Program-made: the position numbers and the translations under genes
The notes under the pieces: generated by a model
Databases searched by the model: none
The model's input: only the letters and a program-made list of their open reading frames with translations
What the model was told of the DNA's origin: nothing
Assembly: GCA_033344915.1 (NCBI GenBank)
Contig: JAWPML010000001.1
Coordinates: 3,986,263 to 4,050,262, forward strand
DNA: 64,000 nucleotides
Source of the DNA: Acidimicrobiales bacterium
Lineage (GTDB): Bacteria > Actinomycetota > Acidimicrobiia > Acidimicrobiales > Aldehydirespiratoraceae
Reading direction: 5' to 3'
In this document: piece by piece, positions 1-64,000 of the stretch
Layout of the letters: each line of letters begins with the position of its first letter
How positions within the stretch are numbered: the stretch's first letter is position 1

Positions 1-680
1 ACCGCGGTGGCGGACACAAGCAGAAGTACCGCCAGGTCGACTTCCTTCGCACGAAGGACGGCGTACCGGCCACGGTCGCGACCATCGAGTACGACCCGAA
101 CCGCACCTGCAACATCGCCCTGCTGCACTACCACGACGGCGAGAAGCGCTACATCATCGCCCCCCGTGAGCTGCAGGTCGGCGACAAGCTCACGTCAGGT
201 CAGGGTGCGGAGATCCGCCCCGGCAACGCCTTGCCGCTGCGCTACATCCCGGTCGGTACCGTCATCCACAATGTGGAGCTGAAGGCCGGCGCCGGTGCCA
301 AGTTGGGCCGCTCCGCCGGCACCTCCATCCAGCTGGTCGCCAAGGAAGGCGAGTTCGCCACCCTGCGTCTGCCCAGCACCGAGATGCGACGGGTGCCGAT
401 CGACTGCCGGGCCAGCATCGGCGAGGTCGGCAACAGCCAGCACGAACTCATCAAGATCGGCAAGGCCGGCCGCAACCGCTGGAAGGGCAAGCGCCCCCAG
501 ACCCGCGGCGTCGCCATGAACCCGGTTGATCATCCCCATGGCGGCGGCGAGGGCAAGACCTCCGGTGGTCGCCATCCCGTATCCCCGTGGGGCAAGCCCG
601 AGGGCCGTACCCGCAAGCAGAAGCCCGAATCCGACAAGCTGATCGTGCGCCGTCGCCGGACGCGCGGTTCGCGGAGGTAA
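1..680 (+). CDS. rplB: 50S ribosomal protein L2 (partial, 5' end outside window)
   Basis: This is the C-terminal part (about 225 residues) of L2, a primary 23S rRNA-binding protein next to the peptidyl transferase centre. The reading frame is open from base 3 and ends at TAA 678-680. It contains the family hallmark [11 protein letters not shown], whose His is linked to peptidyl transferase activity, and the basic Arg-rich tail. The first part of the gene lies upstream of the window. rpsS follows after 5 bases, as in the S10 operon. Confidence 0.98.
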
Positions 681-685
681 TCACA

Positions 686-964
686 ATGCCGCGCAGCCTC
701 AAGAAGGGTCCGTTCGTCGACGACCACCTCCTCAAGAAGGTGGATGCACTCAACGAGACGGGCGAGAAGAAGGTCATCAAGACCTGGTCTCGTCGTTCGA
801 CCATCATCCCCGACATGATCGGCCACACCCTGGCCGTCCACGACGGTCGCAAGCACGTCCCGGTCTACGTGACCGAGTCGATGGTCGGCCACAAGCTCGG
901 TGAGTTCGCGCCCACCCGCACCTTCAAGTTCCACGCCGGCCAGGAGCGGGGAGCCCGCCGATGA
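686..964 (+). CDS. rpsS: 30S ribosomal protein S19
   Basis: S19 (92 residues, the usual length) binds 16S rRNA in the 30S head with S13. The protein starts [15 protein letters not shown], typical of the family, which fixes the ATG at 686 although the frame is open further upstream. The stop overlaps the rplV start by 4 bases (ATGA), so the two are probably translationally coupled. Confidence 0.98.
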
Positions 965-1902
965 CCGGCACGAAGACCAACGAGCGTCCCGGCACCCGCG
1001 CCAAGGCGTCGCACGTGCGCGCGTCGGCCTACAAGGCCCGCGAGATCCTGAACCTGATCCGGGGCAAGTCCTACGCCGAGGCGTCGGAGATCCTCGCGTT
1101 CAGCGAGCGCGGCATCAGCGAAGAGATCGCCAAGGTTCTCGATTCCGCCGTCGCCAACGCCGAACACAACGACGGCCAGCTCGCCGAAGAGCTGTTCGTC
1201 TCGGCCTGCTACGCCGATGAGGGTCCGACGCTCAAGCGTTGGCGCCCCCGGGCCCGTGGCCGTGCCACCCGCATCCGCAAGCGCACCTGCCACATCACGG
1301 TGATCGTGTCGCGCTACTCCGAGGAGCAGCTCGAGGCGCTGCGCGAGCGCGAAGCCAACGCCGGTCGCTCGACCACGACGAACGCGGCCGAGGCCCGTCG
1401 TCAGCGCGTTGCCCAGAGCCGGGCCCGTGAGGAAGCCGAGCACGATCACGACCATGATCACGACCACGACCACGACGAACCGTCGGTCGAGGAACAGGCC
1501 AGCGAGATCGTCGCTGCGACCGTGGAAGCGGTCGAGGATGCGGCCGATGCCGCCGACGACGCCGCCGACGATCTCGAGGATGCGCTCGACGATGCCGACG
1601 TGAGCGACGACGTGGCCGACGCGGTCGACGATGTCGAGGACGCGGTCGACGATGCCGCGGACGACGCCGAAGACGCCGCCGAGGCACTCGCCGAGGGCGA
1701 CCTCGACGAAGCCCGCAAGGCCGCCGACAAGGCGACCGAGGAAGCGGCCGACGCCCGCAAGGCGGCCGATGAGGCCATGGCCGCGGCCGAGACCGATGAA
1801 GAGAAGGAACTCGCGGCCCAGGCCGCCGAGGCCGCGACCAAGGCCGAAGCGGCTGCGGCGACGGCTCGAGCGGCGGTCGAGGCCGCAGAGGAGAACGAGT
1901 AA
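961..1902 (+). CDS. rplV: 50S ribosomal protein L22 with long His-Asp and acidic C-terminal extension
   Basis: Residues 1 to about 125 are a normal L22, which lines the exit tunnel and contacts all 23S rRNA domains (signatures RKTxH-like [15 protein letters not shown] and [12 protein letters not shown]-type loop). The usual family length is 110-130 residues, but this one has 313. After the core comes an Arg/Ala-rich linker, six consecutive His-Asp pairs (residues 161-172), and about 130 residues of Ala/Asp/Glu-rich sequence predicted to be helical or disordered. The frame is intact and the base composition matches the neighbours, so the tail is part of the gene. It overlaps rpsC by one base. 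The tail's role is unknown; metal or rRNA/protein interactions are guesses. Confidence 0.96.
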
Positions 1903-2807
1903 TGGGACAGAAGGTCAACCCCTACGGGTTCCGCCTCGGCGTCACCACGGAATGGAAGAGCCGCTGGTTCGCCGACCGTGAGGAATATGCCGACAACGTC
2001 ATCGAGGACTGGAAGATCCGCGACTTCCTCATGACCGAGCTGCCGCACGCCGCGATCAGCCGGGTCGAGGTCGAGCGCACCCGCGATCGTCTCCGTGTCG
2101 ACGTCCACACCGCCCGGCCGGGCATCGTCATCGGGCGTCGTGGTTCCGAGGCCGACCGCCTCCGCGCCGGTCTCACCTCGATCACCGGCAACGCCAAGGT
2201 CCAGCTGAACATCCAGGAGATCAAGCAGCCGGAGCTCGACGCCGCGCTGATCGCCCAGGGTGTCGCCGACCAGCTCGCCGGACGCGTCGCGTTCCGCCGG
2301 GCGATGAAGCGTGCGGTGCAGAACGCCCAGAAGGCCGGTGCCCTCGGCATCCGCGTCCAGTGCTCGGGCCGCCTCGGCGGATCGGAGATGGCGCGCACCG
2401 AGTGGTACCGCGAAGGTCGTGTGCCGCTGCACACCCTGCGCGCCGATGTGGACTATGGCTTCCGCGAAGCCCGTACCACCTACGGTCGCATCGGCGTGAA
2501 GGTGTGGCTCTACAAGGGCGACATCCTCCCGTACAAGACCAACGCCGAGGACAAGGCCACGCTCGAGGCCGCCATGGCCGCCGGCGAGACCAGCGGCCAG
2601 GCCAAGCCCCGCAAGGTCGTGTCGAGCCGCAAGCGCGTCGCCACGCCCGAGACCGAAGAGACCCCCGAGGCCGAGACCGAGGAAGAGCCGGCTGCACTCG
2701 TGCAGGAAGCCGATCCCGAGTTCGAGAAGCTCCTCGACGAGGAAGACGCCATCGAGGCGTCCATTCGCGAGCAGAGCGAGACCCCGCACTTCCGGGCGAA
2801 CGACTGA
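1902..2807 (+). CDS. rpsC: 30S ribosomal protein S3 with acidic C-terminal extension
   Basis: S3 is part of the 30S mRNA entry tunnel. The start [13 protein letters not shown] and the KH-domain motif [15 protein letters not shown] are typical. The protein has 301 residues; most bacterial S3 proteins have 210-280. The last 75 or so residues are Glu-rich. The preceding gene, rplV, also carries an acidic tail. The ATG shares its A with the rplV stop (TAATG). Confidence 0.97.
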
Positions 2808-2817
2808 GGTTGCTGTC

Positions 2818-3234
2818 ATGTTGATGCCCAAGAAGGTCAAGCACCGCAAACAGCACCGGGGACGGACCAAGGGCGTGTCGAAGGGCGCGACCGAGGTCAC
2901 CTACGGCGACTACGGCATCCAGGCGCTCGAGCCCGGATGGATCACCGCGCGTCAGATCGAAGCCGGTCGTATCGCAATGACCCGCCACATCAAGCGTGGC
3001 GGCAAGGTGTGGATCAACGTCTTCCCGGACAAGCCCGTCACCCAGAAGCCGGCCGAGACCCGCATGGGTTCGGGCAAGGGCAACCCCGAGATGTGGGTCG
3101 CCGTCGTGAAGCCGGGCCGGATCCTGTTCGAACTGTCGTACCAGGACGAGGAGATCGCCCGCGAGGCGATCGACCGTGCGATCCAGAAGCTGCCGATCAA
3201 GGCCCGCTTCGTGAGCCGTGAGGAGAGTTTCTGA
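2818..3234 (+). CDS. rplP: 50S ribosomal protein L16
   Basis: L16 (138 residues) sits near the A site and helps tRNA accommodation. The [15 protein letters not shown] start is diagnostic and fixes the ATG at 2818 rather than the in-frame ATG at 2824. [19 protein letters not shown] is the conserved central motif. It ends TGATG, overlapping rpmC by one base. Confidence 0.98.
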
Positions 3235-3458
3235 TGGCGAAGGCAAAGGCACTCGCCGACCTCGGCGACACCGACCTGCTCGAGAAGCTCGCGGACCACA
3301 AGGAAGAGCTGTTCAACCTGCGCTTCCAGTTCGCCACCGGCCAGCTCGACAATTCGACGGCGATGCAGGCCGTCAAGAAGGACATCGCCCGCGTGCTCAC
3401 CGAGCTGCGGGCCCGCGAGATCGCCGATGCAGAGGCGCTGGAGAGTTCCGATGGCTGA
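3234..3458 (+). CDS. rpmC: 50S ribosomal protein L29
   Basis: L29 (74 residues) is a two-helix protein at the tunnel exit that helps dock trigger factor and SRP. The motif [17 protein letters not shown] is the family signature. It lies between rplP and rpsQ as in all S10 operons. Its end overlaps the rpsQ start by 8 bases. Confidence 0.97.
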
Positions 3459-3735
3459 GCAGACAGAGCGTGACACCGGCGTTCGTGAGAACGCCCGCAA
3501 GGTGCGCGAGGGCATGGTCGTGTCGAACGCGATGGACAAGACGGCGGTGGTCGAGACCATCGACCGTGTCCGTCACCGTCGCTACGCGAAGACCGTGCAG
3601 CGCAACAAGAAGCTCCACGTGCACGATGAGGAGAACACCCTCAACGTGGGCGACCGCGTGCGGGTCCAGGAGACCCGGCCGCTGTCGAAGAACAAGCGCT
3701 GGCGCCTCGTCGAAGTCCTGGAGCGTGCCAAGTGA
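3451..3735 (+). CDS. rpsQ: 30S ribosomal protein S17
   Basis: S17 (94 residues) is an OB-fold 16S rRNA-binding protein. The OB core is seen in [14 protein letters not shown] and [13 protein letters not shown]. An in-frame ATG at 3427 exists inside rpmC, but the ATG at 3451 gives the usual MAEQ-type N terminus and is preferred. The stop TGA overlaps the GTG of rplN. Confidence 0.96.
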
Positions 3736-4100
3736 TCCAGCAGGAATCCCGCTTGCGGGTCGCCGACAACTCGGGCGCCAAGGAGGTCTTGTGCATCAAG
3801 GTCCTCGGCGGTTCGAAGCGTCGCTACGCCTCGATCGGCGACGTCTTCGTCGCGACGGTCAAGGATGCGATCCCCGGCGCTCAGGTCAAGAAGGGCGATG
3901 TCGTCAAGTGCGTCGTCGTCCGGGTGAAGAAGGAAAAGCGTCGACCGGATGGCAGCTACATCCGTTTCGACGAGAACGCGGCGGTGCTGATCAACGATCA
4001 GCGTCAGCCCCGCGGTACTCGCATCTTCGGCCCGGTCGGTCGTGAACTGCGCGACAAGCAGTTCATGCGGATCGTGTCGTTGGCGCCGGAGGTTCTCTGA
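3732..4100 (+). CDS. rplN: 50S ribosomal protein L14
   Basis: L14 (122 residues, standard length) binds 23S rRNA and forms an intersubunit bridge. The [18 protein letters not shown] start is canonical and shows that the gene begins with GTG at 3732, overlapping the rpsQ stop by 4 bases. Confidence 0.98.
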
Positions 4101-4101
4101 C

Positions 4102-4440
4102 ATGGCTGGCAAGAACAGCACCACGAAGAGCATGAAGATCATCAAGGGCGATCGCGTCGTCGTGCTGTCCGGTAAGGACAAGGGCGCCGAGGGTGTCGTC
4201 GAACGGGCCATCCCCGAAAAGGGCAAGGTCATCGTCGACGGCGTCAACATCGCGAAGAAGCACCAGGCGCCCACCCGTCAGGACCAGCAGGGCGGCATCA
4301 TCGACAAGGCGATGCCGATCGACGTGTCCAACGTCGCGGTGGTCAGCCCCAAGGACGGCAAGGCCACCCGCGTGGGCTACAAGATCCTCGACGACGGCAC
4401 CAAGGTCCGCGTCTGCAAGCGAACGGGGGCCGAGCTGTGA
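4102..4440 (+). CDS. rplX: 50S ribosomal protein L24
   Basis: L24 (112 residues) is an assembly-initiator protein with a KOW motif, seen as [17 protein letters not shown] near the N terminus. The start at 4102 gives the usual lysine-rich N terminus just after the rplN stop. The 58 bases between rplX and rplE are non-coding and carry no obvious hairpin. Confidence 0.97.
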
Positions 4441-4498
4441 GCGAGCACTGCGAGCGTGGCCGCCCGGCCCGCCGCGCCAGCGGCAAGAGGGCAGAACG

Positions 4499-5065
4499 AT
4501 GAGCACGACCACCTATCAGCCTCGGCTGCGCACCCGGTACAACGAGGAGATCAAGAGCGCCCTCCAGAGCGAGCTCGAACTCCCCAACGTCATGATGGTG
4601 CCCAAGATCGAGAAGATCGTCCTCAACATGGGCGTCGGCGAGGCCGCCGGTTCGGCCAAGCTGCTCGAGGGCGCCCTCACCGACATGGAGACCATCGCCG
4701 GCCAGAAGCCGGTGGTCACCCGGGCCAAGAAGAGCCTCGCCACCTTCAAGTTGCGCGACGGCCAGGCCATCGGTTGCAAGGTCACCCTCCGGGGCGACCG
4801 CATGTACGAGTTCCTGGATCGCCTCATCTCGTTGGCGATCCCCCGTATCCGCGACTTCCGAGGGTTGTCGCCGAAGTCGTTCGACGGCAACGGCAACTAC
4901 ACCTTCGGTGTCACCGAACAGCTCATGTTCCCCGAGATCGACTACGACAAGGTCGACACCACGCGGGGCATGGACATCACGATCGTCACCACGGCGACGT
5001 CGAACGACCACGGCCGGGCTCTCCTGGCTGCGTTCGGCTTCCCGTTCCGACGCGAGGGGCAGTGA
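4499..5065 (+). CDS. rplE: 50S ribosomal protein L5
   Basis: L5 (188 residues) binds 5S rRNA and P-site tRNA. Signatures include [32 protein letters not shown] and the terminal [10 protein letters not shown]. The ATG at 4499 is the first good start after the rplX stop and follows a purine-rich stretch (AAGAGGG), a plausible ribosome binding site. Confidence 0.97.
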
Positions 5066-5068
5066 CCC

Positions 5069-5254
5069 ATGGCGAAGAAAGCACTCCGCGAAAAGCAGCA
5101 GCGCACCCCGAAGTTCAAGGTGCGCGCCTACACCCGGTGCCGCCGTTGTGGCCGGCCCCGTTCGGTGTACCGCAAGTTCGGCCTGTGCCGAGTCTGCTTG
5201 CGAGAGATGGCACACGCGGGCGAACTGCCCGGTGTGAAGAAGGCCAGTTGGTGA
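5069..5254 (+). CDS. rpsZ: 30S ribosomal protein S14, zinc-binding type Z
   Basis: This is the short S14 (61 residues) with a zinc ribbon formed by Cys24, Cys27, Cys40 and Cys43. This is the C+ form found in the spc operon of Gram-positive bacteria; a longer zinc-free copy may exist elsewhere in the genome. The Shine-Dalgarno of rpsH (GGAGG) overlaps its 3' end. Confidence 0.97.
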
Positions 5255-5269
5255 GGAGGTGACCCTGCG

Positions 5270-5674
5270 ATGACGATGACCGATCCCATTTCCGACATGC
5301 TCACCCGCATCCGCAACGCCAACGTGGCGATGCACGATGACGTACGCATGCCGTCCTCGAAGCAGAAGGTCGCGCTTGCCGGCCTTCTCGAGAAGGAGGG
5401 CTACATCAGCGGCTTCTCCGAAGAGGACAACAACGACAAGCCCGGCCGGACCCTGACGATCGAGATGAAGTACAGCCCCGAGCGGGCTCGCGTCATCTCC
5501 GGTCTGAAGCGCGTCTCCAAGCCCGGCCTGCGCATCTACAAGAGCCGCGACGAGATCCCCCGTGTTCAGGGTGGTCTCGGTGTGGCCATCGTGTCCACCA
5601 ACAAGGGCCTGATGTCCGACCGCGAAGCACGGAAGAACCGCATGGGCGGCGAAATCCTGTGCTTCGTCTGGTGA
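5270..5674 (+). CDS. rpsH: 30S ribosomal protein S8
   Basis: S8 (134 residues) binds helix 21 of 16S rRNA and in many bacteria represses the spc operon. The start [15 protein letters not shown] is canonical (here MTMTDPI, so the ATG at 5270 or 5276 is possible). The terminal GGEILCFVW is typical. A strong GAGGAGGTG ribosome binding site lies just upstream. Confidence 0.98.
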
Positions 5675-5684
5675 GGAGGCTGAC

Positions 5685-6224
5685 GTGTCTCGCGTAGGCA
5701 ACAACCCGATCACCGTCCCGAGTGGCGTCGAGGTCTCGATCTCGGGCGACACCATCACGGTGAAGGGCACCAAGGGCGAGCTCGCCCAGACCCTCACCGG
5801 TGGCATCACGGTCCGTGAGGACGAGGGCACCCTCGTCGTCGAACGGCCGGACGACACCGGCGCATCCAAGTCCTTCCACGGCCTCAGCCGCACCCTGATC
5901 CAGAACATGATCATCGGGGTGACGGAGGGCTTCACCAAGGAACTCCAGATCCAGGGCGTCGGCTATCGCGCCACCGCCAAGGGCAAAGACAAGTTGGAGC
6001 TCGCGCTCGGCTTCAGTCACCCGGTGAACATCGAGGCCCCTGCGGGCATCGAGTTCGACGTGCCCCAGCAGACCCAGATCTTCGTCAAGGGGATCGACAA
6101 GCAGCTGGTCGGCCAGGTGGCCGCAGACATCCGCAAGTGGCGCAAGCCGGAGCCCTACAAGGGCAAGGGCATCCGCTATGTGGACGAGCGCGTGATCCGC
6201 AAGGCCGGAAAGGCGGCCAAGTAG
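5685..6224 (+). CDS. rplF: 50S ribosomal protein L6
   Basis: L6 (179 residues, standard) has two related domains near the sarcin-ricin loop. Seen are [16 protein letters not shown] at the start and the signature [14 protein letters not shown] near the end. The start codon is GTG, preceded by GAGGAGG at good spacing. Confidence 0.98.
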
Positions 6225-6226
6225 TC

Positions 6227-6592
6227 ATGGCGTACACCGCGAAGAAGCGTCGGCAGGACCGTGCCCGGCGTCACTACCGGATCCGCAAGACGATGCGCGG
6301 CACGGCCGAGCGTCCCCGTCTGGCCGTGTTCCGGTCCAACAAGCACATCTCCGCGCAGGTGATCGACGACCTTTCGGGCGTCACCCTGGCCGCGGCATCC
6401 ACCACCGAGTCGGCGCTGCGCGCCGACAAGAACGGCAACGTCGACGCGGCCGGCAAGTGTGGAGCGCTCCTCGCGGAGCGGGCCAAGGCCGCCGGTGTCG
6501 ACACGGTGGTATTCGATCGTGGTGGCTTCCGCTACCACGGCCGGGTTGCGGCGCTCGCCGACGCAGCCCGCGAGGGAGGATTGAAGTTCTGA
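6227..6592 (+). CDS. rplR: 50S ribosomal protein L18
   Basis: L18 (121 residues) binds 5S rRNA. The basic N terminus, [20 protein letters not shown] and the end [21 protein letters not shown]-type motif are characteristic. The start is two bases after the rplF stop. The stop shares bases with the rpsE ATG (TGATG). Confidence 0.97.
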
Positions 6593-7197
6593 TGTCCTAC
6601 GGAAACAGGGAACGAGAGCCGAACCCACGTGACGGTGGTGAAGGTCTGCGCGAGTCGCGGGTCATCAACATCAACCGCGTGGCGAAGGTCGTCAAGGGTG
6701 GTCGTCGCTTCAGCTTCACCGCGCTCGTGGTGATCGGCGACGGCGCCGGCAAGGTCGGTCTGGGTTACGGCAAGGCGAAGGAGGTGCCGCTGGCGATCCA
6801 GAAGGGCACCGAGGAAGCCCGCCGCAATCTGTTCGCCGTGCCGATGGCCGGTTCGACGATCGTCCACGAGACCATCGGTGAGATGGGTGCAGGCCGCGTC
6901 ATGCTGAAGCCCGCCGCCCCCGGTACCGGTGTGATCGCCGGTGGTGCCGCGCGCGCCATCCTCGAAGAGGCCGGCATCCACGACGTGCTCTGCAAGTCGC
7001 TGGGCTCGCCCAACCACATCAACGTCGCCCGCGCGACCATCAACGGTCTGCGCGGTCTGCGTCGTCCCGACGAGATCGCGCGGCTGCGCGGGCTCGATCC
7101 GGACGAGTTCCTCCCGGCCGGCCTCTGGGCGGCCTACAAGGAGAGCGAGCGCGACGCGTCCGATGACGCGCCGGCCGCGCCGAGTGAGGTGTCGTGA
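6592..7197 (+). CDS. rpsE: 30S ribosomal protein S5
   Basis: S5 (201 residues) works in decoding fidelity and mRNA helicase activity. The dsRNA-binding signature [21 protein letters not shown] and the segment [18 protein letters not shown] identify it. The C terminus has a short acidic Ala/Asp tail. It overlaps rpmD by one base. Confidence 0.98.
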
Positions 7198-7391
7198 TGG
7201 CCACCATCAAAGTCACCCAAGTCCGCTCCGCGATCGGCACCAAGCCGAAGCAGCGCGGCACCCTGCGCGCCCTCGGGTTGCGGGGCATCGGCCGGACCAA
7301 CGAGATCGAAGACGGTCCCGTGGTCCGCGGCATGATCGCCCGGGTTCCCCATCTGATTCGTGTCGAAGACGGCACAGGAGACGCTGACTGA
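7197..7391 (+). CDS. rpmD: 50S ribosomal protein L30
   Basis: L30 (64 residues) is a small ferredoxin-like fold protein. [21 protein letters not shown] is the family core. A GTG three bases earlier (7194) is also in frame, but the ATG at 7197 gives the expected MATIKVTQ start. It overlaps rplO by one base. Confidence 0.96.
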
Positions 7392-7885
7392 TGATCAAGC
7401 TCCACGATCTCGAGCCCGCTGACGGCTCCAACAAGCGCGGCAAGCGCAAGGCTCGCGGTATCGGCGGCAAGGGCGGCAAGACCGCCGGCCGTGGCACCAA
7501 GGGTCAGCGCGCCCGCAACACCGTCCCGGTCGGCTTCGAGGGTGGCCAGATGCCACTCCTGCAGCGGATCCCGAAGCTGCGCGGGTTCACCAACCCGTTC
7601 CGCGTCGAGTACCAGGGCATCAACCTCGACACCCTCGAGGAGACCGGTCTCACGGAGGTCTCGCCCGAGATCCTCCTCGAGCGCGGCCTCATCGGCAAGG
7701 GCGCCCTGCTGAAGATCCTGGGGCGTGGTGAGCTCACCAAGGCGATCACGGTCAAGGCGCACGGGTTCTCCAAATCCGCAGAGGCAGCTATCACCGCGGC
7801 CGGGGGTAGTGTCGAGACGCTGCCGCTCCCGTGGGGCGATCGTCGTCCTCCGCACGGAAGCTTCAACCAACACACCAACCGCTGA
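7391..7885 (+). CDS. rplO: 50S ribosomal protein L15
   Basis: L15 (164 residues) is an assembly protein with a long basic N-terminal arm rich in Gly, Arg and Lys (GKGGKTAGRGTKGQRAR) and the globular GFEGGQMPLLQRIPKLRGF motif. The last 20 or so residues after the L15 core are unusual in sequence. The gap to secY is 36 bases and includes a weak CCCC-TTC-GGGG hairpin (7889-7899). Confidence 0.97.
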   Translation: MIKLHDLEPADGSNKRGKRKARGIGGKGGKTAGRGTKGQRARNTVPVGFEGGQMPLLQRIPKLRGFTNPFRVEYQGINLDTLEETGLTEVSPEILLERGLIGKGALLKILGRGELTKAITVKAHGFSKSAEAAITAAGGSVETLPLPWGDRRPPHGSFNQHTNR

Positions 7886-7921
7886 TTTCCCCTTCGGGGC
7901 AGGAAACGGGGTAGGAGAACA

Positions 7922-9244
7922 GTGCTCACGCGGGTTTTGAACATGTTCCGGGTCGCCGACCTGCGCAACAAGATCATCTTCACCCTGGCCATGATCGGCC
8001 TGTACCGGTTGGGATCCTTCATCCCGGCGCCGGGCGTCGACATCGAAGCGGTCCAGGGCCTGCGGGACCAGGCGAACCAGTCGGGCCTGCTCGGCTACAT
8101 GCAGCTGTTCTCCGGCGGTGCGCTCACCCAGTTCGCGGTCTTCGCGCTGGGGATCATGCCCTACATCACGTCGTCGATCATCATGCAGATCCTCGGCGTC
8201 GTGATCCCGAAGATCGAGCAGTGGCAGCAGCAGGGCGCGGTCGGTCAGCGCAAGATCACCCAGTGGACGCGCTACCTCACCGTGTCGATCGCGGTCGTGC
8301 AGTCGACCTCCTTCGCCTTCCTGTTCCACAACGGCGGCATCGTCGGCAACGACATCGACCTGCTCCCGAAGTTCAACGCCTGGACCGTCTTCGTGGTCGT
8401 CCTCACCCTCACCAGCGGCACGGCGCTGCTGATGTGGATGGGTGAGCTGATCACCCAGCGGGGCATCGGCAACGGCATGTCGCTGCTGATCTTCACGAGC
8501 GTCGTCTCCAGCCTCCCGGCCCAGGGCGCGCTGGTGCAGGCCGAGAACGGCAGCGGCCCGCTCATCGCCCTCATCGCCGTGGCGGTGATGCTGCTCGTGG
8601 CGATCGTGTTCGTCGAGCAGGGTCAGCGGCGCATCCCCGTCCAGTTCGCCAAGCGGGTCGTCGGGCGGCGCATGTACGGCGGCCAGTCCACCTACATCCC
8701 GTTGAAGGTGAACCAGTCGGGTGTCATCCCGATCATCTTCGCCAGCTCGGTCCTCTACCTGCCGAACCTCATCGCGGTCGCCCTTCCCAACGACGGTTGG
8801 GGTGGCTCGGTGCAGCGCTGGGTGGACAACAACCTCGCCAACCCGGCCGCGATCACGTACCTGATCTTCTTCGGCCTGCTGATCGTCGGCTTCGCCTACT
8901 TCTACACGGCGATCTCGTTCGACCCGGCCAAGCAGGCCGACACGATCCGCAAGCAGGGTGGCTTCATCCCGGGCATTCGGCCCGGTCCGCAGACGGAGCG
9001 GTATCTCGCCCGCATCCTCTCCCGGATCACGTTCCCCGGCGCCCTCTTCATCGCGTCGGTCGCTCTCGTGCCGTCGATCCTCATCAACATCACGCTCGAC
9101 TCGGGCACCGGCGGTGGCGGTGGCGCCGGCGGCTTCGCCTTCGGCGGCATCTCCCTGCTCATCGCGTCCGGTGTCGCGCTGGAGACGATGAAACAGATCG
9201 ACAGCCAGCTGATGATGCGCAACTACGAAGGCTTTCTCAAATAG
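7922..9244 (+). CDS. secY: preprotein translocase subunit SecY
   Basis: SecY (440 residues) is the channel of the Sec translocon in the cytoplasmic membrane. About ten hydrophobic segments can be seen. The N terminus has LRNKIIFTLAMIGLYRLGSF, TM2 has IMPYITSSIIMQ, and the loop GQRRIPVQFAKRVVGR and the segment YFYTAISFDP follow. The start is GTG at 7922 behind TAGGAGAAC. It is in the conserved rplO-secY-adk order. Confidence 0.98.
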   Translation: MLTRVLNMFRVADLRNKIIFTLAMIGLYRLGSFIPAPGVDIEAVQGLRDQANQSGLLGYMQLFSGGALTQFAVFALGIMPYITSSIIMQILGVVIPKIEQWQQQGAVGQRKITQWTRYLTVSIAVVQSTSFAFLFHNGGIVGNDIDLLPKFNAWTVFVVVLTLTSGTALLMWMGELITQRGIGNGMSLLIFTSVVSSLPAQGALVQAENGSGPLIALIAVAVMLLVAIVFVEQGQRRIPVQFAKRVVGRRMYGGQSTYIPLKVNQSGVIPIIFASSVLYLPNLIAVALPNDGWGGSVQRWVDNNLANPAAITYLIFFGLLIVGFAYFYTAISFDPAKQADTIRKQGGFIPGIRPGPQTERYLARILSRITFPGALFIASVALVPSILINITLDSGTGGGGGAGGFAFGGISLLIASGVALETMKQIDSQLMMRNYEGFLK

Positions 9245-9246
9245 TC

Positions 9247-9816
9247 ATGGCCGCACTTCGATTGGTGATCCTGGGCCGTCAGGGCTCGGGCAAGGGCACA
9301 CAAGCCCTTCGTATCTCCGAGACCTTCGGCTGCATCCACATCTCGACCGGCGACATGCTCCGCGCCGCGGTCGCCGCCGGCAGCGAGCTCGGCCGCCAGG
9401 CCGAAGAGGTGATGAACGCCGGCGGTCTCGTGGGCGACGACATCATGAACGGCATCGTCGCCGAGCGGCTCGCGGCCGACGACATCATGGCCAACGGCGT
9501 GCTGCTCGACGGCTTCCCCCGCACCGCCGATCAGGCCGACGCCCTCGAACGCATCTGCGCGGATCAGGGTGTCGCGATCGATCGCGCGATCAACCTCGAC
9601 GTGCCCGTCGACGTCGTCCGCGAGCGCATGATGGCCCGCGGTCGCGAGGACGACACCCCCGAAGCCATCGACAAGCGGCTGGCCCTCTACGAAGAGCAGA
9701 CCGCCCCGTTGCTCGACTGGTTCGCCGCCCGGGATCTGCTCACCACGGTCGACGGCGTCGGCTCCGAGGACGATGTCTTCGAGCGCCTTCGCGCCGTGAT
9801 CGAAGCGGTTCGCTGA
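9247..9816 (+). CDS. adk: adenylate kinase
   Basis: This enzyme converts AMP and ATP to two ADP. At 189 residues it is the short type without a zinc-binding LID, as in other actinobacteria. The P-loop is GRQGSGKGTQ (residues about 9-18), where most homologues have GxPGxGKGTQ, so Arg-Gln before the Gly is slightly unusual. Also seen are HISTGDMLRAAV and LLDGFPRT (AMP site). The usual next gene, map, is missing here. Confidence 0.97.
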   Translation: MAALRLVILGRQGSGKGTQALRISETFGCIHISTGDMLRAAVAAGSELGRQAEEVMNAGGLVGDDIMNGIVAERLAADDIMANGVLLDGFPRTADQADALERICADQGVAIDRAINLDVPVDVVRERMMARGREDDTPEAIDKRLALYEEQTAPLLDWFAARDLLTTVDGVGSEDDVFERLRAVIEAVR

Positions 9817-9855
9817 AACCGTGCCGAATGCCCTGTCCCTGTTGTCCCGCGTGGG

Positions 9856-9884
9856 TTGGACGCCTCCCGCGCGCCCGATAGCGT
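9856..9884 (+). promoter_or_regulatory. promoter before infA
   Basis: TTGGAC (9856-9861) and TAGCGT (9879-9884) are separated by 17 bases in the 144-base gap after adk. This suggests that infA and the alpha-operon genes have their own start site in addition to readthrough, with a leader of about 70 bases. Confidence 0.6.
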
Positions 9885-9960
9885 AGAGCGCTGGCCTGGC
9901 TTGCCGGGCCTGTTTCTGCGTGCGAGCAACCGCTCGTGCGCCTGTGTGGAGGTTTTCGCC

Positions 9961-10185
9961 ATCGCAAAGCCCAAGGAAGATGCGATCGTCCTGGAAGGGA
10001 CGGTCACCGAGTCGCTCCCCAATGCCATGTTCCGCGTGGAGTTGGAGAACGGCCATGACGTGCTCGCGCACATCAGCGGCAAAATGCGCATGCACTACAT
10101 CCGCATCCTCCCTGGCGACAAGGTCCAGGTGGAACTCACTCCGTACGACCTCCAACGAGGTCGGATCACCTATCGATACAAGTAG
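9961..10185 (+). CDS. infA: translation initiation factor IF-1, apparent AUC start
   Basis: IF-1 is an OB-fold protein that binds the 30S A site with IF-2 and IF-3. The motif [19 protein letters not shown] and the end [13 protein letters not shown] are diagnostic. The family N terminus is MAKxxxAI, which here aligns exactly with the codons ATC GCA AAG at 9961. No ATG or GTG occurs at that point. A GGAGG (9948-9952) lies 8 bases before the ATC, ideal spacing. A GTG at 9946 is in frame but has no ribosome binding site and would add five unusual residues. The preferred reading is therefore a 74-residue protein started at AUC; a sequencing error is the main alternative. Confidence 0.93.
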
Positions 10186-10194
10186 CTCGCATTC

Positions 10195-10308
10195 ATGAAA
10201 GTTCGTCCCTCCGTCAAGAAGATCTGTGACAAGTGCAAGGTGATCCGTCGCCACGGCCGAGTCATGGTCATCTGCGAAAACCCGCGTCACAAGCAGAGGC
10301 AAGGCTGA
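10195..10308 (+). CDS. rpmJ: 50S ribosomal protein L36
   Basis: L36 is a 37-residue zinc-ribbon protein starting [15 protein letters not shown]. The zinc ligands are Cys11, Cys14, Cys27 and His32, so this is the zinc-binding C+ form. It lies in its usual place between infA and rpsM. Confidence 0.97.
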
Positions 10309-10309
10309 A

Positions 10310-10687
10310 ATGGCACGCATCAGCGGCGTCGACATCCCCCGCGAAAAGCAGGTCGGGATCTCGCTCACCTACATCTACGGCATCGGCCGCACCACCGCAG
10401 TGAACATCTGCGAGGCGACCGGCATCGACAACACCACCCGTGTCCGTGACCTCACCGACGACGAGGTCGCCAAGCTGCGCGGCTACATCGACGGCGAGCT
10501 CCAGGTCGAGGGCGACCTGCGCCGTGAGGTCAGCCAGGACATCAAGCGGAAGATGGAGATCGGCTGCTACCAGGGTCTGCGCCATCGTCGTGGTCTGCCC
10601 GTCCGTGGTCAGCGCACCCACACCAACGCTCGCACCCGCAAGGGTCCCAAGAAGACCGTTGCCGGCAAGAAGAAGGTCATGAAGTAA
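10310..10687 (+). CDS. rpsM: 30S ribosomal protein S13
   Basis: S13 (125 residues) in the 30S head contacts S19 and P-site tRNA. It starts [22 protein letters not shown] and ends with the basic tail carrying [15 protein letters not shown]. It overlaps rpsK by one base (TAATG). Confidence 0.98.
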
Positions 10688-11085
10688 TGGCTACCCCAGC
10701 AGCCGGAGGCCGTCGGCCCCGCAAGCGCGAGCGCAAGAACGTCACCCACGGCATCGCCCACATCAAGTCGTCGTTCAACAACACGATCATCGCCATCTCG
10801 GATCAGCAGGGCGACATCATCGCCTGGGCCTCCGCCGGCAACGTGGGCTTCAAGGGCTCGCGCAAGTCCACCCCCTACGCCGCGCAGATGGCCGCCGAGC
10901 AGGCCGCCCGTCGCGCGATGGAGCACGGCGTCCGCAAGGTCGACGTGCAGGTGAAGGGTCCCGGCTCCGGCCGTGAGACCGCCATTCGTTCTCTTCAGAA
11001 TGCAGGCATCGAGGTCACCGGCATCAAGGATGTCACCCCGATCCCGCACAACGGTTGCCGTCCCGTCAAGCGGCGGAGGGTCTAG
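10687..11085 (+). CDS. rpsK: 30S ribosomal protein S11
   Basis: S11 (132 residues) is on the 30S platform. The signature [15 protein letters not shown], the segment [14 protein letters not shown] and the tail [14 protein letters not shown] are all conserved. It lies just before rpsD and rpoA. Confidence 0.98.
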
Positions 11086-11088
11086 CAA

Positions 11089-11703
11089 ATGTCTCGTTAC
11101 ACCGGACCGAAGGCGCGCGTGTCGCGTCGCCTCGGCACCAACATCTGGGGCACGAAGGGCGAGACCATCGCCCTCGACAAGCGCCCCTACCCGCCCGGCG
11201 AGCACGGTCGGTCGCGCCGTCGTGGCTCCGTCAGCGAGTACCTGATGCAGCTCCAGGAGAAGCAGAAGGCCCGCTTCACCTACGGCCTCACCGAGCGCCA
11301 GTTCCGCAACCTCTTCGCCGAGGCCTCGCGTCGTCAGGGCGTGACCGGCGAGAACATGCTGCGCTATCTCGAGCTCCGGCTCGACAACGTGATCTATCGC
11401 GCCGGCTGGGGTGCCACCCGCCCGCAGTCGCGCCAGTTCGTCAACCATGGGCACGTCAACGTCAACGGTCGCCGGGTCACCATCCCGAGCTATCGCGTGC
11501 GCAAGGGCGACGTCATCGAGCTGCGCACGAAGGCTCGCGACTTCACCGTGGTCCAGTGGAACTCCGACGTTCTCGATCGCACGCCGCCGGCGTGGCTCGA
11601 GGTCGGCGAGAACTTCCAGGTGACCGTCCGTGAGCTCCCGATTCGTGAGCAGATCGACATTCCCGTCCGCGAACAGCTCATCGTCGAGCTGTACTCGAAG
11701 TAG
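11089..11703 (+). CDS. rpsD: 30S ribosomal protein S4
   Basis: S4 (204 residues) is a primary 16S binder at the 5' domain. The S4 RNA-binding fold is seen in SRQFVNHGHVNVNGRRV. The N terminus lacks the zinc-binding cysteines of some homologues, so this is the zinc-free form. YPPGEHGRSRRRGSVSEYL is conserved. The end ELPIREQIDIPVREQLIVELYSK is typical of actinobacterial S4. Confidence 0.98.
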   Translation: MSRYTGPKARVSRRLGTNIWGTKGETIALDKRPYPPGEHGRSRRRGSVSEYLMQLQEKQKARFTYGLTERQFRNLFAEASRRQGVTGENMLRYLELRLDNVIYRAGWGATRPQSRQFVNHGHVNVNGRRVTIPSYRVRKGDVIELRTKARDFTVVQWNSDVLDRTPPAWLEVGENFQVTVRELPIREQIDIPVREQLIVELYSK

Positions 11704-11715
11704 CCGAGGTACACG

Positions 11716-12654
11716 ATGCTCGTCATCCAGCGTCCCACCGTCGAAGCCATCGACGAGGCCGAAGGCAACCTTCAGCGGTTCGCCATCGGCCCACTCGAAC
11801 CCGGCTTCGGCCACACGATCGGCAACTCGATCCGCCGCACCCTGCTCTCGTCGATCCCCGGCGCCGCAGTCACGCAGGTGCGATTCGACGACGCCCTCCA
11901 CGAGTTCGACACCATCACCGGTGTCGCCGAGGACGTCACCGACATCATCCTCAACCTGAAGGACCTCGTGCTGACGGTCCACAGCGAGGAGCCCGTCACG
12001 CTGCGGCTCGACTCCCGCGGCCCCGCGGAGGTCACCGCCGCCGACATCCAGCCCCACCCCGACGTCGAGGTGCTGAACGGCGACCTGGTGCTGGCCAACG
12101 TCAACGGCAAGGGCCGTCTCGCCATCGACATCACGGTGCAGACCGGTCGGGGCTACGTGTCCGCCGACAAGAACAACACCTCCACCACCATCGGTGTGAT
12201 CCCGGTCGATTCGATCTACTCGCCCGTTCGTCGGGTGGCCTTCGAGGTCGTGCCGACCCGCGTCGAGCAGTCGACCGACTTCGACCGTCTCGTCCTGGAG
12301 ATCGAGACCGACGGTTCCATCACCCCGCGCGACGCCCTGGCCTCGGCCGGCGGCACCCTGCGGGCCCTCGTCCAGCTGGTCGAGGAGATGAGCGACGAGC
12401 CCCAGGGGCTCGAGCTCGGTGAAGCCGTCCAGGTCGCCACCGGCGGCCCGGACATGGATCTCCCCATCGAGGACCTCGAACTCTCCGAGCGTCCCCGCAA
12501 CTGCCTCAAGCGCGCCCAGGTCAACACCGTGGGCGAGCTGCTGCTCAAGAGCGAAGACGATCTGCTGGCCATCACGAACTTCGGTCAGAAGAGCCTCGAC
12601 GAGGTCATCGCCAAGCTCGACGAGCGGGGCCTGACCCTGCGCAACCGCGATTAA
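11716..12654 (+). CDS. rpoA: RNA polymerase alpha subunit
   Basis: Alpha (312 residues) nucleates assembly of RNA polymerase and its C-terminal domain binds UP elements and activators. The N-terminal domain has EPGFGHTIGNSIRRTLLSS. The C-terminal domain (about 240-305) has ELSERPRNCLKRAQVNTVGEL and NFGQKSLDEV with the usual DNA- and activator-binding surface. Confidence 0.98.
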   Translation: MLVIQRPTVEAIDEAEGNLQRFAIGPLEPGFGHTIGNSIRRTLLSSIPGAAVTQVRFDDALHEFDTITGVAEDVTDIILNLKDLVLTVHSEEPVTLRLDSRGPAEVTAADIQPHPDVEVLNGDLVLANVNGKGRLAIDITVQTGRGYVSADKNNTSTTIGVIPVDSIYSPVRRVAFEVVPTRVEQSTDFDRLVLEIETDGSITPRDALASAGGTLRALVQLVEEMSDEPQGLELGEAVQVATGGPDMDLPIEDLELSERPRNCLKRAQVNTVGELLLKSEDDLLAITNFGQKSLDEVIAKLDERGLTLRNRD

Positions 12655-12666
12655 GGCGACACCGAG

Positions 12667-13020
12667 ATGCCCGCACGTCCCCGCAAGAGCAAGCGCTTCG
12701 GCGGCAGCTCCGCGCACCAGAAGGCCATGATGGCCAACCTGGTCGCTTCGCTGATCGCCGCCGAAGGCATCACCACCACCGAGGCCAAGGCCAAGGCGGT
12801 CCGGCCGATCGCCGAGAAGATGATCACCAAGGCCAAGAAGGGTGGCGTTCACAACCACCGTGAGGTCGTGAAGTTCCTTCGCGATCGCGAGATGGCCAGC
12901 AAGCTGTTCGACGAGATCGGTCCCCGCTACGAGGATCGCCCCGGCGGCTACCTGCGCATCATCAAGCTCGACCCCCGGTCCGGCGACAACGCCCCCATGG
13001 CCCGCATCGAGTTCGTCTGA
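12667..13020 (+). CDS. rplQ: 50S ribosomal protein L17
   Basis: L17 (117 residues) ends the alpha operon. The Arg/Lys-rich start and [20 protein letters not shown] are family motifs, and [21 protein letters not shown] is the typical end. A strong hairpin follows (13066-13100). Confidence 0.97.
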
Positions 13021-13029
13021 CGTACTTTC

Positions 13030-13044
13030 TGGGGTCAGACCCCA
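13030..13044. repeat. GGGGTC palindrome copy 1
   Basis: The sequence TGGGGTC-A-GACCCCA is a perfect inverted repeat just after the rplQ stop. Close relatives lie after glmM (16805-16817) and after the response regulator (49243-49254). Confidence 0.7.
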
Positions 13045-13065
13045 ATACGTTCTCAGAACGCTGAA

Positions 13066-13100
13066 CGAACGCCCCGCCCGGGACACCGGCGGGGCGTTCG
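13066..13100 (+). terminator. transcription terminator of the ribosomal operon
   Basis: A 13-bp perfect stem (CGAACGCCCCGCC paired with GGCGGGGCGTTCG) with a 9-base loop lies 45 bases after rplQ. It has no long U-tract, as is common in actinobacteria. Confidence 0.75.
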
Positions 13101-13125
13101 CCGTTCCGAGCCGACCGACCACCCG

Positions 13126-13131
13126 TAGGAT
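13126..13131 (+). promoter_or_regulatory. -10 box of truA, leaderless
   Basis: TAGGAT ends 6 bases before the GTG of truA, so the transcript is expected to begin at or next to the start codon. No Shine-Dalgarno is present. Confidence 0.55.
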
Positions 13132-13137
13132 CGCGCC

Positions 13138-13935
13138 GTGGCCACCCAGGAACCCCGTGTCCCGCCGCCCCCACCCGAGGGGATGGTCCGCGTCCGCATG
13201 TGGATCGCGTACGACGGCGCGGGGTTCTCGGGCTTCGCCAAACAGTCGGACGTCCGGACGGTCGAAGGCGTGCTCGAGGAGACCCTCGTTCGCGTGCTCC
13301 GCCATCCCGTGAAGCTGGCGTGCGCGGGCCGCACCGACCGCGGCGTGCACGCCCGACGGCAGATGATCACGTTCGACGCCGATGCCGAGCACTTCGACGG
13401 CGCGCGGCTCGGCCGGTCACTCAACCGCACGCTCGGCCCGGAGATGACGTTCCAGGACGTGGAGGCGACGGATCCCATTTTCGATGCCCGCCTTTCCTGC
13501 CGGGGTCGGACCTATCGCTACCTCGTTCACAACCATCCGGTGCCCGACCCGCTCACCCGCCACACGACCTGGCACGTACGCGAACCGCTCGATCTCGACG
13601 CGATGAACGAGGCGGCCGAGATGATCGTCGGCGGCCACGACTTCACGACGTTCTCCAAGAAGAACAAGTCCCGGCCGGACGAGTCGTTCTTCCGGCGTAT
13701 GCAGTCAGCGCACTGGTTCGTCGACCGCGACCAGACCGTCTTCGAGGTGACCGCCAACGCCTTCACCCATTCGATGGTGCGCAGCCTCGCCGGCCTGATG
13801 GTCGAGATCGGTCGGGGCCGCCGCGACCCGAGCTTCATGGCGACCGCGTTGGAGGCGAAGGACCGGAGCTTCGTGCTCAGCCCGGCCCCGGGCCACGGCC
13901 TCGTGCTGTGGGATGCGCGCTACGACTTCTCGTAG
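13138..13935 (+). CDS. truA: tRNA pseudouridine(38-40) synthase TruA
   Basis: TruA makes pseudouridine at positions 38-40 of the tRNA anticodon arm. The protein has 265 residues. The catalytic Asp is Asp67 in GRTDRGVHA. Further family motifs are RGRTYRYLVHN, GGHDFTTFS and the segment NAFTHSMVRSLAGLMVEIG. The first 15 residues are Pro-rich and extra. The start is GTG with a leaderless promoter. The 3' end overlaps the convergent lipoprotein gene by 16 bases. Confidence 0.96.
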   Translation: MATQEPRVPPPPPEGMVRVRMWIAYDGAGFSGFAKQSDVRTVEGVLEETLVRVLRHPVKLACAGRTDRGVHARRQMITFDADAEHFDGARLGRSLNRTLGPEMTFQDVEATDPIFDARLSCRGRTYRYLVHNHPVPDPLTRHTTWHVREPLDLDAMNEAAEMIVGGHDFTTFSKKNKSRPDESFFRRMQSAHWFVDRDQTVFEVTANAFTHSMVRSLAGLMVEIGRGRRDPSFMATALEAKDRSFVLSPAPGHGLVLWDARYDFS

Positions 13936-14441
13936 ACGTAGGTGACGGTCGCGTCGCCGTAGGTGGCGGTGACCTCCCAACAGCCGGGCTCGTCCGGATC
14001 GATGCCGTTCATCATGAACCAGCCGTCCTCGGTCGTGTAGGCGTTCGTGCCCGGCGCCGGATAGTCGACGAACCCGTCGCCATCGAGCTGTTCGTAGGTG
14101 ACGGCGAGCGGGGGCGTCTCGTCCTCGTTCACGTCGAAATCGGCCGACCAGTAGACGCCCTTGCGGGGGAGATGCGAGCCGTCGATGGGAACGACCGTCC
14201 ACAACGCGTCGGTGCCGTACCAGACCGTGTCCTCGAGATGGGCGGGTGTCGGCGGGTGATCGCTCGTCGGCGTGTGGCCGGGATTCGGGGGAATCGTCAC
14301 GGGGCAGGTGAAGGCCACCGCTGCCGCCGCCGCCGCCGCCGTGGCGGCACCCGGATCCGCGGTCGCGGTGTCGACCGAGTCACCGCAGGAGGCGAGCAGC
14401 AGAGCGAGGACGAGCGGGATCGTGAGCAGGTGAGTGCGCAT
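13920..14441 (-). CDS. small lipoprotein of unknown function
   Basis: This 173-residue protein has a clear lipoprotein signal: a charged N terminus, a Leu-rich stretch and a lipobox ending LLAS-Cys19. An Ala-run (about residues 33-42) links to a globular part with many aromatic residues and the ending [13 protein letters not shown], which looks like a beta-rich extracellular domain. No family is recognised. It is transcribed against truA and overlaps its end. The likely location is the outer face of the cytoplasmic membrane. Confidence 0.8.
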
Positions 14442-14487
14442 GCCCTTCCTACACTGCCACGGCGCGCGAAGTTCCCGCCCGTGGCGT

Positions 14488-14516
14488 TTGGCGTTGCCGG
14501 ATCTCCCCCGTAGCCT
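14488..14516 (+). promoter_or_regulatory. promoter of rplM-rpsI
   Basis: TTGGCG (14488-14493) and TAGCCT (14511-14516) are 17 bases apart. The expected leader of about 42 bases holds a small hairpin (14528-14543). Confidence 0.6.
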
Positions 14517-14527
14517 TGAACGGTCCT

Positions 14528-14543
14528 ATCCGATCATTCGGAT
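14528..14543 (+). promoter_or_regulatory. hairpin in the rplM leader
   Basis: ATCCGA-TCAT-TCGGAT forms a 6-bp stem with a 4-base loop between the rplM promoter and the start codon. L13 mRNAs in other phyla carry autoregulatory leaders, so this is a candidate site. Confidence 0.35.
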
Positions 14544-14564
14544 CAGAAGTCCTCGGAGACCCCA

Positions 14565-15020
14565 GTGTCCACCACCTCAGTCAAGCGCAGCGAGATCGAA
14601 CGCTCCTGGCACGTCGTCGATGCCGAAGGCCTCGTCCTCGGTCGGCTCGCGACCGAAGTCGCCAACATCCTGCGCGGCAAGCACAAGGCCACCTACACCC
14701 CGCACCTCGACACCGGCGATCACGTGATCATCGTGAACGCCGACAAGATCGTGCTGACGGCGGGCAAGGCCGAGAAGAAGCTCGTCCACCGTCACAGTGG
14801 CTACCCGGGCGGCCTCAAGAGCGAGACCTACGCCCAGAAGATGGCCCGCAAGCCCGAGCAGGCGCTGATCGACACCATCAAGGGCATGATCCCGAAGACC
14901 CGTCTCGGCCGTGCCCAGATCAAGAAGCTGAAGGTCTACGCCGGCCCGACGCACCCCCACTCCGCCCAGAACCCCCAGCCCCTCGAGATCGCCCACGCCG
15001 TGGCGCGGCCCCGGGCCTGA
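14565..15020 (+). CDS. rplM: 50S ribosomal protein L13
   Basis: L13 (151 residues) is an early 50S assembly protein. [29 protein letters not shown] and [13 protein letters not shown] are family signatures. It starts with GTG at 14565. It forms the usual pair with rpsI. Confidence 0.98.
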
Positions 15021-15034
15021 TCAGGAATCCTTCG

Positions 15035-15427
15035 ATGACCACTCCGCTCGTCCAGTCCACCGGCCGCCGCAAGCGTTCCGTCGCCCGAGTGCGCGTGCAC
15101 TCCGGCACCGGCACCGTCACCGTCAACGGTCGCCCCCTCGACGAGTACTTCCCGTCGAAGACCCATCGCAACAACTCGATTCTCCCGCTGGAGATCACCG
15201 AGACGGCGGGCACCTACGACATCGACGCCACGATCCACGGCGGCGGCACCACCGGGCAGGCCGGGGCGCTTCGCCTCGGGATCGCCCGTGCACTCATCGA
15301 GCTCGACGGCGAACATCGTGAAGCGCTGAAGCGAGCCGGTTTCCTCACCCGCGATCCGCGGAAGAAGGAGTCCAAGAAGTACGGCCTCAAGAAGGCCCGC
15401 AAGGCTCCGCAGTACAGCAAGCGCTGA
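15035..15427 (+). CDS. rpsI: 30S ribosomal protein S9
   Basis: S9 (130 residues) has a C-terminal tail that touches P-site tRNA. The motif [12 protein letters not shown], the segment [19 protein letters not shown] and the end RKAPQYSKR are conserved. The ATG at 15035 follows AGGAATCC. Confidence 0.98.
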
Positions 15428-15470
15428 TCGAAGCGCTGTCGGCGGATACCGTCCTGCCGATGGAGACGCC

Positions 15471-16793
15471 GTGAGCCTGCGCTTCGGCACCGACGGCATG
15501 CGGGGAGACGCCCGCGATGTCCTGACCACCGATGCGGTGGCCGCCCTCGGCCGCGCCGGCGCGGAGATCCTCGGCTCCGACGGTTTCGTCGTCGGCCGGG
15601 ACACCCGTGAGTCGGGTCCGGCCCTCGCCGCCGCCATCCATGCGGGCGTGAAGGCGGCCGGCGGCAGCTCGGCCGACCTCGGTGTCGTGCCGACCCCCGC
15701 CGTGGCCCGCTGGTGCGCCGACGAGGGCGTCGCCGGCGCGATGGTGTCGGCCAGCCACAACCCGTGGCACGACAACGGGATCAAGTTCTTCGCCCCGGGC
15801 GGTTCCAAGCTCGGCGATGCCGTGCAAGACCGGATCCAGGCGCGGTTCGACGAGCTCCTCGCGGCGGGCGACACGCCGACCGAGGGGTCGGGTGCCGACC
15901 GCCACGCCGATGCCGTGGAGAGACATGTCGCGGCGGCCGTCGCCAGCCTCGACGGGCGCTCCCTGGCCGGACTCCGGGTGATCGCCGACGCGGCGAACGG
16001 CGCCGCCTCGACCGTGGCGGGCGCCGTCTTCGACCGTCTCGGCGCCGACGTCACCGTGATCCACGCGAACCCCGACGGGCGCAACATCAACGACCGGTGC
16101 GGGTCCACCCATCCGGAGTCGCTCCAGGCCGCCGTGGTCGCGGAGGGCGCCGATCTCGGCGTGGCCTTCGACGGTGACGCCGACCGGCTCGTGGCCGTCG
16201 ACGCGGCGGGGGAGATCGTCGACGGCGATCAGATCATCGCCGTCTGTGCGCTCGACCGTCACGAGCGGGGCGCGCTGACCGGCGATGCGGTCGTCGTCAC
16301 GGTGATGACCAACCTCGGCTTCCGTCGCTCGATGGAGGCCGCGGGGATCCACATCATCGACACGAAGGTCGGCGACCGCTACGTCCTCGAAGCGCTCGAC
16401 GCCGGCGGCTACAGCCTCGGCGGTGAACAGTCGGGCCACGTGATCTTCCGCGAGCTGGCGTCGACCGGTGACGGCGTGCTCAGCGCGGTGCAGTTGCTCG
16501 ACGTGGTCGTGCGGACGGGCCGCTCCCTCGCCGATCTCGCAGGCGCCTCCATGACGCGACTCCCGCAAGTGCTGCGCAACGTCCGCGTGGCGAGCCGACC
16601 GGACGACGTCGACACGCCGCTCGCCCCGTTCGTCGACGCATCGCTCGCCCGGATGGCCGGTCGCGGCCGCGTGCTCATCCGGCCGTCCGGCACCGAACCC
16701 CTCATCCGGGTGATGGTCGAGGCGGAAACCGACGCCGAAGCGCAGATGGAAGCCGACGGCCTGGTCTCCGCCGTCGAATCCCTGTTCAGTTAG
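15471..16793 (+). CDS. glmM: phosphoglucosamine mutase GlmM
   Basis: GlmM converts glucosamine-6-phosphate to glucosamine-1-phosphate on the way to UDP-GlcNAc. Seen in the 440-residue protein are the N-terminal RFGTDGMRG, the phosphoserine loop VSASHNPWHDNGIKFF (active Ser near residue 98), the metal-binding loop FDGDADR and the phosphate-binding RPSGTEPLIRVMVEA. The start is GTG at 15471 behind GGAGA. It lies 43 bases after rpsI and before the GlmS-like gene, the usual actinobacterial setting. Confidence 0.97.
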   Translation: MSLRFGTDGMRGDARDVLTTDAVAALGRAGAEILGSDGFVVGRDTRESGPALAAAIHAGVKAAGGSSADLGVVPTPAVARWCADEGVAGAMVSASHNPWHDNGIKFFAPGGSKLGDAVQDRIQARFDELLAAGDTPTEGSGADRHADAVERHVAAAVASLDGRSLAGLRVIADAANGAASTVAGAVFDRLGADVTVIHANPDGRNINDRCGSTHPESLQAAVVAEGADLGVAFDGDADRLVAVDAAGEIVDGDQIIAVCALDRHERGALTGDAVVVTVMTNLGFRRSMEAAGIHIIDTKVGDRYVLEALDAGGYSLGGEQSGHVIFRELASTGDGVLSAVQLLDVVVRTGRSLADLAGASMTRLPQVLRNVRVASRPDDVDTPLAPFVDASLARMAGRGRVLIRPSGTEPLIRVMVEAETDAEAQMEADGLVSAVESLFS

Positions 16794-16804
16794 CCGCAAC
16801 ATCT

Positions 16805-16817
16805 GGGGTCTGACCCC
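16805..16817. repeat. GGGGTC palindrome copy 2
   Basis: GGGGTCTGACCCC lies 11 bases after the glmM stop. The wider context TAGCCGC-N-A-CTGGGGTCTGACCC-GCTTCA matches copy 3 near 49243. Confidence 0.7.
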
Positions 16818-16923
16818 CGCTTCATCTCGGGTGACGAAGGGATCCCGTCGGACCTCTCTAAACTGCTCTGCGCGGGCGGCCGACTGGGTTCCCGACCCCC
16901 TTTGCTCCGTGGAGGACACATCC

Positions 16924-19900
16924 ATGTGCGGGATCATCGCTGTCGTCCGGCGGCCTTCGACTCGACCGACACCCGCCGCGGCTGACGTCGTCACACCGCT
17001 GACCGACCTCGCCGCCGCCCTGGGGTCGGCCGAGGACATCACCTCGGCCCTCCGCCGGGCCGGCGACGAGCTCGAGACAGTCGATGCGCTTCTCCGTGGT
17101 GTCCCCGGTGTCCGGCTCCTGCTCGAGGACGCCTCGGTCGCGCCGGCGCTGAGCCATCACTGCGCCGCGGTCCAGGCTGCGGTGGAGGCGATCGAGGCGG
17201 CGATGGAAGCCGGTGCGGCTCTGCCCACCGCGGAGCTGGAGCGCCGCAATCACGAACTCATCCGCGTTCGCGACGGGGTGTGGGCGATCACCCGCGACCG
17301 GATCCGCGCCGCGGAGGTCGTGGCCGAGCTCGCCGGCGATTCCCGTTCGGCCGGTGCGCTCGAAGCGTTCCTCTCGGTGCACCAGGCACTCTCCGCGCTC
17401 GATCGTCTCGAGGTCCGCGGTCGCGACAGTGCGGGCCTGCACCTGCTCGTCCACGACCACGCACTCGATCTCGCCGACCCCGCGGTCCAGGCGCAGATCG
17501 AAGCCCGCTCCGGCGACGCCAACTTCGGTTCCGGCAGCGTCCGTGTCGTCGACGGTGTGTTCAGCGTCGTCCACAAGACCGCGGCGGAGATCGGCGAGCT
17601 CGGCGACAACACCGCCGTCATCCGTCGGGCGTTCGCGGAGGACGAGCTGCTCCGGGCCGCCCTCGCCAACGACGAGGCCCGCACCCTCGTGCTCGGGCAC
17701 ACCCGCTGGGCGTCGATCGGCATCATCAGCGAACCCAACGCGCATCCGTTGAACAGCGAGCTGGTCGACGCCGAGGGCCCCTACGTCGTTGGCGCGCTCA
17801 ACGGCGACGTCGACAACTTCGCCGATCTCATCGCCGAGGAAGGTGTCACGATCACCCCGGCGATCACGACCGATGCCAAGGTGATCCCGAGCCTCATGAG
17901 TTGTCGGCTGGGTGAGGGCCTCGAGTCGGCCGAGGCCTTCCGCCGCACGGTCGCCACGTTCGAGGGCTCGGTGGCGATCGCCGCGTCCACTGCGTCGGCG
18001 CCCGACAAGCTCCAGCTCGCCCTTCGCGGCAGCGGACAGGCGCTCTACATCGGCCTCGCCGAGGACAGCTACATCGTCGCGTCGGAGCCCTACGGCGTGG
18101 TCGAGGAGACCGCCCGCTACGTCCGCATGGACGGCGAGACGCCGGGCAATCCGGAGAACCCGAACGCGAGCCGTGGCCAGATCGTCGAGCTCGACGGTGC
18201 CTCCGCCGGGTCGCTCGAGGGCATCCTGCGGCGCGCCTACGACGGCACCGATCTGCCGGCGACCGAAGACGATGTCGCCGTCGCCCAGATCACCACCCGC
18301 GACATCGATCGCGGTGACCACCCCCACTACCTCATGAAGGAGATCGGCGAGGCCCCGACCTCGTTCCGCAAGACCCTCCGGGGCAAGATCGTCGACGGCG
18401 ACAACGGGCTCGAGGTCGCCCTCGGTCCGGAGATCGTCCCGGTCGAGGTGCGCGAGGGTCTGCGCGACGGCTCGATCACCCGGGTCCTCGTCATCGGCCA
18501 GGGAACCGCCGCGGTCGCCGGCCAATCGCTCGCGGCGGCGTTGGACGTGCTGATCCCCGAGGGTGAGGTCAGCGCGGAGGCGATCCTGGCCACGGAGCTG
18601 TCCGGGTTCTCCCTGCGGTCGGACATGAGCGACACGCTGATCGTCGCCGTGAGCCAGTCGGGCACGACAACGGACACGAACCGCACGGTCGACATCGTCC
18701 GCAACCGCGGGGCGAAGGTGATCGCCATCGTCAACCGCCGGGGCAGTGATCTCACCGACCGCGCCGATGGCGTGCTCTACACCTCCGACGGGCGCGACGT
18801 GGAGATGAGCGTCGCGTCCACCAAGGCGTTCTACTCGCAGATCGCGGCGGGCCTTCTCCTCGCCGTCACCATCGCCGACGAACTCCTGGGCGAGGTCGGC
18901 AGTGAGGATCGTCGCTCGCTGCTCGAAGGCATCAACGCGATGCCGGCGGCGCTCGAGACGGTGCTCGGCCGGCGCGACCTCATCGGGGAAGCCGCTCGGC
19001 AGTTCGCCCCGAGTCGCCGCTACTGGGCGATCGTGGGGAATGGCGCGAACCGCATCGCGGCCCAGGAGGTGCGGATCAAGCTGTCGGAGCTCTGCTACAA
19101 GTCGATCGCGGCGGACAGCACCGAGGACAAGAAGCACATCGACCTCTCGTCGGAGCCGCTGATCCTCGTCTGCGCGGCCGGGCTGTCCGGCTCGACCGCC
19201 GACGACGTCGCCAAGGAGGTCGCGATCTTCCGGGCCCACAAGGCGGCCCCGATCGTCGTGGCCGACGAGGGCGAGGCCCGGTTCGACGCGGCGCTCGCGG
19301 TCCTCCCGGTGCCCTCCGTCGACCCCCGCCTCGGCTTCATCCTCTCGACGATGGCCGGTCATCTCTTCGGCTACGAGGTCGCGCTCGCGATCGACGCGCA
19401 GGCCATGCCGATGCGCGAGGCCCGCAGCGCGATCGAGCAGGTCGCGGCGCGCGACGACGTGGACGGCGAAGCCGCGCTCGAGCTGGTCCGCCCCGCGCTC
19501 GAGCGGACGGCGACGGCGTTCTTCGACGGTGTGCGCACCGGCGCCTACAACGGTCACCTCGAGGCCGGTACCGCGGTCAAGGTGGCGTCGCTGCTGCGCT
19601 TCGCGCTCGGCTGGTCGCCGCTCGAGGCGTATCAGATCGAGTACGGCAAGGTCGGCACGCCGGCGGTCGTGCTCGACGATCTCGCGGCCGCGCTCACGCT
19701 CAGCATCGAGGAGCTGACCCGCCCGATCGACGCCATCAAACACCAGGCGAAGACCGTCACGGTGGGAATCAGCCGCTCGGACGAGACGCTGCTCGAGGCC
19801 GCCCTGGCCCGCGCCGCGCTCGAAGCCGGCGCCCCGCGCGACCGACTCAGCTATGCGTCGCTGCGCACCCTCGCCGATCTCGATCCCGCGGTCGCCGAGG

Positions 19901-20358
19901 TGCTCGGCCACACCCGCTACCGGATCGAAGGGCTCGACGAGGACGGGTCCGGCGAAGCCGCGGCGGTGGTCGTGGACCGGGGCGGCATCAGCCGCAACAT
20001 CCCGAGCCGCACCGACCGTTCGCCGACGCTGCGGGGCACGAAGCACCAGGTCGCGCTGGAGCGCCGGGTGTTCGTCGCCCGGGGGCGCAGTGACGGTCGC
20101 ACCGTCGTGATCGTGCCGGAGCTCAAGGACAACGTCACCACCGGGCTCACGCTGCTCCAGGTGCGTTTCGCCGACGAACTCTCGCCGGGGGCCGCCCGTG
20201 GCGTGCTCCAGGGCTACCGGAACCGGTACTCGGCGTTGCGTGACGCCGTGATCGAGACCGAGGACACCTTCCGTGAGGACCTGCTCGGTGAGCAGGACGT
20301 CGCCGACCTCCTCACCCTGCCGATCAACGCCCTCGCCGATCGCTGGCGACTGAGCTGA
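16924..20358 (+). CDS. glmS: giant GlmS-like glutamine-fructose-6-phosphate aminotransferase
   Basis: GlmS makes glucosamine-6-phosphate from fructose-6-phosphate and glutamine. The start at 16924 puts Cys2 (MCGIIAVV) right after Met, as needed for the N-terminal-nucleophile glutaminase; an upstream in-frame start would bury it. A GGAGG precedes it. The protein has 1144 residues; normal GlmS has about 610. An extra 145 residues or so, mostly helical, sit between MCGIIAVV and LEVRGRDSAG (residue 162). The rest of the glutaminase follows (LGHTRWASIG at 257, NGDVDNF). KEIGEAP (472) and two SIS domains (from about 521 and 700) come next; the usual GELKHGPIALI appears altered as EDKKHIDLS. The segment aligning with the normal GlmS C terminus is KHQAKTVTVG near 939, and about 195 further residues follow. 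Placement next to glmM supports the role. Confidence 0.85.
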   Translation: MCGIIAVVRRPSTRPTPAAADVVTPLTDLAAALGSAEDITSALRRAGDELETVDALLRGVPGVRLLLEDASVAPALSHHCAAVQAAVEAIEAAMEAGAALPTAELERRNHELIRVRDGVWAITRDRIRAAEVVAELAGDSRSAGALEAFLSVHQALSALDRLEVRGRDSAGLHLLVHDHALDLADPAVQAQIEARSGDANFGSGSVRVVDGVFSVVHKTAAEIGELGDNTAVIRRAFAEDELLRAALANDEARTLVLGHTRWASIGIISEPNAHPLNSELVDAEGPYVVGALNGDVDNFADLIAEEGVTITPAITTDAKVIPSLMSCRLGEGLESAEAFRRTVATFEGSVAIAASTASAPDKLQLALRGSGQALYIGLAEDSYIVASEPYGVVEETARYVRMDGETPGNPENPNASRGQIVELDGASAGSLEGILRRAYDGTDLPATEDDVAVAQITTRDIDRGDHPHYLMKEIGEAPTSFRKTLRGKIVDGDNGLEVALGPEIVPVEVREGLRDGSITRVLVIGQGTAAVAGQSLAAALDVLIPEGEVSAEAILATELSGFSLRSDMSDTLIVAVSQSGTTTDTNRTVDIVRNRGAKVIAIVNRRGSDLTDRADGVLYTSDGRDVEMSVASTKAFYSQIAAGLLLAVTIADELLGEVGSEDRRSLLEGINAMPAALETVLGRRDLIGEAARQFAPSRRYWAIVGNGANRIAAQEVRIKLSELCYKSIAADSTEDKKHIDLSSEPLILVCAAGLSGSTADDVAKEVAIFRAHKAAPIVVADEGEARFDAALAVLPVPSVDPRLGFILSTMAGHLFGYEVALAIDAQAMPMREARSAIEQVAARDDVDGEAALELVRPALERTATAFFDGVRTGAYNGHLEAGTAVKVASLLRFALGWSPLEAYQIEYGKVGTPAVVLDDLAAALTLSIEELTRPIDAIKHQAKTVTVGISRSDETLLEAALARAALEAGAPRDRLSYASLRTLADLDPAVAEVLGHTRYRIEGLDEDGSGEAAAVVVDRGGISRNIPSRTDRSPTLRGTKHQVALERRVFVARGRSDGRTVVIVPELKDNVTTGLTLLQVRFADELSPGAARGVLQGYRNRYSALRDAVIETEDTFREDLLGEQDVADLLTLPINALADRWRLS

Positions 20359-20372
20359 CGGGAGCGCCCGGG

Positions 20373-20378
20373 TAGTCT
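20373..20378 (+). promoter_or_regulatory. -10 box of acpS, leaderless
   Basis: TAGTCT ends 6 bases before the ATG of acpS, without a Shine-Dalgarno. Confidence 0.5.
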
Positions 20379-20384
20379 CCGGGC

Positions 20385-20756
20385 ATGTTGGGTATCGGGA
20401 CCGACCTGGTCGACATCGACCGCTTCCGCGAGGTCCTCGCGCGCACGCCGAGTATCGCCGAACGGCTCTTCCGTCCGGGCGAGCGGGCCTACGCCGAAAA
20501 GGCGGCCGACCCGACCGCCCGCCTCGCGGCTCGTTTCGCCGCCAAGGAGGCGACGCTGAAGTCCCTCGGGCTCGGCCTGGGGGGCATGAACCTCGCCGAC
20601 ATCGAAGTCGTCAAGCACGACGACGGCCGGCCCGAGCTCCGGCTCCACGGTGCGGCCGCCGAGGTCGCCGGCGCCGCAGGGGCGACCCGGTTCCTGCTGA
20701 CGATCAGCCACACCGACACGCTCGCGCAGGCGACGGTGGTGGCGCTCGCCTCGTGA
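20385..20756 (+). CDS. acpS: holo-[acyl-carrier-protein] synthase AcpS
   Basis: AcpS moves 4'-phosphopantetheine from CoA onto acyl carrier protein. The 123-residue protein has MLGIGTDLVDIDRF (metal-binding Asp) and RFAAKEATLKSLG, the two family motifs, and ISHTDTLAQATVVA at the end. Its stop overlaps the GTG of the next gene by 4 bases. Confidence 0.96.
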   Translation: MLGIGTDLVDIDRFREVLARTPSIAERLFRPGERAYAEKAADPTARLAARFAAKEATLKSLGLGLGGMNLADIEVVKHDDGRPELRLHGAAAEVAGAAGATRFLLTISHTDTLAQATVVALAS

Positions 20757-22081
20757 TCCCGATTCTCACCCCCGCGCAGATGGCCGCCGTCGATGCCGTG
20801 GCCGCGGACCGCATGGACGACCTCATCGACCGCGCCGGGCGCGCCGTCGCCCTCGCCGCCCTCGACATGCTCGGCGGGACCTACGGGCGCCGCGTGACCG
20901 TACTCGTCGGACCCGGCAACAACGGCGCCGACGGGCGGGCGGCGGCCGCCCACCTCCGCCGGCGAGGCGTGCGGGTCGAGATGGTCGACGCACTCGCCCC
21001 CGGCGATCGTGCGCTGCTCGCCGACCTCGTGATCGACGCGGCGTTCGGGAACGGTCTGTCGCGTCCCTACACACCGCCACCGATCGACCCTGCGTCGCCG
21101 GTGCTCGCGGTGGACCTGCCGTCCGGGGTGAACGGGCTCACCGGCGAGCGGCTCGGCGATCCGTGGCCCGCCGACCGCACGGTCACCTTCGTGGCGCTCA
21201 AGCCCGGGTTGGTGCTCGAGCCGGGTCGCTCGCTCGGCGGTGACGTGCAGGTCGTGGACATCGGGCTCGACGCCGGGGCCGTGTCGTCCTGCGCGGTCGA
21301 CGACGGGGATGTCGCGGCCCTCCTGCCGCGACGACCGGTCGACGATCACAAGTGGCGCGCCGCGGTGCGGGTGATCGGTGGGGCGCCCGGCATGACCGGT
21401 GCGGCGTCCCTTGCCGCCCGAGCGGCGGTACGCCTCGGCGCCGGCATCGTGCAGCTCGCCCTTCCCGGCGGGCGGGGTGACGAGGGCCCGACCGAAGTCG
21501 TCGGTCACCCCTTGCCGGCGACGAACTGGTCGGCGGAGGCGACGGACGGCCTCGAGCGGATCGGATGCGTGCTGGTCGGCCCGGGTCTCGGTCCGGCCTC
21601 CCTCGACGACCTTCTCGCGGTCGCGGCAACCGATGCGGCCCTCGTCGTCGACGGGGACGCGCTCCAGCCGGAGTTGCTCGCCGCGCTGTCCGCTCGGTCG
21701 GCGCCGACCGTCCTCACCCCTCACGACGGTGAGTGGGCCCGGCTCGGCGGCTCGACCGATCCGGATCGGCTCGCGGCCACGAGCGCGTTCGCCATCGCCC
21801 ACGGTGTGACCGTGGTGCGCAAGGGGCCCACGTCCGTCGTCGCGGGGCCGAAGGGCATCAGCCGGGTCGTCACGTCGGGCACGGCCGCGCTCGCGTCCGC
21901 GGGAACCGGCGACGTGTTGGCAGGAGCGATCGCCGCCCTGCTCGCCCGCGGCCTGGACGGTCGCGACGCGGGCGTCGTGGCCGCTCACCTGCACGGGCGG
22001 GCCGGCACCGAACTCGGCGTCGGCCTCCTGGCGTCGGAGGTCGCCGATCGGCTGCCCGACGTCGCCCACCGGCTCCGATGA
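20753..22081 (+). CDS. nnrD: bifunctional NAD(P)HX epimerase / ADP-dependent dehydratase
   Basis: This 442-residue protein repairs hydrated NAD(P)H. The N-terminal half is a YjeF_N epimerase domain with VGPGNNGADGRAAAAHL and VLAVDLPSGVNG. The C-terminal half is the ribokinase-like ADP-dependent dehydratase, with VIGGAPGMTGAASLAARAAV, LTPHDGEWARL, RKGPTSVVAGP and SGTAALASAGTGDVLAGAIAA. The fusion is the usual bacterial form (Nnr). It starts with GTG at 20753, and its stop overlaps the next ATG. Confidence 0.95.
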   Translation: MIPILTPAQMAAVDAVAADRMDDLIDRAGRAVALAALDMLGGTYGRRVTVLVGPGNNGADGRAAAAHLRRRGVRVEMVDALAPGDRALLADLVIDAAFGNGLSRPYTPPPIDPASPVLAVDLPSGVNGLTGERLGDPWPADRTVTFVALKPGLVLEPGRSLGGDVQVVDIGLDAGAVSSCAVDDGDVAALLPRRPVDDHKWRAAVRVIGGAPGMTGAASLAARAAVRLGAGIVQLALPGGRGDEGPTEVVGHPLPATNWSAEATDGLERIGCVLVGPGLGPASLDDLLAVAATDAALVVDGDALQPELLAALSARSAPTVLTPHDGEWARLGGSTDPDRLAATSAFAIAHGVTVVRKGPTSVVAGPKGISRVVTSGTAALASAGTGDVLAGAIAALLARGLDGRDAGVVAAHLHGRAGTELGVGLLASEVADRLPDVAHRLR

Positions 22082-23184
22082 CGATGCGAATCGACCTCGT
22101 CGAACCGTTCCTCGGTGGCAGTCACGAAGCGTGGGCGCGGGGTTGGGCCGTTCGCTCCCGCCACGATGTCGACCTGTTCGGCCTCGCCGCGAATGCGTGG
22201 CGCTGGCGGATGCGGGGGGCGTCGACCACGCTCGCCGCGTCGGTGGACGAGCGGGCGGCGGTCGAGGGTCCGCCGGCCCTGCTGGTCGCCTCGGACATGG
22301 TCGATCTCGGCGACCTGCTCGGCCGCCTCCGGCGCACGCACCACGCCGTTCCGGCCGTGCTGTACCTCCACGAGAACCAGCTCACCTATCCGCGCCAACC
22401 CGGTGAGCCGCTCGACCCCGGGCTTGCGTGGACGACCTGGCGCAACCTCACGGTCGCCGACGAGATCTGGTGCAACTCGGCGTTCCATCGAGACGAGCTG
22501 CTCGCGGCCCTGCCGCCCTTCCTCGCCGCCGTGCCGGACGGCGACCACCTGCACCTGCTGTCCGCCGTGACCGCCAAGATGCGGGTCCTGCCGGTCGGGG
22601 TGGATCTGCCACCGGAGAACCCGGGACCGCGGGCGACGCCGCCGCTCGTGGTCAGCAACCAGCGGTGGCACCACGACAAGGACGTGGACGCGGTCGTGCG
22701 TGCTCTCGGGCAGCTCGCCCGCGACGGCCTCGACTTCCGGGTTGCGGTCCTGGGCGACGGGCACGGCGGCCACGCCGACCGGATCGACCCGCTGCTCGAC
22801 GAGCTCGGCGATCGGGTCGTCGCCCGCGGCCATCAGCCCCGCACCGAGTACCTGCGCCTGCTCGCCGACGCCGAGATCGTGGTGTCCGCGGCCCGCAACG
22901 AGTTCTTCGGGATCGCCGTGATCGAGGCGGTGGCGGCCGGGGCCACGCCCGTCCTCCCGTCCGCCGTCGCCTATCCGGAGACCATGCCCGCGTGGGCCCA
23001 TCCCGTCGCGCTGTACGAGCCCGGCACGCTGCGCGCCGCGCTGCGGACGGCGATCGTCGACGCCCCTGCCCGGCGTCGGGCCGTGGCCGGGCTCTCGGCC
23101 GAGATGGCGCCGTTCGGCTGGGATGTCCTCGCGCGGATTTACGACGATGCGGCCGAGCGGGTCGCCGCCACGGTCGAGGGCTAG
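22078..23184 (+). CDS. DUF3524 glycosyltransferase, tRNA-queuosine mannosyltransferase-like
   Basis: This is a 368-residue GT-B glycosyltransferase. The N-terminal domain matches the DUF3524 family of QTMAN/GTDC1, which adds mannose to queuosine in tRNA-Asp of animals. Shared features are VEPFLGGSHEAW, WRWRMRGA, VASDMVDLGDL, VLYLHENQLTYPRQP and ADEIWCNSAFHRDELL. The C-terminal domain is glycosyltransferase group 1, with the motif NEFFGIAVIEAVAAGATPVLP. The start is ATG at 22078 (or 22084), overlapping the previous stop. The neighbours tsaE/B/D also modify tRNA, which fits a tRNA substrate. The actual substrate in this organism is not shown by the sequence. Confidence 0.82.
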   Translation: MTMRIDLVEPFLGGSHEAWARGWAVRSRHDVDLFGLAANAWRWRMRGASTTLAASVDERAAVEGPPALLVASDMVDLGDLLGRLRRTHHAVPAVLYLHENQLTYPRQPGEPLDPGLAWTTWRNLTVADEIWCNSAFHRDELLAALPPFLAAVPDGDHLHLLSAVTAKMRVLPVGVDLPPENPGPRATPPLVVSNQRWHHDKDVDAVVRALGQLARDGLDFRVAVLGDGHGGHADRIDPLLDELGDRVVARGHQPRTEYLRLLADAEIVVSAARNEFFGIAVIEAVAAGATPVLPSAVAYPETMPAWAHPVALYEPGTLRAALRTAIVDAPARRRAVAGLSAEMAPFGWDVLARIYDDAAERVAATVEG

Positions 23185-23187
23185 CGT
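23182..23187 (+). promoter_or_regulatory. -10 box of the P1 peptidase gene
   Basis: TAGCGT starts with the stop codon of the glycosyltransferase and ends 7 bases before the next GTG, giving a leaderless transcript. Confidence 0.5.
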
Positions 23188-23194
23188 CGGCTGC

Positions 23195-24064
23195 GTGGAA
23201 CTCGCCGTCGCCGGACTCACCGTCGGTCACTGGACCGACCCGGAGGCCCGTACCGGCTGCACGGTGGTGCGGTTCCCGAGCGACACCGTCGCCTCGGGGG
23301 AGATCCGGGGTGGCGCGCCGGCCAGTCGTGAGTTCGCGTTGCTCGAACCGACCCGTCTCGTTTCCCACATCGACGCCGTGGTGCTGACCGGCGGGAGCGC
23401 GTTCGGCCTGGCCGCCGCGGACGGCGTCGTCGCCGTGCTCGAGGACGAGGGCCGCGGCTTCCCCACGGCGAACGGCCCGGTGCCGATCGTGGTCGCGCTC
23501 GGGTTGTACGACCTCGGCGTCGGGCGGGCCGACGTGCGGCCCGATGCCGCCGCCGGAGCCAGTGCGGCGCGGGCCGCCGACGCCGATCCGGCGACGGGCG
23601 CGGTCGGCGCCGGTGCGGGCGCGATGGTGGGGAAGTGGCGGGACCCTGCCGAGGCTCGCCCGGGAGGCATCGGGATCGTCAGCGTGACCCGCGGTGAGCT
23701 CGCGGTGAGCGTGATCCTGGCCAACAACGCGGCGGGCGATGTCGAGGACGGTCTGGTGAGCGCGACCGTGCGGGCCGGCACGTTCCCGGGATTCCCGGAC
23801 CGTGAGGGCTACGCCAGCAATACGGTGATCGGGGTCGTGGCGACCAACGCCCGACTCGACAAGGTCGGGTGCCGTGTGGTCGCCGAGGGCGCTCACGACG
23901 GGCTCGCCCGGGCCATCACGCCACCCCACATGCGCTCCGACGGAGACGCGTTCGTCGCCGCGTCCACCGGGCTCGTCGAGGCGCCGGTGGACGAGGTGCG
24001 CCTCCTCGCCGTCGTCGCGGTGGAGCAGGCCGTGCGGGAGTCGGTCGGTAGCATCGAGGGGTGA
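23195..24064 (+). CDS. P1 (DmpA/NylC-type) N-terminal-nucleophile peptidase
   Basis: This 289-residue protein belongs to peptidase family S58/P1 (aminopeptidase DmpA, nylon hydrolase NylC). Seen are [18 protein letters not shown] at the start, the [15 protein letters not shown] motif, [12 protein letters not shown] and [19 protein letters not shown]. NylC-type enzymes cut themselves between Asn and Thr, and Asn209-Thr210 here matches that site, so alpha and beta chains are predicted with Thr210 as the nucleophile. The natural substrate is unknown. The GTG start at 23195 is chosen because of the -10 box and the family N terminus. Confidence 0.88.
24049..24054 (+). promoter_or_regulatory. -10 box of tsaE, leaderless
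   Basis: TAGCAT lies inside the end of the P1 peptidase gene and 6 bases before the GTG of tsaE, suggesting a separate promoter for the t6A cluster. Confidence 0.5.
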
Positions 24065-24552
24065 AATCCGCCTCCGAGATCCGGCTTCGCACCGCCACTG
24101 CCGCGCAGACGCGTGGCCTCGCGGCCGCGATCGCGCCTTTGGTCGGCGATGGCGACCTGCTGATGCTCGTCGGCGATCTGGGCGCCGGCAAGACCGCCTT
24201 CACCCAGGGTCTCGCGGCGGCGCTGGGCGTGACCGAGCCGGTCACGAGTCCCACCTTCACCCTCGCCAACCGGTACGAGGGTCGTCTCGTGGTCAACCAT
24301 CTCGACGTCTACCGCATCGAGGCGTTGGAGGAGGCCCAGGACCTCGCCCTCGTCGAACTGCTGGAGGAGGGCGTCACGTTGATCGAGTGGGGCGACATCA
24401 TCCTCCCGGCGCTGCCCGAGGACCGGCTCGACGTCCGGATCACGTTCGGCGACTGTGACGACGACCGCGAGTTCGTGATCGCGGCCGTCGGCGCGCGGTG
24501 GACCGGGCGCATGGAGGCACTCCGGGGCGCACTGGGGGAGTGGGCCGCGTGA
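24061..24552 (+). CDS. tsaE: tRNA t6A biosynthesis ATPase TsaE
   Basis: TsaE (163 residues) is the ATPase partner of TsaB-TsaD in making N6-threonylcarbamoyladenosine at tRNA position 37. The P-loop [10 protein letters not shown], the [12 protein letters not shown] motif, HLDVYRIE and LIEWGD are all family motifs. It starts with GTG at 24061 and overlaps tsaB by 4 bases. Confidence 0.96.
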
Positions 24553-25196
24553 ACGCACCCCTGATCCTCGCGATCGAGTCCGCCACCTCGTGTGTCGGCT
24601 GCGCGCTCGGCACGGTCGACGGTGCCCTCGCGGCGACCCACACCGTGCAGGCGCGGCGCCACGCCGAGTCGTTGGCGCCGCAGATCCGGTCGGTACTCGC
24701 CGAGGCGGGGCGCGCCGTGCGCGACATCGACATCGTGGCGGTGGATGTCGGCCCCGGTCTCTACACCGGCCTCCGCGTCGGCATCACCACCGCGCGGGCG
24801 ATGGCCCACACGCTCGGCGTCCCGATGGTCGGGGTCACGTCGCTCGAGGCGGTCGCCTGGCAGGCGGGCGTCGACGTGACCGTCGCGCTCGATGCCCGTC
24901 GCCGCGAGGTCTTCCACGAGACCTTCACGGCCGGGATCGGGAGCGGGCCGGCGGTCGGCCCGCCGACGGATGCCATCGCCGCGGGCCGGACGCTCGTCGG
25001 CGACGGTGCGGCGGAGTACGAGTCCGACGTCCTCGCCGCCGGCGCGACCGTGGACCACACCGTCACCGCGTACCCCCTGCCGGAATCGATCCTCGCGCTC
25101 GCCGCCGGTCGGGTCGGCGAGGCGGGAGCTCCCGAGACGATCCGACCGCTCTATCTCCGCGCCCCGGACGCCGTCGCGAAGTTCGGTCCGGCATGA
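24549..25196 (+). CDS. tsaB: tRNA t6A biosynthesis protein TsaB
   Basis: TsaB (215 residues) is the non-catalytic ASKHA partner of TsaD. Seen are LILAIESATSCVGCALG, RHAESLAPQI, DVGPGLYTGLRVGITTARA and the end RPLYLRAPDAVAKF. The start is GTG at 24549, overlapping tsaE. rimI follows with a 4-base overlap. Confidence 0.95.
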   Translation: MNAPLILAIESATSCVGCALGTVDGALAATHTVQARRHAESLAPQIRSVLAEAGRAVRDIDIVAVDVGPGLYTGLRVGITTARAMAHTLGVPMVGVTSLEAVAWQAGVDVTVALDARRREVFHETFTAGIGSGPAVGPPTDAIAAGRTLVGDGAAEYESDVLAAGATVDHTVTAYPLPESILALAAGRVGEAGAPETIRPLYLRAPDAVAKFGPA

Positions 25197-25705
25197 CCGC
25201 ACTCCGGATCGAGCCCATGAGGGCCCGTCACATCGATGCCGTCCGGGCGGTCGACGAAGCCGTCTACCCGAATCCGTGGTCCGTGGACACCTGGCGCAAG
25301 GAGCTCGGGGGTGCCGACCGGCATCATCTCGTTGTGATCGACGACGATCGTCTCGTCGCCCATGCCGGTCTGTTGTTCGTGCTGGACGAAGCCCATGTCA
25401 CGACCGTCGCCGTCCTGCCGGACCGCCAGAGCGAAGGAATCGCCACCGCCCTGCTCCTCGCCCTGCTGACCGAGGCGCGGCGTCACGGGAGCGCGGCGGC
25501 GACGCTCGAGGTGCGCGCCGCGGACGAACGGCCGCAGCAGCTCTACGCCCGCTTCGGCTTCCGACCCGTCGGGGCCCGGAAGGGCTACTACTCCGACCCC
25601 GACGACGACGGGATCGTCATGTGGTTGACCGATCTCCAGTCCGACGAGACCGCCTCCCGGTTCGCGGGTCTGACCGCCGCCCTCGCCCCGGCCCCGGAGG
25701 CCTGA
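25193..25705 (+). CDS. rimI: GNAT N-acetyltransferase RimI
   Basis: This 170-residue GNAT protein is placed between tsaB and tsaD as RimI usually is; RimI acetylates the N terminus of ribosomal protein S18. Motifs are NPWSVDTWRKEL near the start, the acetyl-CoA loop VLPDRQSEGIATALL (normally Q/RxxGxG/A) and LYARFGFRPVGARKGYY. The true in vivo substrate range is not known. Confidence 0.9.
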   Translation: MTALRIEPMRARHIDAVRAVDEAVYPNPWSVDTWRKELGGADRHHLVVIDDDRLVAHAGLLFVLDEAHVTTVAVLPDRQSEGIATALLLALLTEARRHGSAAATLEVRAADERPQQLYARFGFRPVGARKGYYSDPDDDGIVMWLTDLQSDETASRFAGLTAALAPAPEA

Positions 25706-25706
25706 C

Positions 25707-26711
25707 ATGACCGCTGACATCATCCTCGGCATCGAGACCAGTTGCGACGAGACCGCCGCCGCCGTGGTGGTGGGCGGGTCGGACGTGCGGGCGAACGTGG
25801 TCTCGTCGCAGGTCGACATCCACGCGCGCTACGGCGGCGTCGTGCCCGAGGTCGCGAGCCGAGCCCACGTCGAGACGATCATGCCGGTCGTGGACGAAGC
25901 CCTGGCGGTGTCGGGGCTGCGACCCGACGAGATCGACGCGGTCGCCGCCACCCACGGCCCGGGCCTCGTCGGCGCATTGCTCGTCGGGGTGTCCGCGGCG
26001 AAGGCGATGGCGCTCGTGTGGGATGTGCCCTTCATCGGCGTCAACCATCTCGAAGCCCACCTGTACGCCTCGTTCCTCGAGGAGCCGGACCTCGAGATGC
26101 CGCTCGTGATCCTGCTCGTGTCGGGTGGCCACACGATGCTGATCCTCATGGAGGATCACCTGCGCTATCGCGTGCTCGGCGCGACCGTCGACGACGCGGC
26201 CGGCGAGGCGTTCGACAAGGTCGCGCGCGTCCTCGACCTGGGCTATCCCGGCGGGCCAGCGATCGATCGGCTGAGCGCCGATGGTGACCCGGATGCGATC
26301 CCGTTCCCGCGGGCGATGGCCAACGACGGATGGAACTTCTCCTTCAGCGGCGTGAAGACCGCCGTGGTCAACCATGTCCGCAAGCACCCCCACACGCCGA
26401 TCGCGGACGTGGCGGCCTCGTTCCAGGAGGCGGTGGCGGATGTGCTCCTCACCAAGGCGCGCAAGGCGGCCCGGCAGTACGGCGCCAGCGGCCTCTGTCT
26501 CGCCGGCGGCGTCGCCGCGAACTCGCGCCTGCGCGAGCGGGTCGCCGAGGCGGCGGCCGCGGACGGGCTCCGCGCCTTCCTCCCGAGTCGTGCGATGTGT
26601 ACCGACAACGCCGCGATGGTTGCCGCCGCGGGCTGGTGGCGCCTGGCTGCGGACGGTCCATCGGGCCTGGATCTCGGCGCCGATCCGTCATTGCGTCTCC
26701 CGACGAACTGA
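25707..26711 (+). CDS. tsaD: tRNA t6A threonylcarbamoyltransferase TsaD
   Basis: TsaD (334 residues) transfers threonylcarbamoyl to A37 of ANN-decoding tRNAs. The metal-binding HxxxH appears as NHLEAHLYA, with VASRAHVETIMP before it. ILGIETSCDETAAAVV, THGPGLVGALLVG, LVSGGHTMLI and LCLAGGVAANSRLR are family motifs. It starts one base after the rimI stop. Confidence 0.97.
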   Translation: MTADIILGIETSCDETAAAVVVGGSDVRANVVSSQVDIHARYGGVVPEVASRAHVETIMPVVDEALAVSGLRPDEIDAVAATHGPGLVGALLVGVSAAKAMALVWDVPFIGVNHLEAHLYASFLEEPDLEMPLVILLVSGGHTMLILMEDHLRYRVLGATVDDAAGEAFDKVARVLDLGYPGGPAIDRLSADGDPDAIPFPRAMANDGWNFSFSGVKTAVVNHVRKHPHTPIADVAASFQEAVADVLLTKARKAARQYGASGLCLAGGVAANSRLRERVAEAAAADGLRAFLPSRAMCTDNAAMVAAAGWWRLAADGPSGLDLGADPSLRLPTN

Positions 26712-26787
26712 GTCGAACGGCCCCTTCGGCCCGGACCATCGTCGGTGGTCGCTGAAGTGACACAAGACCCGGGACGATCGGAATGGT

Positions 26788-28506
26788 GTGAACCGTTTCG
26801 CGCGCCGCCTCCTGCAACGTGATGTGCCGCTCGATGCCCGCTTCCAGCGCGGCATCCGGGCGGGCTTCCTCGTTGCCGCGGTCCTGGCGTTGGGGACGCT
26901 GGTCCTCACCGAGGTCACCAGCACCTCGCTCGAGCGGGACGTGGCCGCCCTCGACGAGCTCAGTGAGCAACGAGCCGAGGTCGCCCGCATCGGGTCCCTT
27001 CTGCCCGTGCTCGCGGGGGCAGAAGACCCGGCTCTGGCCGACGACCTACGCATCGAGATCGGCGTCGCGCTCGAGTCGGTCGCCGCCCGCCAGATCACCC
27101 TGCGGATCGACCATCCGGAGATCGTCGGGAGCGACGTCGAGTTCGATGGATCGACCATGCGCTTCGATCAGGCTTTCCAGCGGATGACGGCCGAGGTCGA
27201 GATCGCCGTCGAGGAGCTTGCGGACCCGAATCTCGCCGCGGGTTCTCGGATCGATGTCGTCGGCGACGCCGCCGTCGCGGTCACGGCCCTCGACGTCAGC
27301 TATGCGGGCGCCGCGGACGGTCGTGCCGGGGACGGTCTCGCCGCCGCCGGCGCACTGCGGGTGATCGGCCGCTGGGTCGCCGGCATCGGCATCCTCCTGG
27401 CCGCCGTGCGGCTTCTCGTCCTCGGGCGGCCGCTTGTCTCGCAGCTCCGGACCGACCAGGTCATGCACCAGAGCGTGGCCGACGAACAGCAGGAGGTGCA
27501 GATGCGCACCCTCGTCAACTCACGCCTCGTCGAAGGCCTGGAGGCGGTCGACACCGAGGCCGGGATCCAGGTCGCACTCACGCGGATCGTCGGACGCCTC
27601 TTCGGTGACCGGCCCGCGGAGGTCCTGCTCGCCGACTCCTCGCAGGCGCATCTCAGCCTCTTCGCCCACAACGAGACCCTGCCCGCCCCCGGATGCCGCG
27701 TGCAGTCCCCCTGGTCGTGCCCCGCGGTGCGGCGGGCCGGCACCCAGATCTTCGACGACTCCGAGGGCATTCGGACGTGTCCTTACCTCTCCGACCGGTC
27801 CGGCGGCGCCTGCTCTGCCGTGTGTGTGCCGGTGACGTTCGTCGGCGAGTCCATGGGTGTGCTCCACGTCACCGGTGAGGTCGGGTGGACGCCCAGCGAC
27901 TTCGACATCTACGCGCTGGAGGCCGTCGCCGGTCAGACCGCGGTCCGGCTCGGCGCGATCCGCTCGTTCGAGAAGGCGGAACTCCAGGCCAGTACGGATG
28001 TCCTCACCGGCTTGCCGAACCGCCGAGCGGTCGAGGATCGCCTCGCCCGGTTCATCGCCACCCGCGCCCGTGGCGCCGTGGCGATGGCGGATCTCGATCG
28101 CTTCAAGCGGCTCAACGACACCTACGGCCACGAGGCTGGCGATCGTGCCCTGCGCATGTTCGCAGACGTCGTTCGGGGCGCGGTTCGCACGGACGACCTC
28201 GCCGGCCGGTGGGGTGGGGAGGAGTTCGTCCTGCTGCTCCCCGGTCTCTCGGCGCGAGAGGCGGCCGAGGTCCTCGATCGGATCCGGACCGATCTCGCCG
28301 CCGCGTGCGAACGCAGCGACGGGCCGCCCTTCACCGTGTCGATCGGCGTCGTCGACACGACCGCGGGAGACAGCGTCGACGCGCTCGTGGGGCTGGCGGA
28401 CGATTGTCTGTACGCCGCGAAGGAAGCGGGCCGCGATCGGGTGATCGTGGGGCCGGTCTCGTCGGCGGGCGACACCGCGTCGACCCACGTAGGGGTCATG
28501 GCATGA
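26788..28506 (+). CDS. membrane Cys-GAF diguanylate cyclase 1
   Basis: A 572-residue signalling protein. A first membrane segment lies near residues 24-45 and a second near 188-212, enclosing an external sensor region of about 140 residues. A GAF-like domain follows with five spaced cysteines (303, 311, 331, 342, 346). The C-terminal GGDEF domain makes c-di-GMP from two GTP. Its active site is GGEEF (476-480), with LTGLPNRR and MADLDRFKRLNDTYGH, and an RxxD inhibitory site (RTDD, 467-470), so activity and product inhibition are both expected. It starts with GTG at 26788 and overlaps the next gene by 4 bases. It is the first of three paralogues. Confidence 0.93.
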   Translation: MNRFARRLLQRDVPLDARFQRGIRAGFLVAAVLALGTLVLTEVTSTSLERDVAALDELSEQRAEVARIGSLLPVLAGAEDPALADDLRIEIGVALESVAARQITLRIDHPEIVGSDVEFDGSTMRFDQAFQRMTAEVEIAVEELADPNLAAGSRIDVVGDAAVAVTALDVSYAGAADGRAGDGLAAAGALRVIGRWVAGIGILLAAVRLLVLGRPLVSQLRTDQVMHQSVADEQQEVQMRTLVNSRLVEGLEAVDTEAGIQVALTRIVGRLFGDRPAEVLLADSSQAHLSLFAHNETLPAPGCRVQSPWSCPAVRRAGTQIFDDSEGIRTCPYLSDRSGGACSAVCVPVTFVGESMGVLHVTGEVGWTPSDFDIYALEAVAGQTAVRLGAIRSFEKAELQASTDVLTGLPNRRAVEDRLARFIATRARGAVAMADLDRFKRLNDTYGHEAGDRALRMFADVVRGAVRTDDLAGRWGGEEFVLLLPGLSAREAAEVLDRIRTDLAAACERSDGPPFTVSIGVVDTTAGDSVDALVGLADDCLYAAKEAGRDRVIVGPVSSAGDTASTHVGVMA

Positions 28507-30212
28507 GGCGCCTCCTGCGGAAGCGGCCGAGGAAGCGGACGCAGAAGCCACTGCACACGCGGTTCGCCCGCGGGTACATCGCGGGACTCGTCGCCGGTGT
28601 CGTGTGCGGAGCGGGCGTGTGGTTCACGACCCAGACGACACTCGACGCCGTGGGTGAATCGAACCGTGAGTCTCGGGTGGCCAACTCCATCGTGGCCGAG
28701 ACCCGCTCCGTCGCTGCGACGCTCGGCGCGGTCGAGGACGAGCCGCACTCCATCGTCCTGCGCTCCACCCTCGGGCGTGAGCTCGCCGAGCTCGATGAGA
28801 TGTGGGCCATCCTCCTGGCTTCGGACGACCTGCCCGACGACGTCGCTCTCGTGCTCGCCGGATCGAGCGGGCTCGGAGCGCAGATGGACTCGTTCATCGC
28901 GGATGCCTCCGCGCTCGCGGCCGATGCGTCACTCGGCACCGCCGCGCTGGGAGCGGCCGATGGGGTGGAAGCAGGTCGACTCGAATCCACGGCGGCGACC
29001 ATGACCGGTCGGCTGGAGAGCATCATCGCCTCCTTCGAGGCGCGCGGCGACGATGCGATCGCGGGCATGCGAACGACCAGCCACGCCACGTTCGTCTTCA
29101 TCGCGTTCTTCATGGTGGTCCTCGTCGGGGTGCTGCTCCGCCCACTCAAGGAGCAGCTGAAGAACGAGTCCGAGGCTCTCCGGGATGCCAATCGTTCGCA
29201 CAAGAACGAAGCTCAGCGCCAGGAGCTGGCCTCGCACCTGAGCGATGGACTCGAGGCGGCGGAAACGGAAGAGGAAGCGCAGCTCGTCGTCGGCCGGGCC
29301 TTCAGCCGGCTGCTCCCCGACCACCCCGTCGAGATGCTTCTCGCCGGCACGGACCACGGCACGCTGCGCCAAACGGTGACCCACCCCCAGCACGGTGGTC
29401 CCGGTTGCGGTGTCGAGGACCCGTGGACGTGCCCGGCGGTGCGCCGGGGGCGGACCATGAACTACGACGATTCCCGAGCGATCAACGCCTGTCCGCACCT
29501 CGCGAAACGAGAGGGTGGCGCGTGCGCGGCGACGTGCGTCCCGGTCAGCTTCATGGGTCAGTCGATGGGTGTCCTCCACACCACGCGAGCGGTCGGCGCA
29601 GAGGCGCCGCGGGCGGGCAACGAGATCCTCGGCCTCATCGCGAGCCAGGTGTCGATTCGTCTCGGCACGCTGCGATCGTTCGCCCAGGTCGAGATGCAGG
29701 CGTCGACGGACGCGCTCACCGGCCTGCCGAACCGCCGCGCGACCGAAGACCGACTGCGCCGGCTGTTGAACGCCGGCACCGGCGGCGCCTTGGCGATGGC
29801 CGACCTCGATCAGTTCAAGCTGCTCAACGACCGCTACGGCCACGACGCCGGCGATCGGGCGCTGCGCATGTTCGCCGAGGCGGTCGCCGAGGCGTTGCGG
29901 GGTGACGATTGGATCGGTCGCTGGGGAGGGGAGGAGTTCCTCCTCGTCATGCCGGGACTCGATGTCCACGAGGCCAAGGAAGCGCTCGACCGTGTGCGTG
30001 CCCATCTCGCCGACGCGTGTGCGCGGGCCGAAGCGCCGAGCGTGACCGTGTCGATGGGTGTCGTCGACACCACGGCCGCATCCGGCGCCGACGACCTCGT
30101 CCGGCTCGCGGACGACGCACTGCTCGTGGCCAAGGCCCAGGGCCGTGACCGGGTCATCACGGGTCCGGTCCTGGGTCCGATTCCCGACGACGCGGACGCG
30201 ATCACCTCATGA
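28503..30212 (+). CDS. membrane Cys-GAF diguanylate cyclase 2
   Basis: The second paralogue (569 residues) has the same plan: a basic N terminus, a membrane segment near 24-42, an external helical region, a second segment near 198-215 and a GAF-like domain with cysteines 302, 310, 330, 341 and 345. The GGDEF domain has an intact GGEEF (475-479) and the inhibitory RGDD (466-469). The sensor region is much less conserved than the GAF and GGDEF parts, suggesting different external inputs to one output. It overlaps both neighbours by 4 bases. Confidence 0.93.
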   Translation: MRRLLRKRPRKRTQKPLHTRFARGYIAGLVAGVVCGAGVWFTTQTTLDAVGESNRESRVANSIVAETRSVAATLGAVEDEPHSIVLRSTLGRELAELDEMWAILLASDDLPDDVALVLAGSSGLGAQMDSFIADASALAADASLGTAALGAADGVEAGRLESTAATMTGRLESIIASFEARGDDAIAGMRTTSHATFVFIAFFMVVLVGVLLRPLKEQLKNESEALRDANRSHKNEAQRQELASHLSDGLEAAETEEEAQLVVGRAFSRLLPDHPVEMLLAGTDHGTLRQTVTHPQHGGPGCGVEDPWTCPAVRRGRTMNYDDSRAINACPHLAKREGGACAATCVPVSFMGQSMGVLHTTRAVGAEAPRAGNEILGLIASQVSIRLGTLRSFAQVEMQASTDALTGLPNRRATEDRLRRLLNAGTGGALAMADLDQFKLLNDRYGHDAGDRALRMFAEAVAEALRGDDWIGRWGGEEFLLVMPGLDVHEAKEALDRVRAHLADACARAEAPSVTVSMGVVDTTAASGADDLVRLADDALLVAKAQGRDRVITGPVLGPIPDDADAITS

Positions 30213-31864
30213 TCCGTGCGCGAGCGGCCGTGTCGAGCTGGTGGTCCGGCGTCGAGCGACACGCTCGCCTCAAGGGCGCGGTGCTGCTGTGCCTCGGGGT
30301 CCTGTTCGCCCTGGTGGTCGCCTTCGTCATCACCGTGCGAACGCTCGCTGTCCAGGCGGAGGTCGGGCTCGGACATGTCGACGAGTTCTCGTCCGCGGCC
30401 GCTCAATCCGAGAACGTGGGCGTGCTCCTCGGTACCGGGATGATCTCCACGGACGAGGCCCGCACCGAACTGGTCGCTGCGCTGGAGGCACTTACGCGCG
30501 ACATGGATGTGATCGATCCCGACGGCACGTCCGACGCGGCGGGCGAGTTGGCCGAGCTGACCCGGTCCGTTTCGGAGTACGTCGACGCGTCGGCGGACAC
30601 GAGAACCCTGCTCGAAGGAACCATGCGTGACCTCGCCGGCCGCTTCGAAGACCTGGCGGTCCAGCTGGAGGTGGAGAGCCGCATCCAGACCACGGCGACG
30701 CTCGACCACCTCGATCGTGTGTTCACGATGATGCAGATCGTGGCCGTGAGTGCCGCGATCATCTTCCTCTTCGTCGTCGCGACGCAGATCCTCCCCCTGA
30801 CGCGTTCGATCCATCGCTCGATGGCGAAGCTGCGGGAGTGGAACGAGCTCGCCGCGTCGGAGTCCCGTCGTCGCACCCTGTCGCGTCAGGTCATCGAGGG
30901 GCTGGACGATGCGGTCGACGAGTCCGCGGCCTATGGGGTCATCGCCCGTTCCCTGCGTCTCGCAACCCCTGACCATCGGGCCGAGATGCTCCTCGCCGAC
31001 TCGTCGCAGGCCCACCTGCGCGCCGCCGTGGTGCATCCCGAGAACGGCTCGCCGGGTTGCGGCGTCGTGTCCCCGTGGTCCTGTCCGGCAGTCCGCCGCG
31101 GGACCACGCAACGCTTCTCCGACTCCGAGGCGATCCGGGCCTGCCCGCACCTGGCCCGTCGTGACGAACCGTGCTCCGCCGTCTGCGCCCCGATGACGTT
31201 CATGGGCGAGCCCATGGGCGTCCTGCACGTCACCGGCCCGGTCGGGGAAACGGCGACCGACGAGCTCGTCACGGACATCTCGATGCTCGCGGCCGAGTCG
31301 GCGACCCGCGTGGGCACGCTGCGGGCATTCGCCCGCGCCGAGCTGCAGGCTGCAACCGACGTGCTCACCGGTCTGCCGAACCGGCGGGCGTCGGAGGAGC
31401 GGTTGCGAACCCTGCTGGGCACCGATCACGGTGGCGTGGCCGCCGTGATCGAGATCGTCGGGCTCCGGGCGATGAACGACGAGCACGGCACCCCTGCCGG
31501 CGACATCGCGCTCAAGGTTGCGGCGGAGGCCCTGTCCCAGGCGATGCGGGCCGACGACTGGTGCGGCCGCTGGGCCGGCGCGGAGTTCGTGGCCGTCCTG
31601 CCGGGCGAACGAGCGACGACCGCCCGGGAGGTCGTGGCGCGGGTCGAAGCACACATCCGCGACATGCTCGCCGCCGCGGACATGCCGGAGCTGCGCACCG
31701 TCGTGGGCATCGCGGACACGCGTGGGGCCCGCACGGCGCACGGGATGATGGGCCTCATGGGTGACGCGCTCGCCGACGCCCGGCGCGACGCGGGGGAGAC
31801 CCCGGAGGAGACGGCGGACGCAGACGAGAAAATTCTCTCCGATCCGCAGTTGTCCACTCCGTGA
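30209..31864 (+). CDS. membrane Cys-GAF protein with degenerate GGDEF domain
   Basis: The third paralogue (551 residues) keeps two membrane segments (about 21-43 and 172-195) and the five cysteines (284, 292, 312, 322, 326). The GGDEF motif is changed to AGAEF (456-460), and the metal-binding MADLDRFKRLND has become [11 protein letters not shown]. Cyclase activity is therefore unlikely. The inhibitory-site motif RADD (447-450) is kept, so it may bind c-di-GMP as a receptor or pair with the active paralogues. The 3' end reads into the groES promoter region. Confidence 0.9.
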
Positions 31865-31878
31865 GTCGGTTCTAGCAT
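31850..31878 (+). promoter_or_regulatory. groESL promoter
   Basis: TTGTCC (31850-31855) and TAGCAT (31873-31878) are 17 bases apart. The start point should fall inside the CIRCE element that follows. Confidence 0.7.
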
Positions 31879-31904
31879 TAGCACTCGCGACATCCGAGTG
31901 CTAA
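31878..31904. promoter_or_regulatory. CIRCE operator (HrcA binding site)
   Basis: TTAGCACTC and GAGTGCTAA, separated by 9 bases, form a perfect CIRCE inverted repeat. HrcA is the known repressor of CIRCE, lifted by heat or unfolded protein. It overlaps the likely transcription start of groES. Confidence 0.96.
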
Positions 31905-31962
31905 CGATCCGTTGGCCCCTCGTGATGAAGCGAGTGTCAACCAACCGATCTCGGAGGATCGA

Positions 31963-33910
<1,948 letters not shown>

Positions 33911-33919
33911 CCCTTCCCC

Positions 33920-33966
33920 TTCTGTGAGTAGAAACCAGCACCTGGTGCTGACTTCTACTCACAGAA
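33920..33966. terminator. long hairpin after groEL
   Basis: A 14-bp perfect outer stem (TTCTGTGAGTAGAA with TTCTACTCACAGAA) encloses a second palindrome (CAGCACC-T-GGTGCTG). It lies 9 bases after groEL and may act as a terminator. Its AT-rich arms differ from the surrounding GC-rich DNA, so it may also be a dispersed repeat. Confidence 0.65.
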
Positions 33967-34050
33967 CGAAGGATTGCGGGGCGGCCCGGGCTTCGGCTCG
34001 GGCCGTTTCGCGTTCAGGGACGGGGGCATCGATGCAGGGTGGGGGGTGGA

Positions 34051-34056
34051 TAGCCT
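34051..34056 (+). promoter_or_regulatory. -10 box of the 50-aa gene
   Basis: TAGCCT ends 7 bases before the ATG at 34064, with no Shine-Dalgarno. Confidence 0.45.
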
Positions 34057-34063
34057 CGTCGGC

Positions 34064-34216
34064 ATGGATCGACCGCCGCCGGACCCGCACAAGCTGCTCT
34101 CCCAATGGGAGGAGTGGGAACGCGGTGAGACCCCGCCCGGACGGGTGATGAGCAACCTGAAGACGGGTGGGCTCCCGGACCTGCTGCGGGCACTGATCGA
34201 GGGTGCTGACTCCTGA
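34064..34216 (+). CDS. small conserved-looking protein of unknown function
   Basis: This 50-residue protein starts MDRPPPDPHKLLSQWEEWERG. It contains a Trp/Glu-rich helix followed by TPPGRVMSNLKTGGLPDLL. It has no signal or membrane segment. The ATG at 34064 is chosen because of the -10 box just before it. It may share an operon with the Nudix gene that follows. Function is not known. Confidence 0.65.
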   Translation: MDRPPPDPHKLLSQWEEWERGETPPGRVMSNLKTGGLPDLLRALIEGADS

Positions 34217-34248
34217 GCGATCCCACCGCCCCGCAGGACGAGTGGCCC

Positions 34249-34977
34249 GTGTCGACGGAGCCGCTTGCGCCCGTTCCGCCGGGCCGGGGTGGACCGCAAC
34301 GTATTCCCCGGCCGGAAGGCGCGGCCCTCGGCGGCCCGCCGCCCTGGGTCGAGTCGCCACCGGAGTCCCGTCGGCCCTCCCTCGACGACGTCGTCGGCGC
34401 CCTGCACGGTCGCGGTTCGGTCCGTATCGGCGACGAGATGCCCGACGTCCGCCAGAGCGCGGTGTTGTGCCTGCTCTACGAGGAGGACGGCGAGGCCCAT
34501 GTGGTGTTGACCCGACGGGCCCGGGGCATGCGCCACCACGCCCACGAGGTCGCGTTCCCTGGCGGCCGGCGCGACGACACCGACCCCGACCTGTGGGCGA
34601 CCGCGGTCCGCGAGGCCGAGGAGGAGGTGGCGCTCGACGCCTCCGTGATCGAGCACGTCGGCGCGCTCGACAGCTTCGTCACCGTCGGCTCGCGCACGCT
34701 GGTGACCCCGTTCGTCGCCGTGACAGACCGTCGCCCCGATCTCACCCCGTCGCCGGTCGAGGTCGAGGAGATCCGCCACGTCTCGCTGTCCGAGCTGCTG
34801 CTCGACGAGGTCTGGCGCGAGGAGATCTGGCCCCTGCGCCACTTCGGCCGGCCGCGGGCGATCACGTTCTTCGAGTTGGAGGGTGACACGGTCTGGGGCG
34901 CGACCGGAGCCATGTTGCGTCAGCTGCTCGCCGTCACGACCGGGGCGCACGACCGCATCGTCGGGGGGCCGGGCTGA
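34249..34977 (+). CDS. Nudix hydrolase, CoA diphosphatase-like
   Basis: A 242-residue Nudix protein with about 65 Pro-rich residues before the domain. The UPF0035-like segment LTRRARGMRHHAHEVAFPGGRRDD and the Nudix helix AVREAEEEVAL match the CoA/NADH pyrophosphatase subgroup (NudL type), which splits CoA into 3',5'-ADP and phosphopantetheine. The start is probably GTG at 34249; no ATG is available nearby. The exact substrate is inferred. Confidence 0.85.
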   Translation: MSTEPLAPVPPGRGGPQRIPRPEGAALGGPPPWVESPPESRRPSLDDVVGALHGRGSVRIGDEMPDVRQSAVLCLLYEEDGEAHVVLTRRARGMRHHAHEVAFPGGRRDDTDPDLWATAVREAEEEVALDASVIEHVGALDSFVTVGSRTLVTPFVAVTDRRPDLTPSPVEVEEIRHVSLSELLLDEVWREEIWPLRHFGRPRAITFFELEGDTVWGATGAMLRQLLAVTTGAHDRIVGGPG

Positions 34978-34993
34978 TCCGGCGTTCGCGCCC

Positions 34994-34999
34994 TAGTAT
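34994..34999 (+). promoter_or_regulatory. -10 box of the 35006 gene, leaderless
   Basis: TAGTAT is followed after 6 bases by the ATG at 35006. Confidence 0.5.
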
Positions 35000-35005
35000 C
35001 GATCG

Positions 35006-35386
35006 ATGCCCGAGATCCGTTTCAGCGCCGACACCCACCCCGAGTTGGTCCGCCAGGTCACGGTCTGGCTGGAGTCGACGGACGGCGACCGCACCGCGGT
35101 CGACGTGGTCGAAGGAAGTGCGGCGCTGACCAAGGACGCCCTACGGATCGTGGCCGCGGCCGCCCCTGCACCGATCGCCGACAGTGAGCTCGTCAGGCGC
35201 CTCACCGAGCTCGGCCATTCGGCGGTCGACGCCCAGCGTGACGCCACGCTCGCCGGCCTCGACGCGCTCGCCCAGGCGACCGACGGCACCCTGGTCAAGA
35301 AGGTGTCCGAGGGGGGCACGAAGGCCGCCTACGAGATGAACGCCAAGGTCGCCAAACAGCTCATGAAGTCGCTTCTCGGCGGCTAG
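35006..35386 (+). CDS. unknown protein
   Basis: This 126-residue soluble protein is not recognised. The first 35 residues look like a beta-rich segment (EIRFSADTHPELVRQVTVWLES); the rest is Ala-rich and helical, ending with KVAKQLMKSLLGG. No Cys or obvious catalytic motif is seen. It is transcribed with the GuaB3-like gene and guaA, with a gap of 60 bases, and has its own leaderless promoter. Confidence 0.7.
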   Translation: MPEIRFSADTHPELVRQVTVWLESTDGDRTAVDVVEGSAALTKDALRIVAAAAPAPIADSELVRRLTELGHSAVDAQRDATLAGLDALAQATDGTLVKKVSEGGTKAAYEMNAKVAKQLMKSLLGG

Positions 35387-35446
35387 GCTCCTCTCTTTCC
35401 ACCCGGGCTCCCGCCGGTCGGCGAGGCCCGACGAAAGGTCGAGCGC

Positions 35447-36316
35447 GTGGCCGAGATCCAGATCGGGCAAGGCAAGAGCGGACGGCGGGGCATCGACCTC
35501 GCGGACGTGTCCATCGTGCCGGCACGGCGCACGCGCGACCGCGGCGACGTCGACTTGTCGTGGAAGATCGACGCGTACCGGTTCGCGCTCCCGTTCGTCG
35601 CCGCCGGCATCGAGCGGCCGTTGGGCACCGATGACGCGATCGCGGTCGGCGAGCAGGGTGCGCTCGCGCTGATCGACCTCGAGGCGATCTGGGCCGAGAC
35701 CCCCGACCCGGGCGAGGTCAGTGCCCACATCGCCAAGGTCAAGAGTGCGGACGTGCGGGTCGCGGTGTCGGTGAGCGCGAGTCACGTCGAGGAGCTCGGC
35801 CCCCACGCGATCGCGGGTGAGGCCGACATCCTCGTGATCCAGGGAGACGTCGTGTCGGCCGAGACGGTGTCGTCGGACGAGACAACGCTCAACCTCAAGA
35901 CGTTCATCCGCCGCCTCGACATCCCGGTGATCGTCGGCGGCTGTGGCAGCTACTCGGCCGCCCTGCACCTCATGCGCACCGGCGCCGCCGGCGTGATCGT
36001 CGGTGTCGATCTGCCCGACCTCGGAGTGGGCGTGCCCCTCGCCTCTGCGATCGGCGACGCCCGCAGCGCCCGCGTCCGCCACCTCGACGAGACCGGCGTC
36101 TACTGCCACATCATCGCCCGGGGCCCGATCGCGAGCGGCGCCGACGTGGCGCGCGCCGTCGCCTGTGGGGCCGATGCGGTCCTCGTCGACGCCTCCGTGG
36201 TCGTGAACGCCGATCCGCAGGCCGACGACGTCGTGGGCAACCTGCGGGCAGCGATGGCCACGTGCGGGTACACCGATCTCAAGGCCTTCCAGAAGGCGGA
36301 AGTGGTGGTTCGATGA
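35447..36316 (+). CDS. shortened GuaB3-like IMP dehydrogenase/GMP reductase family protein
   Basis: This 289-residue protein is a TIM-barrel of the GuaB3 family. The first residues ([17 protein letters not shown]) match the GuaB3 N terminus, and the later segments [27 protein letters not shown] and [16 protein letters not shown] are typical. Typical GuaB3 proteins have about 370-390 residues; here the Gly-rich catalytic loop after VIVGV is missing, replaced by [12 protein letters not shown]. Its activity is thus uncertain. GuaB3 proteins have been linked to GMP reduction. It is immediately upstream of guaA with a 4-base overlap, supporting a purine role. It starts with GTG. Confidence 0.82.
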
Positions 36317-37866
36317 ACGCATCGGCCCCCGGCAGCGAGGAGCTCGTCCTCGTCGTCGACTTCGGCGCCCAGTACGCCCAGCTGATCGCCCGGCGGGTGC
36401 GCGAGGCCCACGTCTACAGCGAGATCGTGTCGCCCACGATCGCCGCCGCCGAGATCGCGGCGAAGGAGCCGATCGGCATCATCTTCAGCGGCGGCCCCGA
36501 TTCGGTCCACGCCGAAGGGGCGATCGCCATCGATCCGGGCGTCTACGAGCTCGGCATCCCCATCCTCGGCATCTGCTACGGCGCCCAGCTCATCGCCCAG
36601 CAGAACGGCGGCCTCGTCGACCGCACCGATCGCGGCGAGTACGGCCGCACGACGCTCACCGTCGAGGGGCGCGACAGCACCCTGCTCGGCGGCACCCCGG
36701 CCGAACAGAAGGTCTGGATGAGCCATTTCGACGCGATCGTGAAGCCGCCCCTCGGCGTCACCGCCATCGCGAGCACCCCGGACGCCCCGGTCGCCGCGTT
36801 CGAGGACAGTGAGCAGAAGCTCTACGGGGTGCAGTTCCATCCGGAGGTCATGCACACCGAACACGGCCAGCACGTGATCGAGCAGTTCCTCGAGCACGGC
36901 TGTGGCGCGACGGGCTCCTGGACGATGGCGTCGATCATCGACACCGCGGTCGAACAGATCCGCGAGCAGGTCGGGGAACGCCAGGTCATCTGTGCGCTCT
37001 CTGGTGGTGTCGACTCCGCGGTGGCCGCCGCGCTCGTGCACAAGGCGATCGGCGATCAGCTCACGTGTGTCCATGTCGACACCGGCCTGATGCGCCTCCA
37101 CGAGGCCGATCAGGTGATCGAGACCTTCGAGCGCAACTTCGGTGTCCATCTCATTTTCGTGGACGCGGGGGAGCGGTTCTTCTCGGCCCTCGCGGGCATC
37201 ACCGAGCCCGAGGCCAAGCGCAAGGCGATCGGCGAGCTGTTCATCCGCGTCTTCGAGGACGCGAAGGCCGAGGCCCGGGGCGCCGAGTTCCTGGTGCAGG
37301 GCACCCTCTACCCCGATGTCATCGAGTCCGGCAGCGAGCACGCCTCGACCATCAAGTCGCACCACAACGTCGGCGGGCTCCCGGAGGACATGGAGTTCGA
37401 GCTCATCGAGCCGCTCCGCAGCCTCTTCAAGGACGAGGTCCGTCAGGTCGGATCGGAACTGGGTCTGCCGGACGAGATCGTCCAGCGCCAGCCGTTCCCC
37501 GGTCCGGGTCTCGGTGTGCGCATCATCGGCGAGGTCACGCCTGACAAGGTCGCGACGCTCCAACATGCCGATTTCATCGTGCGCGAGGAGCTCAGGAATG
37601 CCGGCCTGGAGGGCGAGATCTGGCAGTCGTTCGCCGTGCTGCCCGACATCCGCAGCGTCGGCGTGATGGGTGACGAGCGCACCTACGGCTATCCGATCAT
37701 CATCCGGGCCGTCACCAGCGAGGACGCCATGACCGCCGACTGGGCACGCATCCCCTACGACGTGCTCGAGTCGATGAGCAGCCGCGTGATCAACGAGGTT
37801 CCCGGCGTCAACCGCGTCGCCTACGACATCACGTCGAAGCCGCCCGGCACGATCGAGTGGGAATAG
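36313..37866 (+). CDS. guaA: GMP synthase (glutamine-hydrolysing)
   Basis: GuaA (517 residues) turns XMP into GMP with glutamine and ATP. The glutamine amidotransferase has [18 protein letters not shown], the nucleophile in GICYGAQL and the [10 protein letters not shown] triad. The ATP-pyrophosphatase has [13 protein letters not shown]. The dimerisation domain ends with [12 protein letters not shown]. The ATG at 36313 is chosen over an earlier in-frame GTG-type extension. Confidence 0.98.
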
Positions 37867-37869
37867 CGG

Positions 37870-38439
37870 ATGGGCGTGACCCTCGGCCCGGCCGAGGCGT
37901 ACCAGCGGGCGGCCGCGCTGTTCGGGGAGACGATCACGGCACTGTCCGATGACGAGTGGGAGTTGGCGACCGGCGACGACTGGACGGTCGTCACCACGGT
38001 CGCCTGGGTCGTCGTGGGCGACTCCCACATCGCCACCGCCGTGGCCGGTGAGCCCCTCGGTGCCGTCGGTGAGTTCGACGCCGCCGTACTCGGCACCGCG
38101 CCGGTCGCGGCCTGGCGGGGGACGGCGGTCGGCGCCATCGCGGCGCTGCGCGAGCCGGGCGCGCTCGCCGGTGTGGTCAGCCACCCGGACGGAGAGCTCG
38201 CCGTCGCGGACCTCGTCGGCCAGCGCGTGAGCGAGAACCTGGTCCGCGCCTGGGACATCGGCCGCGCCGTCGGCCGGATCGTGGAGATCCCCGAGGATCT
38301 CGCCGACTGGTGTCTCGACTTCTGGGCCGCACACGCCGACGCCGTCCTGGCCGGTGGTGTGCTACCCGACACTCCACTCGAGCCGCCGGCCGATGCGTCG
38401 CCGGTCGAGCGGCTGCTCGCTCTCACCGGCCGCGCCTGA
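37870..38439 (+). CDS. DinB/maleylpyruvate isomerase-type (MDMPI) protein
   Basis: This 189-residue protein resembles the TIGR03086 / mycothiol-dependent maleylpyruvate isomerase N-terminal family (a DinB four-helix fold), common in actinobacteria. The segment RVSENLVRAWDIGRAVG is the second helix motif. The usual HLVGG-type metal-binding histidine near residue 50 is replaced by WVVVGDSHIA, so metal binding is uncertain. It follows guaA after 3 bases. Confidence 0.7.
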   Translation: MGVTLGPAEAYQRAAALFGETITALSDDEWELATGDDWTVVTTVAWVVVGDSHIATAVAGEPLGAVGEFDAAVLGTAPVAAWRGTAVGAIAALREPGALAGVVSHPDGELAVADLVGQRVSENLVRAWDIGRAVGRIVEIPEDLADWCLDFWAAHADAVLAGGVLPDTPLEPPADASPVERLLALTGRA

Positions 38440-38499
38440 CCGCCGTCTTCAAGGTTCGGTGTCAGGTTCGGGGTCTGGCCTGGGCTGCCGCAGTGTTCG

Positions 38500-38641
38500 C
38501 CGCCACGTTTTGCGACATGCGACAACGGTTCCCGCGATCGTCGCCGGGCCCGGTCGCCGGTGTCGGTGACATGCCGGCGCGCCCCGCTCATTGCTTGTTG
38601 CTTGTTGCTTGTTGCTTGTCGCTTGTCGCAAAACGTGGCGG
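38500..38641. repeat. inverted repeat enclosing a heptanucleotide tandem array
   Basis: The 225-base gap between two genes holds an 18-bp perfect inverted repeat, CCGCCACGTTTTGCGACA (38500-38517) and its complement (38624-38641). Inside the right half are five tandem heptamers of the TTGCTTG type (38591-38625, the last one TCGCTTG). The left arm has two TGCGACA units. No gene was found here. Confidence 0.8.
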
Positions 38642-38664
38642 GAGTCGTCGACTGCGTCTCGCCT

Positions 38665-39600
38665 TCAGCGGACGCCGCTGAGTCGCTCGACCACCGGGGC
38701 CATCGTCTCGAGCGCGTCGGCGCTCCAGGTGACGTAGGACAACCCCCACCGCTCCCGCCACGAGCGGATCGACGCACACATGTCATCGACGGTGCCGACG
38801 AGCGCGTGGGGCATGGTCGCCGCGTCCTCGGGGGTCCGACCGAACCCGGGCGCGAGTGCGGCCATGGTGCCGTCGCGGTCGTCCGTCTCCATGACGAAGT
38901 GGACCCGGGTCTGCAGCTCGACGTCGTCGAAGCGATCCCCGGCACCGGCACGGATGGCGTCGATCTTGGCGTCGGTCATCTCGGCCGTGCCGGTCGCTCC
39001 GGCCGCGACGTCGAACGCCCCACCGGCGAGCGAGAAGTTGATGCCGACGATGTCCGCCTCACGGCCGGCGAGTCGGAGCACCCGAGCGCCCCCGCCGGCG
39101 AGGAGCAGGGGCGGGTGCGGTCGCTGCGTCGGCGTGGGCCGGCCGACATGGCCCTGCACGCGATAATGCTCGCCGTCGTGGGAGTACGCGTCGCCGGCGA
39201 AGCACCGCCGCATGACGGCCACGGACTCGGCGAGCCGGGTGATGCGGGTGCCCGGCGGGTCCAGGGGGATACCCGTGCGCTCGTAGTCCGACGTCTGCCA
39301 GCCGGCCCCGATGCCCCAGTCGACGCGGCCGCCGGACAGGACGTCCAGCGTCGCCAACTCCTTCGCGAGCACGACCGGGTTCCGGAAGTCGTTCGCGAGC
39401 ACGAGGGTGGTCAGCCGGATGGTGTCGGTCGCCCCGGCCGCGGCGGTGAGAGCGACGAGCGGCGCCAGTCCGTCGTCGAGATGGTCCGACATCGAGATCG
39501 ACGCGTAGCCGAGCGCCTCGGCCCGCTCCGCGAGGGCCACGAACTCGTGGATGTCGGTGAGCGCACCACCGGAGACGCCGAATCGGAAGGGCTTCGTCAT
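38665..39600 (-). CDS. luciferase-like monooxygenase, F420-dependent type
   Basis: This 311-residue protein is a TIM-barrel of the bacterial luciferase-like family. ASISMSDHLDDGLAPLVAL, VLANDFRNPVVLAKELATLDVLSGGRV-type and GIGAGWQTSDYERTG are motifs of the actinobacterial TIGR03621-like F420-dependent group. The substrate is unknown. The gene is transcribed away from pstS1. On the minus strand a TAGGTT -10 box (39614-39609) lies 8 bases before the start. Confidence 0.88.
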   Translation of the reverse strand: MTKPFRFGVSGGALTDIHEFVALAERAEALGYASISMSDHLDDGLAPLVALTAAAGATDTIRLTTLVLANDFRNPVVLAKELATLDVLSGGRVDWGIGAGWQTSDYERTGIPLDPPGTRITRLAESVAVMRRCFAGDAYSHDGEHYRVQGHVGRPTPTQRPHPPLLLAGGGARVLRLAGREADIVGINFSLAGGAFDVAAGATGTAEMTDAKIDAIRAGAGDRFDDVELQTRVHFVMETDDRDGTMAALAPGFGRTPEDAATMPHALVGTVDDMCASIRSWRERWGLSYVTWSADALETMAPVVERLSGVR

Positions 39601-39608
39601 GGTCGGCG

Positions 39609-39614
39609 AACCTA
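39609..39614 (-). promoter_or_regulatory. -10 box of the luciferase-like gene
   Basis: TAGGTT on the minus strand ends 8 bases before the ATG at 39600. Confidence 0.45.
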
Positions 39615-39628
39615 CCGCCGCTGGGGCT

Positions 39629-39672
39629 CGTTCACCGAGAGTTCAGGTCGTGCCGGTGGGGCGTTCACCCGG
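39629..39672 (+). promoter_or_regulatory. PHO box array upstream of pstS1
   Basis: GTTCACC (39630), GTTCAGG (39641) and GTTCACC (39663) are spaced 11 and 22 bases apart, exactly in 11-bp phase. This matches the direct-repeat PHO box bound by actinobacterial PhoP. It lies 29-71 bases upstream of the -10 box TACGTT. Confidence 0.75.
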
Positions 39673-39700
39673 GCGGCTCCTCGATGCAAGACGGGGTTCG

Positions 39701-39706
39701 TACGTT
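39701..39706 (+). promoter_or_regulatory. -10 box of pstS1
   Basis: TACGTT ends 7 bases before the ATG, so the pstS1 mRNA is probably leaderless. There is no good -35 box, as expected for an activator-dependent promoter. Confidence 0.5.
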
Positions 39707-39713
39707 GCCGGCC

Positions 39714-40826
39714 ATGCAAACACCAACCAAGCGAAGCTCCCTGCTCGCCATCACCCTGCTCCTTCTCGTCAGCCTGTTCGCAGCGGCGTGCGGAGACGAT
39801 GGCGACACCACGAACACCGAGGAGAACAACCAGTCCCCGGACGTCCCCGAGCCGACCGACGACGTCGGGTCGGCCTCAGAGATCGAGGGTCAGTTCCTCG
39901 TGTCCGGATCCTCGACCGTCTATCCGATCGTCCTGAAACAGGCGGAGGAGTTCTCGGCCGCCAACGGTGCGGTGGCGATCTCCGTCGAGGGGCCGGGTTC
40001 CGGTGACGGCGCCCAGAAGTTCTGCGCGGGGGAGGTCCCCATCGCGAACGCCTCCCGCCTCTTCAAGGACGAGGAGATCGAGATCTGTGAGGCCGCCGGC
40101 ATCGAGTTCATCGAGATCCGGCGAGGGATCGACGGCATCTCCGTCATCACCTCCTCGTCGAACGACGCGATCGAGTGTCTGTCGTTCAACGACCTCTACG
40201 CCCTGCTGTCCGACGAGGCCTTCGGCTTCGAGTCGTGGTCGGACGCCAATGCCGTGACGGCCGACTGGTCCGGCACGGAGTTCCCCGACGAAGCGCTCGA
40301 GGTCTTTGCCCCCGGCCAGGAATCCGGTACCTACGACTCCTTCGGTGAGATCGTCATCGAGTCCGTGTACAAGGGCAAGACCGGGCTGGACGTCGAGGCC
40401 CGTGAATTCGTCGAGTCGATTCGCAACGACTACGCCGCGAGCGGCAACGACAACGTCATCATCGAGGGCATCGCCTCGAGCCCGTACAGCCTCGGCTGGG
40501 TCGGCTACGCGTTCGCCCAGGAGGCAGCGGATGCCGGCACCGTGAGCCTCGTCTCGGTGAGCGTCGAGGACGGCGGCGAGTGCGTCACGCCGACGCCGGA
40601 GACGATCGCCGATGCGTCGTTCCCGATCGCCCGCTACCTGTACACCTACGTCAACGCCGAGGCCGCGGCGAACGATCCGGCGGTCGCCGCCTTCGTCGAC
40701 TACATGCTGAGCGACGCCGGCCTCGAAGCCGTCACCGCCGCCGGCTATGTGGACCTGTCGGACGCGGACCAGACCCTGGCGGCGGCGGTCTGGGAGAACC
40801 GGACCACCGGTCGCAGCTGGAACTGA
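39714..40826 (+). CDS. pstS: phosphate-binding lipoprotein PstS (copy 1)
   Basis: This 370-residue protein is the phosphate-binding part of an ABC transporter. It has a lipoprotein signal with lipobox FAAA-Cys26 and an acidic linker. The binding domain begins GQFLVSGSSTVYPIVLKQAEEF, the phosphate loop of PstS, and continues with EGPGSGDGAQKFCAGEVPIANASR. FAPGQESGTYDSFGEIV is the second binding motif. It stands alone here, with a PHO box, and is a close paralogue of the pstS in the pstSCAB operon. Confidence 0.94.
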   Translation: MQTPTKRSSLLAITLLLLVSLFAAACGDDGDTTNTEENNQSPDVPEPTDDVGSASEIEGQFLVSGSSTVYPIVLKQAEEFSAANGAVAISVEGPGSGDGAQKFCAGEVPIANASRLFKDEEIEICEAAGIEFIEIRRGIDGISVITSSSNDAIECLSFNDLYALLSDEAFGFESWSDANAVTADWSGTEFPDEALEVFAPGQESGTYDSFGEIVIESVYKGKTGLDVEAREFVESIRNDYAASGNDNVIIEGIASSPYSLGWVGYAFAQEAADAGTVSLVSVSVEDGGECVTPTPETIADASFPIARYLYTYVNAEAAANDPAVAAFVDYMLSDAGLEAVTAAGYVDLSDADQTLAAAVWENRTTGRSWN

Positions 40827-40837
40827 GCCGGCGACGT

Positions 40838-41497
40838 TCAGTCGTCGAGGTCGTCGTCGTGGACCTCGTGGTGCAGTGGCTCCGTTGCGGAGATCACGAT
40901 GCCCGCGAGGTTCGCGACGATGCGCTTCCAGTAGCGATACAGGATCGCCCGGGGCACGACCTCCGACCCCGGCTGATCCGAGTGCATGCACTCCCGGATC
41001 TGGGTCTCGAGTGAGAAGCGCAACGCATCGGCTCGTTCCCGGAACGCGGCGGCCGTCGTGGCGTCCGGTTCCGAGACGATGTCGGCGGTCTCGCCCATCA
41101 TGGCGGAGATCTCCCGTCGGGTCGCCGTGAGTTCGGCCGAATCGGCGGTGCCGCTCAGGTCGACGCCCTCCTGGGCGAGGTCGAGGATGTTCTTGGCCTG
41201 GTCGCCGATCCGTTCGATCTTCTTGATCAGCAGGGTGTAGGCGAGGACCGCGCCGATGTCGTCGGTGCCCTGGACGGAGACGTGCACGACCAGCTCCCGT
41301 CGTAGCTCGTGCTCGGTCGCGTTGATCCGATCGTCGGTGCTGTACACGTCGTCGGCGACGGCCTCGTGGCTGGCGCCGCTGAGCAGTGCCGTCGAGGCCA
41401 TGTCGAAGCTGTGGCGGGCGTCGGCGAGCATCGACACGGTGTGCGCGGTGATTGCCTCGAAACCACCCTCGGACCGGCGGAAGAACGACATGACCAT
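40838..41497 (-). CDS. PhoU-like domain protein, partner of the Na/Pi symporter
   Basis: This 219-residue helical protein has the PhoU-like fold. The EVHDD-type acidic end and the motif LLIKKIERIGDQAKNILDL, with its ExxxD metal-binding pattern, are typical of PhoU domains. It follows the symporter gene by 13 bases on the same strand and likely regulates it, as PhoU-like domains often follow or are fused to Na/Pi symporters. The start at 41497 is preferred for its AAAGG site; 41491 is an alternative. Confidence 0.85.
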   Translation of the reverse strand: MVMSFFRRSEGGFEAITAHTVSMLADARHSFDMASTALLSGASHEAVADDVYSTDDRINATEHELRRELVVHVSVQGTDDIGAVLAYTLLIKKIERIGDQAKNILDLAQEGVDLSGTADSAELTATRREISAMMGETADIVSEPDATTAAAFRERADALRFSLETQIRECMHSDQPGSEVVPRAILYRYWKRIVANLAGIVISATEPLHHEVHDDDLDD

Positions 41498-41510
41498 GAT
41501 GCGGGGCCTT

Positions 41511-42650
41511 TCAGCGGAACGTCGCGACGCCGACGAGCGGCACGATGAAGAAGACGGTCACCACATAGGTGACCGCCAGAGCTTGGCGGGTGACGGCGAG
41601 TTCGGCCAGCCCTTGGGCGAGCCGGATCGGGATCTCGCGCACCCGCTCGATCGGGTAGAGGAGCAGGATCCCCGTCACGTTGAAGATCGTGTGGACGAGC
41701 CCGACGGTCAGCGCCTCCGGGCGGGACGCGGCGAGCGCGGCCAGCAGCGCCGTGATCGTCGTTCCGACGTTGGCGCCGAGCGTGACGGGGAAGATGTTGT
41801 GCAGGCTCACCACGCCGGCCGCGGCGAGCGGAATCATGATCGACGTCGTGATGCTGGAGGACTGCACCGACACCGTGATGATGAGGCCGAGGAGCATGGC
41901 GACGGTGCCGCCGCCACGGCCGAGCACGGCATTGAGCGACCGCTCGACGCGGTCGGCGACGAGCTGGCGCATGTTCTTCGTGATGAACGTGAGCGCGAGG
42001 AGTACGACGACGAGACCGGTGATGACCATGACGGTGCCGAGGATGTTCTCCTCGAACCCGACGTCGGCGTAGACGTCCTGGATCCAGCCGACCGGCTCCT
42101 TCACCCACCGCTTGATCGGGCTCTTCCAGTCCGATCCGGCCGCCCCGACGAGCTGCTCGCTGATCGCCTCCGCGGCGGAGCTCAGCCACCCGGTGACCAA
42201 CTCGACCGGGAGGAGGATGGCGACGGCGATCACGTTGAAGAAGTCGTGCACCGTGGCGGCCGCGAACGCTCGCTTGAACTCCTCCGACTGACGCATCGAC
42301 CCGAGCGACACGAGCGTGTTGGTCACGGTCGTGCCGATGTTGGCACCCATGATCATCGGGACGGCGGCGTCCACGCCGAGCGTGCCGGCACCGACGAGGC
42401 CGACGATCACACTGGTACTCGCGGAGGACGACTGCACGAGCACCGTGCCGAGGATCCCGACGAACAGACCGGCGAGCGGATTGCTGACGCCCTCGAAGAG
42501 ACTCTTCTGGGTGTCCTCGCCCATGACCTTGACGCCGGACTCGAGCAGCGAGACGCCGACGAGGAATCCGTAGATGAGCAGGAACACGAGCACGGAGCGC
42601 GCCCACGTCGGCATGCCGCGATCGTCCGGCCGCGCCGTCGTGCTCGTCAT
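41511..42650 (-). CDS. Na+/phosphate cotransporter family protein
   Basis: This 379-residue membrane protein has about nine hydrophobic segments. The duplicated QSSS motifs (TVLVQSSSASTSVIVGLVG and SVQSSSITTSIMIPLA) plus GANIGTTVTN and GANVGTTITA are the hallmarks of the NptA/SLC34 family. It should bring in phosphate with Na+. A TACGTT -10 box (42666-42661, minus strand) lies 10 bases before its ATG, and the shared upstream region holds PHO boxes. Confidence 0.93.
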   Translation of the reverse strand: MTSTTARPDDRGMPTWARSVLVFLLIYGFLVGVSLLESGVKVMGEDTQKSLFEGVSNPLAGLFVGILGTVLVQSSSASTSVIVGLVGAGTLGVDAAVPMIMGANIGTTVTNTLVSLGSMRQSEEFKRAFAAATVHDFFNVIAVAILLPVELVTGWLSSAAEAISEQLVGAAGSDWKSPIKRWVKEPVGWIQDVYADVGFEENILGTVMVITGLVVVLLALTFITKNMRQLVADRVERSLNAVLGRGGGTVAMLLGLIITVSVQSSSITTSIMIPLAAAGVVSLHNIFPVTLGANVGTTITALLAALAASRPEALTVGLVHTIFNVTGILLLYPIERVREIPIRLAQGLAELAVTRQALAVTYVVTVFFIVPLVGVATFR

Positions 42651-42660
42651 ACGACGGCGA

Positions 42661-42666
42661 AACGTA
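42661..42666 (-). promoter_or_regulatory. -10 box of the Na/Pi symporter gene
   Basis: TACGTT on the minus strand lies 10 bases before the ATG at 42650. The same hexamer is used at pstS1. Confidence 0.4.
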
Positions 42667-42694
42667 ACAGTTCGCCACGGACGCTGCTGGCGCT

Positions 42695-42733
42695 GTTCAC
42701 CGGTTGTTCACCTGGAGCCAGCCGGCGTTCATC
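42695..42733 (+). promoter_or_regulatory. PHO box array upstream of pstS2
   Basis: GTTCACC (42695), GTTCACC (42706) and GTTCATC (42727) lie in the divergent region between the Na/Pi symporter and pstS2. The first two are 11 bases apart. They are likely to serve pstS2 and may also serve the symporter. Confidence 0.7.
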
Positions 42734-42764
42734 TCGGGGCCGGAGAGACGACACGCGGGCCCCG

Positions 42765-42770
42765 TAGATT
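42765..42770 (+). promoter_or_regulatory. -10 box of pstS2
   Basis: TAGATT ends 8 bases before the GTG at 42779. Confidence 0.5.
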
Positions 42771-42778
42771 CGCAACCG

Positions 42779-43915
42779 GTGACCGAGCTCCTGCCCCCCA
42801 CGCGCGCCGATCGAGTCCGGGCCGTCGTCCTGGTGCTCACCTTGCTGGCGGTCTTCGGTGGGGTCGCGGCGATCGTCGACGCACTCGGTGACGAACCGAC
42901 CGTGATCGTCCAGTCCCGCTCCACCACCGACGACGACAACGTCGGTCCGACCACACCGTCGGGCCCACTGGAGGGCTCGTTCCTCGTGTCCGGTTCGTCG
43001 ACGGTGTACCCCATCGTGCTGAAGCAGGCCGAGGCGTTCGGTGAGGACAACGGCGGCGTCGCCATCGCGGTCGAGGGCCCGGGTTCGGGTGACGGCGCCC
43101 GCAAGTTCTGCGCCGGCGAGGTGCCGATCGCGAACGCCTCGCGTCTCTACAAGGACGAGGAGATCGAGATCTGCGAGGCCAACGGCATCGAGTTCATCGA
43201 ACTCCGGCGCGGCATCGACGGCATCACCGTCATCACGTCGGCGGAGAACGACGAGATCGACTGCGTCTCGTTCAACGATCTCTATGCGCTGCTCTCGGAC
43301 GAGGCCTTCGGCTTCGACTCGTGGGCGGACGCGAACGCGATCACGGCGAACTGGAACGGCACGGTGTTCCCCGATGTGCCGCTCCAGGTCTTCGCCCCCG
43401 GCCAGGAGTCCGGCACCTACGACTCGTTCGCCGAGATCGTCATCGAGTCGGTCTTCGCCGGCAAGACCGGACTCGACACCGAGTCTCGTGAGTTCGTCGA
43501 GTCGATCCGCAACGACTACACGGCCAGCACCAACGACACCGTCATCCTCCAGGGCATCGAGTCGAGCCGGTACAGCCTGGGCTGGGTCGGCTACGCCTTC
43601 GCCCAGGAGGCGTCCGACGGGGGAACGGCCCGCATGCTCCCCGTCTCCAAGGGCGACGGCGGGGCCTGCGTGGACCCGAGCCCGGAAACCATCGCCGATG
43701 CGTCGTTCCCGATCGCCCGCTTCCTCTACACCTATGTGAACGCCGAGGCCGCCGCCACCGACCCGGCCGTGGCCGCGTTCGTCGACTACATGTTGAGCGA
43801 CGAGGGTCTCGAGGCGGTATCCGCGGTCGGCTATGTGGACCTGTCGCCGGTCGATCAGACCCGCACACAGACGATCTGGACGTCACGGCTCACGGGGACC
43901 GGCCAGTGGGAGTGA
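42779..43915 (+). CDS. pstS: phosphate-binding protein PstS (copy 2), membrane-anchored
   Basis: This 378-residue protein has the same binding domain as copy 1 (GSFLVSGSSTVYPIVLKQAE and FAPGQESGTYDSFAEIV), with very high similarity over the whole domain. The N terminus differs: there is no lipobox cysteine but a hydrophobic segment (about residues 14-33) that looks like a signal anchor. It starts with GTG at 42779 and heads the pst operon, overlapping pstC. Confidence 0.92.
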   Translation: MTELLPPTRADRVRAVVLVLTLLAVFGGVAAIVDALGDEPTVIVQSRSTTDDDNVGPTTPSGPLEGSFLVSGSSTVYPIVLKQAEAFGEDNGGVAIAVEGPGSGDGARKFCAGEVPIANASRLYKDEEIEICEANGIEFIELRRGIDGITVITSAENDEIDCVSFNDLYALLSDEAFGFDSWADANAITANWNGTVFPDVPLQVFAPGQESGTYDSFAEIVIESVFAGKTGLDTESREFVESIRNDYTASTNDTVILQGIESSRYSLGWVGYAFAQEASDGGTARMLPVSKGDGGACVDPSPETIADASFPIARFLYTYVNAEAAATDPAVAAFVDYMLSDEGLEAVSAVGYVDLSPVDQTRTQTIWTSRLTGTGQWE

Positions 43916-45303
43916 GTGTGCCGACGCTCCAGGCGCGGGCGTGGATCGGTGCCGTGGAGGTGTTGCTCTTCCTGGTCCTGGCGCTCGCCTTCGCTCTGGC
44001 CGAGTACTTCCTTTCGGGACTCTTCACCGACTTCGGGCCCTCGAACTTCTGGCTGGCGTTCGTCGTCCTCGCCGCGTGGAATGCATGGCACTTCGCGGGA
44101 TCGCAGACGGCGCTCGGCGCGGTTGTCGGCCACACGGTCCTGACGCTCGACGGCCGACCGGCATCGGTGCTGACCATCGCCGTCCGCCAACTGATCCGCT
44201 TCGGCGTGCTCTACGGCATCCCCGTGCTCGCCATCGACTTCGACCTCCGGGTCGGGCTGCTGATCTGGGCGGTCGTCGGCGTGGTGGCCCGGTACACGCC
44301 GGGGCATCGGGCGCCGTGGGACCTCGCGGCGGGAACCATCCTGGCGACCGACTTCGGGTCGCCGAAGGGACTCGCCTCGCTCCCGCTCGTGCAGCAGCCG
44401 TCGGACCTCCGACTCGACCCCCGCCGCGCCAGGCTCGACCGGCGGGCCTCCCGGCTGATGTTCCTCGCCGGGCTCACCTCGGTCGTCATCAGTGCGTTGA
44501 TCGTCTGGAACATCTTCACGGAGGCATGGACCTTCGTCGCCGACGACGAGTTCAGCTGGGGGATCCTGACCGATCGCGGGTGGTTCCCCCGCGACGGCGA
44601 GTTCGACCTCTCGACGCTCTTCGTCGGCACGCTCTGGATCACCGGCATCGCGATGCTCGTGGCCGGCCCGGTGGGACTCGGCGTCGCGTTCTACCTGTCC
44701 GAATACGCGTCACCGCGGGTGCGCGGCGTGGTCAAGCCGCTCATCGAGACGCTCGCGAGCGTGCCGTCGGTCGTGCTCGGACTCTTCGCGATCAGTTTCA
44801 TCGCCCCCGAGATACTCCAGCGGATCTTCGACGACATCGGGATCTTCTCGCTGCTCGCGGCAGGCATCGGCGTCGGCATCCTCACCGTCCCGATCGTCGC
44901 GTCGATCTCCGAGGACGCGATGCGCGCCGTGCCGATGGAACTGCGCGAAGCCAGCTACGGGCTGGGTGGGCGCAAGGCCACCACGGCGCTGCGCGTGGTG
45001 TTTCCCGCCGCGCTCTCGGGCATCTCGGCCGCTGCGATCGTCGGCATCTCACGCGCGATCGGCGAGACGATGGTCGTCTTCATCGCGGCCGGGGGCAACG
45101 GCGTGTTCAACACCGACCCCGTCGACCAGGGGCAGACCATCACGGCGGCGATGGCGTCGCTCGGCGCCGGCACGGACCAGGTGGCCGGATCGGGCCTGGC
45201 GTTCCAGAGCCTGTACTTCCTCGGTGCGCTCCTCTTCATCATGACGATGCTCCTCAACGTCATCTCCGACGTGATCGTCCGACGATTCCGGCAGGCCTAC
45301 TGA
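43912..45303 (+). CDS. pstC: RDD domain-PstC phosphate permease fusion
   Basis: This 463-residue membrane protein has two parts. Residues 1 to about 150 look like an RDD-family domain, with membrane segments at the start, RPASVLTIAVRQLIRF and the ending RAPWDLAAGTILATD (compare the RxLHDxLAGTxVV of RDD proteins). Residues from about 170 form PstC, with the inner-membrane permease signature EDAMRAVPMELREASYGLGG and the ending VISDVIVRRFRQAY. Normal PstC lacks the RDD part. The GTG at 43912 overlaps the pstS2 stop by 4 bases; GTGs at 43906 and 43918 are alternatives. Confidence 0.9.
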   Translation: MSVPTLQARAWIGAVEVLLFLVLALAFALAEYFLSGLFTDFGPSNFWLAFVVLAAWNAWHFAGSQTALGAVVGHTVLTLDGRPASVLTIAVRQLIRFGVLYGIPVLAIDFDLRVGLLIWAVVGVVARYTPGHRAPWDLAAGTILATDFGSPKGLASLPLVQQPSDLRLDPRRARLDRRASRLMFLAGLTSVVISALIVWNIFTEAWTFVADDEFSWGILTDRGWFPRDGEFDLSTLFVGTLWITGIAMLVAGPVGLGVAFYLSEYASPRVRGVVKPLIETLASVPSVVLGLFAISFIAPEILQRIFDDIGIFSLLAAGIGVGILTVPIVASISEDAMRAVPMELREASYGLGGRKATTALRVVFPAALSGISAAAIVGISRAIGETMVVFIAAGGNGVFNTDPVDQGQTITAAMASLGAGTDQVAGSGLAFQSLYFLGALLFIMTMLLNVISDVIVRRFRQAY

Positions 45304-46223
45304 TGGCCGGTCCAACGACCACGGTGGACCTCGGCGACCTGCGGGCCCGGCGCGGTGCCGACGTGCGCGGCCAGATCTTCCTGGCGCTGCTCGTCGCGTC
45401 CGTCGTCCTCGCGTTCGCGATGGTCGGTGCCGTCTTCTACGACGTCACCGTCGACGCGTGGGACATCATCTCGAACCGGCTCGGGGACTTCCTCCGCATG
45501 CCGTCGTCGTCCGATCCGACGAAGGCCGGCGTCGCCCAGGGCATCCGGGGCAGCCTCCTCATCGCCCTCATCGTGGTGGCCACGTTTCCCATCGGTATCG
45601 CCGGGGCGATCTATCTCGAAGAGTACGCCGACGACACCTGGAGCACCCGCCTCATCCAGGTGACCGTGCGGAACCTCGCCGGGGTGCCGTCGATCGTCTA
45701 CGGCCTGCTCGGGCTGGCCGTCTTCGTGCAGTCCCTGCGCGGGCTGACCGGCGGGTCCTCGGTGATCGCGGCCGGATTGACCCTCGCGGTGCTCGTGCTT
45801 CCCGTGGTGGTCATCACGTCGGCCGAAGCGGTCCGCGCCGTCCCCCCGGCCCTGCGCGAGGGGGCCTACGGCCTCGGCGCCACCCAGTGGGAGGTCATCC
45901 GGACACAAGTCGTGCCCGCGGCGTTGCCAGGCATCCTCACCGGCACGGTGCTCGCCGTGGCGCGTGCGCTCGGTGAAGCGGCCCCGCTGCTCGTCATCGG
46001 CGCGGCCGGGTTCTACACGACCGGCAACCTCGACTTCCTCGAGCAGACCCAGGGCGCGTTCACCGCCCTCCCCATGAACATCGCCAACTTCGCCCGCCTC
46101 CCTGCGGAGACGTGGCGGGGCCACGCCGCGGCTGCGAGTGTGGTCCTGTTGGTGCTCGTGTTCATCGTCAACCTCGTGGCGATCACCGCCCGAGCCCGTA
46201 TCTCCAAGAAACTCGGACGCTGA
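45303..46223 (+). CDS. pstA: phosphate ABC transporter permease PstA
   Basis: PstA (306 residues) has about six membrane segments. The EAA loop is seen as [21 protein letters not shown] and is followed by [28 protein letters not shown], typical of PstA. It overlaps pstC and pstB by one base each, so the operon is tightly coupled. Confidence 0.96.
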
Positions 46224-47080
46224 TGCAGATGACTGAACCAACCACCCGGATCGAGACGAACGCGACCGTCGGCGCGAGCGAGTCCGTGCCGCCGGACCCG
46301 GCGAGCGAGGTCTTCGCCGTGCGCGATCTCAACGTCTACTACGCCGATCTGCGCGCCGTCGCCGACGTTGACCTCGACGTGCACGAGCGTCAGATCACGG
46401 CGTTCATCGGGCCGTCGGGCTGCGGCAAGTCGACCGTGCTGCGCTGCTTCAACCGGATGAACGACCTGATCGACATCGCCCGGGTCGAGGGGTCGGTTCG
46501 CTATCGCGGCATCGATCTCTACGACGCGGCGGTCGATCCGGTCGCGGTGCGGCGCCGCATCGGCATGGTGTTCCAGAAGCCGAACCCGTTCCCGAAGTCG
46601 ATCTACGACAATGTCGCCTACGGCCCCCGGGTGGCCGGACAGAAGGGGAACCTGGACGACGTCGTCGAGCAGTCGCTGCGCGATGCCGGCCTCTGGGACG
46701 AGGTGAAGGATCGCCTCGACGGCTCCGCCCTCGGCATGTCGGGCGGGCAGCAGCAGCGCCTCTGCATCGCCCGTGCGATCGCCGTCAACCCCGACGTGTT
46801 GCTCATGGACGAACCGTGCTCGGCGCTCGACCCGATCGCGACCGGACGGATCGAGGAGCTCATGAAGGAGATCCAGAACGACTACACGATCGTGATCGTG
46901 ACCCACAACATGCAGCAGGCGGCGCGGGTCAGCGACCGCACCGCCTTCTTCACCGCCGAGTTGGACGAGTCGACCGGCCAGCGGCGCGGCAGACTGGTGG
47001 AGCTCGACGACACCGGCACCATCTTCTCGAATCCCTCCGACGAGCGGACCGAGGCCTACGTGACCGGCCGATTCGGTTGA
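46223..47080 (+). CDS. pstB: phosphate ABC transporter ATPase PstB
   Basis: PstB (285 residues) drives phosphate import. Walker A is GPSGCGKST, the signature is [18 protein letters not shown], and Walker B is [34 protein letters not shown] is a PstB-specific motif. The first 35 residues are a variable acidic tail. It lies between pstA and the PhoU-kinase gene (16-base gap). Confidence 0.97.
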
Positions 47081-47096
47081 GTCGAGAGGAGACGCC

Positions 47097-48539
47097 GTGA
47101 CCGAGATCCGCACCCAGCTCGACGATCGTCTGCGCGTCATCGAGACCAAGCTCCTGGAGATGGCCGAGCTCGTCTCGGTGCGGGTCGGCGACGTCACGTC
47201 CGCGATCCTCGAGGGGGATGTCGAGGCGGCCGACCAGCTGGTCCGGGCCGATGACGACATCGACCTGCTGTCGCTCCAGGTCGAGGAGGGCTGTATCGAC
47301 ACGCTCGTGCGCGAGCAGCCCGTCGCCCGCGACCTGCGGTTCGTGGTCGCGGCGATGCACATCAACACCGACATGGAGCGATCCGGTGACCTGGTCACCA
47401 ACATCGCGAAGGCCGTTGGCCGGCTCCAGGGCGCGCACCCCGATGATCACGTCCGCGATCTGGTCGCCCGGATGTCCGCCCAGGCCCAGGTGCTGATGCG
47501 ACGCGCCGCGGAGTCGTTCCGCAGTCGCGACGCGGAGCTGGCGGCGTCGATCGACGAGCTCGACGACGTGCTCGACGACCTGCACTATCGCTACATCCAG
47601 CACGTCATCAGCGACGCCCGCCGCGGTGACCTCGATCCCCAGCAGTCGCTCCAGCTCGCGCTGGTCGGCCGCTTCTACGAGCGCATCGGCGATCACGCGG
47701 AGAACATCGGCGAGCGGGTCCGCTACATCATCGACGGATGGCTGCCGGAGGCGCAGGCGGCCGAGCGGGCCCGGGCCCGGATCGCGAGTGACGAGTTCCG
47801 ACCGACCCGGGGTCTGGCCGTGATCGACTCGGTGGCCGAGGAGCGCCGGATCGACGCCATCCGCCGCGACTTCGTCGCCAACGTGTCGCACGAGCTCAAG
47901 ACGCCGGTGGGCGCCATCTCGCTGCTCGCAGAGACCCTCGCGTCGGAGCAGGACGAGACCGATCGCGATCGCCTCACGGACATGCTGCAACGCGAGGCGA
48001 AGCGCGTCGGCGACATCATCGACGACCTCCTCGAACTCACGCGGCTCGAGGAGACCGAGACGGCGACGAAGAAGATCGACGTGGACGACATCGTGCGCCG
48101 GGCGGTCGACAAGGCCCGCGGTCTCGCCGACGCCCACCGGGTGGAGATCGCCGTGGTCGGCGTGCCGAGCGACCTCGTGGTGCGGGGCGAGCGCCGTCAG
48201 ATCGTCCGCGCCCTCACGAATCTCCTCGACAACGCCGTGCGCTACTCCGATCCCGACTCGCAGATCTCGCTCACGGTCGAGGCGGTCGAGGGCGCCGTGA
48301 CCATCACGGTGCGCGACAGCGGCGTCGGGATCCCGCGGACCGAACTCGAGCGGGTGTTCGAACGCTTCTACCGCGTCGACCGGGCCCGCAGTCGCGAGAC
48401 CGGCGGCACGGGCCTCGGCCTGGCCATCGTGCGCCATGTCGCCCAGAACCACGGGGGCAGGGTGCTCGTCGAGTCCAAGCCCGGCGAGGGGTCGAGCTTC
48501 ACCCTCCAGCTACCGACCGTCGGTGCGGCCTCGCAATGA
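47097..48539 (+). CDS. PhoU-histidine kinase fusion (phosphate sensor)
   Basis: This 480-residue protein is a fusion. Residues 1 to about 215 form a complete PhoU: two repeats with VARDLRFVVAAMHINTDMERSGD and YERIGDHAENIGER, whose acidic residues bind metal in PhoU. Residues from about 245 form a histidine kinase, with the H-box FVANVSHELKTP (His265), the N-box LTNLLDNAVRY, then DSGVGIP and GGTGLGLAIV. No membrane segment or PAS domain was seen, so it should be cytoplasmic and reach the transporter through its PhoU half. The start is GTG at 47097 behind GAGAGGAGA. The response regulator overlaps by 4 bases. By position it replaces both PhoU and PhoR. Confidence 0.95.
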   Translation: MTEIRTQLDDRLRVIETKLLEMAELVSVRVGDVTSAILEGDVEAADQLVRADDDIDLLSLQVEEGCIDTLVREQPVARDLRFVVAAMHINTDMERSGDLVTNIAKAVGRLQGAHPDDHVRDLVARMSAQAQVLMRRAAESFRSRDAELAASIDELDDVLDDLHYRYIQHVISDARRGDLDPQQSLQLALVGRFYERIGDHAENIGERVRYIIDGWLPEAQAAERARARIASDEFRPTRGLAVIDSVAEERRIDAIRRDFVANVSHELKTPVGAISLLAETLASEQDETDRDRLTDMLQREAKRVGDIIDDLLELTRLEETETATKKIDVDDIVRRAVDKARGLADAHRVEIAVVGVPSDLVVRGERRQIVRALTNLLDNAVRYSDPDSQISLTVEAVEGAVTITVRDSGVGIPRTELERVFERFYRVDRARSRETGGTGLGLAIVRHVAQNHGGRVLVESKPGEGSSFTLQLPTVGAASQ

Positions 48540-49231
48540 CCGCGAATGTCAGCGTGCTCGTCGTCGACGACGAGCCGGCCTTTCGCGAGGGGCTCCGCCA
48601 GGCGCTGAAGCAGGAGGGCTTCATCGTCCACCTCGCCGCCGACGGCGAGGAGGCGCTGGAGGTCTGGCGTGCGTACAAGCCGGACGTCGTTCTGCTGGAC
48701 GTGATGCTCCCGCGGATGTCGGGGATCGACGTCTGTCGCGCGATCCGTGCCGTCGACGAGACACCGGTGATCATGGTGTCGGCCCGCAACGAGGAGATCG
48801 ACGCGGTCGTCGCCCTCGAGGTCGGCGCCGACGACTATGTCGCCAAGCCCTATCGGGTACGCGAGCTGGTCGCTCGGATGCGCACCGTGCTGCGGCGAGC
48901 CTCCGTGGCGGCACCCGCCAGCGAAGAGGACACCGTGCTGGAGGCGGCCGGCGTCCGGCTCGACCGGGAGCGGCACGAGGTCACCCGTGACGGCGAACTC
49001 GTCCAGCTGCCGCTCAAGGAGTTCGACCTGCTCGCGCTCCTCATGGAGAACCAGGGCCTCGTGGTGACCCGCCAGACGCTCATCGACCGGGTCTGGGGCT
49101 ACGACTATGTCGGCGACACCAAGACCCTCGACGTCCACATCAAACGCCTCCGAGCCAAGATCGAACCCGACCCCGAACACCCCGCCGTGATCGTCACCAT
49201 CCGCGGCCTCGGCTACAAACTCGCCGGCTAG
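48536..49231 (+). CDS. OmpR/PhoB-family response regulator (PhoP/RegX3-like)
   Basis: This 231-residue regulator has a receiver domain with acidic Asp11-Asp12, phospho-acceptor Asp55 in VLLDVMLP and the conserved Lys in DDYVAKPY. The C-terminal winged helix ends TLDVHIKRLRAKIEP and IRGLGYKL, typical of PhoB/RegX3. It is coupled to the PhoU-kinase gene. It probably binds the GTTCACC PHO boxes at both pstS promoters. Confidence 0.95.
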   Translation: MTANVSVLVVDDEPAFREGLRQALKQEGFIVHLAADGEEALEVWRAYKPDVVLLDVMLPRMSGIDVCRAIRAVDETPVIMVSARNEEIDAVVALEVGADDYVAKPYRVRELVARMRTVLRRASVAAPASEEDTVLEAAGVRLDRERHEVTRDGELVQLPLKEFDLLALLMENQGLVVTRQTLIDRVWGYDYVGDTKTLDVHIKRLRAKIEPDPEHPAVIVTIRGLGYKLAG

Positions 49232-49242
49232 CCGCTTCACCT

Positions 49243-49254
49243 GGGGTCTGACCC
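49243..49254. repeat. GGGGTC palindrome copy 3
   Basis: GGGGTCTGACCC lies 11 bases after the response regulator stop, in a context (TAGCCGC before, GCTTCA after) shared with copy 2. Confidence 0.65.
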
Positions 49255-49273
49255 GCGCTTCACCTTCGGCCGG

Positions 49274-49534
49274 TCAGTTCTGCTGGAGGAAGATTTCGTT
49301 CCAGAGCTCGGCGAACGCGTCGGTCTCACCCCGGAGTCGTAGCCAGACGATCGCGAAGACGAGCGTGCCGATCGCCAGTCCGACGGCGCCGGGCCCCGGA
49401 TCCGGCAGACCCCGCCGACGCAGGCGGACGATCCACACGATCGAGCAGGCCAGGGCGGCGAACACGAGCGCCACCAGGATCGGCGCGGCGCTTCCCATCC
49501 GCTCGTCCCACTCGCTGAGATGGTCGGCCAGCAC
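49274..49534 (-). CDS. small two-TM membrane protein of unknown function
   Basis: This 86-residue protein (GTG start at 49534; an ATG at 49498 would give 74 residues) has two membrane segments, near residues 15-35 and 50-68, separated by a basic loop (RLRRRGLPDPGPG), and a short acidic tail. No family is recognised. It is divergent from the pcrA gene, with a 63-base gap. The TM pair and codon pattern make it a likely real gene. Confidence 0.6.
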   Translation of the reverse strand: MLADHLSEWDERMGSAAPILVALVFAALACSIVWIVRLRRRGLPDPGPGAVGLAIGTLVFAIVWLRLRGETDAFAELWNEIFLQQN

Positions 49535-49585
49535 GTCTGTGATCCTCGCGCAGTCGGGGCGGCCCTCGCTGTCAGCCCCCCTCGC

Positions 49586-49591
49586 TAGGGT
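49586..49591 (+). promoter_or_regulatory. -10 box of pcrA, leaderless
   Basis: TAGGGT ends 6 bases before the GTG at 49598. Confidence 0.55.
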
Positions 49592-49597
49592 GAGCCG

Positions 49598-52549
49598 GTG
49601 CCCGACTCGCCCCTCCTCGACGGCCTCAATCCCGCCCAGTTCGACGCCGTCATCCACAAGGGCGGGCCGCTTCTCGTCGTCGCCGGTGCGGGCTCGGGCA
49701 AGACCCGCGTTCTGACCCATCGCATCGCGCACCTCATGGAAGAGGGGATGTCACCGTTCGAGATCCTCGCCATCACCTTCACCAACAAGGCCGCCGGCGA
49801 GATGAAGGAGCGGGTCGGCGGGCTCGTCGGACCGGTGGCGCAGAAGATGTGGGTGTCCACCTTCCACTCGGCCTGCGTGCGGATCCTTCGCCGCGACGTC
49901 GAACGTCTCGGCTTCCCGTCGCGCTTCTCGATCTACGACCAGGCCGATGCGGTGCGCCTCACCGGCTACGTGATCCGCGATCTCAACCTCGATCCGAAGC
50001 GGTTCCCGCCCCGCTCGGTCCACGGCGCCATCTCGGCGGCGAAGAACGACAACATCGGCGCCGAGCAGTATGCGGAGGACGTCCAGCAGATCTTCGAGCG
50101 CAAGATCGCCGACGTCTACTTCGAGTACCAGAAGCGGCTGCTCACGGCCGGCGCGATGGATTTCGACGACCTGCTGCAACGCACCGTCGAGCTCTTCCGG
50201 GCCCACCCGGACGTGCTCGACGGCTGGCGACGCCGCTTCGGCCACGTCCTCGTCGACGAGTACCAGGACACCAACCCCGTCCAGAACGATCTCGTGCTGA
50301 TGCTCGCCGAGGAGCACCGCCAGGTCACCGTCGTGGGCGACAGCGACCAGTGCCTCCCCCCTGGCACCCTCGTGTCCACCCCGGCGGGCGACCGGGCGAT
50401 CGAGACGTTGGTCGAGGGTGACCTCGTCCTCGGGACCGGCGGCGGAGCCGACCTCGTCGCTCGACCGATCTCCCACGTGCACCGGTCGATCCACGCCGGT
50501 CGGCGTTACCGGATCCATGCGGGCGAGCACGTGATCGAGGGCACACCGCACCACATCATCCCGGCCCGACTCGGTGGCTACACGCCTGGCGCCTGGCTCC
50601 TCTGGGACTCGGTTCTCGGCTACCGCGTGGGCGAGTCCGTGCCGGTCGGCGCGAAGGCGTGGTCGATACCGCGGGAGGTCGTGGACGTCCCCGCGGGGAC
50701 GTTGTTCGAGACGCTCGATCTCCATCCCGACTTCCCGCACGTCCGTCATGATTCGGCGGTCGAGCTCGCGATGTTCGAGGTCGACGGACGCCACCGCGTC
50801 GGTGAGATGGCCTTCACCTCCTACCGCGAAGCGACTTCGGCCGCCCGGCTCGTCGCCGGGGATAGCGGTCTCGAGATCGCTCGGCGGGCGGTGATCGATG
50901 GCGACGTTCATCCGTTCCAACCGCTGTCACACATCCGGCCCGGTATGACCGTCAAGGTCGTCGGTCCGGCTGGCTTGGTCGACGCGGCTGTGGATCGGGT
51001 CGAGATCGTCGAGACCGACGGGCCGGTCTACGACCTCGAAGTGGACGACATCCACACCTACGTGGCCGGCGGCGTGCTCGTGCACAACAGCGTCTATGGC
51101 TTTCGCGGCGCCGACATCCGCAACATCCTCGAGTTCGAGGACGCCTTCCCCGACGCGACGGTCGTCGTTCTCGAGCAGAACTATCGTTCGACCCAGTCGA
51201 TCCTCGATGCGGCGAACGCGGTCATCGCGAAGAACGTGGGCCGCAAGCCGAAGGACCTGTGGACCGACCAGGGCCCCGGCGACAAGATCGTGCGCTACCA
51301 CGCGGACGACGAATCCGACGAGGCCCAGTACGTCGCCAACGAGATCGCCCGGCTCCACGACCAGGAGCACATGCGCTACGACGAGATGGCGGTCTTCTAC
51401 CGGACCAACAGCCAGTCCCGCGTGCTCGAGGAGTTCCTGCTCCGGGTCGGGATCCCCTACAAGGTCGTCGGCGGCACCCGCTTCTACGACCGCCGCGAGA
51501 TCAAGGATGCGATCGCCTACCTGCGAGCGATCGTGAACCCCACCGACGAGGTGTCGGTCAAGCGGGTGATCAACACCCCCAAGCGCGGCGTCGGCGACTC
51601 GTCGATCGGCAAGCTCGACGCGTGGGCCACCCGCACCGGCGAGTCGTTCGACCAGGCGGTGGTGCGCTTCGACGAGGCCGGCGTGTCCGGCCGCGCCGCC
51701 ACCGGCATCGAGAAGTTCCTCGTGCTGACCACCGAGATCCGCAAGCTCGATGCGAGTCCGGCGACCATCATCGAGGAGGCGCTCGATCGCTCCGGCTATC
51801 TCGAGGAACTCCAGGCCGAACGCTCGGTCGAGGCCGAAGGAAGGCTCGAGAACCTGTCGGAGCTGGTCGGCATGGCCCGCGAGTACGAGACGGTCGACGA
51901 GTTCCTCGAGCAGATCTCGCTGGTCAGCGACACCGATGATCTCGACGAAGCGGAGTCCACCGTCACCCTGATGACCCTCCACTCGGCGAAGGGGCTCGAG
52001 TACCCGGTCGTGTTCATCATCGGGATGGAGGACGGCGTGTTCCCCCACATCCGCGCCCTCGGCGAGCCCCACGAGCTCGAGGAAGAACGCCGCCTCGCCT
52101 ACGTCGGCATCACCCGGGCGATGCAGAGGCTGCACCTGACGAGCGCGTGGAGCCGCATGCTCCACGGCACCACGCAGTACAACCCGCCGAGCCGGTTCCT
52201 CGACGAGATCCCGGCCGAGTTGGTCGAGGAGGTCGGTGGTGCCCGCATGCTGCGCAGTCGCAAGGAGCGCAGCTCCTACGGAGGCGGACACGGCGGCGAC
52301 CGTCAGCGCGTCGGGGCGAGCCGTGAACACATCGTGGAGCAGGCGATCTCCGCGGGGGCCGGGCCCACCCCGTCGGGGGCCGACACGATGGGGCTGCGCA
52401 TCGGCGACGACGTGCGCCACTCCCAGTGGGGCGAGGGCGTCATCATCGACATCGAGGGCAGCGGCGACAAGGCCGAGGCGAGCGTGCACTTCCCGTCGGT
52501 CGGGGAGAAGCGGCTCCTGCTCAGCTGGGCGCCCCTCGAGAAGATCTGA
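49598..52549 (+). CDS. pcrA: ATP-dependent DNA helicase PcrA/UvrD with intein
   Basis: This superfamily 1A helicase (983 residues before splicing, 737 after) unwinds DNA 3'-5' in repair and replication restart. Motif I is AGAGSGKTRVLTHRIA, motif Ia TFTNKAAGEMKERV, motif II VLVDEYQDTN, motif IV EQNYRSTQSILDAAN, motif V LMTLHSAKGLEYPVVFI and motif VI EEERRLAYVGITRA. Motif III is split: VVGDSDQ, then a 246-residue intein, then SVYGFRGAD. The C-terminal 65 residues hold a Tudor-like HSQWGEGVII segment typical of PcrA. The start is GTG at 49598, apparently leaderless. Confidence 0.96.
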   Translation: MPDSPLLDGLNPAQFDAVIHKGGPLLVVAGAGSGKTRVLTHRIAHLMEEGMSPFEILAITFTNKAAGEMKERVGGLVGPVAQKMWVSTFHSACVRILRRDVERLGFPSRFSIYDQADAVRLTGYVIRDLNLDPKRFPPRSVHGAISAAKNDNIGAEQYAEDVQQIFERKIADVYFEYQKRLLTAGAMDFDDLLQRTVELFRAHPDVLDGWRRRFGHVLVDEYQDTNPVQNDLVLMLAEEHRQVTVVGDSDQCLPPGTLVSTPAGDRAIETLVEGDLVLGTGGGADLVARPISHVHRSIHAGRRYRIHAGEHVIEGTPHHIIPARLGGYTPGAWLLWDSVLGYRVGESVPVGAKAWSIPREVVDVPAGTLFETLDLHPDFPHVRHDSAVELAMFEVDGRHRVGEMAFTSYREATSAARLVAGDSGLEIARRAVIDGDVHPFQPLSHIRPGMTVKVVGPAGLVDAAVDRVEIVETDGPVYDLEVDDIHTYVAGGVLVHNSVYGFRGADIRNILEFEDAFPDATVVVLEQNYRSTQSILDAANAVIAKNVGRKPKDLWTDQGPGDKIVRYHADDESDEAQYVANEIARLHDQEHMRYDEMAVFYRTNSQSRVLEEFLLRVGIPYKVVGGTRFYDRREIKDAIAYLRAIVNPTDEVSVKRVINTPKRGVGDSSIGKLDAWATRTGESFDQAVVRFDEAGVSGRAATGIEKFLVLTTEIRKLDASPATIIEEALDRSGYLEELQAERSVEAEGRLENLSELVGMAREYETVDEFLEQISLVSDTDDLDEAESTVTLMTLHSAKGLEYPVVFIIGMEDGVFPHIRALGEPHELEEERRLAYVGITRAMQRLHLTSAWSRMLHGTTQYNPPSRFLDEIPAELVEEVGGARMLRSRKERSSYGGGHGGDRQRVGASREHIVEQAISAGAGPTPSGADTMGLRIGDDVRHSQWGEGVIIDIEGSGDKAEASVHFPSVGEKRLLLSWAPLEKI
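50351..51088 (+). other. mini-intein in PcrA motif III
   Basis: The intein covers residues 252-497 (246 residues). Block A is CLPPGTLVSTPAGDRAIETL with Cys1. Block B has the TPxH motif in EGTPHHIIPARL. The C-terminal blocks are VYDLEVDDIHTYVAGGVLVHN, ending His-Asn, followed by Ser+1. All splicing residues are present, so protein splicing is expected. No LAGLIDADG endonuclease motif was seen. The insertion splits the helicase motif GDSDQ-SVYGFRGAD. Confidence 0.93.
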
Positions 52550-52630
52550 CCCACCCGGCTCGGCGAGTTCGGGACGTGGGACTTTTGGCCCAGATCCGTT
52601 GATGCCGAAGGCCATCGGCCGACACGAGAG

Positions 52631-52642
52631 GTGACATGTCAC
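52631..52642. promoter_or_regulatory. 12-bp palindrome upstream of the Tat-protein gene
   Basis: GTGACATGTCAC is a perfect palindrome 26 bases before the ATG at 52668. It could be an operator. Confidence 0.35.
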
Positions 52643-52667
52643 TTGTTCCCGAGCGCGGCGCGCTTCG

Positions 52668-53435
52668 ATGACGGACGTCCGCGTGCCGTCTGCTCCGACG
52701 ACGATGGGTCGTCGCACGTTCCTCGGCCGGACGGCCGCGGTCGGCGTGGCGACCTGGGCCGTACCGACGGTGCTCTCCACGGACCCGGTGGCCGCGGCGA
52801 CCGGCTCCTGCTCGGGCGTGTCCGTCTACGAGTTCACGTCCGGACTCGAGGGGTGGACCATCGACAACTCGTGGGGCTCCGGCGTCGACGGCCTGTGGAA
52901 CCACAACACCGAGGCGAGCCGCGACGGCGGGTCGCTCCACTACGGTCGCGGCACGAACGGCAACTTCGAGACGGGCTCGAGCCGCAACAGCGGACGGGTG
53001 CTGTCCCCCGAGTTCGAGATCCCCTCGTCGGGGACCACCGAGGTCCGCTTCACGGTGTGGCGTGAGGTCGAGACGCAGGACGACGGCTACGACCGCCTCC
53101 GCCTGCGGATGGTCGGGCCACCGAACTCCACGCTCTATTCGGTCTCGTCGATCGGCAACACCTCGGGGTTCGAGCTCCACACCATCTCGCTGCCCGGCGG
53201 TGCGCGCGGCCGCACCGTGCAGTTCCAGTTCGACTTCGACACCCGTGACGGTCTCTACAACGACCACGAAGGCATCTACATCGGTCGCTTCGAGGTCGAC
53301 GCCTGCCCGCCGCCGGGCGCGGGCGCATCCTTCGCCCCGCTCGCTGCGTCCCGCTTCAGCGCGTCGGCGTCCTCCGCGTCCTCCGCGTCCTCCGAGGATG
53401 CCGAGGCGGACGCGCCGCCTCCCCCGCGCCGCTGA
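52668..53435 (+). CDS. Tat-secreted protein of unknown function
   Basis: This 255-residue protein has a twin-arginine signal (GRRTFLGRTAAVGVATWAV, then cleavage near AAA around residue 44). The mature domain starts SCSGVSVYEFTSGLEGWTID and looks like a beta-sandwich (carbohydrate-binding or adhesion type, with Gly, Asn and Trp-rich strands and VRFTVWREVE). The last 30 residues are a Ser/Ala run, then acidic, then PPPPRR. It is convergent with the next gene with no gap. Confidence 0.75.
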   Translation: MTDVRVPSAPTTMGRRTFLGRTAAVGVATWAVPTVLSTDPVAAATGSCSGVSVYEFTSGLEGWTIDNSWGSGVDGLWNHNTEASRDGGSLHYGRGTNGNFETGSSRNSGRVLSPEFEIPSSGTTEVRFTVWREVETQDDGYDRLRLRMVGPPNSTLYSVSSIGNTSGFELHTISLPGGARGRTVQFQFDFDTRDGLYNDHEGIYIGRFEVDACPPPGAGASFAPLAASRFSASASSASSASSEDAEADAPPPPRR

Positions 53436-54002
53436 TCACTCGTCGGCGCAGCTGAGATCCGGACCCTCGGGTGCGGGATCGTCGTCCCCGTCACCCACTG
53501 CGGCGGCGACCTCCTCGGCCGTCTCGTTGAGGAACACGATCACCTTGTCGTCGATCACCTCGACCGGATAGCGGACCAGGCCGCACCCCAGCTCGTCGAA
53601 CGTCACGTCGTCGCAGACCCGGTCGGTGCTCGAGACCATCGAGAACGTTGCGGTCGCCGGATCCCACACGACCGAGCAGTCGCGCGGGTCGCCGACCCGC
53701 CGGGCGGAGAACGCGAGCCAGCCGACGTCGGGGTCGTCGCCGACGTGCTGGACGTAGAGGTCGCGCTGGCCGCTGCTCCCCGCGTCGGCGTAGAGGATCG
53801 GCCCCCGGGCATCGATCTCCTCGGCCTGACGCGTGGTGAAGCCGGCATCGAACTGCGCATCGCCGAGCTGGATCTGCACGTCCCCGCTGCTGCGGGCGAC
53901 CCACAGGACCATGCCGCCGAGCACGAGCGCGATGATGACGCCCGTCAGCCCGACGAGAATGGCGCTGCGAGCATTGATCTGCGGTCCGCGGGCGACGGGC
54001 AT
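53436..54002 (-). CDS. membrane-anchored protein, possibly with a degenerate Rieske-like fold
   Basis: This 188-residue protein has one membrane segment (about 15-35) and an external domain. The core DCSVVWDPATATFSMV, then VCDDVTFDELGCGLVRYPVEV, resembles the order of a Rieske domain but lacks the Cys-His pairs that bind the [2Fe-2S] cluster, so no cluster is expected. The C terminus is acidic. It is divergent from sucC. Function is not known. Confidence 0.7.
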   Translation of the reverse strand: MPVARGPQINARSAILVGLTGVIIALVLGGMVLWVARSSGDVQIQLGDAQFDAGFTTRQAEEIDARGPILYADAGSSGQRDLYVQHVGDDPDVGWLAFSARRVGDPRDCSVVWDPATATFSMVSSTDRVCDDVTFDELGCGLVRYPVEVIDDKVIVFLNETAEEVAAAVGDGDDDPAPEGPDLSCADE

Positions 54003-54042
54003 GAGCTCCTCGGCGAATGTGGAGGGGGTGCAGGGACCCGCC

Positions 54043-54048
54043 TAGTAT
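54043..54048 (+). promoter_or_regulatory. -10 box of the sucCD operon
   Basis: TAGTAT lies 68 bases before the sucC start; a possible -35 box is TGTGGA 18 bases upstream. The transcript would begin at about 54055. Confidence 0.45.
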
Positions 54049-54055
54049 CGCCCGA

Positions 54056-54094
54056 GTGCCGCCGTGGGGCCGCTTCGGCCGGTGCGGCACTTTT
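54056..54094 (+). terminator. hairpin plus U-tract in the sucC leader (attenuator candidate)
   Basis: GTGCCGC (54056-54062) pairs with GCGGCAC (54084-54090), and inside it GGCCG-CTT-CGGCC forms a second stem. TTTT follows directly (54091-54094). It lies at the very 5' end of the expected sucCD transcript. Confidence 0.55.
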
Positions 54095-54116
54095 CGCGTC
54101 TTATCAGGAGGATCCG

Positions 54117-55256
54117 GTGGATCTATTCGAGCACCAGGGCAAAGAGTTCTTCGCCCAGTACGGCATGCCGGTCAGTCCCGGCGAGGCGGCGTTCAGCGTC
54201 GACGAGGCGGTCGCGGCCGCGGAACGGCTGGGCACGCCCGTGATGGTGAAGGCCCAGGTCCACACCGGTGGTCGCGGCAAGGCCGGGGGTGTGAAGTTCG
54301 CCGGCGACATCGATGCCGTCCGCGAGCATGCGGGCAACATCCTCGGGCTCGACATCAACGGTCACATCGTGCAGCGCCTCTGGATCGAGAAGGCCAGCGA
54401 CATCGCCGAGGAGTACTACGCCTCGTTCACGCTCGACCGCTCGGCCAAGAAGCACCTCGGCATGCTGTCGAAGGAAGGCGGCGTCGAGATCGAGACGGTC
54501 GCGGAGGAGAACCCGGACGCGATCGCGAAAGTCTGGATCGATCCGGTGGACGGGCTGGACGAGGACGTCACCCGCGCCTGGGTCGCGGCCGCGAACCTGC
54601 CGGACGCCGCGGTCGAGGGCACCGTCGACATCCTCCAGAAGCTCTACACCGCCTACACGGAGGGCGACGCCGATCTGGTCGAGATCAACCCGCTCATCCT
54701 CACGCCGGAGGGCAAGGTGCACGTGCTCGACGCCAAGGTGACCCTCGACGGCAACAGCGAGTTCCGCCACGAGGACTACGCCCAGTACGACGAGACCCAG
54801 CCCCGCGACGAGCGCGAGGAGGCAGCCCACGCGAAGGGTCTGCAGTACGTCGGGCTCGAGGGCTCGGTCGGCGTCATCGCCAACGGCGCCGGCCTCGCCA
54901 TGAGCACGGTCGACGTGGTGAACCAGGTCGGCGGCAGCCCAGCCAACTTCCTCGACATCGGCGGCGGCGCGAACGCCGACGTGATGGCGGGCGCCCTCGA
55001 GGTGATCAACAACGATCCGGCCGTGAAGTCGATCTTCATCAACATCTTCGGCGGGATCACCCGCGGCGAAGAGGTGGCGAACGGCATCATCGAGGCGATG
55101 AACCGGGTCGCCATCGACTCGCCGATCGTGATCCGACTCGACGGGACGAACGCCGACGAAGGTCGGGCGATCCTCGCCCCGAACCTCGACGACAAGCTGA
55201 TGATGGAAGAGACGATGTTGGACGCGGCCCGCAAAGCCGTCGAATTGGCGAGCTGA
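54117..55256 (+). CDS. sucC: succinyl-CoA synthetase beta subunit (ADP-forming)
   Basis: SucC (379 residues) binds the nucleotide and, with SucD, makes ATP or GTP from succinyl-CoA. The start MDLFEHQGKEFFAQYGMP, GRGKAGGVKFA and NIFGGITRGEEVANGI are family motifs. The GTG at 54117 follows AGGAGGA at good distance. The long upstream in-frame ORF has no support. Confidence 0.96.
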   Translation: MDLFEHQGKEFFAQYGMPVSPGEAAFSVDEAVAAAERLGTPVMVKAQVHTGGRGKAGGVKFAGDIDAVREHAGNILGLDINGHIVQRLWIEKASDIAEEYYASFTLDRSAKKHLGMLSKEGGVEIETVAEENPDAIAKVWIDPVDGLDEDVTRAWVAAANLPDAAVEGTVDILQKLYTAYTEGDADLVEINPLILTPEGKVHVLDAKVTLDGNSEFRHEDYAQYDETQPRDEREEAAHAKGLQYVGLEGSVGVIANGAGLAMSTVDVVNQVGGSPANFLDIGGGANADVMAGALEVINNDPAVKSIFINIFGGITRGEEVANGIIEAMNRVAIDSPIVIRLDGTNADEGRAILAPNLDDKLMMEETMLDAARKAVELAS

Positions 55257-55270
55257 AGGACCAGACGAAC

Positions 55271-56155
55271 ATGAGCATTTTCGTAGACGAGAACACCAAG
55301 GTCATCTACCAGGGTCTCACCGGCTCGCAGGGCAGCTACTACGGCCGCCTGAACGCCGAGTACGGCACCCAGGTGGTCGCCGGCACGCACCCGAAGAAGG
55401 CGGGATCCGACGTCGACGGCGTCCCGATCTACGCCAACGTGGGTGACGCGGTGGCGGCGACCGGGGCGACCGCGAGCTGCATCTTCATTCCCGCACCCGG
55501 CGTGCGCGGCGCGGTGATGGAGGCCGCCGAGGGTGGCGTCGAGTTCATCGTCGCCATCACCGAAGGGGTGCCGGCCCACGACGAGGCGTACTTCTACAAC
55601 GAGCTGAAGCGGAGCTTCCCGAAGGTGCGCCTCCTCGGCCCGAACTGCCCGGGGATCATCAGCCCGGGCAAGTGCAACATCGGCATCACGGCCGGCCACA
55701 TCGCCAAGGAGGGTGGCCCGGTCGGCATCGTGAGCCGCTCCGGCACGCTCACTTACCAGGCGCTGTACGAGCTCAAGCAGAAGGACATCGGCGTGACGAC
55801 GTGTGTCGGCATCGGCGGCGATCCGGTCCCGGGCACCTCGTTCATCGACTGCCTCGAAGCGTTCGAGGCCGACCCGGAGACCAAGGCCGTCATGATGATC
55901 GGCGAGATCGGTGGCTCGGCCGAAGAGGAAGCCGCCGACTTCATCAAGAACCACATGACCAAGCCGGTCGCCAGCTACATCGCGGGCGTCACCGCTCCTC
56001 CCGGCAAGAAGATGGGGCATGCCGGTGCCATCGTCTCGGGCGGCAAGGGCACGGCTGCCGCCAAGATGGAAGCGCTCCAGGACGCCGGTGCGAAGGTCGG
56101 CAACAACCCGACCGAAGCCGGCGAACTCATGGCCGAGATCGTCGCCGGTCTCTGA
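55271..56155 (+). CDS. sucD: succinyl-CoA synthetase alpha subunit
   Basis: SucD (294 residues) carries the phospho-histidine in MGHAGAIVSGGKGTA. IYQGLTGSQGSYYG (CoA site), PNCPGIISPG and GIVSRSGTLTYQA are typical. It follows sucC in the same operon. A 17-bp hairpin follows its stop codon. Confidence 0.97.
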   Translation: MSIFVDENTKVIYQGLTGSQGSYYGRLNAEYGTQVVAGTHPKKAGSDVDGVPIYANVGDAVAATGATASCIFIPAPGVRGAVMEAAEGGVEFIVAITEGVPAHDEAYFYNELKRSFPKVRLLGPNCPGIISPGKCNIGITAGHIAKEGGPVGIVSRSGTLTYQALYELKQKDIGVTTCVGIGGDPVPGTSFIDCLEAFEADPETKAVMMIGEIGGSAEEEAADFIKNHMTKPVASYIAGVTAPPGKKMGHAGAIVSGGKGTAAAKMEALQDAGAKVGNNPTEAGELMAEIVAGL

Positions 56156-56173
56156 CGCATTCGAGAGAGGGGA

Positions 56174-56210
56174 CGAGATGGGACGGGGCTCTGAGCCCCG
56201 TCCCATCTCG
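56174..56210. terminator. terminator after sucD
   Basis: A perfect 17-bp stem (CGAGATGGGACGGGGCT with AGCCCCGTCCCATCTCG) has a 3-base loop. It starts 18 bases after the sucD stop. There is no U-tract. Confidence 0.75.
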
Positions 56211-56252
56211 GGGTGTCACCACTTGGGGTCCGGTGGCTGACAGCGTGGAGTC

Positions 56253-57293
56253 GTGATCCCTCGCGCCCTGGTGGCTGTCGCTCTTCTCGCCGCCGCGTGT
56301 GGGACCTCCTCGGTCGAGCTCGCGGACGAGCCCGACGTCGTCACGCCCAGCACGGTGACGTCCTCGACGACCACCACCACGACCACGACGACCAGCACCA
56401 CGACGACGACCACGACGACGACCCTGCCGGTGCCGCCGCTCGCCTTCGACGAGCAGGGGGTGCCGATCAACGGCCAGACCTCCGGCGTCGTCCGCACCCC
56501 GACCGGCTGGGTCGTGCCCGTGCTCGAGCGGCTCGACGACGGTTTCCGCGTGTGGACGCCATGCGGGAGCGAAGCGGTGATCGGGTCCGGCACGTTCGTC
56601 GACTCGGTCGACATCGTCATCGACCCGGGACACGGCGGCTCGGAACCGGGTGCGGTCGGTCCGGGCGGCACCAAGGAAGCGGACATCAACCTCCAGGTGA
56701 GCCGGCGCGTGCGCGACGGTCTCGAGGCCGCGGGATACTCGGTGATGCTCGTGCGGGACGCAGACGTGCGGGTGCCGATCGTGACCCGCGCCGAGATCGG
56801 ACGGGCCCTCGACCCGATCGCCTTCATCTCGATCCACCACAACGCCGGCATCGACGCGCTCAGCCCGACGCCCGGCACCGAGATGTTCCACCAGGTCGCG
56901 TCCGAGGAGTCCCGCCGGCTGGCCGGCCTGCTCTACGAGGAGACGCGCGAGGCCCTCGATGGGTACGGGTCGGAGTGGTACGCGATGAGTGACGCCGGCG
57001 CCATGCCGCGCGAGAACCGCGAGGGGCTCGACTACTACGGCGTGCTGCGGCGCCCCGGCCCGGTGCTCAGCGTGCTGGCCGAGTTCGCCTACATCACGAA
57101 TCCGGTGGAGGAGGAGCTGCTGAACCGGGCCGACGTCCAGGATGCGCTCGCCGGTGCCGTCGTCGATGCCGTCGACCGGTTCACCGGAACGGACGATCCG
57201 GGCTCCGGGTTCACGGAGGACCCGATCTTTCGCGGCTACGGACCGACGGGTGCCGGGCGCACCACCAACTGCGACGATCCGGAGCTGGAGTGA
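56253..57293 (+). CDS. lipoprotein N-acetylmuramoyl-L-alanine amidase (Amidase_3)
   Basis: This 346-residue protein has lipobox LAAA-Cys16 and a Thr-rich linker (about residues 34-58). The catalytic domain is Amidase_3, which cuts the amide bond between MurNAc and the stem peptide. The zinc ligands are His127 (IDPGHGG), Glu142 and His195/196 (SIHHNA), and Glu277 (VLAEFAYITNP) is the catalytic acid, so it should be active. It starts with GTG at 56253. A catalytically dead paralogue follows with a 4-base overlap. Confidence 0.92.
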   Translation: MIPRALVAVALLAAACGTSSVELADEPDVVTPSTVTSSTTTTTTTTTSTTTTTTTTTLPVPPLAFDEQGVPINGQTSGVVRTPTGWVVPVLERLDDGFRVWTPCGSEAVIGSGTFVDSVDIVIDPGHGGSEPGAVGPGGTKEADINLQVSRRVRDGLEAAGYSVMLVRDADVRVPIVTRAEIGRALDPIAFISIHHNAGIDALSPTPGTEMFHQVASEESRRLAGLLYEETREALDGYGSEWYAMSDAGAMPRENREGLDYYGVLRRPGPVLSVLAEFAYITNPVEEELLNRADVQDALAGAVVDAVDRFTGTDDPGSGFTEDPIFRGYGPTGAGRTTNCDDPELE

Positions 57294-58261
57294 GGCGGCC
57301 GCTCGCGGTCGGCGCGCTCGTCGTGCTGCTCGCCGCCGCCTGCACGGGCGACGAAGGAGGCGATCCGGTGCCCACCCTGTTCGACGACTCGACGTCGACC
57401 AGCGAGGTTCCGGCCGACGGCTCGAGTTCCTCCACGACCACGACCACCACGGCCCCGATCTCCACCCGGCTCCCCCCGCTGCCGACGGACATCCCCGGCG
57501 CGGTGCGGGCGGCGGACGGCACCCTGCGCGCCGTGACCGGCACGGATGGTGAGGTGTGGAACATCCGGGGCGCCTGCCGTGAGACCGCCGTCGAACCGGC
57601 GTCGACCGCGGTGCTCGTCGGCCCGCAGCACGTCGTGCTCGACCCGGCCGGTGGGGGAGCCGACGATGACGACGCGGCCCGGGTCCTCGTCCTCGCCGAA
57701 GCCGTCGCCGAGGACCTGCGGGAGCACGACATCGCGGTGACGTTGACCCGCACGTCCGACAGCCCCCTGTCCGGCGAGACCCGCGGCGCGGCCGGGGCCG
57801 CGGTCGGGGCCGCCGCGTTCATCACGCTCGCGCTCGGCGACGGCGGCGAGTCGACGACGACGCCGCGGCCCGCCGTGCACCACCAGAGCGACGATGCGGA
57901 GAGCCGGCGGCTCGGGGGCCTCGTCCACACCCACCTGCGCGCCGCGCTCGTGGCGATCGGCGGGGAATGGTCTGCCCTCGCGGACGCCGGGGTGCGCCCG
58001 CTGCTGAACCAGCGGGGTGAGGACTACTTCGCCGTGCTCCGCGCGAGCGCGCCGCCCGCCGTGCGCGTCACGGTGCTGGCGTCGGCCGGGCGCGAAACGG
58101 CCCTCCTCGACGACGAGGAGGGCCGATCCACGATTGCCATGGCACTGGCCGAAGCCATTGCCCGCTTCCTCGTCACCGACGAGGTCGGTGACGGGTATGT
58201 CGAACCGGACAATCCGGTGCGGCAGGCGCCGACGTCGAATGCGCCGGGCGGCTGCCCCTGA
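57290..58261 (+). CDS. inactive paralogue of the amidase, lipoprotein
   Basis: This 323-residue lipoprotein (lipobox LAAA-Cys18, Thr-rich linker) matches its neighbour in layout, but the zinc-binding residues are lost: IDPGHGG has become LDPAGGG, SIHHNA has become TLALGD, and the AEFAYITNP glutamate region has become ASAGRETAL. The reading frame is intact, so it is probably a pseudo-enzyme rather than a decayed gene. It may bind peptidoglycan or regulate its active partner; this is inference. It starts with GTG. Confidence 0.85.
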   Translation: MRRPLAVGALVVLLAAACTGDEGGDPVPTLFDDSTSTSEVPADGSSSSTTTTTTAPISTRLPPLPTDIPGAVRAADGTLRAVTGTDGEVWNIRGACRETAVEPASTAVLVGPQHVVLDPAGGGADDDDAARVLVLAEAVAEDLREHDIAVTLTRTSDSPLSGETRGAAGAAVGAAAFITLALGDGGESTTTPRPAVHHQSDDAESRRLGGLVHTHLRAALVAIGGEWSALADAGVRPLLNQRGEDYFAVLRASAPPAVRVTVLASAGRETALLDDEEGRSTIAMALAEAIARFLVTDEVGDGYVEPDNPVRQAPTSNAPGGCP

Positions 58262-58264
58262 AGC

Positions 58265-58732
58265 TCAGAACTGCGTGGGGGCTTCGCCGCCGCCACCGTC
58301 CGTCGCCCGCATGTCCATCACCGCAGCGGCGACGATCACCGCGGAAGCGATGAAGCCGAGCAGCACGCCGATCTCGCTCGGACCACCGAGGAAGAAGCCG
58401 AACAACGGAACGAAGGCGATCATGCCGAGCATGAAGTGGAGCTGGTTGTGGTCGAAGCCGAGGATCTTGTCCGGCATCTTGACCCCCGCGAACTGCTGGG
58501 CGGCGACCCCGCCGGCGACGGCGGCACCGATCAGGAACACGAAGATGCCGAACAGTCCGAAGGCGTCGTTCTCCCAGCCGCTGACCCCGAGGTCCGGGCT
58601 CCCGCTTCCGAAGACGTCGTCGAAGTCGATGTTGAATCCGATCTCCGCCCAGTCGAGGAACGTGCTGATGGCCAGCACCACCCCTCCTGCGATCAGCATG
58701 ATCGTGCTCGGCTTGATGTCGTTGTTTTCCAT
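58265..58732 (-). CDS. four-TM membrane protein of unknown function
   Basis: This 155-residue protein has four hydrophobic segments (about 10-25, 58-82, 97-117, 120-141). The first loop is acidic (DFDDVFGSGSPDLG). No family is recognised. The ribosome binding site GGGAGG is well placed before the ATG. It is convergent with the amidase paralogue and divergent from purH. Confidence 0.75.
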   Translation of the reverse strand: MENNDIKPSTIMLIAGGVVLAISTFLDWAEIGFNIDFDDVFGSGSPDLGVSGWENDAFGLFGIFVFLIGAAVAGGVAAQQFAGVKMPDKILGFDHNQLHFMLGMIAFVPLFGFFLGGPSEIGVLLGFIASAVIVAAAVMDMRATDGGGGEAPTQF

Positions 58733-58817
58733 GAGCCCTCCCGCGGCTACACCTGAACCGACACAGTAATACCAAGAGGGGGTCGTCGCCGTGGAAGGTC
58801 GCTCACGACGGCTTTGC

Positions 58818-58823
58818 TAGGTT
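58818..58823 (+). promoter_or_regulatory. -10 box of purH
   Basis: TAGGTT ends 8 bases before the ATG at 58832 (5 before the GTG at 58829), a leaderless arrangement. Confidence 0.5.
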
Positions 58824-58831
58824 CGCCCGTG

Positions 58832-60388
58832 ATGTCGAACGAACCCGTCCGTCGCGCCCTTCTGTCCGTCTACGACAAGACCGGAATCGCCGATCTGGCC
58901 GCCGGTCTGGTCGACCTCGGGTGGCAGCTGATCTCGAGCGGCGGGACGGCCCGGGCGATCGCCGACGCCGGCCTTCCCGTCACCGACGTGGCCGAACACA
59001 CGGGTTCGCCGATCATGCTCGGCCACCGCGTCGTGACCCTGCACCCGAAGGTCCACGGCGGGATCCTCGCCGATCGCGACGACCCCGAGCACCGGGCCGA
59101 CATGGCCGAGCACGACATCGTGCCGATCGACCTCGTGGTCGGCAACCTCTACCCGTTCGGCACGAGCATCGCCGAGTTCCAGCACGGCGCGGGCCGACCC
59201 GAGGAGCTGATCGACATCGGTGGCCCGGCGATGGTGCGGGCCGCGGCCAAGAACCACGCCCAGGTCGGCGTCCTCGTCGATCCCGAGGACTACGGCACCG
59301 TGCTCGCCGAGTTGCGCGCCGAAGGGTGGCTCTCGCACGCCACTCGCTGGCGCCTCGCCCGGTCCGCCTTCGCCCAGACCGCGGCGTACGACGCCGCCAT
59401 CGTCACGTGGTTCGACGAGACGGACGAGGAGGCGGACACCCTGCCGCCCACGATCCATCTCGCGCTCGAGCGCCGTGACGTGCTCCGCTACGGCGAGAAC
59501 CCCCACCAGTCCGGTGCCCGCTACCGCCCGATCGGCGAGACGAGCATGTGGGACACCGTCGAGCAGCACGCCGGCGTCGCCCTCAGCTATCTCAACCTCT
59601 TCGACGCGGACGCGGCCTGGCGGCTCGCCCACGACCTCGGCGATCAACCCGCGGTCGCGATCATCAAGCACGCCAATCCGTGCGGTGCCGCGATCGCCGA
59701 CGACCTCGCGACGGCCTACCAGCGGGCGTTCGCCTGCGACCCGCGCAGCGCGTTCGGTGGCATCGTCGCGACGAACCGGATCATCGACCTCCCCACGGTC
59801 GAGGCCATGGAGGACGCGGCGCAGGCGGACGTGGTGATCGCGCCGGGCTACGCCGACGGCGTGATCGAGCGACTCGTCGCCAAGCGCAAGAACACCCGCC
59901 TGCTGACGGCCGCCCCTCCCGCGCCGGCCACCGGGCTCGAGATCCGCCAGATCGGCGGCGGCTATCTCGTGCAGGACGCCCACCACTTCGCGGCGGAGCC
60001 CGCCGACTGGCAGGTGGTCACCCAGCGTCAACCGACGGCCCAGGAACTCGCCGACGCCGCGTTCGCCTGGCGGATCTGCGGGCACGTGAACTCGAACGCG
60101 ATCGTGCTGGCCAAGGACGGCGTCGCGTGGGGCATCGGCGCCGGTCAGCAGAATCGCGTCGAGTCCGGGGAGATCGCGGCGACGAAGGCCGACGGACGGG
60201 CCAAGGACGGTGCCTGCGCGAGCGACGCGTTCTATCCGTTCCCCGACGGGATCGAGGCGGCGGCGGATGCCGGCGCGGCGATCATCGTGCAGCCGGGTGG
60301 CTCGGTCAACGACGAGAAGACGATCGCCGCGGCCGACGCGCGGGGGATCGCAATGGTGTTCACCGGCGAACGCCACTTCCTGCACTGA
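58832..60388 (+). CDS. purH: bifunctional AICAR transformylase/IMP cyclohydrolase
   Basis: PurH (518 residues) does the last two steps of IMP synthesis. The N-terminal cyclohydrolase has ALLSVYDKTGIADLA and SSGGTARAI. The transformylase has the His-Lys pair in IKHANPCGAA, RYGENPHQ and DAFYPFPDGIE. The ATG at 58832 is preferred; GTG at 58829 is in frame. The plsC gene overlaps by one base. Confidence 0.97.
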   Translation: MSNEPVRRALLSVYDKTGIADLAAGLVDLGWQLISSGGTARAIADAGLPVTDVAEHTGSPIMLGHRVVTLHPKVHGGILADRDDPEHRADMAEHDIVPIDLVVGNLYPFGTSIAEFQHGAGRPEELIDIGGPAMVRAAAKNHAQVGVLVDPEDYGTVLAELRAEGWLSHATRWRLARSAFAQTAAYDAAIVTWFDETDEEADTLPPTIHLALERRDVLRYGENPHQSGARYRPIGETSMWDTVEQHAGVALSYLNLFDADAAWRLAHDLGDQPAVAIIKHANPCGAAIADDLATAYQRAFACDPRSAFGGIVATNRIIDLPTVEAMEDAAQADVVIAPGYADGVIERLVAKRKNTRLLTAAPPAPATGLEIRQIGGGYLVQDAHHFAAEPADWQVVTQRQPTAQELADAAFAWRICGHVNSNAIVLAKDGVAWGIGAGQQNRVESGEIAATKADGRAKDGACASDAFYPFPDGIEAAADAGAAIIVQPGGSVNDEKTIAAADARGIAMVFTGERHFLH

Positions 60389-61110
60389 TGACCGGATCGG
60401 ATGCGGCCGAGACCGACGATTCCGTCGGGGAGAAGCCGGCGAAGAGTCTCGAATGGGCCCAGCGGGTCGGCCACAACCGCTCGTCGCTCGCGTTCTACCG
60501 TGTCGTCCACTTCCTGATCCGCACCCTGCTGCATCGCTGGTTGCGGACGCAGATCCGCGGCGCCGAACACCTCAGCACCGAGGGGCCGGTGATCATTGCT
60601 CCGGTCCATCGCTCGAATCTCGACGCCCCGCTGATCGCCGGGGCCGGCACCCGCCGGATGCGGGCGCTCGGCAAACGCTCGCTGTTCACCAACCCGGTGA
60701 GTGCCTGGGTCTGTGCCGCGCTGGGCGCCATCCCACTCCGACGCGGGGAAGCGGACCGGGACGCGATGCGGGCGGCTCGCACGATCCTGGACGACGGCGA
60801 GATGATGATCGTCTTCCCCGAGGGCACGCGGCAGTCGGGTGACCGGGTCCAGGGCGTCTTCGACGGGATGACCTATCTCGCGAACAAGACCGGCGCCGTG
60901 ATCATCCCGATCGGGATCGCGGGGACCGAGGCGGCCCTGGCGTCCGGCTCCAAGGGGATCAAGCGGGTCCCCACGGCGGTGGTCGTCGGTGAGCCGATCG
61001 CCGCGCCAGAGGGGCGGATGAGTCGCCCGGCGCTGACCGCCTTCAGCGAGGACGTGGGCGCACGACTCCAGGCGGTGTTCGACGAGGCGAACGAGCTCAT
61101 CCGGACATGA
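60388..61110 (+). CDS. plsC: 1-acyl-sn-glycerol-3-phosphate acyltransferase (PlsC family)
   Basis: This 240-residue protein makes phosphatidic acid or a related lipid from an acylated acceptor. The HX4D motif is HRSNLD and FPEGTR is the glycerol-phosphate binding motif; both are intact. A hydrophobic stretch lies near residue 95-110. About 30 acidic residues at the start are non-conserved. The exact acyl acceptor is not shown. Confidence 0.9.
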   Translation: MTGSDAAETDDSVGEKPAKSLEWAQRVGHNRSSLAFYRVVHFLIRTLLHRWLRTQIRGAEHLSTEGPVIIAPVHRSNLDAPLIAGAGTRRMRALGKRSLFTNPVSAWVCAALGAIPLRRGEADRDAMRAARTILDDGEMMIVFPEGTRQSGDRVQGVFDGMTYLANKTGAVIIPIGIAGTEAALASGSKGIKRVPTAVVVGEPIAAPEGRMSRPALTAFSEDVGARLQAVFDEANELIRT

Positions 61111-61145
61111 CCGGTCGCGCCTCTGGCGCGTGCAACGATTGGGGA

Positions 61146-61847
61146 ATGCGAATCACGGCGGCCCTCCTTCTCGTGGCGATGCTCGCGAGTGCCTGTAGCG
61201 ACGACGCGGGCGACAACGCGTCGACGACCACGACGTCCACGACGACGTCGACCACGGCTCCGACGTCCTCCACCACGTCGACCACGACCACGACGAGCAC
61301 CACCACCACGACCACGACGAGCACCACCACCACGACGACATCCACGTCGACCACCACCACGCTGCCCCCACCCAGCACGACCGATCCCGCCCTGTTCGAG
61401 TCGTTCACCACCGCCGAGATGCAGGAGGCGCTGGCCGACACCCACGTCTATCTCGGCGGCGCGATCATCGACGAGGCGTTCGACTGGGCCGTCGAACAGT
61501 GGGGGCTGGGCACCGTCGACGATGTCGTCGCCTGGTACGACGTCGGCGGCGACATGGAGGTGTGGGTCTCCGAGCTCATCGAGCGCACCGACGACGGCAT
61601 CCCGATCTGGCACCGGACCGACCTCGTCCTCACGACCTACCTGCCGGAGAACGGCTGGGCGTTCTCCGCCCGCTGCCGGCTCGGCGGCGACCCGACCGAG
61701 GGCGTGTTCGCCTGGTACGACCCCGGCGACGGCTCGGCCCAATGGGTCCCTGCGGTCGAGGCATGGCGAGTCGACTTCCCCTCGGGCGTCGCCGCCCCGA
61801 TCAACGCGGGTGTGGTCGACTGCGAGAACGAGGGATTCGGCATCTGA
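61146..61847 (+). CDS. Thr-rich lipoprotein of unknown function
   Basis: This 233-residue protein has a lipoprotein signal (lipobox LASA-Cys17) and about 55 residues of mostly Thr and Ser encoded by ACG/ACC/TCG repeats. The globular part (from about residue 80) has no recognised family; it contains DAFDWAVEQWGLGTVDDVVAWYDV-type sequence and two Cys. The Thr run resembles those in the two amidase-type lipoproteins upstream. Confidence 0.8.
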   Translation: MRITAALLLVAMLASACSDDAGDNASTTTTSTTTSTTAPTSSTTSTTTTTSTTTTTTTSTTTTTTSTSTTTTLPPPSTTDPALFESFTTAEMQEALADTHVYLGGAIIDEAFDWAVEQWGLGTVDDVVAWYDVGGDMEVWVSELIERTDDGIPIWHRTDLVLTTYLPENGWAFSARCRLGGDPTEGVFAWYDPGDGSAQWVPAVEAWRVDFPSGVAAPINAGVVDCENEGFGI

Positions 61848-61851
61848 TCGC

Positions 61852-61948
61852 CCGGTTCCGGGGCGATTCTGTCCCGGTTCGCGGAACGATTCCGGTCTGT
61901 GGAACACGCCGCGTTTCGGTTCCGTGAATGAGTCGAATGCCCCGGTTT
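61852..61948. promoter_or_regulatory. cluster of CGGTTC motifs upstream of metF
   Basis: CCGGTTC occurs at 61852 and 61874 (22 bases apart), TCGGTTC at 61916 and CCGGTTT at 61942, with GGAAC complements between them. They fill the 133-base gap and may be a regulator binding array. Confidence 0.35.
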
Positions 61949-61966
61949 CGGCACGAAGCTAAGGCG

Positions 61967-61972
61967 TACCTT
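61967..61972 (+). promoter_or_regulatory. -10 box of metF
   Basis: TACCTT ends 8 bases before the ATG at 61981. Confidence 0.45.
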
Positions 61973-61980
61973 GGTGCGCC

Positions 61981-62832
61981 ATGACCACGATCCGTGATCT
62001 GCTCGAACGCGGCCGCACCCTCTCGTTCGAGTTCTTTCCGCCCAAGACCCACGAGGCCCGGTCCAAGCTGCGCGCCACGGTCGACCTGCTCGAGAAGGCC
62101 GAACCCGACTTCGTCTCCGTCACCTACGGCGCCGGCGGCACGACCCGTGAGACCACCCGCGACACGGTGCTCGACTTCATCGAACACCGCACCTTCCCGG
62201 CGATGCCCCACCTCACGTGCGTCGGGCACAGCTACGCCGAGGTCGTCGACCTGATCGACGACTACAAGGCCCACGGTGTGCACAACATGCTCGCCCTCGC
62301 CGGCGATCCCCCCGAGGACGGCAGCCCCAATCCCGGCGACTTCCGCTACGCGCTCGAGCTCGTCGAGGCGTTGCGGGAGCACAGCGACATGTCGATCGGC
62401 GTCGCCGCGTTCCCGGAGATCCACCCCCGCTCCGTCTCGCGTGAATCGGACCGACACCATCTCGCGGAGAAGCTCGACGCGGCGGACTTCGGCATCACCC
62501 AGTTCTTCTTCGACCCCGCCGACTACTTCGCCATGATGGAGGACCTCGCGGCGCTCGGTTGCGACACACCGGTGCTTCCGGGCGTGATCCCGGTGATCAA
62601 TCCGGCGAGCGTCCGTCGTTTCGCCGACATGAACGGCTCGGCGGTCGACGAGGAGCTGTGGAGCCGCCTCGAGGCGGCTGCCGATGCCGACGAGCGGCTC
62701 GAGATCGCCGTCGACGCGACGGTCCGCCAGATCGACGAGTTGCTGGCCGGGGGCGCCCCCGGCGTCCACATCTACACGCTCAATCAGGCTGCCGCGACCG
62801 TCCGGATCTGCGAGCGGATCGACATCCGCTGA
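61981..62832 (+). CDS. metF: 5,10-methylenetetrahydrofolate reductase
   Basis: MetF (283 residues) reduces methylene-THF to methyl-THF for methionine synthesis. SFEFFPPKTHEA, VSVTYGAGGTTRE and LALAGDPPEDG (the family motif is GDPP) are present. ITQFFFDPADYF is the flavin-binding segment. It is likely leaderless. Confidence 0.96.
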   Translation: MTTIRDLLERGRTLSFEFFPPKTHEARSKLRATVDLLEKAEPDFVSVTYGAGGTTRETTRDTVLDFIEHRTFPAMPHLTCVGHSYAEVVDLIDDYKAHGVHNMLALAGDPPEDGSPNPGDFRYALELVEALREHSDMSIGVAAFPEIHPRSVSRESDRHHLAEKLDAADFGITQFFFDPADYFAMMEDLAALGCDTPVLPGVIPVINPASVRRFADMNGSAVDEELWSRLEAAADADERLEIAVDATVRQIDELLAGGAPGVHIYTLNQAAATVRICERIDIR

Positions 62833-62858
62833 CGTCTCGTTTCGGGGGCGCATCGGTA

Positions 62859-62864
62859 TAAGGT
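62859..62864 (+). promoter_or_regulatory. -10 box of icd
   Basis: TAAGGT (or the overlapping TATAAG at 62857) ends 7 bases before the ATG at 62872. Confidence 0.5.
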
Positions 62865-62871
62865 CGCCCGC

Positions 62872-64000
<1,129 letters not shown>

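Follow-up and report, generated by a model that had tools for sequence, protein, structure and literature searches.

PhoU is usually a separate protein. In the window, by which we mean the whole stretch of 64,000 nucleotides from an Acidimicrobiales bacterium analysed here, a gene on the forward strand (47097..48539, GTG start) encodes a 480-aa protein in which PhoU and a histidine kinase share one chain, and the question that this locus raises is whether such a protein reads the state of the Pst transporter or phosphate itself. A preliminary description of the locus had proposed, as the simplest reading, that the PhoU half senses the Pst complex and controls the kinase directly.

The same two possibilities are disputed for separate PhoU proteins, which are held either to relay the state of Pst, on E. 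coli data of 2018 (PMC5775613), or to sense phosphate themselves, on mycobacterial data of 2025 (PMC12301784). E. coli PhoU binds both the PAS domain of PhoR and PstB, and as of 2015 attempts at isolating the PhoR-PhoU-Pst complex in full had failed (PMC4423584), while Salmonella PhoU is reported to contact the PAS and kinase domains, with no binding to PAS alone (PMC9239213). E. coli pstB mutants dead for transport give a sufficiency or a starvation signal according to their predicted conformation, a result taken as evidence that the conformation of Pst is the signal (PMC5775613). In M. smegmatis, SenX3 deprived of its membrane segment still senses phosphate and loss of its PAS domain derepresses the regulon; a pstB mutant is derepressed and nearly unable to regulate, some phosphate response remaining, and overproduction of PhoU partly restores regulation in it (PMC12301784). 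In the same study purified PhoU1 together with phosphate shifts SenX3 to phosphatase with Pst absent, and the authors propose that phosphate is bound at the motif RXXERXXDR/H of PhoU helix 6 (PMC12301784).

The fusion protein

The PhoU part spans aa 7-214 (47115..47738, +) and is complete, as had been claimed: it passes the NCBIfam model TIGR02135 (phoU_full) with 165.6 bits (cut-off 130.25), covering model positions 2-209 of 212, and the alignment agrees with these limits. The Pfam PhoU family matches the N-terminal part in two stretches, and both EXXXD motifs are present, ERSGD in the first half and ERIGD in the second; in the alignment the first is broken in three related fusions (L160-L162). 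The second-half motif RxxERxGDH, which lies in the last helix (helix 6), is invariant across 28 fusions, with R192, E195, R196, G198, D199 and H200 each unchanged in all 28 (alignments A1 and A3 together).

The remainder of the protein is a HisKA-HATPase kinase, with HisKA at aa 256-319 (47862..48053, +; PF00512, 63.3 bits) and HATPase_c at aa 365-474 (48189..48518, +; PF02518, 111.9 bits). The phospho-acceptor His265 (codon 47889-47891, +) lies within NVSHELKTP; alignments A1 (18 fusions) and A3 (26 fusions) show no variation at this residue. The kinase was described as having neither membrane segment nor PAS domain, and this holds: the highest 19-residue Kyte-Doolittle mean in the window fusion is 1.08, so low as to reveal no membrane segment, and in the other 17 fusions the maximum is at most 1.59, save for L160, whose peak of 1.91 at aa 389 falls within the ATPase domain, while Pfam PAS families match none of the 18 fusions scanned. 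No Pfam family matches the linker (aa 223-255; 47763..47861, +) either. The closest NCBIfam model for the kinase half is that of PnpS-type kinases, NF046044, at 258 bits, below its cut-off of 400 and over model positions 149-390 of 390 only; this model differs from the fusion in having no PhoU part. The phoR_proteo model gives 245.3 bits and its cut-off of 334.2 is not reached.

An AlphaFold model of the fusion (mean pLDDT 75.4, pTM 0.48) has good PhoU helices, a low-confidence linker and a poor relative placement of the two halves. Among the 50 Foldseek matches shown, the descriptions name kinase or regulator structures and none names PhoU.

The pst locus and its PHO box

In the window the gene order is pstSCAB-fusion-regulator, preceded by a PHO-box-like repeat. 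The exact site, an 11-bp direct repeat GTTCACCGGTTGTTCACC (42695..42712, +), is accompanied by an additional GTTCATC at 42727-42733; we take GTTCACC repeats to be the actinobacterial PHO box, binding to the window repeat being a prediction. The pst operon begins with a second copy of pstS (42779..43915, +; TIGR02136, 183.2 bits, below the cut-off of 206.6), which likely starts at GTG 42779, since the listed TTG 42704 falls within the PHO box; comparison with two related loci (L018 and L019) was also used to set this start. It is followed by pstC (43906..45303, +; TIGR02138, 220.9 bits, over cut-off), by the permease-like pstA (45303..46223, +; secondary TIGR02138 match of 149 bits), whose ATG at 45303 overlaps the pstC stop by one base, and by pstB (46220..47080, +; TIGR00972, 384.1 bits, over cut-off). 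The fusion gene begins 16 bp after pstB and overlaps by 4 bp (ATGA) the gene of an OmpR-type response regulator (48536..49231, +; PF00072 REC and PF00486 Trans_reg_C), in agreement with the arrangement first described. In the regulator Asp55 was assigned by position; the PhoB model TIGR02154 gives 217.8 bits (cut-off 296.2 not reached), and the best model is MtrA with 253.7 bits, below its cut-off of 300.

Divergent from the pst operon is a Na/Pi symporter (41511..42650, -; PF02690, 134.5 bits; NF037997, 115.2 bits with a cut-off of 50), presumably NptA-like, adjoined by a divergent PhoU-domain protein that we call PhoU2 (40838..41497, -; PF01895, 49.7 bits, below the TIGR02135 cut-off). This pair (40838-42650) resembles the fusion locus in combining a PhoU domain with an adjacent phosphate transporter and differs from it in having no kinase and in the lack, on a motif check, of PxAxD(L/M)R in PhoU2. 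A first copy of a PstS-family phosphate-binding protein (39684..40826, +; PBP_like_2) matches TIGR02136 with 189.5 bits and misses the cut-off of 206.6.

The exact PHO-box-like site is the single one in the window and in the genome. With up to 2 mismatches the window holds 3 matches against 0.35 expected, a number equalled in 1 of 100 shuffles, and in the whole genome the pattern occurs once exactly and five times with one mismatch, its reversed form not at all. Across the fusion loci, scanned on the fusion strand anywhere upstream within the stretch, GTTCAYC-N4-GTTCAYC with at most one mismatch is found in 22 of 28. A relative of the regulator lies immediately downstream of the fusion in all 28 loci and PstB immediately upstream in 23.

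PhoU complement of the fusion genomes

The genome of the window (4.48 Mb, single contig, 96% complete) was searched for a separate phoU and phoR, which the preliminary description had named as a possible refutation, and no further full-length PhoU was found in it. The PhoU domain recurs there in two proteins, PhoU2 and a PhoU-TrkA_C protein located at 2.35 Mb, both of which lack PxAxDLR, and no second protein of this genome matched P0001 at E<=1e-40 among the 27 of 34 first-look candidates scored. The fusion is the sole full-length PhoU in all 21 fusion genomes checked (18/18 and 3/3); relatives in G093 (127.3) and G444 (121.8) fall slightly under the TIGR02135 cut-off.

These observations bear on the proposal that the fused PhoU is mainly a structural or dimerisation aid and that the kinase does not respond to phosphate. 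The loss of the first-half EXXXD motif in L160-L162 would suit it; that the protein carries the only full-length PhoU of the genome, keeps the second-half motif invariant and sits behind a PHO box in a Pho-type neighbourhood argues the other way, and we consider this proposal very improbable.

Distribution of the fusion

At the thresholds used (1e-80 and 1e-82), which low-similarity fusions or fusions with an intervening domain would escape, the same open frame covering PhoU and kinase recurs in 28 distinct genomes, all belonging by kinship to the class of the window. The recurrence of one frame in 28 loci rules out a frameshift, a lost stop codon or an assembly artefact at the junction, and the covalent link noted at first is therefore genuine. 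A literature search, limited to open-licence PMC papers, found no PhoU-kinase fusion.

The scan of species genomes, restricted to 79 loci from the best 80 of 128 candidates, yielded 12 fusions of full length and a further one interrupted by the end of its contig. In samples that overlap one another, a full-length fusion was found in 17 of 51 genomes of the same family (truncated in one more), in 15 of 397 of the order, spanning four families, in 6 of 395 of the class, G444 and G546 being new among these, and in 1 of 396 of the phylum, which is the window's own genome. Among plasmids, coverage of the query stayed below 80% in each of the 5000 best-scoring records. Within a single genus the presence of the fusion varies: G086 and G087, of the window's own genus, carry an unfused kinase, that of G087 in a full pstSCAB-phoU-HK-RR operon.

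Origin of the fusion

Unfused sister genomes have the order pstSCAB-phoU-HK-RR, which matches that of the window. All 25 sister kinases match HisKA and HATPase_c, 14 of the 25 match PAS_4, and the other PAS families match 2 to 5 of them each; of 30 sister kinases, with start codons chosen by rule, 27 show hydropathy peaking at 2.0 or more near the N-terminus, the exceptions being L101, L104 and L170. In its make-up the fusion resembles phoU attached to the core of the neighbouring histidine kinase, minus membrane segment and PAS domain.

The linker may still bear a trace of this event. The ten residues that lead into the kinase helix (aa 240-249 of the window protein, LAVIDSVAEE) resemble a segment of the IALIHDVTEV type in the sisters, which, from the PAS fold, we take to be the last PAS strand. 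The resemblance has a shuffle p below 0.02 in 17 of 18 fusions (0.06 in L163), with scores from -5.1 to 8.5, well under the 17.5 to 26.2 that the sisters score; a remnant of the last PAS strand in the fusion linker is thus likely.

To join the two genes would need little, as a single stop is all that separates the phoU and kinase frames, which are in register, at the unfused loci of G034 and G057. Simple read-through is nevertheless ruled out as the origin, since the 18 scanned fusions have neither PAS nor N-terminal membrane peak, so that deletion must have taken part. In the kinase-part tree (58 rows) and in the PhoU-part tree (53 rows) 26 of the 28 fusions form one clade (SH-aLRT 98 in each), L214 and L227 lying outside it in both; a single clade of all fusions, as expected from a single origin, is compatible with the data (p-AU 0.398).

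Fusion genomes without Pst genes

PstB exceeds its cut-off in 14 of 18 fusion genomes and PstC in 13. Neither was found in G079 (L021), G085 (L028), G089 (L160) and G093 (L162), and in G092 (L161) PstC is absent and PstB present as an orphan only; absence of Pst was judged from these two proteins in drafts 86-98% complete, PstB having been scored in 85 of the 91-118 first-look candidates of each of the four PstB-less genomes. On the fusion tree the absence corresponds to three changes, also when strongly supported branches alone are used, and we read these changes as losses.

All five Pst-less genomes retain the fusion and its regulator, and in four of the five loci a PHO box within one mismatch is present. 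If the drafts are right, the persistence of the fusion without Pst genes means that Pst sensing is not the sole input there. For the PhoU half, dN/dS between Pst-less fusions is low, 0.07 for L161/L162 and 0.09 for L160/L161, so the PhoU half is apparently still under selection.

These genomes weigh upon the reading given in the preliminary description, in which Pst is the sensor and the PhoU half reads its conformation through PstB and relays it directly to the kinase. It draws strength from the position of PstB directly upstream of most fusions, from the binding of E. coli PhoU to PstB and PhoR (PMC4423584) and from the conformation-dependent signalling of the transport-dead pstB mutants (PMC5775613). 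Against it stand three separate changes on the tree after which fusion, regulator and, mostly, PHO box persist without Pst genes, together with the low dN/dS just given. As a general mechanism this reading is not supported, and we regard it as rather unlikely, although the contact with Pst on which it is founded may survive as an additional input, as discussed below.

In all five Pst-less loci the fusion is directly divergent from the Na/Pi symporter, while in several other loci, the window included, pstSCAB sits between symporter and fusion. PhoU2 was seen in four of the five, the contig of L021 stopping inside the symporter gene. It could be imagined, then, that the signal reaching the fusion in Pst-less species comes from the adjacent symporter and PhoU2 and not from free phosphate; however, several Pst-linked fusions (L023, L024, L026 and L163 among them) lack a symporter within the stretch examined, and we hold this source of input to be improbable.

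A PhoU loop eroded without Pst

In the fusions without Pst genes, changes at otherwise nearly invariant PhoU columns gather in one loop. The loop REQPVARDLR (aa 72-81; 47310..47339, +) contains the motif PxAxDLR, a candidate Pst contact, and in the AlphaFold model sits between helices 2 and 3. Of 23 Pst-linked fusions 22 retain the motif, as do all 25 unfused sisters, three of these having DMR in place of DLR; 24 of the sisters have PstB in their stretch. The motif is lost in all five Pst-less fusions, which represent three lineages and not five independent cases. In the alignments PhoU sequences of the PDB also carry it (QPEAGDLR in 1t72, QPAASDLR in 4q25). Its retention beside Pst is a further point for Pst as the sensor. 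One best-scoring PhoU was considered per locus, lower-scoring second ones (L099, L103, L105, L106, L114, L116) being left out.

The exception among the Pst-linked fusions is L226, in which pst is adjacent and PxAxDLR is nevertheless lost; here the fusion begins about 460 bp past pstB, with no recognised gene in the gap. This case weakens the link between loop and Pst. For the statistics L214, L226 and L227 were excluded from the Pst-bearing reference, and the sisters L109 and L116 were excluded too; all of these except L226 retain the loop.

In the 20 Pst-linked fusions of the reference, 95 PhoU columns are conserved at 95% or more. Among them 5 are changed in L021, 8 in L028 and 17 in common in L160-L162, and positions 69-79, which hold 7 conserved columns, took 3, 4 and 5 of these changes respectively (hypergeometric p 0.002, 0.0007 and 0.002). 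When all 11-residue windows were scanned, none of 5000 permutations, which assume every conserved column to be equally changeable, reached the observed cluster. A77 is changed in all three lineages, with p 0.08 when taken alone. The Pst-less fusions keep the proposed phosphate motif in helix 6 intact. Conservation with Pst and erosion in three lineages without it suggest a Pst contact as an additional input, and to this extent the idea that the PhoU half senses Pst finds some support.

For the PhoU half as a whole dN/dS (NG86) was 0.03-0.25 in the 11 of 12 pairs for which dS was computable; with dS mostly close to 1 or higher, these ratios are rough. In relative-rate tests the PhoU half seems to change faster in Pst-less fusions and the kinase half does not, an effect clear for L160 and L161 only: in four comparisons their PhoU halves gave 39:16, 42:14, 33:15 and 41:12. 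The outcome for L021 and L028 varies with the comparison, L021:L019 giving 24:5 with L157 as outgroup and 16:9 with the window, L021:L157 20:13, L028:window 19:9 or 19:5 and L028:L018 16:10; L162 was outside the test set. The kinase half is about even (22:13 at most), and the control L019:L157 gave 8:8 for PhoU and 18:11 for the kinase.

Discussion

The reading that we favour, with slightly better than even confidence, is that the fusion is a soluble, cytoplasmic, one-piece phosphate sensor-kinase/phosphatase, for which contact with Pst would be an optional second input. In such a scheme phoU would have joined the kinase core of a neighbouring PhoR/SenX3-like histidine kinase, whose membrane anchor was lost together with the PAS domain that a separate PhoU relies on. 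The PhoU half would detect phosphate in the cytoplasm by means of the invariant RxxERxGDH in its final helix and, when phosphate is plentiful, would keep the kinase in phosphatase mode; when phosphate drops, the kinase would phosphorylate the adjacent regulator, which is predicted to bind the PHO box that lies between pstS and the Na/Pi symporter and so to raise uptake. In species that have Pst, a contact with the transporter probably comes in addition through the PxAxDLR loop, and this contact would be dispensable. The sequences themselves show the fusion and its conservation, its place as the single PhoU, the gene order, the lost domains, the missing Pst genes of some drafts and the eroded loop, while each biochemical step is inferred; what favours a soluble phosphate receptor-kinase is that PhoU is held permanently beside the kinase core and that the proposed phosphate motif is invariant.

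Of the known systems, the closest parallel is SenX3-RegX3 with PhoU1 and PhoU2, likewise an actinobacterial phosphate two-component system in which PhoU controls the kinase; there too a soluble form lacking the transmembrane part works, and Pst is reported not to be directly involved (PMC12301784). It differs in that PhoU is separate and the PAS domain essential, whereas in the fusion PhoU replaces membrane segment and PAS within the chain. The PhoR-PhoB/PhoU/PstSCAB system of E. coli has the same components and operon logic; its PhoR is instead membrane-bound with a PAS domain, and its PhoU, a protein on its own, binds both PstB and PhoR (PMC4423584).

Several points speak against the soluble receptor-kinase. 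Although everything that the mycobacterial model requires is otherwise present in the fusion, PAS is not, and loss of PAS in M. smegmatis derepresses the regulon, as does mutation of pstB, which nearly abolishes regulation unless PhoU is overproduced (PMC12301784). The transport-dead pstB mutants of E. coli point to Pst conformation as the signal (PMC5775613). Moreover, the coupling with Pst is tight where Pst exists, PstB being directly upstream in 23 of the 28 loci. The draft state of the Pst-less genomes, the orphan PstB of G092, the lost loop of L226 beside its pst genes and the poor placement of the two halves in the AlphaFold model also count on this side.

A bolder form of the same idea is that the fusion is a complete cytoplasmic phosphate receptor-kinase, Pst a removable accessory and PxAxDLR the docking site for Pst, as its erosion in the three Pst-losing lineages would imply; we consider this quite possible, though short of an even chance. 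In the literature searched no statement on the role of PxAxDLR was found.

The persistence of the joined protein in apparently Pst-less relatives suggests that it can sense phosphate inside the cell unaided. With the presumed sensor and the kinase in one soluble chain, the dispute over PhoU could be addressed with one purified protein and its regulator, for which Pst-bearing and Pst-less relatives offer natural controls, and the eroded loop suggests point mutants for the contact between PhoU and PstB. If the bolder form of the idea is true, evolution would already have run the decisive experiment on phosphate sensing.

PstB, PstC and the Fusion Loci

In three Pst-less fusion loci (L160, L161 and L162), the alignment revealed that the EXXXD motif of the first PhoU half was disrupted, with ERSGD changed to GRSAD or ERSAA, and that the motif of the second half was intact in all these Pst-less fusions. 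One of these genomes, G092, in which no PstC match was found at E ≤ 1e-12, carries an orphan PstB above the TIGR00972 cut-off (locus L222, 1742–2593, minus strand), which may be a relic or a PstB serving another role. The orphan gene and that of PhoU2, the partner of the Na/Pi symporter, are arranged tail to tail. By a different layout, two further relatives (L025 and L027) show the gene order PstB-fusion-regulator, with a PHO box 5′ of pstB; since in both genomes PstC was matched on a separate contig, the pst operon seems to be split.

PHO-Box-like Sites and Neighbouring Genes

A PHO-box-like repeat with two mismatches was observed directly 5′ of the first pstS copy (39684), at window 39630–39647 (plus strand). 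Elsewhere in the window's own contig (G000:C1), five sites with one mismatch were found, near 322218, 621446, 1336487, 1873959 and 1995473, while the reversed pattern gave 0. The TTG listed as a pstS start (window 42704) falls within the PHO box; similar pstS starts in the fusion relatives L018 and L019 correspond to the GTG at 42779, which is likely the true start.

Downstream, the N-terminal helicase domain of a UvrD/PcrA-type helicase (983 aa; window 49598–52549, plus strand) is split after GDSDQ by 246 residues (aa 252–497) beginning with CLPPGTLV, and SVYGFRGAD resumes right after them. A weak Hint match, below cut-off (25.4 bits), suggests that this insert could be an intein.

Possible Origin of the Fusion

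In L098 and L113, the separate phoU and histidine kinase genes share the reading frame, with one stop codon between the open frames; this is a possible precursor arrangement for fusion.
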